Shown: piece after piece, positions 1 through 64,000 of the stretch
How positions within the stretch are numbered: position 1 is the first letter of the stretch
Layout: each line of letters begins with the position of its first letter
Assembly: GCA_913777945.1 (NCBI GenBank)
Contig: CAJYTY010000022.1
Coordinates: forward strand, 124,001 to 188,000
DNA: 64,000 nt
Source: an uncultured Acinetobacter sp.
GTDB lineage: Bacteria > Pseudomonadota > Gammaproteobacteria > Pseudomonadales > Moraxellaceae
Direction: 5' to 3'
Made by a program: the position numbers and the translations under genes
Notes under the pieces: model-generated
What the model saw: only the letters and a program-made list of their open reading frames with translations
Told to the model about the DNA's origin: nothing
Databases searched by the model: none

Positions 1-1098
1 ATCACCGACCACCTGTACAGGTGTCTTTGTGACTTGAGTTAAATGGCGTAATAAACGAGTATCCTCATCATCGGCATCCCGAAGTAAAACTAAATCAGGA
101 ACACGTCTTAAAATTGCTCGAGTTGCCTCCGCGATACTCGGTTTTATCCGATTAATATTTTGAATGTCGTATTCTTGAGCCAGTTTATGTACAACCTGTC
201 GGCTTTGATCTTGTTGTGCCTGTTGTTGTGTTTCTGCCCAAACTGCATTCGACTGAGGATTGAGCTGTAAACGGATCTGATTTATTCGCTGGATAAACTT
301 CTGCGAAATATCAAATTCTTTTAAATGGTGATATTCAATACAGCGATGCCATTGATCAATATTCTCGGCAGTAATTTCATCAGCACCCAAGGTTTCACCT
401 TCACAAATACTACGAGAGATAAGACCAGAAATGGTCGACCCCAAAATACCAGATGGAATCAACCAGTCATCACCACTGGCCGCCAACCATGCACAGCCTG
501 CAATATCAGACAAAACCACCAAAGGTAAAGGTTTCCCTGTAAAACGAGTGTCATTGCCTAAGCTACGCTGTAATTCTTGACGAATCGCGCCTTTGCCCGT
601 CCAACCATCCACAAATACAATCGATGCATGCCCATGTCTAGCGATAATGGTTTCCAACGCAGCAAAATCAATGCCACGATCTCGGATAATGCTAATGCCA
701 TAATGTTCACAGTTACAACCTAAATCTTGTATTGCATGATAAAGCAATACCCCCAAGGGTACGCCCGCACGTACAAAGCTCACCAATACAATGGGTTCAT
801 TAAATTCTACAACTAAAGTTTGTGCCAATTGCTGGACTTCTTGAGCTAAACGTTGTTGGCCTTGCTGCATGGCTTGTTCAAATAACTCTAGGTGACGTGC
901 TGTTGGCGCATTCTCCAAACTGATCATTTGTGAATAATGCTTTTCTCCTGATTGAATCAGGCGTTCTTTTTCTGCGGTATCCGTAGGTTCAATATGGGTA
1001 CGTTTAAGTAAAAAAGTGACTTGTTCTGATTGATAACTACCGCTAAACCCTTGTTCTAAAATTAATTCAGTTGCTTTATCTTTATTGATAATCGCCAT
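1..1098 (-). CDS. StiP-like protein (cysteine protease/phosphoribosyltransferase-like family of Ter islands), partial at left window edge
   Basis: Not in the ORF track because it runs off the edge. My minus-strand translation from ATG at 1098 gives MAIINKDKATELILEQGFSGSYQSEQVTFLLKRTHIEPTDTAEKERLIQSGEKHYSQMISLENAPT...IVFVDGWTGKGAIRQELQ..., open to position 1. Its start overlaps the HAD gene stop. Confidence 0.75.
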   Translation of the reverse strand, partial: MAIINKDKATELILEQGFSGSYQSEQVTFLLKRTHIEPTDTAEKERLIQSGEKHYSQMISLENAPTARHLELFEQAMQQGQQRLAQEVQQLAQTLVVEFNEPIVLVSFVRAGVPLGVLLYHAIQDLGCNCEHYGISIIRDRGIDFAALETIIARHGHASIVFVDGWTGKGAIRQELQRSLGNDTRFTGKPLPLVVLSDIAGCAWLAASGDDWLIPSGILGSTISGLISRSICEGETLGADEITAENIDQWHRCIEYHHLKEFDISQKFIQRINQIRLQLNPQSNAVWAETQQQAQQDQSRQVVHKLAQEYDIQNINRIKPSIAEATRAILRRVPDLVLLRDADDEDTRLLRHLTQVTKTPVQVVGD

Positions 1099-1909
1099 AA
1101 AATCCTTCTTGTTTGTATTGCTGGGTCAAATTATGTTTTACCCAACGATTTAATTGACTATGGTTTGGCATCCCCCACCAGTGACATAAATTCAAAAACT
1201 CTACATCAGATAAACTATCACCGAAACCAAGAATTGGGCGTTGTTGAGACGTAAACTGTTGCAATAAAAAGCGGGTAGCATTGGCTTTACTCACAGGTTG
1301 TGGAATCAGAGCCAAGTTATTGCCATTTAAATGAAAATAGAACCCATCCAAAACTGCTGGGCTCAAGCTATTTAATAATTCTGGTAAGAAATTCGGTGCA
1401 TAAGGATTATCATTTTCAGTATTTTGTTTGGCAACTACATATAGCCCTAAACCCTGCTCTTCGACCACCCAAGTACGAATAGAGCCAAAATTGATCGCCT
1501 GTTGTTGTAAAGTATCAATCAATATCTGTTGACGTTCTTGATAAAAAGTCAATGCTTGTTGCATCTGCGCATGCCAATCCAGATTTACACTGAAATCTGG
1601 ATTTAGTACGGTACCGCCATGAGAGCAAACTGCCCCATACTGAAAAGGTAAATGCACCCGAGACAATGCTTCTGCACTTCGTGCTGTGACAGGAATCAAA
1701 TGTGTACTATGTAACAACCAGTGCACGAAGTGTTGCTGAATTGGGTTCATATACGCCAATGCTTGTCCCTGTTTATCCGTAGTGACCATTTTAAAGTCTG
1801 CCTGAGGAACAATACGGCGATGGGTCTGGAATAAAGTATCATCCAGATCAACCAACATGAGCGGCGTTGCAATATTTTGCGCATCAAATAAGAAATTAGT
1901 CATTTGCAC
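1082..1909 (-). CDS. HAD-family hydrolase (Ter-island associated)
   Basis: ORF 275 aa; HAD motif I DLDDTLFQT and C-terminal GFGDSLSDVEF. Confidence 0.85.
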   Translation of the reverse strand: MQMTNFLFDAQNIATPLMLVDLDDTLFQTHRRIVPQADFKMVTTDKQGQALAYMNPIQQHFVHWLLHSTHLIPVTARSAEALSRVHLPFQYGAVCSHGGTVLNPDFSVNLDWHAQMQQALTFYQERQQILIDTLQQQAINFGSIRTWVVEEQGLGLYVVAKQNTENDNPYAPNFLPELLNSLSPAVLDGFYFHLNGNNLALIPQPVSKANATRFLLQQFTSQQRPILGFGDSLSDVEFLNLCHWWGMPNHSQLNRWVKHNLTQQYKQEGFYGDYQ

Positions 1910-3035
1910 TACATAGATTAAAATTTTGATGTGGAAATTCTACGGCACTGATCACTTCAGCATTTGGAATCGCGTCTAATAAGCTACTAGCAACGGACTC
2001 AGCACAGGTTTCCACTGTAATAAAAATTCGGTCATATTCTGATGGATTAATATTGTAGACAAAGTTTTGAATACCCAAGCCGTAGTTATCTGAAAAAGCC
2101 AAAGCAGACTGAATGGCATGCCCTATAGCTATAGGTGAGCGGGTAATCGCACTAAATTTCACCTCTGCACCCTGTCGCTGTAAATCTTCTGCCAATAAAA
2201 AAGACGACCAGACATATTCACCACTTCCCAACACTAAAATCCGTTGTTGAGGTTTAACCTTCAAACGAATATAGGCGGAAGTATCTTGAATGGGTAATCG
2301 CCCCCATGTCGGCTCAGATAAGGTCGCATACGCACCAAAAGCCACGGTATCTACTTTGGGCATATTAATCTGTAACGGTTCTTTGGCATCTTGCCACTGC
2401 CATTTGCCTGTCATCAATGCGACGGACTGACAATCTAATCCAGCCATATGAATACCTGATGACCAATCCGCCAAAGTTGCAGTTACGACATGAGACATTT
2501 GATCAAGACCAGCCGCTTGTAGTGCTGAAACTAGATTGATGAAAGTTTTTCCTGTAGACGCTTCATCATCGACCAATACAATACTTTTGCTGGCTAAAAT
2601 TTTCTTTTGAATATCAGCATCAGGCGATCCATACAGCAATTGATCTTGCGCATGGCTGTGTTCCTCTAAAAAACGAGCCAATAATGGTGCGCCCTCAACA
2701 GGATGACGAGTTGTGGTCACATACAATGCATCTGGATAGCGTTCCTGCAAGACTTGATGTACACCTGCACCTAGCCCCACAGCCGTTTCAGCCATTCCAA
2801 TCACCAAGATGGGCTCAGGTAAATTACTTGGAATCAGTTGGGCCAAATCTGTAAATGCATGACGCATCACTTTAGGACTTACAGGAATATGTCTCCCCAA
2901 AACTTTTGAGACAAATAAAAAAGCTCTTTTGGGATTTATCCGTTCGGCAAAACCGAGTAAATCTTGCCATTTCCAATGGCTATTTTCATCAGGCTGTAAA
3001 TCCAGTTTGCCTCGTTGTAATTCAATTTCAATCAT
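1896..3035 (-). CDS. Phosphoribosyltransferase-domain protein (Ter-island, TRSP/PRTase-like)
   Basis: ORF 379 aa; PRPP-loop-like IVLVDDEASTGKTF; overlaps the HAD gene. Confidence 0.75.
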   Translation of the reverse strand: MIEIELQRGKLDLQPDENSHWKWQDLLGFAERINPKRAFLFVSKVLGRHIPVSPKVMRHAFTDLAQLIPSNLPEPILVIGMAETAVGLGAGVHQVLQERYPDALYVTTTRHPVEGAPLLARFLEEHSHAQDQLLYGSPDADIQKKILASKSIVLVDDEASTGKTFINLVSALQAAGLDQMSHVVTATLADWSSGIHMAGLDCQSVALMTGKWQWQDAKEPLQINMPKVDTVAFGAYATLSEPTWGRLPIQDTSAYIRLKVKPQQRILVLGSGEYVWSSFLLAEDLQRQGAEVKFSAITRSPIAIGHAIQSALAFSDNYGLGIQNFVYNINPSEYDRIFITVETCAESVASSLLDAIPNAEVISAVEFPHQNFNLCSAND

Positions 3036-3077
3036 ATAATTCTTAAATCTAATTTAAAATAATATACATAATGGTGT

Positions 3078-4136
3078 TTATATTACACAAATACTCTGAC
3101 TTATGCTGCGGACAATGAGTGAACCTTCGGTCTTTTTGGGCTGATAATGAAGCTGTAGTGTGTGCGCAATTGCCAAATGAACTAAATTCACACCACTCAT
3201 GAAAGTATGTGCAATGCCCCCCGATGGTCGAGAGTTTACCTCCAAGATATACAATTGCTGTTGATCATTATATCGAGCCTGCATATTCACTAGCCCGTCA
3301 CAACCAAATAATGCAGCGACCTGATACGCCAGTTCAATCGCAGGATCTTCAAAAGTTAAGTTTTGACAACCATTTTTTTGCTTATAGCGTGCAATCGCAC
3401 CATGTACCTGGCCATGTATGCACAACATATCGACTGAGCACTCCAATCCAGATAGAAATGGCATGACCAAATACACAGGCGGCTTTTCTAACTGTCGATA
3501 ACTCTCAATAAAACTTTCAGGATGTGCCTTGAATCTCATGCTATTTGCAAATACATCAAATGAGTTTGCGCTAGGATCTAAATGCCAAAACCCTGAAGCA
3601 AAAACTCCTTTGGCAGGCTTGACACACACCTCACCTTTTTGTCGCCAGTCATGATATGCATCTTGTAATTGCTCGGCATTTTCAACAATGGTTGCTGGTG
3701 CAACCGCTAAGCTGTGATTCAAACAGATTTGAGTAAACAGGGATTTATCATTTAGTTGCTCGATTTGATCAAGCGTATCACAACCCGCCATGAGGCGAAT
3801 GCCCAATTGTTCAAAGCGATGTTTTTCGGCTAGATAAATTGCAGCATGATGTCCAGCAATAATCAATTTGACATTTAAGCGTTGCGCCTGCTGTAAAACC
3901 CATTCCACTCGCTCTGAGAAAGGCGGTTCTTGTAAAGCAATATCGGCAACAGAGGTAATTTCAGGACGATCGTCTGCATGTGATGCCACCACATGAATTG
4001 GGAGATTAAAAGGCGCATTTTTTGCTGCCAAAATTAAATCACGTTGACAAGAATGCGCTTGGGTAAACCAAATCCCGATCGAGTTTTCTGCGATGTCCAT
4101 CTGAGCAAGATCATTCACTATTTGCGTCATATACAT
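3078..4136 (-). CDS. ATP-grasp domain protein (Ter-island associated)
   Basis: ORF 352 aa; ATP-grasp-like segments (VCVKPAKGVFASGF, LEVNSRPSGGIAHTF). Likely start MTQIVND at about 4130. Confidence 0.75.
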   Translation of the reverse strand: MYMTQIVNDLAQMDIAENSIGIWFTQAHSCQRDLILAAKNAPFNLPIHVVASHADDRPEITSVADIALQEPPFSERVEWVLQQAQRLNVKLIIAGHHAAIYLAEKHRFEQLGIRLMAGCDTLDQIEQLNDKSLFTQICLNHSLAVAPATIVENAEQLQDAYHDWRQKGEVCVKPAKGVFASGFWHLDPSANSFDVFANSMRFKAHPESFIESYRQLEKPPVYLVMPFLSGLECSVDMLCIHGQVHGAIARYKQKNGCQNLTFEDPAIELAYQVAALFGCDGLVNMQARYNDQQQLYILEVNSRPSGGIAHTFMSGVNLVHLAIAHTLQLHYQPKKTEGSLIVRSISQSICVI

Positions 4137-5656
4137 TCCACCATTTGCACCACCACTAATCGGCCTCCATCCTGACGTGAAAGTAAAATTTGTTTTTCAT
4201 CCAGCAATTCGATTTTTTCGCCAATTGGAATGGTTGTTTTAGTTGCCACATCCATGAGATCAGGCAGATTTTCGTTCACCAGCCACCACTGATTTTGGTG
4301 AAAAACAAAATAGCCAACACGTTTGGTTTGTTCTGCTGTTAGACGCTCGTTCGGTGCAATCAGATTATTGACATGCCACGGGTAAAGTGACTGCCCTGTC
4401 CACACCATTAAACGGTGATTATCGGGTCTAAAACTGCCTTCTCGGCGTGCCGAATAGAGGTTCAGTACAGGTAGCTTGCCTTTAAAGGCTGTGCCACAAA
4501 ATGGACATACGGGTTTTATTGTATTATCAAATACATACCATTTTTGACCGCAATCACTATTTAAGCATGGCTGAATCAAATCCACCGTTTTAACCAAAGC
4601 GGTTTCCCAATCATTGGCTGAAGGCCGCTGCTGCGGTTGGTGCAAACCTGCCACAAAGCTTTGTAAAAATAGTTCCTTTAAATAGGGACCTGTCACGGTG
4701 AATGGGGTTTTTTCAGGATCGGCCCATGGTAAAGCACTTGGACGTACCTGACTGAGTTTTACCCGATTGCTTGAATCAGTTGGATGCTCAATAAATAGGG
4801 CATTCTCACCCATTGCCAGATTTTCATCGCGTTGCGGATCATTCACATCATGGATCTTGCCGCCACGCAACGGATGCCGATATAGCAAATACATGTAGAT
4901 CAATACAGCCAAAGCATGGCGATCGGTCATGATATTGGGGAGATTTCGCTGTGAGTCATCTTTTTTTAAATGATTGGTTTTTACCACTTCAGGTGCAATA
5001 AAATCAGGCGTTCCGACCACATCAGGCGGATATTTGCCAGGTACGACCAAACCATCCACATCAATTACACAGGCACTGCCAGTTACAGGATCAATCAAAA
5101 TATTCTTATAGGATAAATCTGAATGCGCCAAACCTGCTGCGTGCATACGACGTACAGCACGGGCAATCAAAATACAAATTTTTAGATAATTCGCGAAATT
5201 ACCTTTTTCTTTTTCATCTAAAAACCGATTTTGGTTATTGGCACTGGCAAACCATTTCCCTTCTTTTTCCTTACCCTTGATACCTAAAAAGTCATTATTT
5301 TTAGACCCATGTTCAAAGAAAAACTGTTTTTGGTAAGTGGGCGCGGTAATCCCCAATAAACCATTATATTCAATCAAACCATCGGGCCAGCAAAACACAT
5401 TTTTCCAATAATCCCCACCAGCACTGTTAAAAATACCTTGCCATTTATTGCCAACAATTTCCTTTAAGCGGTCCTTCTGTCTTTCTAGCTCAGCATGTGA
5501 TTGATAGAAATGGTTTTTCTCTTTGCTAAAAAAACACACCACATAAGATTTATCAGGAGAAAAATAGACATCTTTCATAGCTCCTGAGCCAATGACTTCA
5601 TCAACAAATGCAACTGGCCGACCATCTAAAGTTTGACACTGGATAATCTTAGTCAT
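4127..5656 (-). CDS. Ser/Thr protein kinase with C-terminal zinc ribbon
   Basis: ORF track 4127..5680, internal start MTKIIQCQ at 5656. Catalytic loop HSDLSYKNILI, metal-binding VIDVDGLV, APE-like APEVV, and CLNSDCGQKW...CPFCG. Confidence 0.8.
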   Translation of the reverse strand: MTKIIQCQTLDGRPVAFVDEVIGSGAMKDVYFSPDKSYVVCFFSKEKNHFYQSHAELERQKDRLKEIVGNKWQGIFNSAGGDYWKNVFCWPDGLIEYNGLLGITAPTYQKQFFFEHGSKNNDFLGIKGKEKEGKWFASANNQNRFLDEKEKGNFANYLKICILIARAVRRMHAAGLAHSDLSYKNILIDPVTGSACVIDVDGLVVPGKYPPDVVGTPDFIAPEVVKTNHLKKDDSQRNLPNIMTDRHALAVLIYMYLLYRHPLRGGKIHDVNDPQRDENLAMGENALFIEHPTDSSNRVKLSQVRPSALPWADPEKTPFTVTGPYLKELFLQSFVAGLHQPQQRPSANDWETALVKTVDLIQPCLNSDCGQKWYVFDNTIKPVCPFCGTAFKGKLPVLNLYSARREGSFRPDNHRLMVWTGQSLYPWHVNNLIAPNERLTAEQTKRVGYFVFHQNQWWLVNENLPDLMDVATKTTIPIGEKIELLDEKQILLSRQDGGRLVVVQMVECI

Positions 5657-7460
5657 GGGCAAGACCCTCCACATCCACACTCACAGGCTTATTCCATAAA
5701 ATCGCCAAAGTACGATCATCATGATGCCCTGCACTAAAGAACTTTGACCATTCCAATAAAGCCTGATCTGGGTGTAGCTGCTGTAACTGTGGTTCAATTT
5801 CTTGCCATAAGGCCTGCCATTTTTCGTGGTTCGAAAGTCCAGCATCTGTTTCAAAGCGGGGATCGGAAATACCATCTGTCATCAGAATCACAGCTTCGCA
5901 ATCATCGTAATAGCCAATATTGACGCGACTAGCAAACTGCTGTACAAAACTGCGATCTAAGAAACGGGTTTGCCCAGCAAATTCACCACCATCTGGTTTG
6001 CCCATTAAACGTACTTTATCTTTGGCATATACAGCAATCGCACCATCGCCCATCCAGAAGGTACTAATAAAGGTTCTTTGCTCGCATTGTTTCACTACAG
6101 CCACCAATAAAGTCGTGGCATACGCCTTGGCTGCAACTTGCTTTAACTCGGCTTCCTGCTCAATAGCCTCAATGGCAACTTGGGCTGTTTTATAGAAAGT
6201 ATCATGAAAATCCTTGTAAATTTGCTGCGCAACAGACTTGGTGATTTCATCATCACTGCCAACCTGCCATTGCTGCAATAAGCGATCCAGATAGGGATGA
6301 TGATGTTCGAGGTAATCTGTCAGCGTTTTGGCTGCGCTTTGCACCGCAAGTAAAGAACCTTGTCGAGAATAACTGGCACTACCAGCACCGTCTGCGACAA
6401 TCAATATTGACCAATCGGTCTCTGCAACGCGAGCAATCAGAAAATCATCATCACGGAAAGTGCCTGCGTGTTCATGTGAACGTCCGCGCTGGCTACAGGC
6501 AGCAAGGTTAAAATACTCAGTCTGAATCACTTGATGGTCACTATGTGCTTTCTGATAAGGCGCATTGATATCGGGTTCATTGACCTGCCATAGACTACGT
6601 GGATCTGCAGTAATAATAAAGGTCACTTCACCCGAAGACCATGCTTGTGCGGCTTCACTGTTTTTATACTGAAATGCCAGTTTAAATTCGCCTGCTTGCA
6701 ACGGTATGCCCTGTAACTGTTGGGTTTGATCATCAAATACTATACCTAAGTCTTCTGGAATTTTGATCGATTCAGAACAAATCAGCACGTCCTCTTTGAC
6801 TGGATATTGCATTTGAATACGTGCTTGATAGTCTTGCCCAACACGCGCATTGGGTATCTGAAAATGAGGCATTTTTTTCACCGTTTTCACCTCATAGTTT
6901 TGCTTTCCTGAGGGATTATTCTGATTGTGATCTGTATGATTTGAGTCGATATTTGCGGTCGAACTCACTAACACCAACGACGTTGTCGAGAATGACCTAG
7001 CAACGAAACCATCATTGATCAAAGAAGGCTCAGTTTCTGCATCAACAGGTGCAGACAAATAAAGTTCATCTAAAAAATCAAGCTGATCCACTGATTCCAA
7101 TGCATCAGCCTCGGTGATTGGAGTCAATGTCATTTGGGTATGATCGAATAGCGGTTGGGTTGATTCAGCACTATTGATGCTTTCAGCTTTAGAGATGTAA
7201 ACCGGCAAGCGCCCCTGCTCCAAGATGCGCTGTAGTAAAGAATGCTGAAACACTGCTGACTGTTCTAATTGAAAGCCTATTTGCTCATAAATCTGTTCAG
7301 CCAAATCATGATAGGCATTATAAATTTTTTTACTGTTTAGCAATTGATCAAGAGAATCACCATCCAGTAATAGAGGGTTCTGTTGAGTTTGATCTTGTAA
7401 CAGCTGCTTTAATGTATTTAAAAAAGCGGTCTGAACGTCAGAAGTCAAAGTTTTCGACAT
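5649..7460 (-). CDS. PP2C-family protein phosphatase with N-terminal extension including an Ig-like segment
   Basis: ORF track 5649..7478, likely start MSKTLTSD at 7460. PP2C motifs ADGAGSASYSRQGS, MGDGAIAVY, TDGISDPRFE. Confidence 0.8.
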   Translation of the reverse strand: MSKTLTSDVQTAFLNTLKQLLQDQTQQNPLLLDGDSLDQLLNSKKIYNAYHDLAEQIYEQIGFQLEQSAVFQHSLLQRILEQGRLPVYISKAESINSAESTQPLFDHTQMTLTPITEADALESVDQLDFLDELYLSAPVDAETEPSLINDGFVARSFSTTSLVLVSSTANIDSNHTDHNQNNPSGKQNYEVKTVKKMPHFQIPNARVGQDYQARIQMQYPVKEDVLICSESIKIPEDLGIVFDDQTQQLQGIPLQAGEFKLAFQYKNSEAAQAWSSGEVTFIITADPRSLWQVNEPDINAPYQKAHSDHQVIQTEYFNLAACSQRGRSHEHAGTFRDDDFLIARVAETDWSILIVADGAGSASYSRQGSLLAVQSAAKTLTDYLEHHHPYLDRLLQQWQVGSDDEITKSVAQQIYKDFHDTFYKTAQVAIEAIEQEAELKQVAAKAYATTLLVAVVKQCEQRTFISTFWMGDGAIAVYAKDKVRLMGKPDGGEFAGQTRFLDRSFVQQFASRVNIGYYDDCEAVILMTDGISDPRFETDAGLSNHEKWQALWQEIEPQLQQLHPDQALLEWSKFFSAGHHDDRTLAILWNKPVSVDVEGLAHD

Positions 7461-7481
7461 GGCTTTTCCTAGATCCAATTG

Positions 7482-8540
7482 TTAACCACGTCCTCGTTGG
7501 ACATCGAAGCCATCCATTCCACCATAACCAAAACTGACTTGGCGACGACACCATGGGCAAGTCACATCCTCGCTAAAACCGTCATAGCACATCAATTGGC
7601 CACAACCACACATGGCAAAAGCTGTTTCAGCCAAACAATGTGGGCATTCTGGAGTACCTTGTAATAGCGTGGTATTGACCTGCTGCTGATGTTGGGTTTG
7701 ATCAGACCAGGTAAAATAATCCTCATCAATCTTGCAGCATTCGGTTAATTGAAAATGATATAAATTCAGGCTGATATTTAAATCTTGAGGCGCTTGATAC
7801 TGAATTTCACGCTCAAATTTCATTAAATAAGGTCGACTCAGCTTGCCACAGCGCCCCACAAAAGTAACACAATTTTCATCCATCAAGATTTTCTTGGCGG
7901 GCAAATCCTTGACCAGACGCATATAACGCTCATCAATTGGCGGTAAATGATCTTGTTGCTGTCCATCCCCAATACTTTTACTTTGTGCAACCACAGAAGC
8001 ACTAATCCATTGGAAAAATTTTTTAAAGTCTTGTTCATTCAACTCATCAAAAGCAATACAGTGCTCTGTTAGTTGCTTGAGCGTTGCATAATCAACGTTT
8101 TTACCCATTCCTAAGGCAATCAGCGTACAGCGTCTTGCATATTTCTTTTGCCAACGGTAAATCGCATCTTTACATTCATCAGTCGGACGACCATCTGTAA
8201 ATAAATAGACGATTGGCTTCCAATCCCCTTTGGTTTGTTCCGTTGTTTTAATCAAATGACGATCAAATTCATTCATCAAATGTTCCAAGGCTTTACCTAA
8301 ATGTGTTCCGCCACCCAAAGGTAATTTCGCGGGGTAATAAGCAAACACTTCAACTAACGGAACTAAGGTACGAACAATCCCTGCAAAGGCAATAACGGAA
8401 ACATAGACGGTTTCCAAGGCATATGGATCTTGACGTAATTGTTGCATAATCAACTGGATGCCTTGTTGCATCTGTTGAATATTTTGCCCCGCCATCGACT
8501 CAGAACAATCCAATACGAAAAAAACAGGTAAACGGCGCAT
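7482..8540 (-). CDS. TerY-like vWA protein with C-terminal zinc-binding (TerY-C-like) domain
   Basis: ORF 352 aa; MIDAS DCSES; TDGRPTDE; C-terminal CPHC...CGCG...CPWC. Confidence 0.85.
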   Translation of the reverse strand: MRRLPVFFVLDCSESMAGQNIQQMQQGIQLIMQQLRQDPYALETVYVSVIAFAGIVRTLVPLVEVFAYYPAKLPLGGGTHLGKALEHLMNEFDRHLIKTTEQTKGDWKPIVYLFTDGRPTDECKDAIYRWQKKYARRCTLIALGMGKNVDYATLKQLTEHCIAFDELNEQDFKKFFQWISASVVAQSKSIGDGQQQDHLPPIDERYMRLVKDLPAKKILMDENCVTFVGRCGKLSRPYLMKFEREIQYQAPQDLNISLNLYHFQLTECCKIDEDYFTWSDQTQHQQQVNTTLLQGTPECPHCLAETAFAMCGCGQLMCYDGFSEDVTCPWCRRQVSFGYGGMDGFDVQRGRG

Positions 8541-8574
8541 CTTCTGATTATCCTTAATGTATTCTTTATTTTAT

Positions 8575-9210
8575 TTACAACACCAATTGCACTTCCGGCG
8601 GCGGTGGCGGCAATGAAACAGATCCTGAAATCCCTGCACTACTGCTTCCCACCACAACACTGGCAGACACCCACTTGAAGAATCCTGCAAAAGAGGCCGC
8701 ATCCATGGTATCCAATACCACGACTTTATTGGTCAGTTGTAAGAGATGGTCCTGCTTGGCTTTTGGCCCAGCGGCACAGGCAACAATACTGGCAAAATTT
8801 AACTGTTGCATGACAGGAATCGCTTGTTGGTAAGCATAGACATCAGACGGCGAGCCGTCAGTCATCATAAACAATAGTGGACGCCAATCCCCTTTCACCT
8901 CATCGGTACTTTTCTGCAATTGCTGAGTAACTTGCTCAGCCAACAACTCAAGTGCAGCGCCCATAAAAGTTGCACCTGCACTCGGCACATCGATATCAGT
9001 AAGCTGTACTTGATCCAAAGGCGTTAAAGGCAAATAAACCCTCGCCTCCAAATCAAAGGTGATAATACTTAAATGCACGCTCTCCAACGCATAAGGGTCT
9101 TGGCGCAATGCACTCAACATGGACTGTAAGCCGACGTTCACCGAATGAATTGGCTCACCTCGCATCGATCCTGAGGTATCTAATAAAATATAAACGGGTA
9201 AACGGCGCAT
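8575..9210 (-). CDS. TerY-like vWA domain protein
   Basis: MRRLPVYILLDTSGSM (MIDAS DTSGS), TDGSPSD; C-terminus SLPPPPPEVQLVL. Confidence 0.9.
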   Translation of the reverse strand: MRRLPVYILLDTSGSMRGEPIHSVNVGLQSMLSALRQDPYALESVHLSIITFDLEARVYLPLTPLDQVQLTDIDVPSAGATFMGAALELLAEQVTQQLQKSTDEVKGDWRPLLFMMTDGSPSDVYAYQQAIPVMQQLNFASIVACAAGPKAKQDHLLQLTNKVVVLDTMDAASFAGFFKWVSASVVVGSSSAGISGSVSLPPPPPEVQLVL

Positions 9211-9247
9211 GTTGTTCTAAACCTTTCTTTAGCCGAAAATCAAATTT

Positions 9248-9889
9248 TTAAGCGTATTGTTTTAACCATTCCACGAATGAATCAGATTGGGATGCCTGTC
9301 CTACTGCATTAAATTTCCATCCAGCTGATTCACGGACAAGTTCAGCAAACAGTAATGAACGCTGTTGATCATATTGCCCCGTGCCCGACAAATCGAAATG
9401 GACCATTTCCTTGCCTGTGGTATCAACGGCACGGATGAATGCATTTTTAACTTGCCCAAAATGTTGGTTATTTTCTGCGGCTTTATAAATTTGCACCACA
9501 AAAACCACTTTTTGGTATTGTTGATTCAGGTCATTGAGCTTCACGATAATCTGTTCATCATCGCCATCGCCCGCACCTGTACGGTTATCACCGGTTAACC
9601 AAATATGTCCAGAAGAATGCCTTTGATTATTGAAAAAGATAACATCACTATTTTCTAAGGTGGCATTACCGTGCGTATCTCGCCCTAGATTATTCACCTT
9701 GCCATTGCTCCCCACAAGGAATGCAATTACATCCAGATCATATTCAGCGCTATTACCACCAAATAATCCACCAAGAAAGCCTTTTTTCTGTTCCTGAATA
9801 TCCCAACCTAAACCAATCGTTACTTGAGACAAATTATTTTCAGTTTTACTTAAACTTATGCCTTGACCTTTATTTAAACTCACAGCCAT
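9248..9889 (-). CDS. terD: TerD-family protein
   Basis: GQGISLSK, GLGWD, YDLDVIAFLV, TGAGDGDDEQI motifs of the TerD/CABP family. Confidence 0.9.
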   Translation of the reverse strand: MAVSLNKGQGISLSKTENNLSQVTIGLGWDIQEQKKGFLGGLFGGNSAEYDLDVIAFLVGSNGKVNNLGRDTHGNATLENSDVIFFNNQRHSSGHIWLTGDNRTGAGDGDDEQIIVKLNDLNQQYQKVVFVVQIYKAAENNQHFGQVKNAFIRAVDTTGKEMVHFDLSGTGQYDQQRSLLFAELVRESAGWKFNAVGQASQSDSFVEWLKQYA

Positions 9890-9923
9890 GATTTTACCCT
9901 CTTATTTAATTTGTGTTTTGCTT

Positions 9924-10562
9924 TTATAGTACGATGTTGACTTCAGGTGGTGGGGGTGGCAAATCGCCCAAACCCGAGACTTCTTTTTGTCCTGCATCCA
10001 CTTTCTGGCTACCAGTTGAAATACTGGCAGAAACCCATTTAAAAAAAGCTTTAATTGTATTTGAATCTGCCGTTGCTAACTCAACAACAACTTCAGTGAT
10101 TTGTTTTAAAATTGAAGTATCGGCGCCATGTCCTGCTGCACAGGCCACAATTACTCCTGTTCTCACTTGTTGTAAACGCTGCAAACCTTTTCGCCAATCA
10201 TCTGTAGGCACCCCATCAGTCATAATGAAAATCAAAGGTTTCCAATCGCCTTTAACATCAACTGTGGTTTTCGCTACTTCCTGTTCAATTTTATCGGCTA
10301 ACAACGCTAAAGCACCACCCAATGCTGTAGTACCTGTAACTTGGAAATCTGGCGCTTGGAAAACAGCCAACTCAGTTAAAGGAACTAACTGTTTGGCTTG
10401 GCTGTCGAAACTAATTAAAGACAAATAAGCCGTTTCCAATGCATAAGGATCTTGACGTAACGTCGAAAGTAAAATTTGCACCCCATTTTTGACAGCTTCT
10501 ATAGGCTCACCATGCATAGAACCTGAGGTATCAAGTAATAAATAAACTGGTAAACGACGCAT
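9924..10562 (-). CDS. TerY-like vWA domain protein (paralog of 8575..9210)
   Basis: MRRLPVYLLLDTSGSM; TDGVPTDD; C-terminus DLPPPPPEVNIVL. Confidence 0.9.
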   Translation of the reverse strand: MRRLPVYLLLDTSGSMHGEPIEAVKNGVQILLSTLRQDPYALETAYLSLISFDSQAKQLVPLTELAVFQAPDFQVTGTTALGGALALLADKIEQEVAKTTVDVKGDWKPLIFIMTDGVPTDDWRKGLQRLQQVRTGVIVACAAGHGADTSILKQITEVVVELATADSNTIKAFFKWVSASISTGSQKVDAGQKEVSGLGDLPPPPPEVNIVL

Positions 10563-11023
10563 TATTTTTTTCCGTAATTTATATTATTAATAGTAGTATC
10601 ATTCTTACCATATTTTTCTTTACTGAACCATATTAAATAGACTGAACTGTATATTTTTTTTGACATCAAGTTCCAATTTAATTTAAAAAAATTTAATAAA
10701 TCCAAATACTAATTAATCTATATCTATTTTTTGGGAGCGAGGAACATGCAGACCTATAGGTATTCTAAACAGATACATAAATTTTTAAAAACTTTTCCAA
10801 TCAATCACATAAACTTCAACTTATCTTAAGAAAATTTTCACGATGACCAATAATCATTTTAAACTCCTGTATAAATATAAATCTTGCTTATGATAAGTTT
10901 CGCTAATGATTTTTCATGCTTGGTCGACACGGTATCCTAATTTTTACCAACACACTATCACTGTTAATTTATTGGAATACTCATATATATTAAATAGAGA
11001 TTTTAATTAAATATTTTTAAAAA

Positions 11024-11047
11024 AATAGGCCCGGAAGCCTATTCTAA
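11024..11047 (-). terminator. Rho-independent terminator of dnaX
   Basis: Minus strand AATAGGC-TTCCGG-GCCTATT followed by a T run, just past the dnaX stop. Confidence 0.8.
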
Positions 11048-11058
11048 AATAATAGTAT

Positions 11059-13224
11059 TTACTTCAATTGAATACTCTGTAATTGACCATCGAAAGTATC
11101 TAGTAGTGATTTCACCACCTTGTTTTCACTCATCAAGGTTACCGCACGTTGGAAAGCTTTTTCTTTACGCTCTGACTGTTTGATAAACGGCGTAATTGAG
11201 GCCACTTCACCATATTGCACTTTAAACTGTGTGTTTGGCCAACGAGTGATCAACTCGGATTCAAGCGCATGTTGTAACTGAGACAACATACCTTCATATT
11301 GCTGAGGAATAATAAAAATACTGGTGCCATCAATTTGCCCAGTCATCAATCCATATTGAGCGAGCTCTTGCACTGCAGGTGAAAGTTGACTGCCTCTAAA
11401 CCAAAACTCCCATTTTTCAAGTGTCCACTCACCTTCAAGTACCTGTTCTTGAAGTTTCAAAATGTCTTGAGGCATTAGGTTATTAGGCTCAAGCGCTTCG
11501 CTACTCACATCCGCGTTAATTCCATGGGCTTGAAGAGGTTCATTTTCTAGCACTGGCTCAATGTTGCTTAGATTTGACTCTTCAACAGCAAGCGCAGAAG
11601 TGTCTTCAATAGGCTGACCAAATAAATCAGTAGGTACATCGGACGCTACATCAGTTAAGGTTTGTAATTTTGGTTGTTCGAGATTTTCCTCTGGCTGAAG
11701 CTCGGTTTCTACTGGAAAAAGCGACATATCTTGTACGCTCAGTGCAGGCTCAACTGTGCTAGGTTCTAGACCGATTAATCCATCTGTTTCAATATCAAAA
11801 ACCAAAACATCTGAATTTTCAGGTTCAGTTATAAGAGCTTGCTCAGAAACTGTATGATTGAGCACCACGTCATCCGACTCAACGTCGAGCGCTGATTCTT
11901 CGAAATGCTCTGGTATTGGTGTTGGCTCTGCTTGAGCTGACGGCGCTTCAGTTAAGCGCTGTTCATGACTTTCATCAACTGCTTCTATTTCTTGTATAGA
12001 TTGCTTAGATTCTAAGGCGGTATGTGTATGACTATTCGGTTCACCCGTTTCAGCTGATTCAACTGAAACAGTGGTCGTACTGTGTGTAGAATGCTCCAGA
12101 GTGGTAGGTGCAGATTCGTGCACCACAATTTCATCGAGGGCCAATGGGCGAAACGCCAGCAGGCGTAGTACACACATCTCGAAGCCCTGCTCCTGAGTCA
12201 CCGCGAGCTGAAGTTCGGCACGTCCTTTACAGGCGATTTGGTAATAGAGCTGCAAATCTTGTGCAGATACAGTTTTCGACAGTGCAAGTATTTTTTGATT
12301 AATTTCGTCGCTATATTTTAAGCTTAGTTCAGGCAGATACTGAAGCAATGCCAGCTCGTGTAATGTCGAAATCAATTGATCAAGCACCAGCGATACATCG
12401 AGCGCTTGTTGTCGAAATTGCATTAACAACTGACTGACGCGCTGCGGGGCATTTTGATGGATTGCCAGAATCAGATCATAAATAATAGTACGATCAATTA
12501 GCCCCAGCATTTCTTTAACATCTCGATGCTGAATTTCACCCTGACCATAGGCAATCGCCTGATCGGTCAGTGACAAAGCATCACGTAAAGAACCTTGCGC
12601 CGATTCAGCGATTTGCCAAATAGCGTCTTTTTCGGCTGAAATATCTTCTTTGGTTAAAATTTCGGTCAAATGCGATGTAATCTCATCGACTGCCAGCGGG
12701 CGCAAAGTAAATTGTAAGCATCTTGAAATCACCGTGATCGGAAGCTTTTGCGGATCGGTGGTGGCAAATAAGAATTTGACGTGTTCAGGTGGCTCTTCAA
12801 GTGTTTTGAGCAAGGCATTAAATGAATGCGTCGATAACATATGCACTTCATCAATCAAGTACACCTTAAAGCGCCCTTGAGTCGGTGCGTAAGGAACATT
12901 ATCCAGCAGCTCTCGAGTGTCTTCTACTTTGGTTCGAGAAGCAGCATCAATCTCGATCAAATCAATAAACCGGCCTTCATTTACAGCCTTACAGGTCGTA
13001 CAAACTTCACATGGTGTAGAGGTAATGCCAGTTTCACAGTTTAAACACTTCGCCAGAATACGGGCGATTGTAGTTTTACCTACGCCACGTGTTCCGGTAA
13101 ATAAGTAGGCATGATGCAAGCGGCCACGTTCAAGCGCACTCGTAAGCGCACGAGACACATGATTTTGACCCACGAGTTCGATAAAGTTTCGTGGACGATA
13201 TTTTCTGGCCAGTACTTGATACAT
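11059..13224 (-). CDS. dnaX: DNA polymerase III subunit gamma/tau
   Basis: ORF track 11059..13287; likely start MYQVLARKYRPRNF at 13224; HAYLFTGTRGVGKTTIAR, zinc-module cysteines, LIDEVHMLS. Confidence 0.95.
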   Translation of the reverse strand: MYQVLARKYRPRNFIELVGQNHVSRALTSALERGRLHHAYLFTGTRGVGKTTIARILAKCLNCETGITSTPCEVCTTCKAVNEGRFIDLIEIDAASRTKVEDTRELLDNVPYAPTQGRFKVYLIDEVHMLSTHSFNALLKTLEEPPEHVKFLFATTDPQKLPITVISRCLQFTLRPLAVDEITSHLTEILTKEDISAEKDAIWQIAESAQGSLRDALSLTDQAIAYGQGEIQHRDVKEMLGLIDRTIIYDLILAIHQNAPQRVSQLLMQFRQQALDVSLVLDQLISTLHELALLQYLPELSLKYSDEINQKILALSKTVSAQDLQLYYQIACKGRAELQLAVTQEQGFEMCVLRLLAFRPLALDEIVVHESAPTTLEHSTHSTTTVSVESAETGEPNSHTHTALESKQSIQEIEAVDESHEQRLTEAPSAQAEPTPIPEHFEESALDVESDDVVLNHTVSEQALITEPENSDVLVFDIETDGLIGLEPSTVEPALSVQDMSLFPVETELQPEENLEQPKLQTLTDVASDVPTDLFGQPIEDTSALAVEESNLSNIEPVLENEPLQAHGINADVSSEALEPNNLMPQDILKLQEQVLEGEWTLEKWEFWFRGSQLSPAVQELAQYGLMTGQIDGTSIFIIPQQYEGMLSQLQHALESELITRWPNTQFKVQYGEVASITPFIKQSERKEKAFQRAVTLMSENKVVKSLLDTFDGQLQSIQLK

Positions 13225-13362
13225 GGATGCTCCTTGGTTTGCCCATAAGCATACTGTTTTTTTGAACGTTAGTGAATGAATAAGCACAATATCCGTTCAG
13301 AGTTGCTTTAAAGTGCAGCAGTTGCTCGGCATATTTAAAGACGCTTATGGGCAGCAGAGAAT

Positions 13363-14865
13363 TTACTCTGATATTTTGTGTGGTACTACAGTTGCTGTTT
13401 TGGGCAAGGTTATCCATACAAAAACAGATAAAATCACGAACATCACTCCTGCAATACTCAGCACAATACTATGTGATGCAGTAAATGCATTTGCAGCCGC
13501 AGCCATTACATCATGTGCCAAAGTAGGTTCGAGCATCTTTACTGCTTGAACTGCCTCTCCAACCGAAGCTGACGCTGTTTCTACCCACTGTATAGGCAGA
13601 TTTTCTGGTAAAACGATTGCACGCGTGTAGAAAAATGACAGCATAAGGCCAAAAATTGCAATGCCTAATCCGGCTCCTAACTCGTAGGCCATACCCTCAA
13701 TTGCACCCGCCGCAGTGGCTTTATGAGGTGGGACAGAAGACATAATTGCTGCCGTAGAAGAAAGTAGTGCAATTTCAACGCTAATTCCCATTATCACCAT
13801 CCAAGCCCAAGCTTGCATATGTTGTGTATCAAAGTTGATTGACGCTAGACCAAAAAAACTAAACCCACATGACAGCATTCCGAGTGTTGCCACTGGCCTT
13901 AAACCATAACGGTTCATCAAAACACTGGCAAAAGGCCCACCCACACTAATTGCCACCATAAACGGTACAATAAACAAACCGGCCTCAAGGGGTGAATAGC
14001 CATACACAAATTGCAACTCTTGCGAAAGCAGTAGTTCAAATCCGACTAACGCAATCATGGCCACCATCGCCATGATGACACTGGTTGAAATCACCGGATG
14101 CTTAAATAAGTGTACATCAATCATCGGCGCTGGCGTTTTTAGTTGATGACGAATAAAGCCAGTAAAGAGTACAAAACCTACAATCATGACCATAAAAATT
14201 GTCATGCTTGGTGCATGCATCGCAGTTTTGGCGGCATAAATTAATGTCAAAATAGCCACCACCAAGATCAACGCCTGAAATAGATTCAGGGCTTGTTTGT
14301 GTTGTATGTGCTGTTTAGGCACCCAAAAAGCCGTGAGTAGAATCACTGTAATAATAATTGGAACGTTGATTAAAAATACTGCGCCCCAAGAGAAATGCTC
14401 CAGTATAAAGCCGCCGAGCAATGGTCCAAATGCAGCACCTCCTCCTCCGACTGTTCCCCAGATACCTAGCGCATAATTACGCTGTTTTTCATCTAGAAAT
14501 GTGGTTCTTAATCCTGAGAGCGTGGCAGGTAAAATCATAGCTGCACCTAAGCCCAAAAGCGCCCGTGCTGCTATTAGCAGTGCTGCAGAATTTGCAAAAG
14601 CAGCCAGTAAAGATGCAAGACCAAAAATGGAAGCCCCGACCAGCATGAGGCGCTTAAATCCAATTCGGTCGCCTAACGCCCCCATTGGTAAAATTAAACC
14701 TGCCATAATGAGTGAATAAATATCAATCACCCACAGCATTTGCGTGCTCGTGAGCGCCAAATCTGCACTAAGCGTTGGAATAGCGACATGCAATACTGTT
14801 GCATCAATCGATACTGGTAAATAAATAAGGACGATGATCGCCAAGATCATCCATTTGCGGTACAT
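13363..14865 (-). CDS. MFS transporter, DHA2/SmvA-QacA-like drug efflux
   Basis: 500 aa multi-TM protein; LWVIDIYSLIMAGLILPMGALGDRIG and related DHA2 motifs. Confidence 0.85.
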   Translation of the reverse strand: MYRKWMILAIIVLIYLPVSIDATVLHVAIPTLSADLALTSTQMLWVIDIYSLIMAGLILPMGALGDRIGFKRLMLVGASIFGLASLLAAFANSAALLIAARALLGLGAAMILPATLSGLRTTFLDEKQRNYALGIWGTVGGGGAAFGPLLGGFILEHFSWGAVFLINVPIIITVILLTAFWVPKQHIQHKQALNLFQALILVVAILTLIYAAKTAMHAPSMTIFMVMIVGFVLFTGFIRHQLKTPAPMIDVHLFKHPVISTSVIMAMVAMIALVGFELLLSQELQFVYGYSPLEAGLFIVPFMVAISVGGPFASVLMNRYGLRPVATLGMLSCGFSFFGLASINFDTQHMQAWAWMVIMGISVEIALLSSTAAIMSSVPPHKATAAGAIEGMAYELGAGLGIAIFGLMLSFFYTRAIVLPENLPIQWVETASASVGEAVQAVKMLEPTLAHDVMAAAANAFTASHSIVLSIAGVMFVILSVFVWITLPKTATVVPHKISE

Positions 14866-14878
14866 AACACACCCAAAT

Positions 14879-14942
14879 TAAAGTTGGACACTTGTTCAAG
14901 TTGATCTTATTATATTCAAACTTGAACATATGTCCAACTTTA
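14879..14942. promoter_or_regulatory. Large inverted repeat, putative TetR operator between divergent MFS and TetR genes
   Basis: taaagttggacacttgttcaagtt ... aaacttgaacatatgtccaacttta; near-perfect arms separated by an AT-rich spacer. Confidence 0.75.
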
Positions 14943-14972
14943 TTTATGATAAGACTTGTATGTTTCACCACT

Positions 14973-15578
14973 ATGGATGACATGAATTATTTAAATCGAG
15001 AAGAAAGACGCGCCATGATTTTAAGTGCCGCCAAACAGGTTGCCCTTCAAGATGGACTAAGTGGATTAACGGTTCGACGCGTGGCTGCTGAGGCGCAGGT
15101 TTCTACAGGTCAAGTTCATCATCATTTTCAGTCTAGCTCTCACTTAAAAGCCGAGGTTTTTGTCGAACTGATGGATCAGCTCAATGAAATTGAAGATGGC
15201 ATCGAAACAAGTAATCAAATGGTACGGATTCGCTTGATCTTAGGTTATGAAGATACTGAACAGACTCAGGCATATCTCAGATTGTGGAACGAAGCTGAAG
15301 TATTGATGCAACAAGATGAACAGATCCGCCTGGCCTATCAACTGACCATGCAGCACTGGCATGCAGCACTGATAAAGGAAATCCAAACAGGTGTTATGCT
15401 TAAACAATTCAAAGATTTAACCATGCCTCAAATTCATGAAGTGGCATGGCGTCTGATTGCATTTGTTTGTGGGCTAGACGGTATATTTAAAATTGGCTTG
15501 CAAGGTTTTGAAGAAAGCTCCTTTAAATATCATGTACAGATTATGCTGGACTATGAGTTACTGGCTTCAAAACATTAA
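14973..15578 (+). CDS. TetR-family transcriptional regulator
   Basis: ORF track 14892..15578. The upstream part overlaps the palindrome, so MDDMNYLNREERR at 14973 is the likely start. HTH: LTVRRVAAEAQVSTGQVHHHFQ. Confidence 0.85.
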   Translation: MDDMNYLNREERRAMILSAAKQVALQDGLSGLTVRRVAAEAQVSTGQVHHHFQSSSHLKAEVFVELMDQLNEIEDGIETSNQMVRIRLILGYEDTEQTQAYLRLWNEAEVLMQQDEQIRLAYQLTMQHWHAALIKEIQTGVMLKQFKDLTMPQIHEVAWRLIAFVCGLDGIFKIGLQGFEESSFKYHVQIMLDYELLASKH

Positions 15579-16837
15579 AACCAGCCTTTTTTACCCTTTA
15601 AAAATAAATCCGCACAGCGTAAGGTTTCTTGAGTCAAACTCCACAAGCGATAATCCCCTGTGATTGATCCGATTTTGAAATTATGAACATATGCGAAACT
15701 GAGATTGCGTTCTGGATCACACCATGCACCAGAACCGTTATAGCCAATGTGTCCAAATCCATGTTTGGCTCGCTTCCCCAGTGTAATTACGCGGTGGTAA
15801 CCTAATCGCCAATGCATTGGTATTGGCATGACCTTGTCTCTAGAAAAACTTTGAATTGTGCTGAGCTGTTTAAAAACCGCAGGCTTGATCAGTGTTTTAT
15901 CTTCAAAACAGCCTTGATTAGCCAGCATTGCATAAATCTTACTTAGGCTATTTGCAGTAAAAGCACCATTAGCAGCCGGAATGACGGCTTGTAAACCTTC
16001 ATCACTAAAAAAACTGAAATGACGCATTCCTTTAGGCATCATGGCGTCCTGAAAATCTTGCGGGTTTTGGCCTGTCCATGTCACCAATTTATCCATTACA
16101 CTCGTTTTCTTTTGCTGGTGAGATGTTTTATGTATTGGCGTTCCGACTTTTTCTACAGACTTTACTGGCGCAATGAGTCGTGCCACACGCGAAAGTTCAG
16201 AAACTGGTACGCCAAAATAAGCACCATCTAATTTCAACGGCTCGACTAGATATTTTTGCATCAAGTCTGGAAGTGTTGCCCCTGTTGCCTTTTCTAGCAC
16301 CCCGCCTACCAGCCAACCAAATGTTAATGCCTGATAAGCTTGAGCATGGGTCGCTGTAAATCGAGGTGCTGTGCTTTCAAAGACTTCTAGCATATGCGGC
16401 CAGTCCAGCATTTCACTGGCATCTTGGATCGTGTTTCGAATATCGTATAAACCGCTTTGATGACTCAGAACATCTCTTAAGCTAATCTTTTGCTTGTTCT
16501 GCTGAGCAAATTCAGGCCAGTAATAGGCAATTGGTCGGTCATATTCCAAATAACCCTCACTCACGAGGATATGTGCCAATGTTGCAAGTACGCCTTTACC
16601 AGTTGAGTAACTGACAGAAAGCGTATTGGCATCCCACAACTCATCACGAGATTTTTTACCCGTAAAAATATCGACAACTTTTTGTGTTCCGAAATACACG
16701 GCGAGTGCCGCTCCCCCTTGATCAGTTCGGGCATCTTGTAAACGACTAAAATGCACTGCCAGATCGTGGAATCGCTCATCTAGAATACCGTGATAATTTT
16801 GAGTATCGGCTGAGAAATATTGAGTTAGTGTATTCAC
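15575..16837 (-). CDS. Beta-lactamase-fold serine hydrolase/esterase (class C-like)
   Basis: SVSYSTGKG (SxxK), LRDVLSHQSGLYD, C-terminal HIGYNGSGAWCDPE. Confidence 0.85.
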   Translation of the reverse strand: MNTLTQYFSADTQNYHGILDERFHDLAVHFSRLQDARTDQGGAALAVYFGTQKVVDIFTGKKSRDELWDANTLSVSYSTGKGVLATLAHILVSEGYLEYDRPIAYYWPEFAQQNKQKISLRDVLSHQSGLYDIRNTIQDASEMLDWPHMLEVFESTAPRFTATHAQAYQALTFGWLVGGVLEKATGATLPDLMQKYLVEPLKLDGAYFGVPVSELSRVARLIAPVKSVEKVGTPIHKTSHQQKKTSVMDKLVTWTGQNPQDFQDAMMPKGMRHFSFFSDEGLQAVIPAANGAFTANSLSKIYAMLANQGCFEDKTLIKPAVFKQLSTIQSFSRDKVMPIPMHWRLGYHRVITLGKRAKHGFGHIGYNGSGAWCDPERNLSFAYVHNFKIGSITGDYRLWSLTQETLRCADLFLKGKKGWF

Positions 16838-16866
16838 TGTATGTCCCTATTTTTATTATTGTTACA

Positions 16867-16896
16867 TTCCCGGCACATCACGATATGTACCGGGAA
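16867..16896 (-). terminator. Hairpin downstream of the MaoC-like gene
   Basis: ttcccggcacat-cacgat-atgtaccgggaa; weak T tract, so terminator role uncertain. Confidence 0.4.
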
Positions 16897-16903
16897 GAAT
16901 TGT

Positions 16904-17773
16904 TTAAAGGCTTTTCACTTGGCCTGAAACATGTGGCTTTTGAGAACGCTGATTTCGGATCAAGAAATCGGTTTCAGAAGGACTTGATGCCGTTAAAAAC
17001 TCAACGGTCGATGGCAAAAATAGCGGCAACTTAAACCAAACATCTGCTTCATAGGCCGAAGGTAAATCAATACTGGCCAAAGCACGTGCTTTGCTCCACA
17101 TGCCGTGAGCAATTGCTTGCTTAAAGCCAAATGCCTTTGCTGTCATCGCATGAATATGGATCAGATTATAATCACCCGAGATTTTGGCATAGCGGCGCCC
17201 TGTGTTTTCAGCAACCGTCCAGACATCTTGAACTTCATAATCAGGTAATTGAGCTTCTTTGGTTTTTTCGGCTGTACTACTTGATATTTTTTGGCGAGAA
17301 AGATAAGTCGTTATTCCTTCCATCACCGTCTCTGCTCCCACCTTTACAGTGGTGATAAAATCAAATTGCAGGCCTTTATCATGTGGCTGAATATCGCCAA
17401 ATCGACAAGAAAGACTCAGTGCTTCATTAACGCCAATTGGACGAGTTTGCTTGATCTGATTACGAATATGCACCAAACCCAGAATCGCAAAAGGAAAGTT
17501 TTCTGTCGTCATCATGTGCATTTGCAAACTTTGTGACAACACTGCCAAATAGATTGCCGGAATTGTATCGTCGCTTTTAAATCCACAGACTTGATTGTAA
17601 TCATTTAAATGATCTTGATCGATTCGAAAGGAGTCGACAACATATTCCACTTTAGGCAATACTCGCTCGCCTTTGGGTTTTTTAAATACCAAACCTTGTA
17701 TGACTTTCGGATAAGCCAAATAGGCTTTCGGCAGTTGACTAAAATGACGCGTATTCATAACGAACCTTTTCAT
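16904..17773 (-). CDS. MaoC-like hydratase/dehydratase domain protein
   Basis: 289 aa; hot-dog hydratase signature YAKISGDYNLIHIHAMTAKAFGFKQAIAHGMWSKA. Confidence 0.85.
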   Translation of the reverse strand: MKRFVMNTRHFSQLPKAYLAYPKVIQGLVFKKPKGERVLPKVEYVVDSFRIDQDHLNDYNQVCGFKSDDTIPAIYLAVLSQSLQMHMMTTENFPFAILGLVHIRNQIKQTRPIGVNEALSLSCRFGDIQPHDKGLQFDFITTVKVGAETVMEGITTYLSRQKISSSTAEKTKEAQLPDYEVQDVWTVAENTGRRYAKISGDYNLIHIHAMTAKAFGFKQAIAHGMWSKARALASIDLPSAYEADVWFKLPLFLPSTVEFLTASSPSETDFLIRNQRSQKPHVSGQVKSL

Positions 17774-17805
17774 TAAAATGTATTTGTTTTTAAGTCTGTG
17801 TTTGT

Positions 17806-17834
17806 GAAAAAGGGATGTTCTTACATCCCTCTTT
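17806..17834 (-). terminator. Rho-independent terminator of the fabG-like gene
   Basis: Minus strand AGGGATGT-AAGA-ACATCCCTTTTT. Confidence 0.75.
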
Positions 17835-17842
17835 AACCCTCA

Positions 17843-19234
17843 TTATGCACCGAGCAGACTCTGACCACAAACCCGAACTACATTTCCATTCAGACCAGTG
17901 GATGCACTTGATGCAAACCATGCGATTGTCTCGGCAACATCAACAGGTAAGCCCCCCTGATTCATCGAGTTCATACGGCGCCCAGCCTCACGGATAGCAA
18001 ACGGAATAGCGGCTGTCATTTGTGTTTCGATAAATCCTGGCGCCACTGCATTGATGGTGATTCCATTTTTCAAAATTGGCGCAGTAAATTTAACCAAACC
18101 AATCACGCCAGCCTTAGACGCTGCATAATTGGTCTGACCCAAGTTACCCGCAATCCCGCTGATTGAAGAAACACAGACAATTCGACCATTTGCATTCAAG
18201 CCATCATTTTCGAGTAAATAGTCGTTGATTCGCTCTGCTGCGCTCAGATTAATATTGATTACCAAGTCCCAAAGTTCTGGTTTCATGTTGGCCAGCGTTT
18301 TGTCGCGAGTAATACCTGCATTGTGCACAATAATATCAAGGCCGCCATTTTTTTGTGCAGTCGCTTTTATTTTTTCGCCTGCATCGGCTGCCGTAATATC
18401 AAGCCCGAGAGCAGAACCAGAGATATCAGCAGCAACTCGGTCTAAATCAGCCTGTTGCTGTGGCACATCAAGGCAAATGACATGCGCACCATCACGTGCC
18501 AAAATATGGGCAATCGCTTCACCAATCCCACGGCTTGCTCCCGTCACCAAAGCAGTTTTACCTGCAAGTGGCTTGTTCCAGTCAACTTTTACCACTTCTG
18601 CTTTAGAAATACGAATCACCTGACCAGATACATAAGCAGATCGCGGCGAAAGTAAGAAACGCAATGTAGACTCAAGATTGTTGGCTGCGCCTTCATCGAC
18701 ATAAACCAGTTGCGCAGTGATTCCTTTTTTAAACTCTTTTCCTACAGATTTTACAAAGCCTTCGAGAGCTCGCTGCGCAATCGCCTGTTTCACCGTTTTG
18801 GCAGACTCCGGTGTGGTAGCCACGACAATCACACGACCTGAACCTTCGATTTGACGGGCAATCGGATTAAAAAATTTATGTAACTCGTTTAATTGTTCTG
18901 AGTTTTGAATTCCTGATGCATCAAAAATAACGGCTTTGAATCGAGATTCTTTATCTCCAGAATTAAAAGCACGTAAGTTTAAGCCCACTTGTGCAGCAGC
19001 CTGCTGAATATCGGTATTGTTGCCTGCATAACTGTCTGCATGAATGGTACTGAGCACATTGGCTATAGCAGAAGATAAAACACCTTCAGGTGCTGCACCA
19101 ACCAATACAGCACCACGAATCACTGGCTGACCTTGCTCGAAACGATCCAATACCACGGGCGATGGCAAGCCGAGATTCTTCACAACGAATTTACCGATTG
19201 GCGATTGAGTAAATGCTTGGTATTGATCAATCAT
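17843..19234 (-). CDS. fabG: 3-oxoacyl-ACP reductase (FabG-like SDR with N-terminal extension)
   Basis: GKTALVTGASRGIGEAIA, NAGITRDKTLANM, YAASKAGVIGL; ~200 aa N-terminal region as in high-molecular-weight FabG. Confidence 0.9.
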   Translation of the reverse strand: MIDQYQAFTQSPIGKFVVKNLGLPSPVVLDRFEQGQPVIRGAVLVGAAPEGVLSSAIANVLSTIHADSYAGNNTDIQQAAAQVGLNLRAFNSGDKESRFKAVIFDASGIQNSEQLNELHKFFNPIARQIEGSGRVIVVATTPESAKTVKQAIAQRALEGFVKSVGKEFKKGITAQLVYVDEGAANNLESTLRFLLSPRSAYVSGQVIRISKAEVVKVDWNKPLAGKTALVTGASRGIGEAIAHILARDGAHVICLDVPQQQADLDRVAADISGSALGLDITAADAGEKIKATAQKNGGLDIIVHNAGITRDKTLANMKPELWDLVININLSAAERINDYLLENDGLNANGRIVCVSSISGIAGNLGQTNYAASKAGVIGLVKFTAPILKNGITINAVAPGFIETQMTAAIPFAIREAGRRMNSMNQGGLPVDVAETIAWFASSASTGLNGNVVRVCGQSLLGA

Positions 19235-19474
19235 CTTAATAATCTCTCATGCAAATTAATTTTTAAACATGTTCACAAGCTACGCGTTCCACATCATTGT
19301 GTTGTAAAGGTGTTAGCTCGATCGCATTGTGGATTTGAATAAAATAATACTTGAGTTAATCTTGATATGTGTTGACCCGAATACAATCTACAATGTCATT
19401 CTAGTCAATACAGGTCTATTTTAATTATGTTAATGTACCGTCAATAACATCATAATCATGCTTGGAAAAGCCTT

Positions 19475-21034
19475 ATGAGTAAAACAACTCCAGAAAAATC
19501 GGCAGTCGAAAACTCTACTCAGGATGATGTGTCAAATACATCAAAACCGAAAGCGCGAAGCACCTCGCAAACACGTCGTACCAGTCGAACCTCATCTGCG
19601 GCTGACTCGTCGGCAGCTAAAAAAAGTACTGAATCGACAGCAAAGCCAAAGCGTGCCAGTTCACGTGCTAAAACTGCTTCGGCAGGTACACAATCCAAAT
19701 CTTCTGCAAATACTTCAACATCTAAAAAAACGTCTGCTCAACAGGAACGCATCATGAGCCAAACTTCTATCCGTCGCGTCGCCATTATTGGTGGTAATCG
19801 TATTCCATTTGCACGTTCTAACGGTGCGTATTTTAAAGCGTCCAACATTGACATGCTGACTGCTGCACTCAATGGTTTAGTTGAACGCTATAAGCTTCAA
19901 GGCACACGTGTGGGCGAAGTGGTTGCAGGCGCTGTTTTAAAGCATAGTCGTGACTTTAATATGACCCGTGAATGCGTACTTAATACTCAATTGGCTCCTG
20001 AAACACCAGCTTACGATTTACAACAGGCTTGTGGCACTGGTTTGCAGGCAGCTTTTGCTGTGGCAAATAAAATCGCGTTGGGTCAGATTGAGGTCGGTAT
20101 TGCGGGCGGTGTAGATACCACATCCGATGCCCCGATTGCATTTGGTGATGGCTTACGTAAGGCTTTACTTGAGCTCAACATTGCCAAAACAGCGAAAGAT
20201 CGTTTAAAGGCATTGGCTAAAATCAACATTAAAGACTTGATGGATGCTCCTAAAAACGGTGAGCCTCGCACTGGGCTATCCATGGGAGATCATGCGGCCA
20301 TTACCGCACTTGAATGGGGCATCGAACGCCAGGCTCAAGATGAACTTGCCGCCTCTTCACATCATAAAATGGCCAAAGCCTACGATGCTGGTTTCTTTGA
20401 CGATCTGATCACACCGTTTATGGGTTTAACGCGTGACAATAACTTACGCCCAGATTCATCAGTAGAAAAACTGGCCAAACTTAAACCTGTATTTGGCAAG
20501 GGCGAAACCGCCACCATGACTGCGGGTAACTCGACACCACTGACAGACGGTGCATCTGTAGTTTTGCTGGCATCCGAAGAATGGGCAAAAGCCAACGGTC
20601 ATGAAGTACTGGCTTATTTAAGCTTTTCAGAAACTGCGGCCGTTGATTTTGTGGGTAAAAAAGAAGGCTTACTCATGGCACCGGCTTATGCTGTTCCTCG
20701 TATGCTTGAACGCGCTGGTCTGAAATTACAAGATTTTGATTACTACGAGATTCATGAAGCCTTTGCATCTCAAGTGCTTTCGACCCTTAAAGCATGGGAA
20801 GATCCAAAATTCTGTAAAGAACGTTTAGGTCTTGATGCTCCTTTAGGCTCGATTGACCGTAGCAAACTGAACATTCATGGTTCTTCATTGGCTGCTGGGC
20901 ATCCATTTGCCGCAACGGGTGGACGCATCTTGGCGACTGCAGCGAAAATCTTGAATCAGAAAGGTTCTGGCAAAATTCTAGTGTCGATTTGTGCCGCAGG
21001 CGGTCAAGGCGTTGTCGCGATCGTTGAAAAATAA
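19475..21034 (+). CDS. Acetyl-CoA C-acetyltransferase (thiolase) with Lys/Ser/Thr/Ala-rich N-terminal extension
   Basis: Thiolase motifs QQACGTGLQAAF, GGVDTTSDAP, NIHGSSLAAGHPFAATGGR, CAAGGQG; internal ATG at 19754 (MSQTSIRRVAIIGG). Confidence 0.9.
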   Translation: MSKTTPEKSAVENSTQDDVSNTSKPKARSTSQTRRTSRTSSAADSSAAKKSTESTAKPKRASSRAKTASAGTQSKSSANTSTSKKTSAQQERIMSQTSIRRVAIIGGNRIPFARSNGAYFKASNIDMLTAALNGLVERYKLQGTRVGEVVAGAVLKHSRDFNMTRECVLNTQLAPETPAYDLQQACGTGLQAAFAVANKIALGQIEVGIAGGVDTTSDAPIAFGDGLRKALLELNIAKTAKDRLKALAKINIKDLMDAPKNGEPRTGLSMGDHAAITALEWGIERQAQDELAASSHHKMAKAYDAGFFDDLITPFMGLTRDNNLRPDSSVEKLAKLKPVFGKGETATMTAGNSTPLTDGASVVLLASEEWAKANGHEVLAYLSFSETAAVDFVGKKEGLLMAPAYAVPRMLERAGLKLQDFDYYEIHEAFASQVLSTLKAWEDPKFCKERLGLDAPLGSIDRSKLNIHGSSLAAGHPFAATGGRILATAAKILNQKGSGKILVSICAAGGQGVVAIVEK

Positions 21035-21037
21035 ACA

Positions 21038-21070
21038 TAAAAAAAGCGCCTACAACAGGCGCTTTTTTTT
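21038..21070 (+). terminator. Terminator between thiolase and aceI (possibly bidirectional)
   Basis: aaaaaaagcgcct-acaac-aggcgctttttttt. Confidence 0.85.
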
Positions 21071-21497
21071 ACGATGAATGCTGCGGTGCATAACCTAAGC
21101 GTTTCTCAATCGCGTCATAGCACCACTGAAAAATAAAGGTATACACCAAAATACACAAGGTCAGACCTAAATCTAAAATAAATGCATCGAGCAGGCTTAA
21201 CTGCATCATATAAGCAATCATTGGAATCGTAGCAATGAGAAGTCCACCCTCAAACCCGATCGCATGCAATATACGCACACCAACTGTCCGCTTCCATTGT
21301 AACCGATGTTCAACTTTCTCAAAATAATGGTTGAAAATCATATTCCAGATGACCGACGTCACCGCCATAAAAATACCGAGCATTCCGGTTACTTCCATCG
21401 GCATATCAAAAATAAAGCTTAATGCAATCGCAATGATGACCAACAAGATCCCTTCATAGCTAAATGCATGAACAAGTCTTCTTTTGGAAATCAACAT
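21069..21497 (-). CDS. aceI: PACE-family biocide (chlorhexidine) efflux transporter AceI
   Basis: ORF track 21069..21530; MLISKRRLVHAFSYEGILLVI..., two PACE repeats (HAFSYEG / HAIGFEG), WNMIFNHYFE. Confidence 0.9.
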   Translation of the reverse strand: MLISKRRLVHAFSYEGILLVIIAIALSFIFDMPMEVTGMLGIFMAVTSVIWNMIFNHYFEKVEHRLQWKRTVGVRILHAIGFEGGLLIATIPMIAYMMQLSLLDAFILDLGLTLCILVYTFIFQWCYDAIEKRLGYAPQHSS

Positions 21498-21584
21498 TTT
21501 TAAACACTCTTTTATTTGGATAGATTGCATTTTATTTTTATAATTCTGATAAATCTAATTAGGTTCTTTCAACTTTTCTGACAG

Positions 21585-22478
21585 ATGAATATTAATCAAG
21601 AACAACTCATCATTTTTCAAAGCGTTATGGAAACCGGTTCGTTTTCAGCAGCAGCCAGAAAATTGGGCAAGGTTCCATCCGCGGTAAGTATGTCGATTGC
21701 CAATATGGAAATTGACCTCAACTTAAATTTGTTTGAACGTAAAGGACGCGAACCAGTTCCTACACCTCAGGCACATGTTTTATATGAAAAATCAGCACAG
21801 CTCTTGATTGAGATGAATCAATGGAAGCAACATGCGTTTGCCTTAAGTACCGGTTTGGAATCGGCACTGAATATTGTGATTGTGTCTGAACTATTACACA
21901 CGCATTGGGTCGACTATATACGGCTGATTGAACAAAAATTTCCGACTTTACAAATTAATATTATCTCAGCGCCTCAAGAAGATGCTCTGGCCATGCTACT
22001 CGATCAAAGCGCGCAACTGGCTTTTATGTTTGAACGTGAACACTTAGACCATCGTGAACAATTTGTAGAAATTAAAAAAGAAGCACTGGTTGCTGTCGCT
22101 GCAAATGAACACTGTTTGGCGCAACTTGATCAGGTCAGTTTCAAAGATCTGGTGCAGCAGCGGCAAATTGTAGTGGCAAGTCGTGATAGTAAAATCAAAC
22201 CCGAACTGTTATTTTCCAAGCAGTATTGGCGTACAGATAACCATCACTCGGCCTGCATGATGATTTTAGGTGAGTTGGGCTGGGGTGTATTACCTAATGA
22301 AATGTTTATTGAAAATCCAAAGCTATCTAATCAATTAAAAATATTAAATATTTTAGATTTCACGCCTAAATTTGAATATTATATCGATTTGGTTTGGAGC
22401 CGCGAAAGTAGTCTTGGCGTGGCTGCACATTATCTGATTGATCACTTGCAATTGCAGAGAAAACGAGCAAAAGATTAA
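21585..22478 (+). CDS. LysR-family regulator divergent from aceI (AceR-like)
   Basis: N-terminal HTH FQSVMETGSFSAAARKLGKVPSAVSMSIANME; divergent orientation. Confidence 0.85.
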   Translation: MNINQEQLIIFQSVMETGSFSAAARKLGKVPSAVSMSIANMEIDLNLNLFERKGREPVPTPQAHVLYEKSAQLLIEMNQWKQHAFALSTGLESALNIVIVSELLHTHWVDYIRLIEQKFPTLQINIISAPQEDALAMLLDQSAQLAFMFEREHLDHREQFVEIKKEALVAVAANEHCLAQLDQVSFKDLVQQRQIVVASRDSKIKPELLFSKQYWRTDNHHSACMMILGELGWGVLPNEMFIENPKLSNQLKILNILDFTPKFEYYIDLVWSRESSLGVAAHYLIDHLQLQRKRAKD

Positions 22479-22552
22479 ATAGTCATTGGGTTCACGCAAG
22501 ATTATGCTATAACTAAATGCATCCGAATTCTTATATAAAGACGCTTGAAACA

Positions 22553-23542
22553 ATGACACAATCTGCCCTCGATCAATTAAAAAAATGGACTACAGTGGTT
22601 GCTGATAGTAGTGATCTTGATGCAATTCAAAAATTTCGTCCTTTGGATGCAACCACAAATCCCTCCCTGATTACGGCTGCAGCCAGCATTCCTGACAATA
22701 AAGCGTTAATTGAAGCCGCGTTTGATCAAGCCAAGCAAGAAGGCTATCAAAATGATGAACTTATTGAACGTACCATTGATATTTTGACTGTTAAGTTTGG
22801 TGTTGAAATTTTAAAACTTATCGAAGGTCGTGTCTCTACCGAGGTCGATGCTTCGTTGTCTTACGATACCGAAGCAACAATTGCAAAAGCGCGCGAACTT
22901 TCTGCCTTGTACCATCAGTATGGTATCGATCAGTCTCGCGTACTGATCAAAATTGCATCTACTTGGCAAGGCATTCAGGCAGCCAAAGTTTTAGAAGCTG
23001 AAGGCATTGCGTGTAATCTTACCTTACTGTTTGGTTTACATCAGGCACAAGCCTGTGCAGATGCCAATGTAACGCTCATTTCGCCTTTTGTTGGACGCAT
23101 TTTAGACTGGTACAAAAAAGCTGAAAATGTCGATAACTACCCAATCGAACAAGATCCGGGTGTGCTTTCAGTTAAGAAAATTTATAACTACTACAAGCAA
23201 CAAGGTATCAAAACTCAAGTCATGGGCGCGAGCTTCCGTAGTACCGATCAGGTACTTGGCCTCGCTGGTAGTGATTTACTGACCATTGCCCCTGCACTTT
23301 TGGCTCAGCTTGAATCGGATACCCGTGAAATTAAGCCAGCACTCACAATTGAAGCCGCGCAGGCAGCAGATCCAGTCCAACGCTCTGCACAAACCGAACA
23401 AAGCTTTAGAGAAGAGCTTGAACATGACTTAATGGCATTTCAATTACTTCAAGGCGGTATCGATGGCTTTATTAAAGCACGTGAACAGTTGACTCACCTA
23501 TTGCGTCAATCATTTGGAATCGATGCTGAAATTCAAGCCTAA
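22553..23542 (+). CDS. tal: Transaldolase
   Basis: ORF track 22517..23542; DATTNPSLI, RVLIKIASTWQGI, CNLTLLF, ISPFVGRILDW. Confidence 0.95.
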   Translation: MTQSALDQLKKWTTVVADSSDLDAIQKFRPLDATTNPSLITAAASIPDNKALIEAAFDQAKQEGYQNDELIERTIDILTVKFGVEILKLIEGRVSTEVDASLSYDTEATIAKARELSALYHQYGIDQSRVLIKIASTWQGIQAAKVLEAEGIACNLTLLFGLHQAQACADANVTLISPFVGRILDWYKKAENVDNYPIEQDPGVLSVKKIYNYYKQQGIKTQVMGASFRSTDQVLGLAGSDLLTIAPALLAQLESDTREIKPALTIEAAQAADPVQRSAQTEQSFREELEHDLMAFQLLQGGIDGFIKAREQLTHLLRQSFGIDAEIQA

Positions 23543-23564
23543 TAGGTGAATATTCACATAATTT

Positions 23565-23601
23565 GACCAGTTTTTGTTATAGTACAAAAACTGGTTTTTT
23601 A
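23565..23601 (+). terminator. Terminator of transaldolase gene
   Basis: accagtttttgt-tatagt-acaaaaactggttttttat. Confidence 0.8.
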
Positions 23602-23614
23602 TGGACTTCGTGTT

Positions 23615-24265
23615 GTGTTGGGGATCACGGATTTAACAACCTATATCATAGGGACGCTTTTTATAGTTCTTTTGCCGGGGCCAAATTCCCTATATGTGAT
23701 GTCCATTGCATCACGTTATGGTATTCAAACTGGATACCGAGGCGCAATGGGTATTGTCACAGGCGATGCAATTTTAATTTTGTGTACAGTTCTGGGCGCA
23801 GCGTCGTTGATGCATGCTTTTCCCTGGATTTTTACAACGCTTAAAGTGATAGGCGCAGCATATCTGTCCTACTTAGGCTTTAAGCTGCTTCAAGCCAGCT
23901 ATCTACGTTATAAAAATCGTCATATTTCAATGCCTGAAATGACTGACCTACCAAAACTCGATCAGATTCACCCTTATCGAACTGCGCTGAGTATCAGCCT
24001 GCTCAATCCCAAAGCAATCTTGTTCTTTTTGTCTTTTTTTATCCAGTTTGTAGATCCGGATTATCCCTATCCGGCGATTAGCTTTATTGCTCTTGCAATT
24101 ATTTTACAATGCATTAGCTTAGGCTATTTAACGGCGCTAATTTTTTCAGGTGTTCGACTTTCTGATTTTTTTAAATCAAAACATAAAACATCCACTATCT
24201 GCATTGCTCTGGTAGGTGTGCTGTTTTTTGGTTTTGGGCTGAGGCTTGCCACATCAACATTGTAA
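23615..24265 (+). CDS. leuE: LysE/RhtB-family amino-acid exporter, LeuE-like
   Basis: LPGPNSLYVMSIASRYGIQTGYRGAMGIVTGD. Confidence 0.8.
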   Translation: MLGITDLTTYIIGTLFIVLLPGPNSLYVMSIASRYGIQTGYRGAMGIVTGDAILILCTVLGAASLMHAFPWIFTTLKVIGAAYLSYLGFKLLQASYLRYKNRHISMPEMTDLPKLDQIHPYRTALSISLLNPKAILFFLSFFIQFVDPDYPYPAISFIALAIILQCISLGYLTALIFSGVRLSDFFKSKHKTSTICIALVGVLFFGFGLRLATSTL

Positions 24266-24371
24266 TCTTTGAACCTATTTTCTATTTAATGAGTTAGTTA
24301 CACTGATTTTTAAATTTAATGTGTCTCTATGAAAGACACTTCACTCACAAACAGATGATAAATATTGAATC

Positions 24372-25553
24372 ATGCGTACATTTCTTCGTGATTTTACTCT
24401 TCCGGCTGCTTTTGCAGGATTTGTCACTTTTCTCATCGGGATTAGCGTATCCTCGGTATTAGTGATACAGGCTGCACAGATTTTAGGGGCCACCACGAGC
24501 CAGATTACCTCTTGGTTTTGGGCGTTGGGCATTGGAATCGGCGCTTCTGGTCTGTTTTTATCTTGGAAGTTTAAATATCCGGTCGCGACATCATGGTCGA
24601 CCGCAGGCTTGGCACTGATCATAGCGACTGGCAGCGGTTACTCCTTACATGAAGCGATTGGCGCATTTTTGCTATGTGGTGTGTTAACTGCATTATTAGG
24701 CTTTTTAGGTATCTTTGAGAAAGTACTGGCGCATATTCCACAAAGCCTCACCAGCGCGATGTTGGCCGGTGTGTTGCTTAAATTTGGGATTGCACTCTTT
24801 GCCAATATGCAAAACGACTGGCAGTTTATTATCAGTCTGCTGGCAATCTATGTTATGAGTAAACGCATCTGGCCACGCTACTGTATCGTGATAACCGTGG
24901 TCGTTGGTGTAATTCTGTGTCCTTTGTTTATGACTTTCCATCCACCTGTTTTGCATTGGGATTTGGCAAAACCTGAATGGATCACGCCACATTTTACAGG
25001 TTCTGCCATTTTGGGTTTGGCCTTACCACTTTTTGTGATTAATGTGGCATCGCAATATTTGCCGGGTATCGCCATGATCAAAAGCTATGGCTATACACCT
25101 CACGTTAATCAACTGATTGGATGGACCGGTGCCACCCAAGCCATTCTTGCACCTTTTGGTTGCTACACTGTAAATATTGCCGCCATCAGTGCGGCGGTAA
25201 GTCTAGATGATCAAGTTCATCCAGATCCAAGCAAGCGCTATATTGCAGGCATTAGCTGTGGATTTTTCTATATATTGATGGGCGTGTTCGCCGCAACCTT
25301 AACCAGCTTACTAATGTCATTCCCTTCGTTATTTATCATTGCATTGGCTGGTATTGCACTGTTTGGGACGATCAGTCACAACATTGCCCTGGCATTTCAC
25401 GATGTGAATGACCGCGAGGCGGCACTGCTCACTTTTTTATGCAGCGCCTCGGGAATTCAGTTTTTTGGTATCGGCTCTGCCTTTTGGGGTTTGATTGTAG
25501 GCATCATCGTGATGATCGTCTTTAAGTTAAAACTTAAGAAAAGTCCATCTTAA
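24372..25553 (+). CDS. benE: Benzoate/H+ symporter BenE family
   Basis: 393 aa, multi-TM; BenE-like TSWSTAGLALI, PFGCYTVNIAAISAAV. Confidence 0.85.
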   Translation: MRTFLRDFTLPAAFAGFVTFLIGISVSSVLVIQAAQILGATTSQITSWFWALGIGIGASGLFLSWKFKYPVATSWSTAGLALIIATGSGYSLHEAIGAFLLCGVLTALLGFLGIFEKVLAHIPQSLTSAMLAGVLLKFGIALFANMQNDWQFIISLLAIYVMSKRIWPRYCIVITVVVGVILCPLFMTFHPPVLHWDLAKPEWITPHFTGSAILGLALPLFVINVASQYLPGIAMIKSYGYTPHVNQLIGWTGATQAILAPFGCYTVNIAAISAAVSLDDQVHPDPSKRYIAGISCGFFYILMGVFAATLTSLLMSFPSLFIIALAGIALFGTISHNIALAFHDVNDREAALLTFLCSASGIQFFGIGSAFWGLIVGIIVMIVFKLKLKKSPS

Positions 25554-25574
25554 ACCTCATCATATGTATGCTGC

Positions 25575-26318
25575 TTATGCCATGGTATTTTTATCCCAAT
25601 AGGCCTGTTGTACTTGCGGTACCTGATTGATCTGTTTAATGATTTCATTCATTTCGACTGGATCAATCGAGGTCGCAATCAGTGTCGCTTCAATTTCAAT
25701 GTCATTTTCGCCAAAGGGTTCGACATCTAGGTCTTTTAATGGATAATTAAAATGATGCAGGATCTCGGTCAATTTATACATCACCAGTTTACGATGACTT
25801 TTATTAGATGTTAGGTAAATGATATGCGTCACTTCAGATTCTGCATCTAGCGGCTGGCGATCAATCATATTCACCAAGGGTCGCAGTAATGTGTTGGCAG
25901 CCAGAATGAATGCTGTCGCGACCAATGCCTCCACAATCAGATCTGCTCCTGCGGCTGCGCCCACAGCGGCTGAGCACCAAAGTGTAGCCGCTGTATTTAA
26001 ACCATGAATGTTACCTTCTTGGCGCATAATTACACCTGCACCTAAAAAACCGATCCCTGACACCACGTAAGCGATGACCCTCACAGCGCCATCCGACGCC
26101 GACAGGTTATTTGCAATATCGACAAAAATTGCAGCGCCAAGCGCAACCAATACGTTGGTTCGCAGCCCGGCTGTCCGCTGTCGGTATTGTCGCTCGAATC
26201 CAATCAATCCACCCAAAATAAATGCGGCTGCCAGACTAATTAAGGTATCGGCCATATTGGACACACTGGTATTTTGTAAAAATTGTAAAGTCATGCTGTT
26301 TCTCTTATTGCCAGCCAT
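25575..26318 (-). CDS. MgtC/SapB family protein
   Basis: AFILGGLIGFERQYRQRTAGLRTNVLVALGAA, GIGFLGAGVIMRQ. Confidence 0.9.
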   Translation of the reverse strand: MAGNKRNSMTLQFLQNTSVSNMADTLISLAAAFILGGLIGFERQYRQRTAGLRTNVLVALGAAIFVDIANNLSASDGAVRVIAYVVSGIGFLGAGVIMRQEGNIHGLNTAATLWCSAAVGAAAGADLIVEALVATAFILAANTLLRPLVNMIDRQPLDAESEVTHIIYLTSNKSHRKLVMYKLTEILHHFNYPLKDLDVEPFGENDIEIEATLIATSIDPVEMNEIIKQINQVPQVQQAYWDKNTMA

Positions 26319-29067
26319 ATCGACGGATATAAATTTGTTTGATGAATTGAGTCAAACACATATAAGCAAACAAAATAAAAGGCAAATATACAAAGTAAAT
26401 CCAAGGCAATGCTTCAAGCTTTAAGTAGCTTGCCAGAGGTCCCATTGGTAAAAAGATGCCAATTGCACAAATAATTACCGTCGTTATCAACAGTGGCGGA
26501 GCTGCGCAACTTTGAATAAACGGTATTTTTTTGGTTCGAATCATATGCACAACCATGGTTTGCGTGAGTAGTCCCACGACAAACCAGCCAGATTGAAACA
26601 TGGTTTGCTGCGCTGGCGTATTGGCATGAAAAATAAACCACATCATGCAAAAGGTCAGAATATCAAAGATGGAGCTAATCGGACCAAATACCACCATAAA
26701 GCGCCCAACTTCAGAAGGCTGCCAGCGCTGCGGTTTTTTTAGTTGTTCTTCGTCCACATGATCAAACGGAATAGCAATCTGAGATACATCGTAGAGTAAG
26801 TTTTGTACCAGTAGATGAATCGGCAGCATAGGTAAAAATGGAATAAAAGCACTCGCCACCAATACCGAAAAAACATTACCAAAATTTGAACTGGCCGTCA
26901 TTTTGATATATTTGAGCATATTGGCAAATGTTCGACGCCCTTCAAGCACACCATTTTCAAGCACCATCAAACTCTTTTCTAGTAAAATCAGATCGGCAGA
27001 TTCCTTGGCAATATCCACTGCTGAATCGACTGAAATGCCAATATCTGCAGCACGTATTGCGGCAGCATCATTGATTCCATCGCCCAAAAATCCGACCACA
27101 TGCCCATTCGCTTTTAGCTGATCGACAATACGTTCTTTATGAATAGGACTTAATTTTGCAAAAATAGTATGCTGCTCAACCGCAACTTTAAGCTGCGCGT
27201 CGGATAGCATTTCGATTTCGCCACCGAGGAGTACCTTGTCATGGGCAATCCCGATTTCACGGCATATTTTTTGTGTGACGAACTCGTTATCGCCCGTTAA
27301 TACCTTCACAGCTACACCATGGGCATGTAACTGCTGGATGGCAGGTCGAGCTGACTCTTTCGGTGGATCTAAAAAGGTAAGATAGCCCATCAGAATCAGA
27401 TCACGTTCATCTGCCACAGAAAAACTTTCTTGAGGCGTATCAATATTACGATATGCAACTGCTACAACACGCAATCCTTCGCGGTTGTAGTTTTGCGTTA
27501 TGGTCTGTATCTCATGACGTAACGCTGGGCTAAGCTGTTTAATCTCGCCTTGTAGCTCAACATGCGAACATACTTTTAAAATTTCCTCAACGGCTCCCTT
27601 GCTGACCATACGCACTTGGGCCTGTGGCGTACGCACAACAACAGACATTCTACGGCGTTCAAAATCGAAAGGTACTTCATCTAGCTTTTTAAAGCGTAGT
27701 TTTTCAAACTTCATGTCCTGATCAACCGCTTCTAATACGGCCACATCCAACAGGTTCTTAAGCCCCGTTTGGTAATAACTGTTTAAGAATGCCTGCATTA
27801 ATACGGAATGCGATTTTTTACCAAGCACATCAACATGATGCGAAAGAAAGATTTTATCTTGCGTTAATGTGCCTGTTTTGTCTGTACACAGCACATCCAT
27901 AGCACCAAAATTTTGTATAGCATCTAGTCGTTTTACAATCACTTTTTTACGCGATAAAAACACTGCTCCTTTTGCAAGGGTTGACGTCACAATCATGGGA
28001 AGCATTTCAGGCGTTAGACCCACCGCAACAGATAAAGCAAACAACACAGCCTCACCCCAATCCCCTTTGGTGAAGCCATTGATAAACAAAACAATCGGTG
28101 CCATTACCAACATGAAACGGATCAGTAACCAACTGACTTTATTTACCCCTAGCTGAAAAGAAGTCACTGCATAATCAGTTGCCGTCACGCGGTGCGCCAG
28201 CGCACCAAAATAAGTTTGAATGCCTGTACTCATCACCACTGCACGCGCTGTTCCAGAGACAACATTGGTGCCCATAAAGAGTAAATTGTCGAGTTCTAAA
28301 GGAGAATTTATGTCTGATGTATGTGCAGCTGCATATTTCTCCACAGGCATCGATTCACCTGTCATGGCTGCTTGCGAAACAAATAAATCTTTTGCCGTCA
28401 AAATTCGACAATCGGCCGGAATCATATCGCCAGCTGAAAGTAAAATAATATCGCCAGGCACCAAATACTGAATCGGTATTTCAAATTGAATACTTTTTAA
28501 TTGCTTCACCTCAACGCCATAACGTTGCTTGATCAAAATCTGATCTTGAGTATTGACGTTATGGCGCAGCACCATAGCCGTATTGGTCACCATTGCTTTA
28601 AGCGACTCAGCAGCCTTATTGGATTTAGATTCCTGCCAGTAGCGTAATAAGGTCGATAGTGACACCATAATAGTGATGATTAATCCACCAGTGAAATCAT
28701 CAGTTAAAAAAGCAACAAGCGCTAAAAGACTAAGTAGCACATTAAATGGATTACGATAGCAATACCATACATGCTGCCACCAAGTGAGTGGCTTTTCCTG
28801 AGCAACTTCATTCAAACCATGTGTCTGTTGCTGTTGATACGCGTGCGCTTCTGTTAAACCATCTTGCGCTGTATGTAATTTTTCTAAAAGCTGACTCATT
28901 TCCATTTGAGCATTGGCCTTCAGCTGTTGCGATAAAGCCTGTCCAATTTCTTTGGCATAACTTGATTGATGCATTTCTTTAAAAGAACGATGTCGCTCAA
29001 AAAAACGCTTAAGATGAAATGTTTGCAAAAATCGAGTAAATAGACGTTGCCATAGATCATATTTCAT
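26305..29067 (-). CDS. mgtA: Magnesium-translocating P-type ATPase
   Basis: ORF track 26305..29091, likely start MKYDLWQR at 29067 behind AGGAGAT. DKTGTLT, MTGES, GDGINDAAA. Confidence 0.92.
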   Translation of the reverse strand: MKYDLWQRLFTRFLQTFHLKRFFERHRSFKEMHQSSYAKEIGQALSQQLKANAQMEMSQLLEKLHTAQDGLTEAHAYQQQQTHGLNEVAQEKPLTWWQHVWYCYRNPFNVLLSLLALVAFLTDDFTGGLIITIMVSLSTLLRYWQESKSNKAAESLKAMVTNTAMVLRHNVNTQDQILIKQRYGVEVKQLKSIQFEIPIQYLVPGDIILLSAGDMIPADCRILTAKDLFVSQAAMTGESMPVEKYAAAHTSDINSPLELDNLLFMGTNVVSGTARAVVMSTGIQTYFGALAHRVTATDYAVTSFQLGVNKVSWLLIRFMLVMAPIVLFINGFTKGDWGEAVLFALSVAVGLTPEMLPMIVTSTLAKGAVFLSRKKVIVKRLDAIQNFGAMDVLCTDKTGTLTQDKIFLSHHVDVLGKKSHSVLMQAFLNSYYQTGLKNLLDVAVLEAVDQDMKFEKLRFKKLDEVPFDFERRRMSVVVRTPQAQVRMVSKGAVEEILKVCSHVELQGEIKQLSPALRHEIQTITQNYNREGLRVVAVAYRNIDTPQESFSVADERDLILMGYLTFLDPPKESARPAIQQLHAHGVAVKVLTGDNEFVTQKICREIGIAHDKVLLGGEIEMLSDAQLKVAVEQHTIFAKLSPIHKERIVDQLKANGHVVGFLGDGINDAAAIRAADIGISVDSAVDIAKESADLILLEKSLMVLENGVLEGRRTFANMLKYIKMTASSNFGNVFSVLVASAFIPFLPMLPIHLLVQNLLYDVSQIAIPFDHVDEEQLKKPQRWQPSEVGRFMVVFGPISSIFDILTFCMMWFIFHANTPAQQTMFQSGWFVVGLLTQTMVVHMIRTKKIPFIQSCAAPPLLITTVIICAIGIFLPMGPLASYLKLEALPWIYFVYLPFILFAYMCLTQFIKQIYIRRYGWQ

Positions 29068-29164
29068 AAAAGATCTCCTTTTTTCAGGCATACGAAGTCG
29101 TGACTTTTTTATGTAAAAAAGCCGTTTGTTTAGAGATGTGTTTACAATGTAAAGAAAATAAAAA

Positions 29165-29854
29165 TTAAGGCGTAAAGCTCAGGCCAAAGCCAAACCATCG
29201 CTGTCGAAAATCTTGTAAGCGCTGGCCAAATGAAAACTCTAAACTCAAAACATCTGAAAAAACATGATGTATAACAGCTTGAGTAAATGGCGCCTGACGG
29301 TCTTGATTAAAAAACTCTAAACTGATTCCTGTATTTTGGGTGAGCCCAATATCCATTGCTGTGCTCCAACGCATCAAATCGTCATGCGATTGCACCTTTT
29401 GATAGCCAATATTGCTATACAAATGGATGTGTCCATCATTGAGTGAAACAGCAGAAGGAAAATTAAGAAACCAAGCTCGTTGGTCCCCTACCGGTGAATC
29501 ATTTTTTGTTGTGCTAAGGCTTGCGGCAAGCCCCCAGCGTTGCATGGGCACCAATACCGATTTAATTTGCGCAGACCATGCTGTCGAGTTGGCTGTGGCA
29601 GAGGTGTTCGCATATCCAAGTGATGTTTCTACGCCTTTCACTACTTGGCAGGCTGTATTGAACTGTGAAACAGTTGCTGATGGCTTAGACGCCACAACAG
29701 AAGTCTCAAGCTGGCAATGGGCATACGCTGTGATCTCAGGATCATCAGTATTTAAAAGCGGGCTTGCGTGTACATATTGCACAAACAAAATACACAGCCA
29801 CGCACATAAGCATTGCATGCTCAAGAGTTTTAGTAACGAAGCATGTAACCACAT
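29165..29854 (-). CDS. Signal-peptide protein, probable outer-membrane beta-barrel, first gene of mgtA/mgtC-like operon
   Basis: ORF track 29165..29887 starts at TTG; ATG at 29854 (MWLHASLLKLLSM...) has SD GGGAGAA. Alternating hydrophobic strands and C-terminal aromatic FGFGLSFTP. Confidence 0.65.
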   Translation of the reverse strand: MWLHASLLKLLSMQCLCAWLCILFVQYVHASPLLNTDDPEITAYAHCQLETSVVASKPSATVSQFNTACQVVKGVETSLGYANTSATANSTAWSAQIKSVLVPMQRWGLAASLSTTKNDSPVGDQRAWFLNFPSAVSLNDGHIHLYSNIGYQKVQSHDDLMRWSTAMDIGLTQNTGISLEFFNQDRQAPFTQAVIHHVFSDVLSLEFSFGQRLQDFRQRWFGFGLSFTP

Positions 29855-29882
29855 AGGCTTCTCCCAGATCACAGGAGGCCTA
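29854..29882 (-). promoter_or_regulatory. Shine-Dalgarno/start-codon sequestering hairpin
   Basis: Minus-strand RNA UAGGC-CUCC-UGUGAUCUG-GGAG-AA-GCCUA, ending on the A of the AUG at 29854. Confidence 0.6.
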
Positions 29883-29936
29883 AGCAAGAAGACGACATTC
29901 TGCCCAACAAAAAATGCAGACGGATAAGAAGAACAT
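29880..29936 (-). CDS. Possible 18-codon leader peptide MFFLSVCIFCWAECRLLA
   Basis: ATG at 29936 to TAG at 29880; stop codon lies at the 5' foot of the SD hairpin. No clear SD of its own. Confidence 0.35.
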   Translation of the reverse strand: MFFLSVCIFCWAECRLLA

Positions 29937-29954
29937 GATGAAAAATGATAAACA

Positions 29955-30061
29955 GGCTATCTCATTGCAAGATAGCCACCCTAAATGTGTACTAACTTGC
30001 TCAGAGAATAACGCGCTTAACCGTTTGACAGCACAACCTCGAACAACTTCCCACTTAGGGT
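29955..30061 (-). promoter_or_regulatory. Candidate structured 5' leader RNA (riboswitch-like)
   Basis: 10-bp closing helix 30061-30052 with 29987-29978 (ACCCUAAGUG / CAUUUAGGGU), immediately abutting an 8-bp hairpin 29977-29955. Confidence 0.5.
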
Positions 30062-30138
30062 CTCCTCGTATTAAATTTGCACGTATTATATTTCTCTAAA
30101 ATTAATTTACAAGACGTGCATTTAAAAATTTTAGCGGT

Positions 30139-30582
30139 CTATAGCTCGCGAACCACTACGGTTTTGGCCATTTTGTCATGCCAGCCTTGCTTCTTGCTAT
30201 CAAAAGCGATCCAGAAAAAGCCCAAAAATAAAACCAAAGTAGATGGAAAATAACCAATATAGCGCAAAATAGCTTGCCCCCATGTTAAGGGATGTCCCGT
30301 TTGTTCATCGAGTACTTTTAAGCGCATCAGACGTTTTCCTGGCGTTCCTTTTAAAAAAATCCAAAACAAAATGGAATAAATAAATGGAAAAACGTAGTTG
30401 ATGATTGCATCAAACCAAGGCGAAGATTGTCGATCACTTAATCCAGTCGAAAAGATCAAATCCATATCGCCATGGTAAAAAATCCAAGCAGCCGGAATCA
30501 CTGCAAGCATAATAATCAAGGTATCAATAATTGTTGCACCTACACGCAACCAAAATCCCGCATATTCATATTTATAGGTCAT
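30139..30582 (-). CDS. RDD-family membrane protein
   Basis: AGFWLRVGATIIDTLI, KGTPGKRLMRLKVLDEQTG. Confidence 0.85.
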   Translation of the reverse strand: MTYKYEYAGFWLRVGATIIDTLIIMLAVIPAAWIFYHGDMDLIFSTGLSDRQSSPWFDAIINYVFPFIYSILFWIFLKGTPGKRLMRLKVLDEQTGHPLTWGQAILRYIGYFPSTLVLFLGFFWIAFDSKKQGWHDKMAKTVVVREL

Positions 30583-30692
30583 GATGATGTCTCATTATTG
30601 TGTTTTAGATTTTTTAAACTAAAAATGATCATGATTTCTTATTTGTGCAGACCTCAAAATGCTTTAGACACATGTTGAGGTCTGTTTACAAC

Positions 30693-31499
30693 TTATATTG
30701 ATTGTACAATTTCAGGATAAATTCCGGTTCCTTCTGGCCACGGCGTGAGTAACTCAAAACCTGTATCAGTCACCGCCACCATATGTTCCCATTGTGCAGA
30801 TAAAGATTTATCCGTGGTTACCACAGTCCAGCCATCACTCAATTCTTTCACATGCTGTTTGCCCGCATTTACCATCGGCTCAATGGTAAATACCATCCCC
30901 TTTTGCAATACCATGCCCTGATTCGGTTGACCATAGTGCAGAATATTCGGCTGTTCATGATAGACCTTTCCAATTCCATGACCGCAATATTCACGCACAA
31001 TGGAATAACCTTCAGTTTCGGCAACTTTTTGAATGGCATGACCAATGTCGCCCAAAGTAGCGCCAGGTTTGACACTGAGTATTCCGGCACGCATCGCATT
31101 ATAAGTGGTCATCACCAGTTTTTTTGCTTCTGGCTGTACATCTCCCACCAGATACATGCGACTGGTATCGCCAAAATATCCATCTTTAATAATCGCAACA
31201 TCGATATTGATAATATCGCCATCTTGTAAAATTTTACTTGGCGATGGAATACCATGACAGACTACCTCATTGACTGAGGTACAGATAGTCTTGGTAAAGC
31301 CGTGATAGCCGACATTTGCTGGAATTACGTTCAGCGTATTTACAATAAAATCATGACAACGTTGATCAAGCTCATCTGTACTCACGCCAGGCTTTACATA
31401 TTGACCGATCATTTCAAGCACTTGAGCAGCCAAACGCCCAGATACACGTAGATGTTCTAAGTCTTGCTGGTCTTTAATCGTTACAGTTGATGCACGCAT
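30693..31499 (-). CDS. map: Type I methionine aminopeptidase
   Basis: GYHGFTKTICTSVNEVVCHGIP, YCGHGIGKVYHEQP, FTIEPMV. Confidence 0.95.
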   Translation of the reverse strand: MRASTVTIKDQQDLEHLRVSGRLAAQVLEMIGQYVKPGVSTDELDQRCHDFIVNTLNVIPANVGYHGFTKTICTSVNEVVCHGIPSPSKILQDGDIINIDVAIIKDGYFGDTSRMYLVGDVQPEAKKLVMTTYNAMRAGILSVKPGATLGDIGHAIQKVAETEGYSIVREYCGHGIGKVYHEQPNILHYGQPNQGMVLQKGMVFTIEPMVNAGKQHVKELSDGWTVVTTDKSLSAQWEHMVAVTDTGFELLTPWPEGTGIYPEIVQSI

Positions 31500-31860
31500 G
31501 TAATTACCCTCGGTCGTATCCGACTTATTATACTAGTTTTGAGAATCATTAACATAACTATCATGGAATGGCTCAATTTCCAATTCGGCACAACACAATA
31601 AAAAACTCAAAATAGATTAATATTTGCACATTTAATGTAAATTTGATGAATAAATGAATAAAAATTTTATTCGCAATAAAAGTTTGAAATTAAAAATGTT
31701 GGCAAAGATATCAAGTATATAAATTAAACAGTGTGCTTTTTTACTAAACAATCAGGCAGAAAATAGGTGTTTTTATTAATTTTTGGGCCGTGCGAATTGC
31801 ACAAAAATGGCTCCTTTTGCTCTAAAATTCGCGCTTCTTTACTGCGTCTCACCTTTTTTT

Positions 31861-33153
31861 ATGACTAGTCTTCGTACTTCAGATATTATTGCATTGGGGT
31901 TTATGACCTTTGCTCTATTTATTGGGGCTGGCAATATTATCTTCCCACCGATTGTTGCACAACAAGCAGGTGAACACGTCTGGCTTGCTGCTGCAGGATT
32001 CTTGATCACCGCAGTGGGTCTACCAGTCATCACGATTATGGCCTTGTCTCGTATGGAAGGTTCCATCGCGATGATCAGCTCACCGCTTGGACGTGTTTTC
32101 AGCTTAATTTTGACCGTTGTGTGTTATCTGTCTGTCGGTCCACTTTTTGCTACTCCACGAACTGCCACTGTTTCGTATGAAATTGGCTTTTCATCGTTTT
32201 TTGGCACATCTGCAAGCAGTTTGTTGATCTACAGTATCGTGTATTTTGCTGTAGTAACTTTGGTTTCATTGTATCCAAACAAACTTCTCGATACCGTTGG
32301 CCATGTATTGGCACCTCTTAAGATTTTCGCGTTGGCGATTTTAGGTATTGCTGCGGTTGCAATTCCATCAGGTTATATCCCACCAGCCATCAACAACTAC
32401 GTCACCAACCCGGTGTCGGAAGGTTTTGTAAATGGCTATTTGACTATGGATACTTTAGGTGCACTGGTTTTTGGTATCGTCATTATTCAGGCGATTTACT
32501 CGCGTGGTGTAAGTGATCCGAAACTGGTTACACGTTATGCTGTCATTGCCAGCATTATTTCTGGTATTGGTTTAACACTGGTTTATTTAAGCTTGTTTAA
32601 ACTCGGCTTAGGTAGTCATGAAGTTGCACCAAATGCGAGCAACGGTGCTGTGATTTTGCACGCTTATGTGCAGCATGCCTTTGGAAACCTAGGTACTTGG
32701 TTTTTATCTGGCCTGATTTTCCTTGCCTGTATGGTGACCGCGATTGGCCTCACCTGTGCATGTGCTGAGTATTTTGCGCAATTAACTAAACTTCCTTACA
32801 AATTATTTGTATTTGTGCTGGTCGGTTTCTCGCTCATTATCTCAAATCTTGGTTTGACTAAACTGATTGCGGTGTCGGTACCGGTACTGACTGCAATTTA
32901 TCCACCTGCAATTGTGGTGATTATGCTGAGTTTCTTCTGGAAATTCTGGAAAAAACCATCCAACGTTGTAGGCCCTGTGACTGCATGCTCATTCTTGTTT
33001 GGTATTATAGAAGGCTTAAAAACAGCCGGTTTCACAGATGCACTTCCATCGTTTGTGCAGCATTTGCCACTCAATGAGCAAAATTTAGCATGGTTGATCC
33101 CATCTTTAGTGGTACTCGTCATTTCTATTGTGATCGATAAAGTGAAAAATTAA
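31861..33153 (+). CDS. brnQ: Branched-chain amino acid transport system II carrier protein
   Basis: ORF track 31783..33153; IALGFMTFALFIGAGNIIFPPIVAQQAGE typical of BrnQ. Confidence 0.92.
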   Translation: MTSLRTSDIIALGFMTFALFIGAGNIIFPPIVAQQAGEHVWLAAAGFLITAVGLPVITIMALSRMEGSIAMISSPLGRVFSLILTVVCYLSVGPLFATPRTATVSYEIGFSSFFGTSASSLLIYSIVYFAVVTLVSLYPNKLLDTVGHVLAPLKIFALAILGIAAVAIPSGYIPPAINNYVTNPVSEGFVNGYLTMDTLGALVFGIVIIQAIYSRGVSDPKLVTRYAVIASIISGIGLTLVYLSLFKLGLGSHEVAPNASNGAVILHAYVQHAFGNLGTWFLSGLIFLACMVTAIGLTCACAEYFAQLTKLPYKLFVFVLVGFSLIISNLGLTKLIAVSVPVLTAIYPPAIVVIMLSFFWKFWKKPSNVVGPVTACSFLFGIIEGLKTAGFTDALPSFVQHLPLNEQNLAWLIPSLVVLVISIVIDKVKN

Positions 33154-33212
33154 TCGTTTTCACCCATCGTTAATGTAAGCGCGTGCTTTATCCAAGCCGT
33201 ATCTTGCAATCA

Positions 33213-33254
33213 ATAAAAATGCCGTCGTTTTTACCCAAAACAGGCATTTTTTAT
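33213..33254 (+). terminator. Terminator of brnQ
   Basis: aaaaatgcc ... ggcattttttatt. Confidence 0.65.
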
Positions 33255-33577
33255 TTGATCCTGATAAAAATTATAAAACTATCTTTTCTGGCTCATTTTT
33301 TGCTTAACAATAATGAAGCATCTACGTGACACTTTTGTCGAATATTGATCGCGTTATTCCTATCGTATACTGAAGCTACACTTTAAGATGCTTTAATATT
33401 TTCGAGCTAAATATTATTATTTTTCTTGAATAATGATGCAGTGTATTATCATTTTTGTATATCAAGTGAAAAAATAATAGTATCAACTCTTGAAATAGAA
33501 TCTAAATCGCAGTACAACAAATGATATAGCAATTCGCTACTGTGATTTAAACGTAAATAAACATGGGAGGGGTGGAG

Positions 33578-33838
33578 ATGTCATCAATACATTTCAATAA
33601 GCAAGTCTTCATTAACACTCTGAAGACCTCAAATATGGTCGTATATGGAGTAACCACGTTTGCTCTGATGCTTACGATCATGTTTCAAGGCATGATTAAG
33701 GGTAACTTAAAGCCCGAATACTTTGGCTATGCCTTGATCGTATCTTTCGCCTTCTGTGTCTGGGCTTTCGTCGACCATAAGTTTCGAAAACTGGGTGCCG
33801 AAAGAGCCAAATCTAAATTTGAGAAAATGGATGAGTAA
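33578..33838 (+). CDS. Small uncharacterised membrane protein (two predicted TM segments)
   Basis: ORF track 33563..33838; start MSSIHFNK at 33578 behind GGGAGGGGTGGAG; two hydrophobic stretches. Confidence 0.7.
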   Translation: MSSIHFNKQVFINTLKTSNMVVYGVTTFALMLTIMFQGMIKGNLKPEYFGYALIVSFAFCVWAFVDHKFRKLGAERAKSKFEKMDE

Positions 33839-33853
33839 TCATCCATTTTTTTC
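33822..33853 (+). terminator. Terminator overlapping the stop codon of the small membrane protein
   Basis: aaatggatga-gtaa-tcatccattttttt. Confidence 0.8.
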
Positions 33854-34306
33854 ATCTGTTTGAACTTAAATTACTTACTCACTTTTATTATTTTTATTTT
33901 TTGACCATTTTTGCCAATTGCCCTTCTCTCTTATTTAATCTTATACGTTCTATTCAAAATATCATGACTTATCGCTTTAAAATACGTTCAATTACTCGCA
34001 TCATTACTCCCGCTTAATACTTGCGTTTAAAGTCACCCACTTTTATAGCCGCATCCGCTTACTAAATTAATTTGACGAATTATATGTAACTTGCAGAAAA
34101 GTTTCCATTTTTGTTTGAGCTTTTGACTAAAAAATAAGTGAGTTGGTACTTTATCATATCGATAATTTTATGAAGTTCTGTTAAAGTTTCACCGGAAGCT
34201 AAGTCCTATTTTTAAGTTTAACTTGATTTAAAATGACGATGAATTGGCTTCTTTTTTATATCCTGAGCATTTCAAGGTCTTCATTAAAATTATCAAAGGA
34301 AGCTTT

Positions 34307-37156
34307 ATGTTAGTACTTGAGCCCCAACATGTTCACATGCATCAACATGCTGGTGATAAAGCAGAAGCGCTACAATGTTTAATAAATATTCTGGTTGAAG
34401 ACCAACTCGTAACTGCTGAATATCTTTCTGGACTTGAGGCACGTGAAAAGCAAAGCGCGACATATTTGGGTCAAGGGATTGCGATTCCACATGGAACACC
34501 ACAATCACGAGAATTTATTTTAAACACAGGTGTTCGTTTAGCACATTTTCCAGACGGTGTTGTCTGGGACGGTGAAAATGTTATTTACTTGGCTGTGGTT
34601 ATTGCAGCAAAATCAGATGAACATTTGCAGGTTTTACAAATTCTGACGCGTGCGTTGAGTAAAGATGTACATGAGTTGGTTAAGTCTGCTACAACAGCAG
34701 AACAGATTATCGAAATTTTACAAGCACAGCCCCAATCATTGGTCTTGCATGAAAATTTAATTCAAACCGATACACAGGTTGACGATATCGAAGACTTCTT
34801 CTGGAATGCAAGTAAGCTTCTCAAACAACAAAAATTGGTTGAACCTGGTTTTATTAGTCAACTTAATCCTATAAATACGATTCAAATTCAAGATGATCTT
34901 TGGTCAATTTCAGGTTCAGGTTATGTAAAACAACCTGCCGTGAGTATTGTGAAAGCTAAACAACCATTGGCTTTTCAAGGCAGTACCATCAAAACCCTGA
35001 TTTGTATTGCTGAAAATGAACAGCTCGATACACAACAATTTAACCGCTTGATGGATGTGCTGTTTCAACCACAAGTACAACAACAGCTAGACGATGAGCA
35101 ATCTAGCAATCAAATTGCCAAACTTGTTGGTGCAGAAACGATTCCAGACTGGCCTTCACGCAATATTTTACTTGCCAATGCCCATGGTTTACATGCACGC
35201 CCGGCAACACAACTGGTGAACCTCACCAAAACCTTTAGTGGTGATCTTCAGGTATCAGTAGATGGGGGTAGTTTTGTTTCTGCAAAAAGCCTGACTAAAC
35301 TCCTGTCTTTGGGTTGTCAACGTGGTCAACGCCTAACCTTTATTGCAGAACCTGATACAGATGCAATTTTGGCACTCGATCAGATTGTCGAGGCTGTACG
35401 TGATGGTTTAGGTGAAGAAGTTGAGCCAATTGAAGAAAATCTGTTTTTAAATTCAGTACTTGATCAGGACAGCTCGGCTGAAACCGAACAGTATGAAATT
35501 ACCCATTGCGGTATTGCAGCCTCTTCTGGTTTAGCATTTGGCCCTGCGCATGTCATTAAGCCGAAAAAATTTAATTACGATCGTTATGCAGGCAGTTTAA
35601 AAGAAGAAAAAGAAAAGCTTGAGATTGCAATTCGTACGGTTAAAAACACCATTCACCAATACATTTCAAAATCTGCATCGAAAGACATCAAGCAAATTTT
35701 TCTTGCTCACCTTGAAATGCTTGATGACCCAGATCTGATTCAACAAGTTCATTTGGCGTTAAATCACAATTTAAGTGCGGCCGCTGCATGGCATGAACAT
35801 ATTGAAAAAGCAGCCAAGGCACAAGAAGGCTTGAAGGATAAACTGCTTGCAGAACGTGCTGCTGATTTGCGTGATATCGGCGATAAGGTTTTGGCCATTT
35901 TGTGTAATGAGCCTGAAGTGGAAGAGCCAGAGCAGCCTTATATCCTGATTATGCATGATGTAGGTCCGAGCGATGTTGCCCGCCTAAACAAAGATCGTGT
36001 CGCAGGTATTTTGACGTCGATTGGTGGTGCAAGTGCGCACAGTGCGATTGTCGCTCGTGCTTTAGGTATTCCGGCTGTTGTGGGTGCAGGTGATGCTGTA
36101 CTGAACATTGATTCGCATGCAGTTGTACTCATTAACGGTGACACAGGTGAATTCGAAGTAAATCCTTCACCTGAACAGATTGAACATGCAATTCGTGAAC
36201 GCGAAGTACAGCGTCTACGCCGTGAAGAAGCTGAAAAATCTGCACACGAGCCAGCGATTACCACAGACCAGCATCAAATCGAAATTGCTGCCAATGTTGG
36301 AAAAATTGTCGATACGGCTAAAGCTGTTCAAAACGGCGCAGAAGCCATTGGCTTATTGCGTACTGAACTGGTATTTATGTCGCATAACAGCGCACCAGAT
36401 GAATTAGCTCAAGAAAAAGATTACCGTCATGTACTTGATGCACTCGAAGGCCGTCCACTTGTCGTTCGTACACTTGATGTAGGTGGAGACAAGCCACTTC
36501 CATACTTACCGATTGCAGCCGAAGAAAATCCGTTTTTGGGATTACGCGGTATTCGTTTGACTTTACGCAAACCAACATTACTGCGTCAGCAATTAATTGC
36601 ATTGCTTAAATCGGCAGATAATCGCCCACTGCGTATTATGTTCCCAATGGTTGGTCGAGTTGAAGAATGGCGCGCTGCTAAAGGCATCTTAGACGAAGTA
36701 CTAGAGCAGTATCCGTGTGAAAACCTTGAAGTCGGCATCATGATTGAGGTTCCTTCCGCAGCGCTCTTGACCCCTATTTTAGCTAAAGAGGTCGACTTCT
36801 TTAGTATCGGTACAAATGACTTAACGCAATACACCATGGCAATTGACCGTGGTCATCCGATTTTATCGGCTGAAGCAGACGGACTTCACCCAAGTATCCT
36901 GCTTTTAATTGATCAAACGGTACGTGCTGCACATGCCAATAACAAATGGGTGGGTATTTGTGGTGAACTTGCCGCAGATCCTAAAGCTGTACCCATTTTA
37001 ATGGGACTTGGTGTTGATGAGCTCAGTATGTCAATTTCTAGCATTCCACTAGTTAAGGCTCAAGTGCGTCACTTAAATTATGCTGAGTGTCAAAAACTCG
37101 CGCAAAAAGCATTGCTTTGCGATAGTGCGACTGCAGTTCGTGAATTGGCGGAATAA
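34307..37156 (+). CDS. fruB: PTS fructose EIIA-HPr-EI fusion
   Basis: ORF track 34244..37156; EIIA IAIPHGTPQSR, HPr NAHGLHARPATQLV, EI GGASAHSAIVARALGIPAVVG, GTNDLTQYTMAIDR. Confidence 0.95.
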   Translation: MLVLEPQHVHMHQHAGDKAEALQCLINILVEDQLVTAEYLSGLEAREKQSATYLGQGIAIPHGTPQSREFILNTGVRLAHFPDGVVWDGENVIYLAVVIAAKSDEHLQVLQILTRALSKDVHELVKSATTAEQIIEILQAQPQSLVLHENLIQTDTQVDDIEDFFWNASKLLKQQKLVEPGFISQLNPINTIQIQDDLWSISGSGYVKQPAVSIVKAKQPLAFQGSTIKTLICIAENEQLDTQQFNRLMDVLFQPQVQQQLDDEQSSNQIAKLVGAETIPDWPSRNILLANAHGLHARPATQLVNLTKTFSGDLQVSVDGGSFVSAKSLTKLLSLGCQRGQRLTFIAEPDTDAILALDQIVEAVRDGLGEEVEPIEENLFLNSVLDQDSSAETEQYEITHCGIAASSGLAFGPAHVIKPKKFNYDRYAGSLKEEKEKLEIAIRTVKNTIHQYISKSASKDIKQIFLAHLEMLDDPDLIQQVHLALNHNLSAAAAWHEHIEKAAKAQEGLKDKLLAERAADLRDIGDKVLAILCNEPEVEEPEQPYILIMHDVGPSDVARLNKDRVAGILTSIGGASAHSAIVARALGIPAVVGAGDAVLNIDSHAVVLINGDTGEFEVNPSPEQIEHAIREREVQRLRREEAEKSAHEPAITTDQHQIEIAANVGKIVDTAKAVQNGAEAIGLLRTELVFMSHNSAPDELAQEKDYRHVLDALEGRPLVVRTLDVGGDKPLPYLPIAAEENPFLGLRGIRLTLRKPTLLRQQLIALLKSADNRPLRIMFPMVGRVEEWRAAKGILDEVLEQYPCENLEVGIMIEVPSAALLTPILAKEVDFFSIGTNDLTQYTMAIDRGHPILSAEADGLHPSILLLIDQTVRAAHANNKWVGICGELAADPKAVPILMGLGVDELSMSISSIPLVKAQVRHLNYAECQKLAQKALLCDSATAVRELAE

Positions 37157-37162
37157 TAACCC

Positions 37163-38095
37163 ATGGCAAAAATTTTAACGATTACTCTAAATCCAGCTAT
37201 TGATATCACTATCGAACTTGAAACACTTCATGTCGGTGCAGTCAATCGTCAGCAGCATGTACAACTACATGCTGCAGGTAAAGGATTAAATGTTGCACAG
37301 GTCTTACATGATTTGGGGCATGATGTCATTGTTTCGGGCTTCTTAGGGGTAAGAAATCGAGAGATTTTTGATCGCCACTTTGAAGAAATGCACTTTGAAA
37401 ATCAGTTTATCTATATTCCGGGCGAAACACGCCAGAATGTCAAAATTGCAGAACACTCTGGCCGCATGACGGATATTAACGGTAAAGGTTTTCTGGTTTC
37501 TGAAAGTGACAAGCAACGCTTGATGCTTCAGATTCATCAGGCTACTCAAGAAGTCGAATGCGTTGTCATTGGTGGAAGTTTGCCACAAGGATTTTCAGTA
37601 GACGATTTAAAAGCATTAATGGATATGTTGCAAAAAGCCAATAAACTGGTCGCAATTGATACCAGTGGTGAAGCACTTGTCGCCGCGATTTCAATGCATC
37701 CTTGGATGATCAAACCCAATACCGATGAACTTGAAGAAAGTTATGGTAAGAAGCTCACCGAACTGTCTGAACAAATCGAATTGTTTAAAGCGCTCGATAG
37801 CCGTATTGAGCATGTTGTGATTTCGATGGGTGAAGACGGTGTGCACTGGCTCAACCCTGCTCAAGCATTAAAATCGTTGCCGCCTAAAGTAGAAGTGAAA
37901 AGTACAGTAGGTGCAGGTGATTCATTGTTGGCAGGAATGATACATGGTTTGGTCAGCAAGCTCTCTGCCGAAGAAACACTTCAAACGGCAACTGCAATTG
38001 CAAGTAATGCTGTGAGCCAAATTGGCTTTCGCGTACCAACAGAAGAAAAGCTGTTGAATCTTAAACAACAAACCACTATCAAATCATTGAGTTAA
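37163..38095 (+). CDS. fruK: 1-phosphofructokinase
   Basis: TLNPAIDITIEL, GKGLNVAQVL, STVGAGDSLLAGMIHG. Confidence 0.95.
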   Translation: MAKILTITLNPAIDITIELETLHVGAVNRQQHVQLHAAGKGLNVAQVLHDLGHDVIVSGFLGVRNREIFDRHFEEMHFENQFIYIPGETRQNVKIAEHSGRMTDINGKGFLVSESDKQRLMLQIHQATQEVECVVIGGSLPQGFSVDDLKALMDMLQKANKLVAIDTSGEALVAAISMHPWMIKPNTDELEESYGKKLTELSEQIELFKALDSRIEHVVISMGEDGVHWLNPAQALKSLPPKVEVKSTVGAGDSLLAGMIHGLVSKLSAEETLQTATAIASNAVSQIGFRVPTEEKLLNLKQQTTIKSLS

Positions 38096-38099
38096 TCTG

Positions 38100-39824
38100 A
38101 TGCAGACAGTTCAATCCCTCTTATTTGTGATCAATAGTACGCAGCAGTACGTCAATGCTTCGATTTTGGCAAAAAAGTTGACTCAATCTGCAAACAAATT
38201 GGGCTATACCAGCACGACTATTGCATCAAAAGATGATATTCCACAGCATAATGTCGATGTTGTGGTGTTTCTGGGTGATCTACCGAGTAATGTTGCTGCG
38301 TACCCTGCAAACTTGGTCGCACAAATTCGTTTGGATGATGCCACAAAGAATACAGATGAATTACTCAGTCATGCCTTAAACAATGCTCAAGCTGCAAGTG
38401 AGTCTGCCTCACTCATAGCTTCAACTGGCAATCAGGCAAAACGCTTTGTTGCAATCACAGCTTGCCCAACGGGTGTAGCGCACACCTTTATGGCTGCTGA
38501 GGCTTTACAACAAGGTGCGACCAAGCACGACTATATCATTGATGTTGAAACCCAAGGCTCTGTTGGCGCAAAAAACATTCTGACAGCAGAAGCGATTGAA
38601 GCGGCCGACATTGTCATTTTGGCAACAGATATTGAAGTGAATACCGACCGCTTTGTGGGTAAACGCGTTTATCGTTGCAGCACAGGCTTTGCCTTAAAAC
38701 AAACTGACAAGGCGTTTCAACAAGCGATTAGCGAAGCGAAGGTTCTTGAATCGTCCAAGCAAGCTGCAACCGCAGCGTCTGGCTCAGCGACAAAAGAAAA
38801 GGCTGGCGTGTACAAACACCTACTGACAGGTGTTTCTTTCATGCTACCTATGGTGGTTGCGGGTGGCTTGCTTATCGCACTATCGCTATGTTTTGGTTTA
38901 AATGCTGCTGAACAAAGCGGAAGTTTAGCTTATGTTTTGAAGCAAATTGGTGTAACAGCTTTTACACTCATGGTGCCGATGTTGTCTGGCTATATTGCCT
39001 ATTCAATTGCCGACCGCCCAGGCTTAACACCAGGACTGATTGGGGGCTTATTGGCGACCCAGTTACAAGCAGGCTTTTTGGGCGGGATTGTTTCAGGTTT
39101 CCTTGCTGGTTATATCGCGTTGTTCTTGGCCAAAAAAATCAAGTTGCCAACCAGCCTTGAGTCATTAAAACCAATCCTCATTGTTCCATTATTGGGAACA
39201 TTATCGGTTGGTTTGATCATGTACTATGTTGTGGGTAGTCCGGTTGCTCAAATCTTTGAAATGATGAAAGACTTCCTGAACAACATGGGTACAACCAACG
39301 CTGTGTTGATGGGAATTGTTTTGGCATCGATGATGTGTATCGATTTGGGTGGGCCAATCAACAAAGCAGCTTATGCTTTTACTGTAGGCCTTTTAACCAC
39401 CAATACGTATATGCCAATGGCTGCCACAATGGCGGGCGGTATGGTACCTGCACTCGGAATGGCGCTGGCTACATTCTTTGCGAAAAATAAATTTAATACG
39501 GGCGAACGCGATGCCGGTAAGGCTGCATTTGTTTTGGGCTTGTGTTTTATTTCTGAAGGTGCAATTCCATTTGCAGCAAAAGATCCGATGCGAGTAATTC
39601 CAACCTGTATCGCTGGTGGTGCAGTCACAGGTGCGCTTGTTGCACTATTTCATTGCGAGCTGGTTACACCGCATGGTGGCGTATTTGTATTACTGATTCC
39701 AAATGCAATCAACCACGCGTGGCTGTATCTCATTGCGATTGCTGCAGGCAGCTTAGTAACAGGTCTGAGCTACGCTTTACTCAAGCGCCGTGAAGCAGCA
39801 CCTTTGGTTGCACAAAAAGCTTAA
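38100..39824 (+). CDS. fruA: PTS fructose EIIBC
   Basis: EIIB TACPTGVAHTFMAAEAL; EIIC GVSFMLPMVVAGGLLIAL, ISEGAIPFAAKDP. Confidence 0.95.
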   Translation: MQTVQSLLFVINSTQQYVNASILAKKLTQSANKLGYTSTTIASKDDIPQHNVDVVVFLGDLPSNVAAYPANLVAQIRLDDATKNTDELLSHALNNAQAASESASLIASTGNQAKRFVAITACPTGVAHTFMAAEALQQGATKHDYIIDVETQGSVGAKNILTAEAIEAADIVILATDIEVNTDRFVGKRVYRCSTGFALKQTDKAFQQAISEAKVLESSKQAATAASGSATKEKAGVYKHLLTGVSFMLPMVVAGGLLIALSLCFGLNAAEQSGSLAYVLKQIGVTAFTLMVPMLSGYIAYSIADRPGLTPGLIGGLLATQLQAGFLGGIVSGFLAGYIALFLAKKIKLPTSLESLKPILIVPLLGTLSVGLIMYYVVGSPVAQIFEMMKDFLNNMGTTNAVLMGIVLASMMCIDLGGPINKAAYAFTVGLLTTNTYMPMAATMAGGMVPALGMALATFFAKNKFNTGERDAGKAAFVLGLCFISEGAIPFAAKDPMRVIPTCIAGGAVTGALVALFHCELVTPHGGVFVLLIPNAINHAWLYLIAIAAGSLVTGLSYALLKRREAAPLVAQKA

Positions 39825-39837
39825 GTTATACGTGTTA

Positions 39838-39869
39838 TAAAAAAGAGAGGTTATCCTCTCTTTTTTTAT
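39838..39869 (+). terminator. Terminator of fruBKA
   Basis: aaaaaagagagg-ttat-cctctcttttttt. Confidence 0.85.
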
Positions 39870-39978
39870 GTCCTGATTTTTTGATTCGTCACGAATAAGC
39901 GAAATTGTCTGGATTTGTCATAAAGAATTGGTTATAAGTGATTTTTAAGCTTTAATATGAATACTCAGCAAAACGCTT

Positions 39979-40503
39979 ATGACATCTTTAGAACAATCTC
40001 TTGCTGAAATTCCAGCCTTCGCACCTATCCATGCACATCTTTTTAGTTCTGGTCAACCAAGCGCAGAACAGCTTAAGTGTATTAAAGAATATGGCTTTAG
40101 TACCGTCATTAATCTGGCCTTAAATGATGCCGATCCACACTTAGATCATGAAGATCGAATCTGTCTCGAACTTGGGCTCAATTATATCCATTTGCCTATG
40201 TTATGGGATATGCCAAATGCTGAACAAGGCTTGTTAATTTTAGACCTGATTGATCATCTTGTCGGTAATGAAATGGTCTGGATTCATTGTGCTAAAAATT
40301 ATCGGGTCAGTTGTTTGATGTACTTATATCGTCAATATTATATGGATATTGATATTTCAGAGGCCCAAACACAACTTGAAGAAGTGTGGCAACCCAACGA
40401 AACTTGGACGGGCATTATTCACAGTATTGCTTTACAGCTTCAAGGCCGTAAAGCAACACGCGATATTCAAAATACCATGAATCAATCCGATCATTTTACC
40501 TGA
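39979..40503 (+). CDS. Protein tyrosine phosphatase-like family protein with HCx4R active-site spacing
   Basis: [11 protein letters not shown]-like beginning ([12 protein letters not shown]), active-site-like [11 protein letters not shown]. Confidence 0.75.
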
Positions 40504-40982
40504 TGCGAGATCAATACGGTTGCTGTAGCCAGAATACCTTCCTGACGTCCCGTAAAACCCAGCTGTTCGGTGGTAGTGGCCTTGATACTGATCTGCGTCA
40601 CATCAACCTCCAAAACATCGGCAATACTCTGACGCATGTCAAGATTATGCTTGGCTAGCTTAGGTCGCTCACAGGCAACCGTAATATCCGCATTATTGAG
40701 TACATAGCCACGATCCAAAATAAGCTGATAGACATGTTTAAGCAATACTCGGCTATCCGCACCTTTAAATGCTGGATCTGTATCTGGAAAGTGCTGACCA
40801 ATATCGCCTAATGCCAATGCTCCTAAAAGTGCATCGGACAATGCATGTAACACGACATCACCATCTGAATGCGCTTTTAAGCCATGTGAATGCGGAATCT
40901 TGACTCCAGCCAGTGTGACATGATCGCCCTCTTCAAAGGCATGCACATCTAATCCCTGGCCAATTCGAACTTGTACAACCAC
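40491..40982 (-). CDS. ispF: 2-C-methyl-D-erythritol 2,4-cyclodiphosphate synthase
   Basis: [43 protein letters not shown]. Confidence 0.95.
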
Positions 40983-41079
40983 TATTCATTCCTTCTATAA
41001 ATAAACAACTCATCTTGTATTCTGGCTTGCGGTTTCGCTATAGTACGTGAAGCAAAGTCAAATGAAAGTATAAGCGATC

Positions 41080-41733
41080 ATGCCGTTTAATACAGATAGA
41101 TTTCCTTTAAAAAACGTAGCTTATGTTCTAATGATTGGTGGATGGTGTACATTTGCCCAAGCTTTTCCATTGAGCAATTGTGATGCAAAATCTGATACAC
41201 CGCTTGAGGGAAAGATCTGCTCAGGTACGTTTAAAAGCTCACGCCAAGCACTCGACAGCAAATTTTTAACCGCTTATCTGGTTTCAGATGCACCGATTCA
41301 GTTGCTCAAAGACACTCACACCTTGTGGCTGAATCAAACCAAACTTTGCAAAACCTCTCAATGTATCAAGCAACAATATGATGTTCGTTCCGATGAACTC
41401 AATACTTATACATCTTTAAATCAAACGCTTACACAGCATTTTCTCAAATATGACAATGGAACATTAGCCACATCGCCAGTTCATTTACAAGTTCATCAAT
41501 TAAGCAAAGATAAAATCAAGATTGAAGGAATTGCATATCGAAATCCGAACAATCGATCTGAAACCCAAACTGTGCCTTTTTTAGCTTATACCTCACCTGA
41601 GAAGAAAAATCAGATTGTCGATAACGAGCACGACTGTGCGTATACATTTAATTTTCAAAAAAGCATTTTAGTTGTTAAAACCGAGCAAAAAGGCTGTGAG
41701 CGTTTTACAGGTATTTATCGGCTTTACGATTAA
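41080..41733 (+). CDS. Secreted protein with LprI/DUF1311-like Cys-containing region
   Basis: Signal peptide; SNCDAKSDTPLEGKICSG...LDSKFLTAYL...WLNQTKLCKTSQCI. Confidence 0.55.
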   Translation: MPFNTDRFPLKNVAYVLMIGGWCTFAQAFPLSNCDAKSDTPLEGKICSGTFKSSRQALDSKFLTAYLVSDAPIQLLKDTHTLWLNQTKLCKTSQCIKQQYDVRSDELNTYTSLNQTLTQHFLKYDNGTLATSPVHLQVHQLSKDKIKIEGIAYRNPNNRSETQTVPFLAYTSPEKKNQIVDNEHDCAYTFNFQKSILVVKTEQKGCERFTGIYRLYD

Positions 41734-41770
41734 ATCGGCATACACCTGAATGCATGCCGTGCGTATATGC

Positions 41771-43015
41771 TTAGGCAGGAACCTTCATCGCAATTTCTTG
41801 ACTAATCATGGAAGCAGTTGCGGCCGAAAGTGTCCATCCTAAATGGCCATGTCCAGTGTTGTAAAATACACGTGGATGTCTGCCCTGTTTTACAACCGGC
41901 ATCATGTTGGGCATCATAGGTCTTAAGCCTGCCCAAGGCACTACATGTTCGGTGGAAAGATCAAAGTTTTCATTTACCCAATTAATTAAAGGTTGAATAC
42001 GATCTGCCCGAATATCTCGGTTATAGCCATTAAATTCGGCAGTCCCGGCCACGCGTAAGCGATCTTCTCCTAGGCGTGATGTCACGATCTTGGCACGTTC
42101 ATCGAGTAAACTCACCCAAGGCGCGTTGGCAATGCTTTTCGTATCTTTCAAATGCACCGTAATCGAATATCCTTTGACCGGATATACATTTACTCGATCG
42201 CCCAGCATATGTGCAAGCTGATAACTTCCCACACCACCACAGACAATAACACCGTCGGCCTCAATACAAAGCGCTTCTTTTGATAACTGCGACATGTTTT
42301 CATCACTTGGCAAACACGTCACACGAACCATATGCTCATTTAACTGAACATCTTTGACATCCCAACCAAACTGGTAATTCACGCCATACGTTTTTGAGCG
42401 CTCGGCCAACCCCACACTAAATTTATGAATGTCGCCTGTTGCATCTCCAGGCGTGTAATATCCACCAAAATATTCACCTGCCAAAGTCGGCTCAATCTGC
42501 TTCATTTGTTCAGGCGTGACACCAAAGCGCTCAAGCTGACCTTTAACCAACAGATCATTCACATTTTTGGCAACGATATAGTCCGATTCATTGTGATAGA
42601 TGTGCAAAATACCGCGCTTTTCCAGATTAAAATCAATATTTTCATCTTTAGCAATTTCAAACAGGCGTTGGCGGGCTAAAAGTGCCAATCGTACCGTATC
42701 GATGGTATTTTTTTCATAATTTTTGATTTGTGATAAAAACTCAAATAGCCAACTATATTTATGCAAATTAAATGAAGGATTTAACAGTAACGGTGCATCT
42801 TTATGAGACATCCATTTGATGCCCTTGGCCACTGTAGATTTTTGATTCCAGACTTCTGCATTACAGGCTGAAAGTTGTCCACCATTGGCAAATGATGTTT
42901 CCATGGCTGGAAATAAATGTCGGTCAATCACCGTGACCTGATACCCCAATTTCGCCAGCTCATAGGCCGATGTAACACCTGTAATACCCGCACCAATCAC
43001 AATAATATGAGACAT
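41771..43015 (-). CDS. dadA: D-amino acid dehydrogenase, DadA-like FAD-dependent oxidoreductase
   Basis: IIVIGAGITGVTSAYELAKLGYQVTVIDR, ETSFANGGQLSACNAE, C-terminal TGHGHLGWTLSAATA. Confidence 0.88.
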   Translation of the reverse strand: MSHIIVIGAGITGVTSAYELAKLGYQVTVIDRHLFPAMETSFANGGQLSACNAEVWNQKSTVAKGIKWMSHKDAPLLLNPSFNLHKYSWLFEFLSQIKNYEKNTIDTVRLALLARQRLFEIAKDENIDFNLEKRGILHIYHNESDYIVAKNVNDLLVKGQLERFGVTPEQMKQIEPTLAGEYFGGYYTPGDATGDIHKFSVGLAERSKTYGVNYQFGWDVKDVQLNEHMVRVTCLPSDENMSQLSKEALCIEADGVIVCGGVGSYQLAHMLGDRVNVYPVKGYSITVHLKDTKSIANAPWVSLLDERAKIVTSRLGEDRLRVAGTAEFNGYNRDIRADRIQPLINWVNENFDLSTEHVVPWAGLRPMMPNMMPVVKQGRHPRVFYNTGHGHLGWTLSAATASMISQEIAMKVPA

Positions 43016-43027
43016 AATTGCTCCTTT

Positions 43028-43242
43028 GAAATGTTACAACATTTCAGAAGTTGCCCCATCTGTCATGGTACCTGAGAGCTTCGATGCGACGAGATTTACC
43101 ATAAATCTGTCGACCATCCCCTTCGGTGAGTATACTAAGATACTTCTCTCCAGATTACTTATCGATCACTACAGTCCTTTTGCCTGAGAGTTTCCGGGGT
43201 CGTTGCTCCTTCGGCGTATCCTAAAAGGACATCTCTCCTGCA
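43028..43242 (-). promoter_or_regulatory. Tandem glycine riboswitch with adjacent hairpin upstream of dadA
   Basis: Minus strand has two aptamer signatures: GGAGAGA...CGCCGAAGGAGCAA...CTCTCAGGCAAAAGGAC, then GGAGAGA...CACCGAAGGGG...CTCTCAGGTACCATGACAGATGGGG. Hairpin GAAATG..CATTTC at 43028-43045 before the AAAGGAG SD. Confidence 0.93.
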
Positions 43243-43325
43243 ATAATCGTTATGTTTATAAAAGCAATGTATATGCCAATTCAGTATAAAATCAACTTAT
43301 TATCGTTAATTAATTGTAGTATATA

Positions 43326-43368
43326 AAAAAAGCGCCTGTATCTTTTCAAAAACAAGCGCTTTAAAAAA
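43326..43368 (-). terminator. Terminator of ispD
   Basis: Minus strand AAAGCGCTTGT...ACAGGCGCTTTTTTT. Confidence 0.7.
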
Positions 43369-43380
43369 TATGGACTCAAA

Positions 43381-44103
43381 TCAACTCTGCCGCTGTGCAT
43401 TTAGAATCAGACGAGCAAGTTGTAAATCCTCTGAATAAGTAATTTTAATGTTATCAGAACGCCCTTGAACCACATCTACAGTTTCACCCATATATTCTAA
43501 TGCGCTTGCTTCATCTGTGATCGGAATTTGATTCATTAAAGCGTACTCAATACAACGCTTTAAAATACCCAGCTTTGCCATTTGTGGTGTTTGTGCCTGC
43601 CAGAGGAAACTCCGATCAACAGTTTTCTCAATTTTAGGCTGTTGTTGTACTCGTTTAAGCGTATCTCTGACAGGCGTTGCCAAAATGGCATGTACATCAT
43701 GCGCTGTACAATGTGTCATTAGTGCCTCTAGGTTGGGCAAGCTCACACATGGACGAGCAGCATCATGCACCAAAACATAGTCATCTTCTGAAGCAAAGCG
43801 CAAAAGATGATTCAGCGCATTTAATACTGAGTCGGCTCGTTCTTTCCCGCCCAAACAAAAATGTGCTTTATGGCGATTCTTTAAAGGAAGTGTCTGGGCA
43901 ATATTATCATCTTGACCAATCGCCAAAACATAACCATCGAGGGGTAAGCCATTTAATCGATCAACTGTATGTTCTAAAACAGTTTTATCATCAATCAACT
44001 GGTATTGTTTTAACTCGGTTTTAGAAAAACGCGACCCGCTTCCAGCAGCAGGAATAATTGCCCATAACTTAGTCTGGAATGTCGGGTGTTGGTGGGGTTT
44101 CAT
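43381..44103 (-). CDS. ispD: 2-C-methyl-D-erythritol 4-phosphate cytidylyltransferase
   Basis: WAIIPAAGSGSRF, VLVHDAARPC, ITDEASALEYMG. Confidence 0.95.
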   Translation of the reverse strand: MKPHQHPTFQTKLWAIIPAAGSGSRFSKTELKQYQLIDDKTVLEHTVDRLNGLPLDGYVLAIGQDDNIAQTLPLKNRHKAHFCLGGKERADSVLNALNHLLRFASEDDYVLVHDAARPCVSLPNLEALMTHCTAHDVHAILATPVRDTLKRVQQQPKIEKTVDRSFLWQAQTPQMAKLGILKRCIEYALMNQIPITDEASALEYMGETVDVVQGRSDNIKITYSEDLQLARLILNAQRQS

Positions 44104-44458
44104 TGGTTTGCATATCTACTTTAGCATTTGGATCGATATAAATCGGCTTGTACTGGGTACTAATCGTACTCATTTGAACAAAGGTTTCATGAGGCTTAAT
44201 TAAACCCAAATCGAGACGTGCATGTTCTTCAATCGCCTCTGTGCCATTTTTCAGATCATAGACTTCAGCAGCAAGAATTCGATTTCGCTCTTTTAATTCT
44301 TGATTGATTTCAGCTTGTTGAGCAATTTGCTGTGTTAAGGCTTGATGCGGAAAATAACCACCCTCACCCCACCAGAAACTGTACTGAAGACCTGCAACCA
44401 AAATGATGACAAGCCCCAATATAAGTTTGCTCGAAGTAGACTTAAAAACTTCTAACAT
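44069..44458 (-). CDS. ftsB: Cell division protein FtsB
   Basis: ORF track 44069..44542; start MLEVFKSTSSK at 44458; one TM, coiled-coil, YDLKNGTEAIEEHARLDLGLIKPHETFVQ; overlaps ispD. Confidence 0.9.
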   Translation of the reverse strand: MLEVFKSTSSKLILGLVIILVAGLQYSFWWGEGGYFPHQALTQQIAQQAEINQELKERNRILAAEVYDLKNGTEAIEEHARLDLGLIKPHETFVQMSTISTQYKPIYIDPNAKVDMQTNETPPTPDIPD

Positions 44459-44858
44459 AGTCTTGAGCACTTCAATTAAAACATCCTTTAATGTTTTGTA
44501 TGATATAACAATTTGAAACTTGGCATGCACAATTACGGCCAAATCTAAATAAAAAAATTAAAAGCCAATCATAACGTTATTGACCTTTTTGACGCGTCTC
44601 ATTTTGTCAAAGTTCATCTCAATTGAAAAGGGTCTATCGGGTATGATTTGAGTAATCTACTCAAAACTAAGGCAACTTTCTGCTATTAATTTTATGCTAT
44701 TTTTTACAATTCTTCTGGGTGCTTTAAATGTGATTCAGCCACTTTTCATTGCTCAATAGAGAAATATAGTCAGTTTTCACACTCTTTAAATTAGCAACTC
44801 ATTTCAAAAACCGTTGTGCAGTGTATGAATCACTAAATGCGAAAATATCACTCTAAAA

Positions 44859-44893
44859 TAAAAAAAGGTGCTATTAAACATAGCACCTTTTAT
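44859..44893 (-). terminator. Terminator of eno
   Basis: Minus strand AAAAGGTGCTA-TGTTTAA-TAGCACCTTTTTTT. Confidence 0.85.
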
Positions 44894-44949
44894 TGCCTGC
44901 AAATCTCTTCAATTCAAAACTGACGATGATTTGCAATTACATTCAAAGA

Positions 44950-46275
<1,326 letters not shown>

Positions 46276-46284
46276 TCATTTGCA

Positions 46285-47142
<858 letters not shown>

Positions 47143-47169
47143 TTAAACAGTCCTAGTTTATGCGTCGTA

Positions 47170-48873
<1,704 letters not shown>

Positions 48874-49033
48874 CTATAAAGCAAAGTCATTCAGCATCAA
48901 ATGTTAGAACAATAAACAATTGGCTATTCTAGCAGCATTTTTATCGGAAAATTAGACTTTGTAACGAGGATTTTCATAGCGATTTTTATTGTTATAATAG
49001 GCGCACCTATTTCTAGATTTAATTTGTACACAC

Positions 49034-49459
49034 ATGAATAAAAAATTCTTAATTTGTGGATTGATTGCTGCTGGCTTATTTTTAACGGCTTGTTCAAAAA
49101 AAGAACAACCGAAAGATGAAAATCAGTCTCAAATGGAAACAAGCACTCAGGAGCAGCAACCAACTGAGCTTAAACCGCTTCAAGAGGCACAAAACCAACA
49201 GTCGACCACAGAACAGACCGTCGTAATTGAGCGTATGGAAACACCAAATACCACAACAGAGATTCGTCGTGAGCAGCACCATGCCGCAAAACCTGTTGAA
49301 ACGCCAGTGAAAGAAGAACCAAAAGCCGAACCGAAAACGGAAGTTTCAACGGCGAATACGGAAGAACAGCCAGCTCGTTCAACCACCAAACAAAACCGTA
49401 GTGAAGATGATGCCGTGGCGGATGCGATTGCAGCAGCAACACCTGCCCTTAAAAACTAA
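49034..49459 (+). CDS. Lipoprotein with disordered Glu/Gln/Lys/Thr-rich body
   Basis: Lipobox LFLTAC followed by low-complexity polar sequence. Confidence 0.7.
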   Translation: MNKKFLICGLIAAGLFLTACSKKEQPKDENQSQMETSTQEQQPTELKPLQEAQNQQSTTEQTVVIERMETPNTTTEIRREQHHAAKPVETPVKEEPKAEPKTEVSTANTEEQPARSTTKQNRSEDDAVADAIAAATPALKN

Positions 49460-49478
49460 TTGCGTTTTGCGCAGTAAA

Positions 49479-49515
49479 AGATGCCCGTTAAGGATTACTT
49501 GCGGGCTTTTTTTTG
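49479..49515 (+). terminator. Terminator
   Basis: gcccg-ttaaggattactt-gcgggctttttttt. Confidence 0.7.
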
Positions 49516-49675
49516 GATGTATATAACAAAACTTAGTGTTGGTAATTCGTGTTTAATTTGTTGATTATATGAAATTTTATCTCTAAAAAACTTCTAAATA
49601 GGCTTTATCTTTTAGACAGTATGTTAAGCTAAAAACGTAATTTAAGTTTTAAAAAGAGTAATAAAGGAGAATAAC

Positions 49676-50119
49676 ATGAGCTACCAACACATTCTTGTTC
49701 CCGTTGATGATTCGGAACTTTCAGAAATTGCTACCCGGCATGCACTTTTTATTGCTCAAGCTTTTGGCAGTCGAGTTACAGTCATGAGTGTTGTGGCAGT
49801 CGATCCATTTGTTGGTGTCGATTTTTATAAGGTAGCCCCCGCTATTACCAATCACTTTATGGATGCCGAAGCACATGCTCAAAAGCATCTTGAGCAGATT
49901 CAGCAACAGTTTCTCGCACATCAAATCGACACGGACGTTAAAATCATTCGTGAAGAACCAACTGCGACTGGCATTTTGAATATTGCCGATGAAGTAAATG
50001 CCGATTTGATTATTATGGGTTCTCACGGCCGATCAGGGCTGAAAAAATTTGTTTTAGGTAGTGTCGCACAAAAAGTTGCCAGTGAAAGTGTGGTCCCTGT
50101 GATGATCGTAAAAAAATAA
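49676..50119 (+). CDS. Universal stress protein (UspA family)
   Basis: YQHILVPVDDSELSE; LIIMGSHGRSGLKKFVLGSVAQKV. Confidence 0.92.
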   Translation: MSYQHILVPVDDSELSEIATRHALFIAQAFGSRVTVMSVVAVDPFVGVDFYKVAPAITNHFMDAEAHAQKHLEQIQQQFLAHQIDTDVKIIREEPTATGILNIADEVNADLIIMGSHGRSGLKKFVLGSVAQKVASESVVPVMIVKK

Positions 50120-50139
50120 TTTTTTTTTCAAACTTATAA

Positions 50140-50168
50140 AAGCGCTGATCAATTCAGGGCTTTTTCAT
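50140..50168 (+). terminator. Terminator of the usp gene
   Basis: aaagc-gctgatcaattcagg-gctttttcattttt. Confidence 0.6.
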
Positions 50169-50503
50169 TTTTGTTGTTTTAATTCGGCATCGTGCCATTG
50201 TTGAAATGGCACGTGTAAAGTGACCATACCTGAACCAATCGCATGATTTAAATCTTTATTGATTTTGACCTGAGATTTATTCATTTGCATTACATCTGGG
50301 CGATAATCCAGATTGTATGATTCATTCAACAACAAAAGGATGGCATTTAAGTGATTCAACCTGCTATGTAAGCATGCTTTATTACGCTCTCCTTGTTCAG
50401 GATTGGCGTTGAGCAAACCCAATTGTGCGCTATCTGATGCAATCTTTCCAATTTGATGACATTCCTCAGAAAGTTTTAACAGCAAAAACTGTAGATGATT
50501 CAT
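50165..50503 (-). CDS. Uncharacterised protein
   Basis: 112 aa ORF, start next to CTCC-like SD complement (tgacctcc); no family recognised. Confidence 0.55.
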   Translation of the reverse strand: MNHLQFLLLKLSEECHQIGKIASDSAQLGLLNANPEQGERNKACLHSRLNHLNAILLLLNESYNLDYRPDVMQMNKSQVKINKDLNHAIGSGMVTLHVPFQQWHDAELKQQK

Positions 50504-50923
50504 CTGACCTCCAAAAAATTAATCACTAAGATAATTGTTGAAAGTGCATCCTATCGATAACAGCGCTGCGTCCTAGCTTATGTAACCTGTCACAGTAAAA
50601 TTGAATATTCCTTTGGCAATGTTGCTATGCCTAATGGCGAAAAATTCATTTCAAAATGGCATATGCTTATAAGTCAAACAAGAAAGTAGTTGAGTCAATT
50701 GGTTATTCAATATAAACAACTCTGTCTAATCACTGTCAAATTATTAAATATAATGAAACATTTATTCTGAAACCAAGCATAGATGCGTAAAATATATCTA
50801 TCTCTTTCTATCGACTATTCGAGTGAATAATTCAGGTCGATAGATTATAAACACCATGCAATCTTATATTTCAAAGATTGCATGACTATTTAATTATTTC
50901 TAAAACATTAAAAATAGATCAAA

Positions 50924-51358
50924 TCAACCACAACTGACTTTTACAATTTTTTTGGTTGAAGGATCGGTAGTCACAGTGACACGATTTTCACGATAATCCA
51001 TGGTCACTGGCTGCCCGGGTGCTATATTGCGCACAATTTGTGCACGTGATACCTGTTTAATCTGTTCATCAGTCAAACCCGACTGTCCAACAAGCTTTTG
51101 GGCTTCATCTGGCATACAATTTTTTTGTTGAGAACGAAATAATGCCCACTCCTCAACGACTTGTCCATTTGGCAAGTGGCAATAACCCGTTTGCCCTTCT
51201 GGTCCATTGCGAATTTCCAGCTTTCCTTTTTGCTCAACACAATACTGGCTGGCCGGATTAGGCATACCGATTTTTGGCATTTTTTCACCTGAATGCGGAT
51301 AAGACGAACATGCTGCTAATGGCAGCAGTAAAGCAGCCCATAAAATATTCTTTTTCAT
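50924..51358 (-). CDS. Lipoprotein combining DUF333 and a peptidase inhibitor I78-like domain
   Basis: Lipobox LPLAAC; NPASQYCVEQKGKLEIRNGPEGQTGYCHLPNGQVVEEWALFR (DUF333); C-terminal AQIVRNIAPGQPVTMDYRENRVTVTTDPSTKKIVKVSCG (I78-like). Confidence 0.75.
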   Translation of the reverse strand: MKKNILWAALLLPLAACSSYPHSGEKMPKIGMPNPASQYCVEQKGKLEIRNGPEGQTGYCHLPNGQVVEEWALFRSQQKNCMPDEAQKLVGQSGLTDEQIKQVSRAQIVRNIAPGQPVTMDYRENRVTVTTDPSTKKIVKVSCG

Positions 51359-51476
51359 TGAATAATATCCTTTTGAATAAAAGTCGTTGTTGTTTATGAA
51401 AATCCAGCTTTCAAATTACAACGGGACCTCACAAGAATGGAAGTCCCGTTTATCATTTCACTGACAACTGATACGA

Positions 51477-54083
51477 TCAAACACTCAAAATACTATTGAG
51501 TGTCTCTTTTACGTTCTTGGATTTAACTTTAGGTTGCAGTGCTTGAAGTGCTTCTTTTACACGCGTTTTATGCGGCTCGGCCAAGGTGTACCAGCGAGAT
51601 AATACTTGTAAGAGGCGTGAGCCTAAAATCGGATTTTTTTCGTCAAGATACTGAGCCAAATCGATATAGTGCTCTACCCCATAACTCCATGCATTGACAG
51701 GATTATTACTCAAACCACCACTCACCGAGCGTACACGGTTTGGTGTTCCCAAATCATAATCAGGATGCTGAGTAAGTGTACGAATGGTCTCTGCTGTAGC
51801 ATTAGGATTCGCCGCCTGAATCATAAACCACTGATCAAGCGATAGCGCCTCATCCTTATAACGGTTGTAGAAGTCATCAAGTGCCTGCTTTGCCTGAGGC
51901 GCATCATTCCAGACCAGTACGCGTAACGCACCTAAACGCTCTGACATGTTGCCAGTTGTTTGATACTGGGTATAAGCGAGCTCGAACACCTCATCGTCAC
52001 CTTGGCGCGCCATCATGCTGAGCATGATATTTTTAAGCGCACGCTCTCCCATTGCTTGAGAGAAATCGTGTTGTAGTGCTGGATTCAACGCTAAATAGGT
52101 TTCTTTCCAGAACCCATTTAATGCACGTGCTAGAGTTTCTAAAACAGAATTACGCTTTTCCTGCACTTGCTCAGGCTGATAATCGTGATCGATACGACTT
52201 CCCAAATAACCCTCTGTTGGAACATCAAAAAGTCGTGATGCCAATAATGGATCCTGACGTACTAGCGTAGGTAACGTTTTTTGAATGGCGTCGATATAAG
52301 GCTCAACCGAGTGTTCCTGCAATAAAATGCGCTCAAGTAAGGTTTGACTCGCCTGCCACTGATTAAATCCATTGGTTTCGTGCTGAATTAAAAATGCCAG
52401 CTCTTCATCGGTATAATTAAAGACCAGATTCACCGGTGCAGAAAAGTTACGTAGTAACGAAACGACAGGCGGCTGATCGACACCTGAAAACTCAATACTT
52501 GCGTGATCTTGATCAAATAAATACACACCGTCTTTCACCTGATTTTCAAACAAATCTGGACTATTTAAGGTGTATTGTTCACCTGTTTGCGGGTTAAACA
52601 GCGCCAAAGCAACAGGAATAGGCACGGCCTTTAAATTTGGATATTTAGGATGCGCTTTAAGACTTTGCTTAAAGTTTAAACGATAGGTGCGCTGATCGGG
52701 GTGATATTCGCTCTCAACTTCGAGCTTTGGTGTTCCCGGCTGGTTGTACCAGATCAAAAAGGCGGATAAATCGACACCCGATCCAGCTGAAAGTGCATCA
52801 ATCCAGTCTTCAACCGTAACTGCTTGACCATCGAAGCGCTTAAAATACTCATCGGTGCCTTGGCGGAACTTTTCTTTGCCAAGAAGTGTCGCCATCATTC
52901 GGTTAATTTCGGCACCTTTTTCATACACCGTAGCGGTGTAAAAGTTATTAATTTCCACAAAATGATCTGGACGTGGTGGATGCGAAAGCGGACCAGCATC
53001 TTCTGGAAATTGATGCGCTTTGAGTACCGCGACATCGTCAATGCGTTGTACCGCAGCAGATTGAAGGTCTTCAGAAAATGACTGATCTCTAAAAACGGTT
53101 AAACCTTCTTTTAGACACAATTGGAACCAGTCACGACAAGTAATACGGTTTCCAGTCCAGTTATGAAAGTATTCGTGTGCAATCACGGACTGTACACGCA
53201 TAATCGCGGCATCGGTGGTGTATTCTTCATCGGCCAGCACACAAGAGGTATTAAAAATATTTAAGCCTTTGTTTTCCATAGCCCCCATGTTGAACTGGCT
53301 GACCGCTACAATCATATAATTGTCTAAGTCGTATGGACGGCCATAGTGCTCTTCATCCCAACGCATAGAATGCTTGAGTGCCTCCATGGCAATTTTGCAT
53401 TTTGGAATATCTTTTTCGATGGCATATATTTCAAGTGCAACATCGCGGCCTTCGGAAGTCGTATATCGATCCTTCAGTACAGCCAAATCACCAATCACAC
53501 AGGCAAATAAATAACTTGGTTTTTTAGTTGGATCTTGCCAGATGGCAAAATGACGGTCTTCACCCACGGTACCTGTTTCAAGCAAGTTACCGTTAGCCAG
53601 TAATACAGGATATTTTTTATCGGCTTCAACACGTGTAGTGAATACTGACAATACATCTGGACGGTCAGGATAAAAGGTAATTTTGCGGAAACCTTCTGGT
53701 TCATTTTGCGTGACAAACAAATCGCCGGCTTTGTACAGACCTTCTAGCTGGGTATTACTTTCTGGATGAATCACCACTTGGGTTTCAAGTGTGAGTTGAT
53801 CTGGTGCATTGGTAATCACCAATTGCTCATCATCTAGCGTGTAATCTTCACTGTTAAGCGGCTCGCCATTTAATTTGATCGATTTCAGTTCAAGATCACG
53901 TCCCAACAGCACTAAATCACCTACACTGTTTCGTTTCATTACCAGTGTAGAGAACACGTGCGTATGATCATCGTGTACCTGAATATCAAGGTTGATCGAA
54001 TCGACCAAGAAAGATGGCTGTTGATAATCTTTAAGATAAACCGTTTGATCTGCCGAAATATGAGGGTTTGCCGCAATATTCAT
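51477..54083 (-). CDS. pepN: Aminopeptidase N
   Basis: ORF track 51477..54122; QFNMGAMENKGLNIFN, VIAHEYFHNWTGNRIT. Confidence 0.96.
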   Translation of the reverse strand: MNIAANPHISADQTVYLKDYQQPSFLVDSINLDIQVHDDHTHVFSTLVMKRNSVGDLVLLGRDLELKSIKLNGEPLNSEDYTLDDEQLVITNAPDQLTLETQVVIHPESNTQLEGLYKAGDLFVTQNEPEGFRKITFYPDRPDVLSVFTTRVEADKKYPVLLANGNLLETGTVGEDRHFAIWQDPTKKPSYLFACVIGDLAVLKDRYTTSEGRDVALEIYAIEKDIPKCKIAMEALKHSMRWDEEHYGRPYDLDNYMIVAVSQFNMGAMENKGLNIFNTSCVLADEEYTTDAAIMRVQSVIAHEYFHNWTGNRITCRDWFQLCLKEGLTVFRDQSFSEDLQSAAVQRIDDVAVLKAHQFPEDAGPLSHPPRPDHFVEINNFYTATVYEKGAEINRMMATLLGKEKFRQGTDEYFKRFDGQAVTVEDWIDALSAGSGVDLSAFLIWYNQPGTPKLEVESEYHPDQRTYRLNFKQSLKAHPKYPNLKAVPIPVALALFNPQTGEQYTLNSPDLFENQVKDGVYLFDQDHASIEFSGVDQPPVVSLLRNFSAPVNLVFNYTDEELAFLIQHETNGFNQWQASQTLLERILLQEHSVEPYIDAIQKTLPTLVRQDPLLASRLFDVPTEGYLGSRIDHDYQPEQVQEKRNSVLETLARALNGFWKETYLALNPALQHDFSQAMGERALKNIMLSMMARQGDDEVFELAYTQYQTTGNMSERLGALRVLVWNDAPQAKQALDDFYNRYKDEALSLDQWFMIQAANPNATAETIRTLTQHPDYDLGTPNRVRSVSGGLSNNPVNAWSYGVEHYIDLAQYLDEKNPILGSRLLQVLSRWYTLAEPHKTRVKEALQALQPKVKSKNVKETLNSILSV

Positions 54084-54430
54084 ATATTTTCCTATTTTGC
54101 CCTTATGCATGGCATCAGTCATTATTGTGTATGCATTTGATCATACGCCAACTTAATCAATGTGTCTGCGAAGTTTCAATTTAAAATTAAGATGCGTCTT
54201 ATCGAATTATTTTTCAATTGTAAGTACGTACAAATGTTCAAAAAACGTTTTGTTTGGCTTGAGTTTTTTAGCTCTTTCTTTTGCTTTGTTTAATTTTGGC
54301 TGAAAGTAAGACAATCTATTTCATTGTAACGCCGACTTACATTTTTAAGTTTCGATTACATTTTGTGCACGTTTTTTGCTTGTATTAGCAAGACCAAGTT
54401 GGCCAATATAAAATACATAATGTCGAAGAG

Positions 54431-54697
54431 GTGATCGATATGGAACTCACACAACACTTACATCGCGTTGAAAATATCAAAGCCATTCATGATTTGCACA
54501 GTGCTGGCGTTTGTCCCAATGTTATTGCGGTGTTCATGACCGCAGAAGGAATTGAAATTACCGCACAAGATGTCACAGCCATTGTGAATACTTACGATGC
54601 TTTGGGCAAAGAAAAAGCACCTTCGCGCAAGGTCAAAGCCCTTATTGCAGCCAAAAAACGTGGCCAACACGACGAATCTTTGCCCTGCCCTGTTTAA
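54431..54697 (+). CDS. Uncharacterised small protein
   Basis: 88 aa ORF with upstream GAGG; followed by a strong terminator. Confidence 0.6.
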   Translation: MIDMELTQHLHRVENIKAIHDLHSAGVCPNVIAVFMTAEGIEITAQDVTAIVNTYDALGKEKAPSRKVKALIAAKKRGQHDESLPCPV

Positions 54698-54710
54698 AAT
54701 TATATAAAGT

Positions 54711-54746
54711 AGAAGGCTCAAAGATTTAACTTTGAGCCTTTTTTAT
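54711..54746 (+). terminator. Terminator
   Basis: aaggctcaaag-attta-actttgagccttttttat. Confidence 0.88.
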
Positions 54747-54797
54747 GTGTTCTATTTATAGAGAGCTTTGATCTGATCATTTGATTTTGAAATCTGG

Positions 54798-56012
54798 ATG
54801 TCGCAATTTGAACAGACGCGATATAATTCAACTCTCGTTCTTTACCTGAGTGTTATTTTGAATATTCTGCAAAAACAACTTGATGAAAGTAGTCAGTGCC
54901 CACTGTGCCAAGCCGCTATGTTTTGGGTTGAGGCAGAAGAGTATGAGCAGGATGTTCAATTTCAAGAATGCAGCCATTGTCAGCATCGTGTATTTCAAGA
55001 TCATAAGCGTGTGTGCCATTGCATAAGCTGTACCGAACAACGCAAAAAAATGATTAAACAAGCTCGTCAGCAAGAGCAGAAAAAAAACCAGATTAAAGAT
55101 GACAAAGTGTTCAATCTTGAAGACTTGAGCTTGATGCATAAACTGTTTTTGTTGGCTTTACTAGATGATCATGTGCATGAAAATATTCCGCACGATGAAT
55201 TTGTACATTGGCATGCCATTAAGTACCACAGCATCAGCCCACATTATCTTTTCAACAATGCATTGTATAAAGAGCTCCTGCATTTGGGTATTTTGGTTAT
55301 TCCTGAGCATCTTGATGAACAACAACAGATTGCTTATTTGAGGGTTCGACTCGATGGCTACTCCGACCCTAGCTTGTTTAGTATCGTACAACAGCTCAGA
55401 CATTGGTTTTATGAAAATCTAAGTATGGGAATTCCTTACAAAACGACAGAAGACGTCAAAAACGTGTTGTTTGAATTGTTGTATCAAGAAATTGTGCAAT
55501 TTATGCAAATGTACTGTCGAACATGGAATATACAAATTGCAGGCAACCGTCATTTCCAGCAATTTTGTTATAAACTTCTTGATGGTTTGGCAGTGGGCCA
55601 GATTTACTATCTGATCCAGACGGCATTAGAGTATTTGTATACCCAAAAAGCGCTTCAGCCACGTAATGAAAGCTTCATCAATACGAATTTACTAAAAAAA
55701 ACGCTAGAACAATATCGAGAGCGTGCCATTACAGAACGATGGGAAACCTCAACTTTACCTCGACCCATGAATTTACCTTTAAGTAAAATGAGTCAGATAT
55801 TTTTGTATCGGTTTTTATCTTATGATGAACGCATCTTTATACAACCGATATGGAAAGCATGGCGCAAGATTGAGCCGCGCCTTAACTTTTTTTCTTTAAA
55901 ACGGTGTATGAATTGTGGTTCAAACGACCTTGAGGTCGATTATGATGCGACAGATTATGTGTCGTTAATTTGCCGAAACTGCAAACATCAAGATCATTAT
56001 TTTACCAAGTAA
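54798..56012 (+). CDS. Uncharacterised protein with N- and C-terminal zinc-ribbon-like Cys clusters
   Basis: CPLCQ...CSHCQ...CHCISC near N-terminus and CMNCGSN...CRNCKHQ at C-terminus. Confidence 0.65.
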   Translation: MSQFEQTRYNSTLVLYLSVILNILQKQLDESSQCPLCQAAMFWVEAEEYEQDVQFQECSHCQHRVFQDHKRVCHCISCTEQRKKMIKQARQQEQKKNQIKDDKVFNLEDLSLMHKLFLLALLDDHVHENIPHDEFVHWHAIKYHSISPHYLFNNALYKELLHLGILVIPEHLDEQQQIAYLRVRLDGYSDPSLFSIVQQLRHWFYENLSMGIPYKTTEDVKNVLFELLYQEIVQFMQMYCRTWNIQIAGNRHFQQFCYKLLDGLAVGQIYYLIQTALEYLYTQKALQPRNESFINTNLLKKTLEQYRERAITERWETSTLPRPMNLPLSKMSQIFLYRFLSYDERIFIQPIWKAWRKIEPRLNFFSLKRCMNCGSNDLEVDYDATDYVSLICRNCKHQDHYFTK

Positions 56013-56036
56013 GCTTTTTCTTTTTAGGGGTCAGCC

Positions 56037-56861
56037 ATGTATAACTCATGCAACATTATTGAACATGTTATTGATACTTGGGAAAAATTACAGGCACAAG
56101 CACCGCTGGTACAATGTATTACCAATAGCGTGGCAGCCAACTATGCGGCAAATGTTTTGCTGGCAGCGGGTGCCTCACCTGCAATGATTGACAATCCATT
56201 TGAGGCTGAGAGTTTTACCCAAATTAGTGGCGCACTTAGCATCAATACTGGTACCCCGACCACAGAGCAGATGCAGTCCATGATGATTTCGGCTCAAACG
56301 GCGCACAAACATCACATTCCTTGGGTGCTCGATCCTGTAGGATACGGGCCAATTCTCAAATGGCGAAGTGACGCTGTCGATGCGCTATTACAGTATCACC
56401 CCTCGGTTATTCGCGGTAATGCCTCTGAAATTAGTGCCCTTGCAGGGCGCCTGACCCAATCTAAAGGTGTAGACAGTACCCTCAAAAGCGATGAAATGTT
56501 TCATCACGCCCAGCACCTTCTAACTAAAACCAGTTGTGTGACGATTTCAGGTGAAACCGATTTTATCTTGTCAAATGCAATGACCTGCATTGTCAAAATT
56601 CAAGGTGGTAGCCATTTACAGCCACGCATCACTGCAACAGGTTGTGCACTTGGTGCTTTAGTCGCAGCATACTGTGCTGTCGCACCTGTTCATTTGGCGG
56701 CAATTACTGCGCATGTGCATTTTGCAATTGCCGGAAAGCTTGCTTTTGATCAAGCACAAACGGTGGGGAGTTTTAATATTATGTTTATGGATTATATCCA
56801 TATGCTCGATGCAAACTTAATTGAACAGTATGCGCGTATTGAGTTAATTTCTGATGATTGA
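56037..56861 (+). CDS. thiM: Hydroxyethylthiazole kinase
   Basis: PLVQCITNSVAANYAANVLLAAGASPAM, WVLDPVGYG, ITATGCALGALVAAY. Confidence 0.93.
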   Translation: MYNSCNIIEHVIDTWEKLQAQAPLVQCITNSVAANYAANVLLAAGASPAMIDNPFEAESFTQISGALSINTGTPTTEQMQSMMISAQTAHKHHIPWVLDPVGYGPILKWRSDAVDALLQYHPSVIRGNASEISALAGRLTQSKGVDSTLKSDEMFHHAQHLLTKTSCVTISGETDFILSNAMTCIVKIQGGSHLQPRITATGCALGALVAAYCAVAPVHLAAITAHVHFAIAGKLAFDQAQTVGSFNIMFMDYIHMLDANLIEQYARIELISDD

Positions 56862-57066
56862 TGTTTTCATACCTTTTACTTAAAGCATTCGTTATGATCT
56901 GGAATCATGCTTTGTAATAATTTTCTAGTTATCAATAGGATTAAAATAAGCGGCGATCAAGATCTTCCGCTTAAATACTCCATGACACTTTATATTAAGC
57001 TGATATAATTAAAATAAAATAAATAATTCCATCTTTAACAATTAAGATATCTAAGCGATTAAATTT

Positions 57067-57849
57067 TTAAAATAAATACCAAGGTTTTTTAGGCATACTT
57101 TCTTTAAATTCAGGGCTTACTTCAATTGGTCCCTGACCTTTTTCACAATCTGTTATTATCCATTCGCTAGGTCGAAAACGCGCATTCGGACCATCAGGCT
57201 CAGGTTTACCAAATTCCTTTATAATGTCATATTCAATCGATGGAATATCGACTACAACCAAATCACCACGTGAACATGTTACTAATGATTGCTGCTTATG
57301 ATGCTTTGAATGATGTTGATTGATTGTTGTACCAGTGTTAGAGCGTCCAACTGGAATCACATATTGATCTTGAGCCAATTCAAGTCGAGGGGGCTCCATT
57401 GCAATGATCCATACTCCAGCAACTTTAACAGGATGTGGAAAACGAATGGCTTTTAGCCCTCTTAAACTGACAGGCAATTGCGGCTCACCGTTGTCAAAAG
57501 CATCATTTCGACTAATTAAGCTACCTTTGGGTACTAAAAGTTCACCATATTGATAATCTTGCGATAAAATAAAATGACTACGCTGCTCCTTATAATAACT
57601 TTTAAGTTCAAATTCATACTCAATCGATGTAAAAAAATAAAATACGCAGACTGCACATATATCACATATAAGTGTAATAACTGAGAGATAGATAATTTTC
57701 TTAGAGAAAAATTGAACAGAAAGTTTTTTATGCTTAAGCCAAAAAATCACTGCTTTTGCAAATAATATTAGTGTCAATACACCACCAATCAATGGTATAA
57801 AAACAAATAAAATGATAAATAAAAGTGAGATTGGGCCTATTGGTATCAT
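57067..57849 (-). CDS. Uncharacterised membrane protein
   Basis: 260 aa; N-terminal TM segments plus soluble C-terminal part. Confidence 0.6.
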   Translation of the reverse strand: MIPIGPISLLFIILFVFIPLIGGVLTLILFAKAVIFWLKHKKLSVQFFSKKIIYLSVITLICDICAVCVFYFFTSIEYEFELKSYYKEQRSHFILSQDYQYGELLVPKGSLISRNDAFDNGEPQLPVSLRGLKAIRFPHPVKVAGVWIIAMEPPRLELAQDQYVIPVGRSNTGTTINQHHSKHHKQQSLVTCSRGDLVVVDIPSIEYDIIKEFGKPEPDGPNARFRPSEWIITDCEKGQGPIEVSPEFKESMPKKPWYLF

Positions 57850-57952
57850 GATTATTCTAAATTTAAATCCGTACGATTATTTTATTAAAAATAAGCTATT
57901 TATTTCTATAAAATCATAAATAGCTCATCACAAATATCAAAAATTCTTTATT

Positions 57953-58321
57953 TTATTGATTCGTGATCACTGTCTTAAAATACTGCTGACGAGGCATTTC
58001 GACAATTTCAACACAGCTTTGGATCGGTTTTTTCTGATTCATCAAACTCTGATTGCTAGTTACTGCCTGTAATACCTTTTCACCAATCTCGGTCTTTTGT
58101 TGTTCGGTACGCCCAGAGAGCAAATAAACTTTGACATGCACATAGGCCTGATTATGATCTCCCTCTCCAATCAAAAAGATATCATCTTTTCGGGCGCGGG
58201 ATTTAATATCTATCGCATCGCAATAGCCTGTCTCGATGATGCTGATATTGATTTGAGACAGCAGTTGCTTCGGATCGAAATATTCAATATTGGCCGAATA
58301 ATCCACAATAATATGGGGCAT
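57953..58321 (-). CDS. 5-carboxymethyl-2-hydroxymuconate isomerase-like tautomerase
   Basis: MPHIIVDYSANIEY..., FLIGEGDHNQAYVHVKVYLLSGRTEQQKTEIGEKVL. Confidence 0.85.
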   Translation of the reverse strand: MPHIIVDYSANIEYFDPKQLLSQINISIIETGYCDAIDIKSRARKDDIFLIGEGDHNQAYVHVKVYLLSGRTEQQKTEIGEKVLQAVTSNQSLMNQKKPIQSCVEIVEMPRQQYFKTVITNQ

Positions 58322-58334
58322 GCGGTTTGACTTC

Positions 58335-60047
58335 CTATTCTATAAATAACAGTGCAAGACGTACCTGATCATAGCCCATTCTCGGGCTAGTAAGATCCAC
58401 AATCGGTTTGAGTTTGATTGAACCATCGTCATTAAAATTTTCTGGCCGTTTGCTTTTTTGCACACGTTTAAACAATTTACGTACTTGCTCGACTACCTCA
58501 TCACCCGGGTGGGCCACCGAAATATCCAGTCCTTGCTCACGGTGTAAACGCGCCAGATGATTAATAATGGTGGCCGGTGTGAGCCCTCGCTCTTGAGCGA
58601 TATCTTGAATGTCGTACCCGCCCTCAAATAGCTCACGAGTTTCATCTAAGGTCGCAGAGCCATAATTTTGCTTTTCACCTTTGGCTAGTTTTTTCTCGTT
58701 ACGGGCAATTTCGGTTTCATTGAGCGTACCACCACAATGTCGAATAAACGCTTTGTGCTTATCGGTTAAATCAATTTCTGCAAAATGATCTTCTGCCTCT
58801 TGAGACAACTCCTGAAAACGCTTGTCTGCTTTAAGCGCAAGGGTATCAAGCTCCAAAGCTTGCTCATTAAAACCAAGTAAACGCAAACCCGTTAATGACT
58901 TCAGCCGAGATAAAGCCACATAACCCTGACCTTTTTCAAACGTATGAGTTAGATTAATTTCTGCGGCTTCTAAAGTCATACCTTGGCTTTTATGAATGGT
59001 AATCGCCCAAGCCAAACGCAATGGAATTTGCTGGAAACTTGCAATCACCTTCCCGGCTTCGTTTTCGATCGACCATGTTTCAGGCTCTACCAGCAACGTG
59101 GTTCCATCTGTCATTTTGACTTTGGGCAGTAAGCCAAATTCGTCGTCTTCTTCAAATCCGATCACTTCGCCTAAACTGCCATTGATATATCCCATATCGA
59201 AGTTGTTTTTTACAAACATCACTTTGGCATGTTTTTTAAGCGTAAGCTCTTCAGGCGCGCGTACCGACGATTTTAATGTTTCAAGTAATTTTTCATTGCC
59301 ATCTAATGTAGCATTGAACTGATGGCCATCATTTTCAATTTCATTCAAATGCTGAAAATTGATCGCGTCTACATCCATATTGTGGGTGTAAAGCCGTGTA
59401 AACGTATCCCCAATATCATGCTGACGCGATGCCAATAAGGCTTGCTTATGATTTGACTGTATATTTTGCGCTCGAATGGCATTTAAAATCTGATTTAAAA
59501 TTTCATCGTCCTGACGGTGTTGCTCTGTCAAATAACAAACTCGAAATTTTGCCTCAACCCACGCATCCGACATAAAGCAAAATTTATCGCGGTTGCGTTC
59601 ATCATTTTTACCAACAGGTGGCAACTGAAAAAAATCACCGGCCACAATGACTTGTATACCGCCAAATGCTTCGTCGCTTTCTTTGAAGTATTTCAGTACC
59701 TGATTTACCAGATTAAGCTGTTTGGCATGTAACATTGAAATTTCATCAATAATCAGCACTTGTGCGTTTTCAAGGTGTTCTTTTAAATACTTGCGCTCTT
59801 TCATACGTTTCAGATCATCATCGGATAGATGATCCTTAATGCCAATACCTGCCCAAGTATGGATGGTCATGCCATTCATATGCGTCGCCGCAATACCTGT
59901 TGAGGCTGTAATGGCAACGGGCACCTTACGCGCCTTTAAATACTGAATGTACTGATTAAGTGTATAGGTTTTACCTGCACCGGCCGAGCCCGTTAGGAAT
60001 ACATTTTCTCCGGCTTTTAATAACTTCAGTGCAGTTTCTTGCTTCAT
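58335..60047 (-). CDS. Pif1/RecD-like SF1 helicase with C-terminal HTH-like region
   Basis: ORF track 58335..60095; Walker A LTGSAGAGKTYTL, Walker B VLIIDEISML, AWAITIHKSQGMTLEAAEI. Confidence 0.85.
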   Translation of the reverse strand: MKQETALKLLKAGENVFLTGSAGAGKTYTLNQYIQYLKARKVPVAITASTGIAATHMNGMTIHTWAGIGIKDHLSDDDLKRMKERKYLKEHLENAQVLIIDEISMLHAKQLNLVNQVLKYFKESDEAFGGIQVIVAGDFFQLPPVGKNDERNRDKFCFMSDAWVEAKFRVCYLTEQHRQDDEILNQILNAIRAQNIQSNHKQALLASRQHDIGDTFTRLYTHNMDVDAINFQHLNEIENDGHQFNATLDGNEKLLETLKSSVRAPEELTLKKHAKVMFVKNNFDMGYINGSLGEVIGFEEDDEFGLLPKVKMTDGTTLLVEPETWSIENEAGKVIASFQQIPLRLAWAITIHKSQGMTLEAAEINLTHTFEKGQGYVALSRLKSLTGLRLLGFNEQALELDTLALKADKRFQELSQEAEDHFAEIDLTDKHKAFIRHCGGTLNETEIARNEKKLAKGEKQNYGSATLDETRELFEGGYDIQDIAQERGLTPATIINHLARLHREQGLDISVAHPGDEVVEQVRKLFKRVQKSKRPENFNDDGSIKLKPIVDLTSPRMGYDQVRLALLFIE

Positions 60048-60274
60048 AATCCAACGACTTCTAACAACGAGCACATAGCTTAACGACTTTGACATAAAAG
60101 TAAAATGCTAAAGCTCAATCGATTAAAATATCACTTAAAATACAAAATCTTAATTCAAAAAATCTTGGTAGGTGTTTGGTAGGTACACATTATTTGACGC
60201 TCAGATAATACTAGTGACATGGTGAAGGACACCTAGATAACAAGACATAAACAGATTGAATAAGGAATATCTCA

Positions 60275-61447
60275 ATGGCGTTTAAACAAATTGCAGATCA
60301 AACCAACGGTTTTTTCATCCCGAGCGTCTCACTTTTTGGTCCAGGATGTGCCAAAGAAATTGGAAATAAAGCAATTGATTTAGGAGCAAAAAAAGCTCTA
60401 ATTGTGACCGATGAAGGCCTCTTTAAATTTGGTGTGGCCGACACAATTGCAGAATATCTACATAGCGCCGGTGTAAAAAGTCATATTTTTTCAGGTGCAG
60501 AACCTAATCCGACCGACATCAATGTTCATCGTGGTGTAGAGGCCTATACTCACAATGACTGTGATTTTATTGTGTCTTTAGGAGGCGGTTCATCACATGA
60601 CTGTGCTAAAGGCATTGGACTGGTGACTGCCGGCGGTGGTCACATCCGTGACTATGAAGGAATTGATAAAAGCAAGGTCCCAATGACGCCGCTGATTTCA
60701 GTCAATACTACAGCAGGCACCGCTTCTGAAATGACACGCTTTTGTATCATCACCAATACAGATACGCACGTAAAAATGGCAATTGTCGATTGGCGCTGCA
60801 CACCATTGATTGCCATAGACGACCCTAAACTTATGATTGCAAAACCGACAGGCTTGACCGCTGCCACAGGGATGGATGCCTTGACACATGCGGTTGAAGC
60901 TTATGTATCGACAGCAGCCAACCCCATTACCGATGCCTGTGCAGAAAAAGCTATTAGCATGATCAGTCAATGGCTCAGACCCGCAGTAGCTAACGGTGAA
61001 GATATCGAGGCGCGCGATGCCATGAGCTATGCTCAGTATCTGGCAGGAATGGCATTTAACAACGCCTCATTGGGTTATGTACATGCCATGGCACATCAAT
61101 TAGGTGGTTTTTATAATCTGCCGCACGGCGTATGTAACGCCATCTTATTGCCCCATGTTTGTGAATTCAACCTAATTGCGTGCCCTGAACGTTATGCCCG
61201 AATTGCAGAACTGATGGGTGTAAATACTCAAGGCTTGAGTACCACTGCCGCGGCATATGCAGCGATTAATGCGATACGTGAGTTGTCTTCTTCAATTGGT
61301 ATACCATCTGGTTTAACAGAATTGGGCGTTAAACCAGAAGATTTGGCAGTTATGGCAGAAAATGCACAAAATGATGCCTGTATGCTTACCAATCCACGTA
61401 AAGCAACGCATGCACAAGTGGTCGAGATGTTTAAAGCAGCATTGTAA
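60275..61447 (+). CDS. Iron-containing alcohol dehydrogenase
   Basis: FIVSLGGGSSHDCAKGI, NTTAGTASEMTRF, GMDALTHAVEAYVS, HAMAHQLGGFYNLPHGVCNA. Confidence 0.93.
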   Translation: MAFKQIADQTNGFFIPSVSLFGPGCAKEIGNKAIDLGAKKALIVTDEGLFKFGVADTIAEYLHSAGVKSHIFSGAEPNPTDINVHRGVEAYTHNDCDFIVSLGGGSSHDCAKGIGLVTAGGGHIRDYEGIDKSKVPMTPLISVNTTAGTASEMTRFCIITNTDTHVKMAIVDWRCTPLIAIDDPKLMIAKPTGLTAATGMDALTHAVEAYVSTAANPITDACAEKAISMISQWLRPAVANGEDIEARDAMSYAQYLAGMAFNNASLGYVHAMAHQLGGFYNLPHGVCNAILLPHVCEFNLIACPERYARIAELMGVNTQGLSTTAAAYAAINAIRELSSSIGIPSGLTELGVKPEDLAVMAENAQNDACMLTNPRKATHAQVVEMFKAAL

Positions 61448-61510
61448 CTGGCTTAAACAGTAAAAATCCTCTTCTGAGTAGGTTTTCTCCAACCAACTTA
61501 CTCGGATTTT

Positions 61511-61545
61511 GGGAATATCTCCATCATGGATATTCCCTTTTTTTA
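61511..61545 (+). terminator. Terminator of the alcohol dehydrogenase gene
   Basis: gggaatatc-tccatcat-ggatattccctttttttatt. Confidence 0.8.
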
Positions 61546-61620
61546 TTCACATGTCGTAATTGACAAAGTTTAAATTTCAGATAACGATGAACACATTATG
61601 ATTCAATAGAAAAAACAAGA

Positions 61621-62577
61621 ATGTCAGATTACAGCGCCGATCTCTTAGGTGAAGGCTATGAACAGCAAATCCTGAATTTTCCGGATGATTATGAAGGTCG
61701 AGTGGTCGCCACACTGGTAAGAAAAAAAGCCAATCATACTACTGATAAGGCTGTGCTATATATTCATGGCTATATTGACTATTTTTTTCAAAAAGAAATG
61801 GCCGAGCAATTTAATCTACATGGTTATGATTTTTACGCCCTTGATTTACGCAAATATGGCCGCTCTAAACTCCCCCATCAAACATTTTTTAATGTGCACG
61901 ATTTACGCGAATACGATGCCGAAATTAGTCGGGCACTTGAGCTAATCGAGCAAGAATCTCATCATCAAGTGTTGCTTGCAGGTCACTCTACTGGCGGGCT
62001 GATTGCCACTTTGTATGCTGCACATTATCGTCAGAATTCACTGATTAAAGCACTCTGGGTAAACAGTCCATTTTATGAGTTCAATTTGAGTCTTGCCGAA
62101 AAGAAACTGGGAATTCCGCTGTTGAGTCAGGTTGGTCGAGTATTGCCGCGTCAACCTTTTCCGAGCAAACTCAACCGATGGTACGTTACCAGTTTGCATC
62201 AAAGCCTAAAAGGCGAATGGGATTTTGATCTGAACTGGAAGCCAGTATCTGCACCGACCGTTTTACTTAGTTTTGTACATGCTATACATAGTGCCCAAAA
62301 AGAAATTCACAAAGGTGTGTATATTGATATTCCTATACTGGTGATGCATTCACATCAAACTAAAAATCCGAAACGCTGGCATAAGAGCGTCACACAAAGT
62401 GATGTGATTTTAAATGTAAAAGACATTCGCAAATACGCCAAAAAAATCAAGGGCGATGTGACAATCCAGAGCATCCAAAACGGTGTGCATGATCTGGTCT
62501 TATCAGCGCCCGCTGTACGCGAAGCTGTCTATCAAAAGTTATTTCAATGGCTTAACAGCAAAATCAGTTCATACTGA
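61621..62577 (+). CDS. Alpha/beta hydrolase (monoglyceride lipase-like)
   Basis: AVLYIHGYIDYFF, LLAGHSTGGLIATLYA. Confidence 0.85.
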   Translation: MSDYSADLLGEGYEQQILNFPDDYEGRVVATLVRKKANHTTDKAVLYIHGYIDYFFQKEMAEQFNLHGYDFYALDLRKYGRSKLPHQTFFNVHDLREYDAEISRALELIEQESHHQVLLAGHSTGGLIATLYAAHYRQNSLIKALWVNSPFYEFNLSLAEKKLGIPLLSQVGRVLPRQPFPSKLNRWYVTSLHQSLKGEWDFDLNWKPVSAPTVLLSFVHAIHSAQKEIHKGVYIDIPILVMHSHQTKNPKRWHKSVTQSDVILNVKDIRKYAKKIKGDVTIQSIQNGVHDLVLSAPAVREAVYQKLFQWLNSKISSY

Positions 62578-62579
62578 CC

Positions 62580-63761
62580 TTATCCTTCATAATATTTGAC
62601 CAATAATTGGTGTGCCGGATGATCCAGTGGAAGCAGCTCGGTTAATCGTTGTACAGCATCTATGGCTTCTGGAAAGCGTGCTAGATGCTTGAGCAACATA
62701 TCAGGCTCTTTTGCTTTGTAAATTGCATCACTCAGACGTGATTCAAGACAGTCACGCCATGTACAAATAAACGGACTCTCCGAGCGGGATAACAGCACAC
62801 CTGTATACAGTTGTAAGGCCATAGCGACATAACCTGCATTGAGCGCATCTTCTGCCTGTAAAAAATCTGCCTCTACATGTGCCAGTAAGCGATAAGGTCT
62901 CGATCCGAGCAAGCCACCCAAAATATCACGCAACTGAGACATTTCAGCTTTGAGCGTTCCTACACTGACCTTGCGCTCACCATAAAGTGCATGATGCAGT
63001 TTTTCCAGATTCAGCCCTTGTGGACATAAAGTTAAAATAGTTAAAATTTCAACTTGTCGTGGCGTTAATACGAGCGCTTTGCCGTTAAATAATATCTGCG
63101 GTGTAGAAAAAGCACGAATAAATAAGTGCTGTCGCTGATGCTCGATAAGCGCATTTTGAATGATGGCAGCACAACGCTCTGCCGCCAACATGCCTAAAGC
63201 ATTGTGATTTTTCCAAGTGGCAGATAAATCGACAACACCCACGGGTTGTTGTGTATAAGGATCTAAAATTGGCGCAGCGTAACACACCCAATCATGCACA
63301 GAAGACATGTAATGTTCATTGGAAAAAACACAACTCGACTGCCGGGTTTTAAGTGACAAAGCCAAAGCATTCGTCCCTACAAGCTCTTCTTTCCACTGAC
63401 CACCAGCAACAAAATGGACCTTCTCAGCAGCGCTTCGCATTTGCGCACTTGGCGCTGCCCATAAAATCGTGCTGCCTATATCTGCCACCGCAATCACCAT
63501 CGATGATTGCTCCGCGACGTGTTTAAGATCATGTTGACACGCTTGAATCGCCACATCTAAGACACTGGGATTTTTGTTTGAGGCAGGTTTGAGCAAAGGT
63601 GCAGCTAAGCGCTCTTTAGGAATATCGGCAGATGCAGATCGCTGCCAAGAGCTCGCAATACTTTGTTCAATTTTTTCAGCATGTTGCGGCGTCAATACAC
63701 TTTGATTTCTCAGTTTATCAATGGTATGCCGCTGGTGTAGTAAATCCTGTTTTGTAAACAT
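62580..63761 (-). CDS. GAF-domain transcriptional regulator (AcoR N-terminus-like) without an evident sigma54 AAA+ domain
   Basis: SIASSWQRSA, GAF region TNALALSLKTRQSSCVFSNEHYMSSVHDWVCYAAPILDP; C-terminal winged-HTH-like LTPRQVEILTIL. Confidence 0.75.
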   Translation of the reverse strand: MFTKQDLLHQRHTIDKLRNQSVLTPQHAEKIEQSIASSWQRSASADIPKERLAAPLLKPASNKNPSVLDVAIQACQHDLKHVAEQSSMVIAVADIGSTILWAAPSAQMRSAAEKVHFVAGGQWKEELVGTNALALSLKTRQSSCVFSNEHYMSSVHDWVCYAAPILDPYTQQPVGVVDLSATWKNHNALGMLAAERCAAIIQNALIEHQRQHLFIRAFSTPQILFNGKALVLTPRQVEILTILTLCPQGLNLEKLHHALYGERKVSVGTLKAEMSQLRDILGGLLGSRPYRLLAHVEADFLQAEDALNAGYVAMALQLYTGVLLSRSESPFICTWRDCLESRLSDAIYKAKEPDMLLKHLARFPEAIDAVQRLTELLPLDHPAHQLLVKYYEG

Positions 63762-63907
63762 TTGTCGTTCCCTTGCAAATTCTCATTATTTCCAACCTTT
63801 CTCCAACCTTATTTCTTCTATGCTAATTAAATAATGTACAAAAGTACCTTATACCAAAGCTGCAGATGCTTCAATCATAGATGAATAATAAGCAAAGGAA
63901 TACTGAT

Positions 63908-64000
63908 ATGCGATACATCGACCCAAATCAACCCGGTTCAAAAGTTCAATTTAAAGCACAATATGAAAATTTTATTGGGGGTCAGTGGGTACCTCCTGTT
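63908..64000 (+). CDS. Aldehyde dehydrogenase, partial (runs off right edge)
   Basis: ATG at 63908: MRYIDPNQPGSKVQFKAQYENFIGGQWVPPV, a typical ALDH N-terminus. Confidence 0.8.
   Translation, partial: MRYIDPNQPGSKVQFKAQYENFIGGQWVPPV

Follow-up and report, generated by a model that had tools for sequence, protein, structure and literature searches.

An accessory, recently gained 18-gene Ter cluster with predicted TerY signalling and biosynthetic modules in an uncultured Acinetobacter

The scheme for Ter systems that Anantharaman, Iyer and Aravind reportedly set out in 2012 includes, among its parts, a predicted Ter membrane/Ca2+ complex, signalling by vWA, kinase, and PP2C proteins, and a module for a nucleoside-like metabolite. 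In Klebsiella and on enterobacterial plasmids, the complete ter locus comprises terZABCDEF and a 14-gene set that includes terXYW; terZ-F is enough to make E. coli tellurite-resistant (PMC8115787). Envelope stress tolerance is also affected by ter (PMC9933665), and terC affects resistance to tellurite and zinc (PMC12054061). For plasmid R478, phage inhibition and colicin resistance have been ascribed to its ter cluster (Whelan 1995, as cited in PMC9933665). Ter components including signal-making PRTases and HADs, as well as a Ter system in phage ME3, have been described (PMC7824862).

The stretch of DNA analysed here (the window, 64,000 nucleotides, C22:124001-188000 with C22 denoting contig CAJYTY010000022.1) comes from a 2.49 Mb assembly, 64% complete, of an uncultured Acinetobacter sp. 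A first-pass annotation regarded its first ten genes as a poorly described island with an attached enzymatic module. That description does not hold: the locus is a known kind of system, described in the literature, and its three modules in combination make up the complete ter locus usually found in Klebsiella and on enterobacterial plasmids (PMC8115787).

Gene content and modules of the array

Ten consecutive minus-strand genes, overlapping or nearly abutting, had been proposed at the start of the window, and all ten ORFs are present there, with intergenic gaps of -32 to +42 bp. Each of the ten proteins matches a Pfam family above the curated cut-off and in agreement with its earlier label; the weakest matches are those of the kinase (37.6 bits, cut-off 31.7) and the HAD protein (28.0 bits, cut-off 20.9). 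The labels needed refinement in that the "zinc domain" is TerY_C, the PRTase also has a TRSP domain, and StiP is fused to Pelota. The features, in window positions, are as follows.

9924..10562 (-): TerY-like vWA protein (TerY1), first gene of the array, with the metal-ion motif DTSGS (ORF and Pfam)
9248..9889 (-): TerD-domain protein in a TerX-like position (Pfam; match to the TerX position on the Lelliottia plasmid)
8575..9210 (-): TerY-like vWA protein (TerY2) (ORF and Pfam)
7482..8540 (-): vWA protein with a TerY_C metal-binding domain (TerY3) (PF15616, 183 bits)
5649..7478 (-): PP2C-family protein phosphatase with a variable N-terminal extension (PF13672; identity profile)
4127..5680 (-): protein kinase with HSDLSYKN and DVDG motifs (PF00069)
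3078..4136 (-): ATPgrasp_Ter ligase, first gene of the predicted biosynthetic module (PF15632)
1896..3035 (-): PRTase_2 with a C-terminal TRSP domain and the PRPP loop VDDEASTGKT (PF15609, PF12500; fold match to APRT/PyrR/OPRT)
1082..1909 (-): HAD phosphatase (PF08282)
1..1098 (-): StiP with Pelota domain, truncated by the window edge; the whole gene, C22:123947-125098 (L007:15947-17098), encodes 383 aa (PF11202, PF15608)
11018..11043 (-): terminator-like stem-loop, AATAGGC-TTCCGG-GCCTATT and then a T run, between dnaX and the array (read from the sequence; absent from the automatic scan's list)
1..11075 (no strand): in-window part of the 18.5 kb stretch missing from sister genome G091; whole stretch C22:116554-135075 (genome alignment)

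The domains look intact, and so do the motifs read directly from the sequence: DxSxS in the vWA proteins, HSDLSYKN and DVDG in the kinase, DGAGS in the phosphatase, VDDEASTGKT in the PRTase, and DLDDT in the HAD protein. The TerD_b model matches solved TerD structures, and the structural matches of the PRTase_2 model (mean pLDDT 67) are adenine and orotate phosphoribosyltransferases and PyrR. In the PP2C protein (window 5649-7478), the first ~180 residues are poorly conserved from cluster to cluster, unlike the catalytic part; the variable region could be a sensor or a linker.

The locus extends beyond window position 1 by eight more co-directional genes, leftward to C22:116642, and the full array comprises 18 genes on a single strand (C22:116642-134562). 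To the left of StiP lie, in order, genes for a C-C_Bond_Lyase (CitE-like), a TerA-like protein (a double TerD), TerD, TerC (DUF475), TerD, TerF (TerD plus vWA; PF10138, 262 bits), AIM24, and TerD. All six TerD matches in the genome fall within C22:116684-133889, and the array unites the TerD family and the TerC-family membrane protein of a Ter core, along with TerF and TerA; gaps of 60-88 bp are present between genes in this part. The adjoining TerA/C/D/F genes show that the earlier identification of the locus as Ter-associated was correct.

The ten window genes are the upstream part of this 18-gene Ter cluster and belong to two of its modules. By domain content, one is a putative TerY-type signalling module (vWA, TerD, vWA, vWA-TerY_C, PP2C, kinase), in which the vWA-TerY_C, PP2C, and kinase genes are adjacent and in the order found on plasmids. 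The other is a predicted nucleoside-like biosynthesis module, with the genes for ATPgrasp_Ter, PRTase_2-TRSP, HAD, StiP-Pelota, and the CitE-like C-C_Bond_Lyase adjacent to one another.

The first-pass annotation had asked whether TerC, TerB, or TelA homologs continue the locus leftward, which proved true of TerC. TerB has no match in the genome (64% complete) and, with plasmid TerB as query, none in the array, and the TelA gene lies unlinked to the Ter cluster at C8:623209-624183 (L046). TerB is likewise unmatched in the other Acinetobacter clusters inspected; it is a usual Ter member that is not strictly required. TerW is not found in the 18-gene cluster.

The right flank of the array is dnaX, and the left flank consists of a 4HBT thioesterase and an iron-type alcohol dehydrogenase, so that its neighbours are core genes rather than a defence island. 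No upstream element conserved across clusters was found beyond the start region, because the window and A. baylyi diverge upstream from the other clusters.

Nested distribution and recent gain

Among 176 Acinetobacter species genomes, TerF was found above cut-off in 34, StiP in 29, and TerY_C in 23. TerF is present in all StiP genomes and StiP in all TerY_C genomes. Across the genus, the modules form a nested series of core, then biosynthesis, then TerY signalling, which suggests a dependency order. The closest StiP relatives found are those of A. baylyi (97%) and of A. proteolyticus, A. higginsii, Acinetobacter sp. Ac_5812, and A. gyllenbergii (90-92%).

Eleven genomes encode a TerY_C close to that of the window (E below 1e-53) on the same strand as StiP and ~7 kb away from it. 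Nine of these eleven clusters, the window's included, are placed between dnaX and the dehydrogenase, here ~18-19 kb apart; the other two were left unplaced (G033, contig break; G134, not listed for dnaX). The remaining twelve TerY_C-positive genomes have TerY_C on the strand opposite to StiP or, in G025 and G153, ~150-170 kb away from it. In one cluster (L033, G145), matches to the first vWA gene fall in two frames, possibly due to a frameshift or an assembly error; in another (L037, G123), the gene was not found. Five species have TerF without StiP. A stand-alone seven-gene core, TerA-TerD-TerC-TerD-TerF-AIM24-TerD, is found in G152 (L035, 6234-12043), where the other modules are absent.

In sister G091 and other species with no cluster at the site, more than ten in all, dnaX and the dehydrogenase are separated by only ~475-500 bp, which leaves room for the thioesterase gene alone. 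The site in G091 is empty between dnaX and the thioesterase gene: the flanks align at 98.6% and 98.3%, 82 bp there correspond to 18.5 kb in the window genome, and each break point lies within a flanking gene, a few codons from its end. At the DNA level, the ter genes are 90–100% identical to those of A. baylyi, as against 74% for the dehydrogenase, 76% for the thioesterase, and 81% for dnaX (over half its length). Based on the empty site and this contrast, the cluster was gained recently, from a relative. Other species with the same cluster type show ter genes at 84-97% and flanking genes at 71-75%. Compared to G145, the TerY part has 87-94% DNA identity and the remaining ter genes 70-85%, indicating that modules also recombine.

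The alignments fit transfer of the whole array from one species to another, with homologous recombination within the flanking core genes as the inferred mechanism. A transposon- or integrase-borne island is disfavoured: the ends of the 18.5 kb stretch have only a 10-bp A/T string in common, with no inverted repeats of at least 10 bp, no integrase was seen, and the placed clusters of this type are all at one site. The first-pass annotation had proposed variable presence between related strains as a defence-island test, with a core locus syntenic in all relatives as the contrary outcome. The cluster is accessory, as seen from StiP in 29 of the 176 species and from the empty sister site, but such variability is not specific to defence.

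Proposed function and alternative readings

The reading that we favour, at a probability of roughly 0.6, is a complete, co-directional 18-gene Ter cluster, recently acquired by homologous recombination, in which relay, metabolite, and submembrane protection work as proposed. Judging from the protein families and the prediction noted at the outset, the vWA/TerY proteins, kinase, and PP2C would sense chemical, envelope, or phage stress and relay it via reversible phosphorylation; the ATP-grasp, PRTase-like proteins, HAD, and CitE-like lyase may produce a nucleoside-like signal or effector; and the Ca2+-binding TerD, TerA, and TerF, with membrane TerC (DUF475) and AIM24, would form a submembrane complex that executes protection. 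We count in its favour the domains, the leftward continuation, co-occurrence on plasmids, the nesting, the empty site, the identity contrast with A. baylyi, the TerD_b structure match, and the published effects of ter on tellurite resistance and envelope stress tolerance (PMC8115787, PMC9933665), and against it the missing TerB and TerW, the DUF475 family of TerC, and, as regards co-transcription of all 18 genes, the 60-88 bp core gaps.

It is unlikely, though conceivable, that the cluster serves primarily in anti-phage defence, the TerY relay detecting infection, a nucleoside-like product triggering a block at the membrane against entry or superinfection by phages, and tellurite resistance being a by-product. 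The accessory, horizontally moved cluster is consistent with such a role, as are the Ter components in phage ME3 (PMC7824862) and the phage inhibition and colicin resistance attributed to R478 ter (Whelan 1995, as cited in PMC9933665). However, a cluster for metal or stress resistance would just as well be expected to be accessory, the neighbours are core genes, and PADLOC gave no system-specific match, returning only weak generic kinase matches and none for seven of the left-hand proteins, StiP included.

Rather unlikely is an operon chiefly for metal/tellurite resistance, in which the TerC-TerD core is the active part and the other two modules serve just for tuning. TerF is found without StiP in five species (with the core standing alone in the one inspected, G152), terZ-F alone gives tellurite resistance in E. 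coli (PMC8115787), and terC affects both tellurite and zinc resistance (PMC12054061). Against this, one or both extra modules are kept in 24 to 29 of the 34 TerF-positive species and travel together with the core, a pattern suggestive of more than a tuning role.

StiP is labelled a cysteine protease by Pfam (the name of PF11202) and in plasmid annotations. No cysteine is invariant across 12 diverse members aligned; C253 is the most conserved, yet it is missing in relatives L041 and L043, two members in which activity may have been lost. The StiP motifs RAGxPxG and FVDGWxGKG line up with PRTase_2 loops, FVDGWTGKGAI aligning with the PRPP loop, at a profile probability of only 22%, and one of the 12 members has a weak Pribosyltran match (E 0.11). 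The StiP model (mean pLDDT 72) has a beta-alpha order compatible with a PRTase core. Given the weak profile alignment and this modelled order, the assignment of StiP as a PRTase is only suggestive. Nearly all of the best 50 Foldseek matches of the model reflect the Pelota/L7Ae domain and not the N-terminal fold, and the C-terminal part matches L7Ae/kink-turn proteins in the fold search. It is quite improbable, but compatible with these features, that the biosynthetic module acts on RNA instead of producing a free nucleoside, with a degenerate PRTase-like StiP, targeted to RNA by its L7Ae/kink-turn-like part, acting with PRTase_2-TRSP to change a base in a structured RNA on a stress signal from the TerY kinase/phosphatase.

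A single-protein search found no StiP relatives in viral contigs; an alignment-based search found three. In IMG/VR contig 3300019373_000210 (L043:299-14363), a StiP/PRTase_2/HAD/ATP-grasp/lyase module adjoins FtsK-like, vWA, Sel1, macro-domain, and ADP-ribosylglycohydrolase genes, and the gene after these resembles, by eye, a phage coat protein. This is possibly a prophage-borne form of the module linked to ADP-ribose enzymes. Record MT836648.1 (L041:1-15378, labelled "Bacteriophage sp.") has a StiP/PRTase/lyase/TelA-like/TerD array beside moaC-like and tatD-like genes and looks like bacterial chromosome rather than phage.

That the ten genes are an independent system merely beside a ter operon is barely credible: the TerY part has recombined on its own (seen in its identity to G145), and TerY_C and StiP are far apart in G025 and G153, but the genes run on into TerA-F, TerY_C never occurs without StiP nor StiP without TerF in the 176 species, and the same partners are joined on plasmids.

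Comparison with described Ter systems

As far as citing papers describe the 2012 scheme, the present cluster shares its predicted parts, and nothing in the cluster was found to fall outside it. What this locus adds is a full cluster anatomy, an empty site with recent transfer, and a nested distribution of modules. Plasmids commonly carry Ter clusters, with StiP relatives on 2,568 and TerY-module DNA on 2,369, mainly from Klebsiella, Escherichia, Enterobacter, and Salmonella.

All three modules are common to the Acinetobacter cluster and the Klebsiella/enterobacterial plasmid ter locus (PMC8115787). A Lelliottia IncFII plasmid carries all three, with the same gene order in the TerY module (vWA-TerD-vWA-TerY_C-PP2C-kinase) and in the biosynthetic module (ATP-grasp-PRTase-HAD-StiP-lyase). 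Unlike the plasmid locus, the 18 Acinetobacter genes form one array on one strand, with AIM24 added. The plasmid TerB, TerW, and DUF4236 genes have no match in the cluster, and its TerC is of the DUF475 type, unmatched by plasmid TerC; the proteins of the two are 33-73% identical. Acinetobacter phage vB_AbaM_ME3 (PMC7824862) contains TerC, TerD, PRTase_2, HAD, and StiP in a single array, as confirmed by our search, with TerD and the enzymes 24-36% and TerC 55% identical to those of the cluster. The TerY module, ATP-grasp, and lyase are unmatched in the stretch of the phage examined, and the macro-domain annotated in ME3 gave no Pfam match.

The closest counterpart is the ter cluster of A. baylyi DSM 14961 (L009, L027/L028), with the same 18 genes in the same order at the same chromosomal site and 90-100% DNA identity per gene. 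Its flanking core genes are only 74-81% identical, and the host lineages are therefore distant. A. baylyi is a laboratory species with natural transformability. With three modules in one co-directional array, nearly identical in that species, module function is open to genetic dissection.
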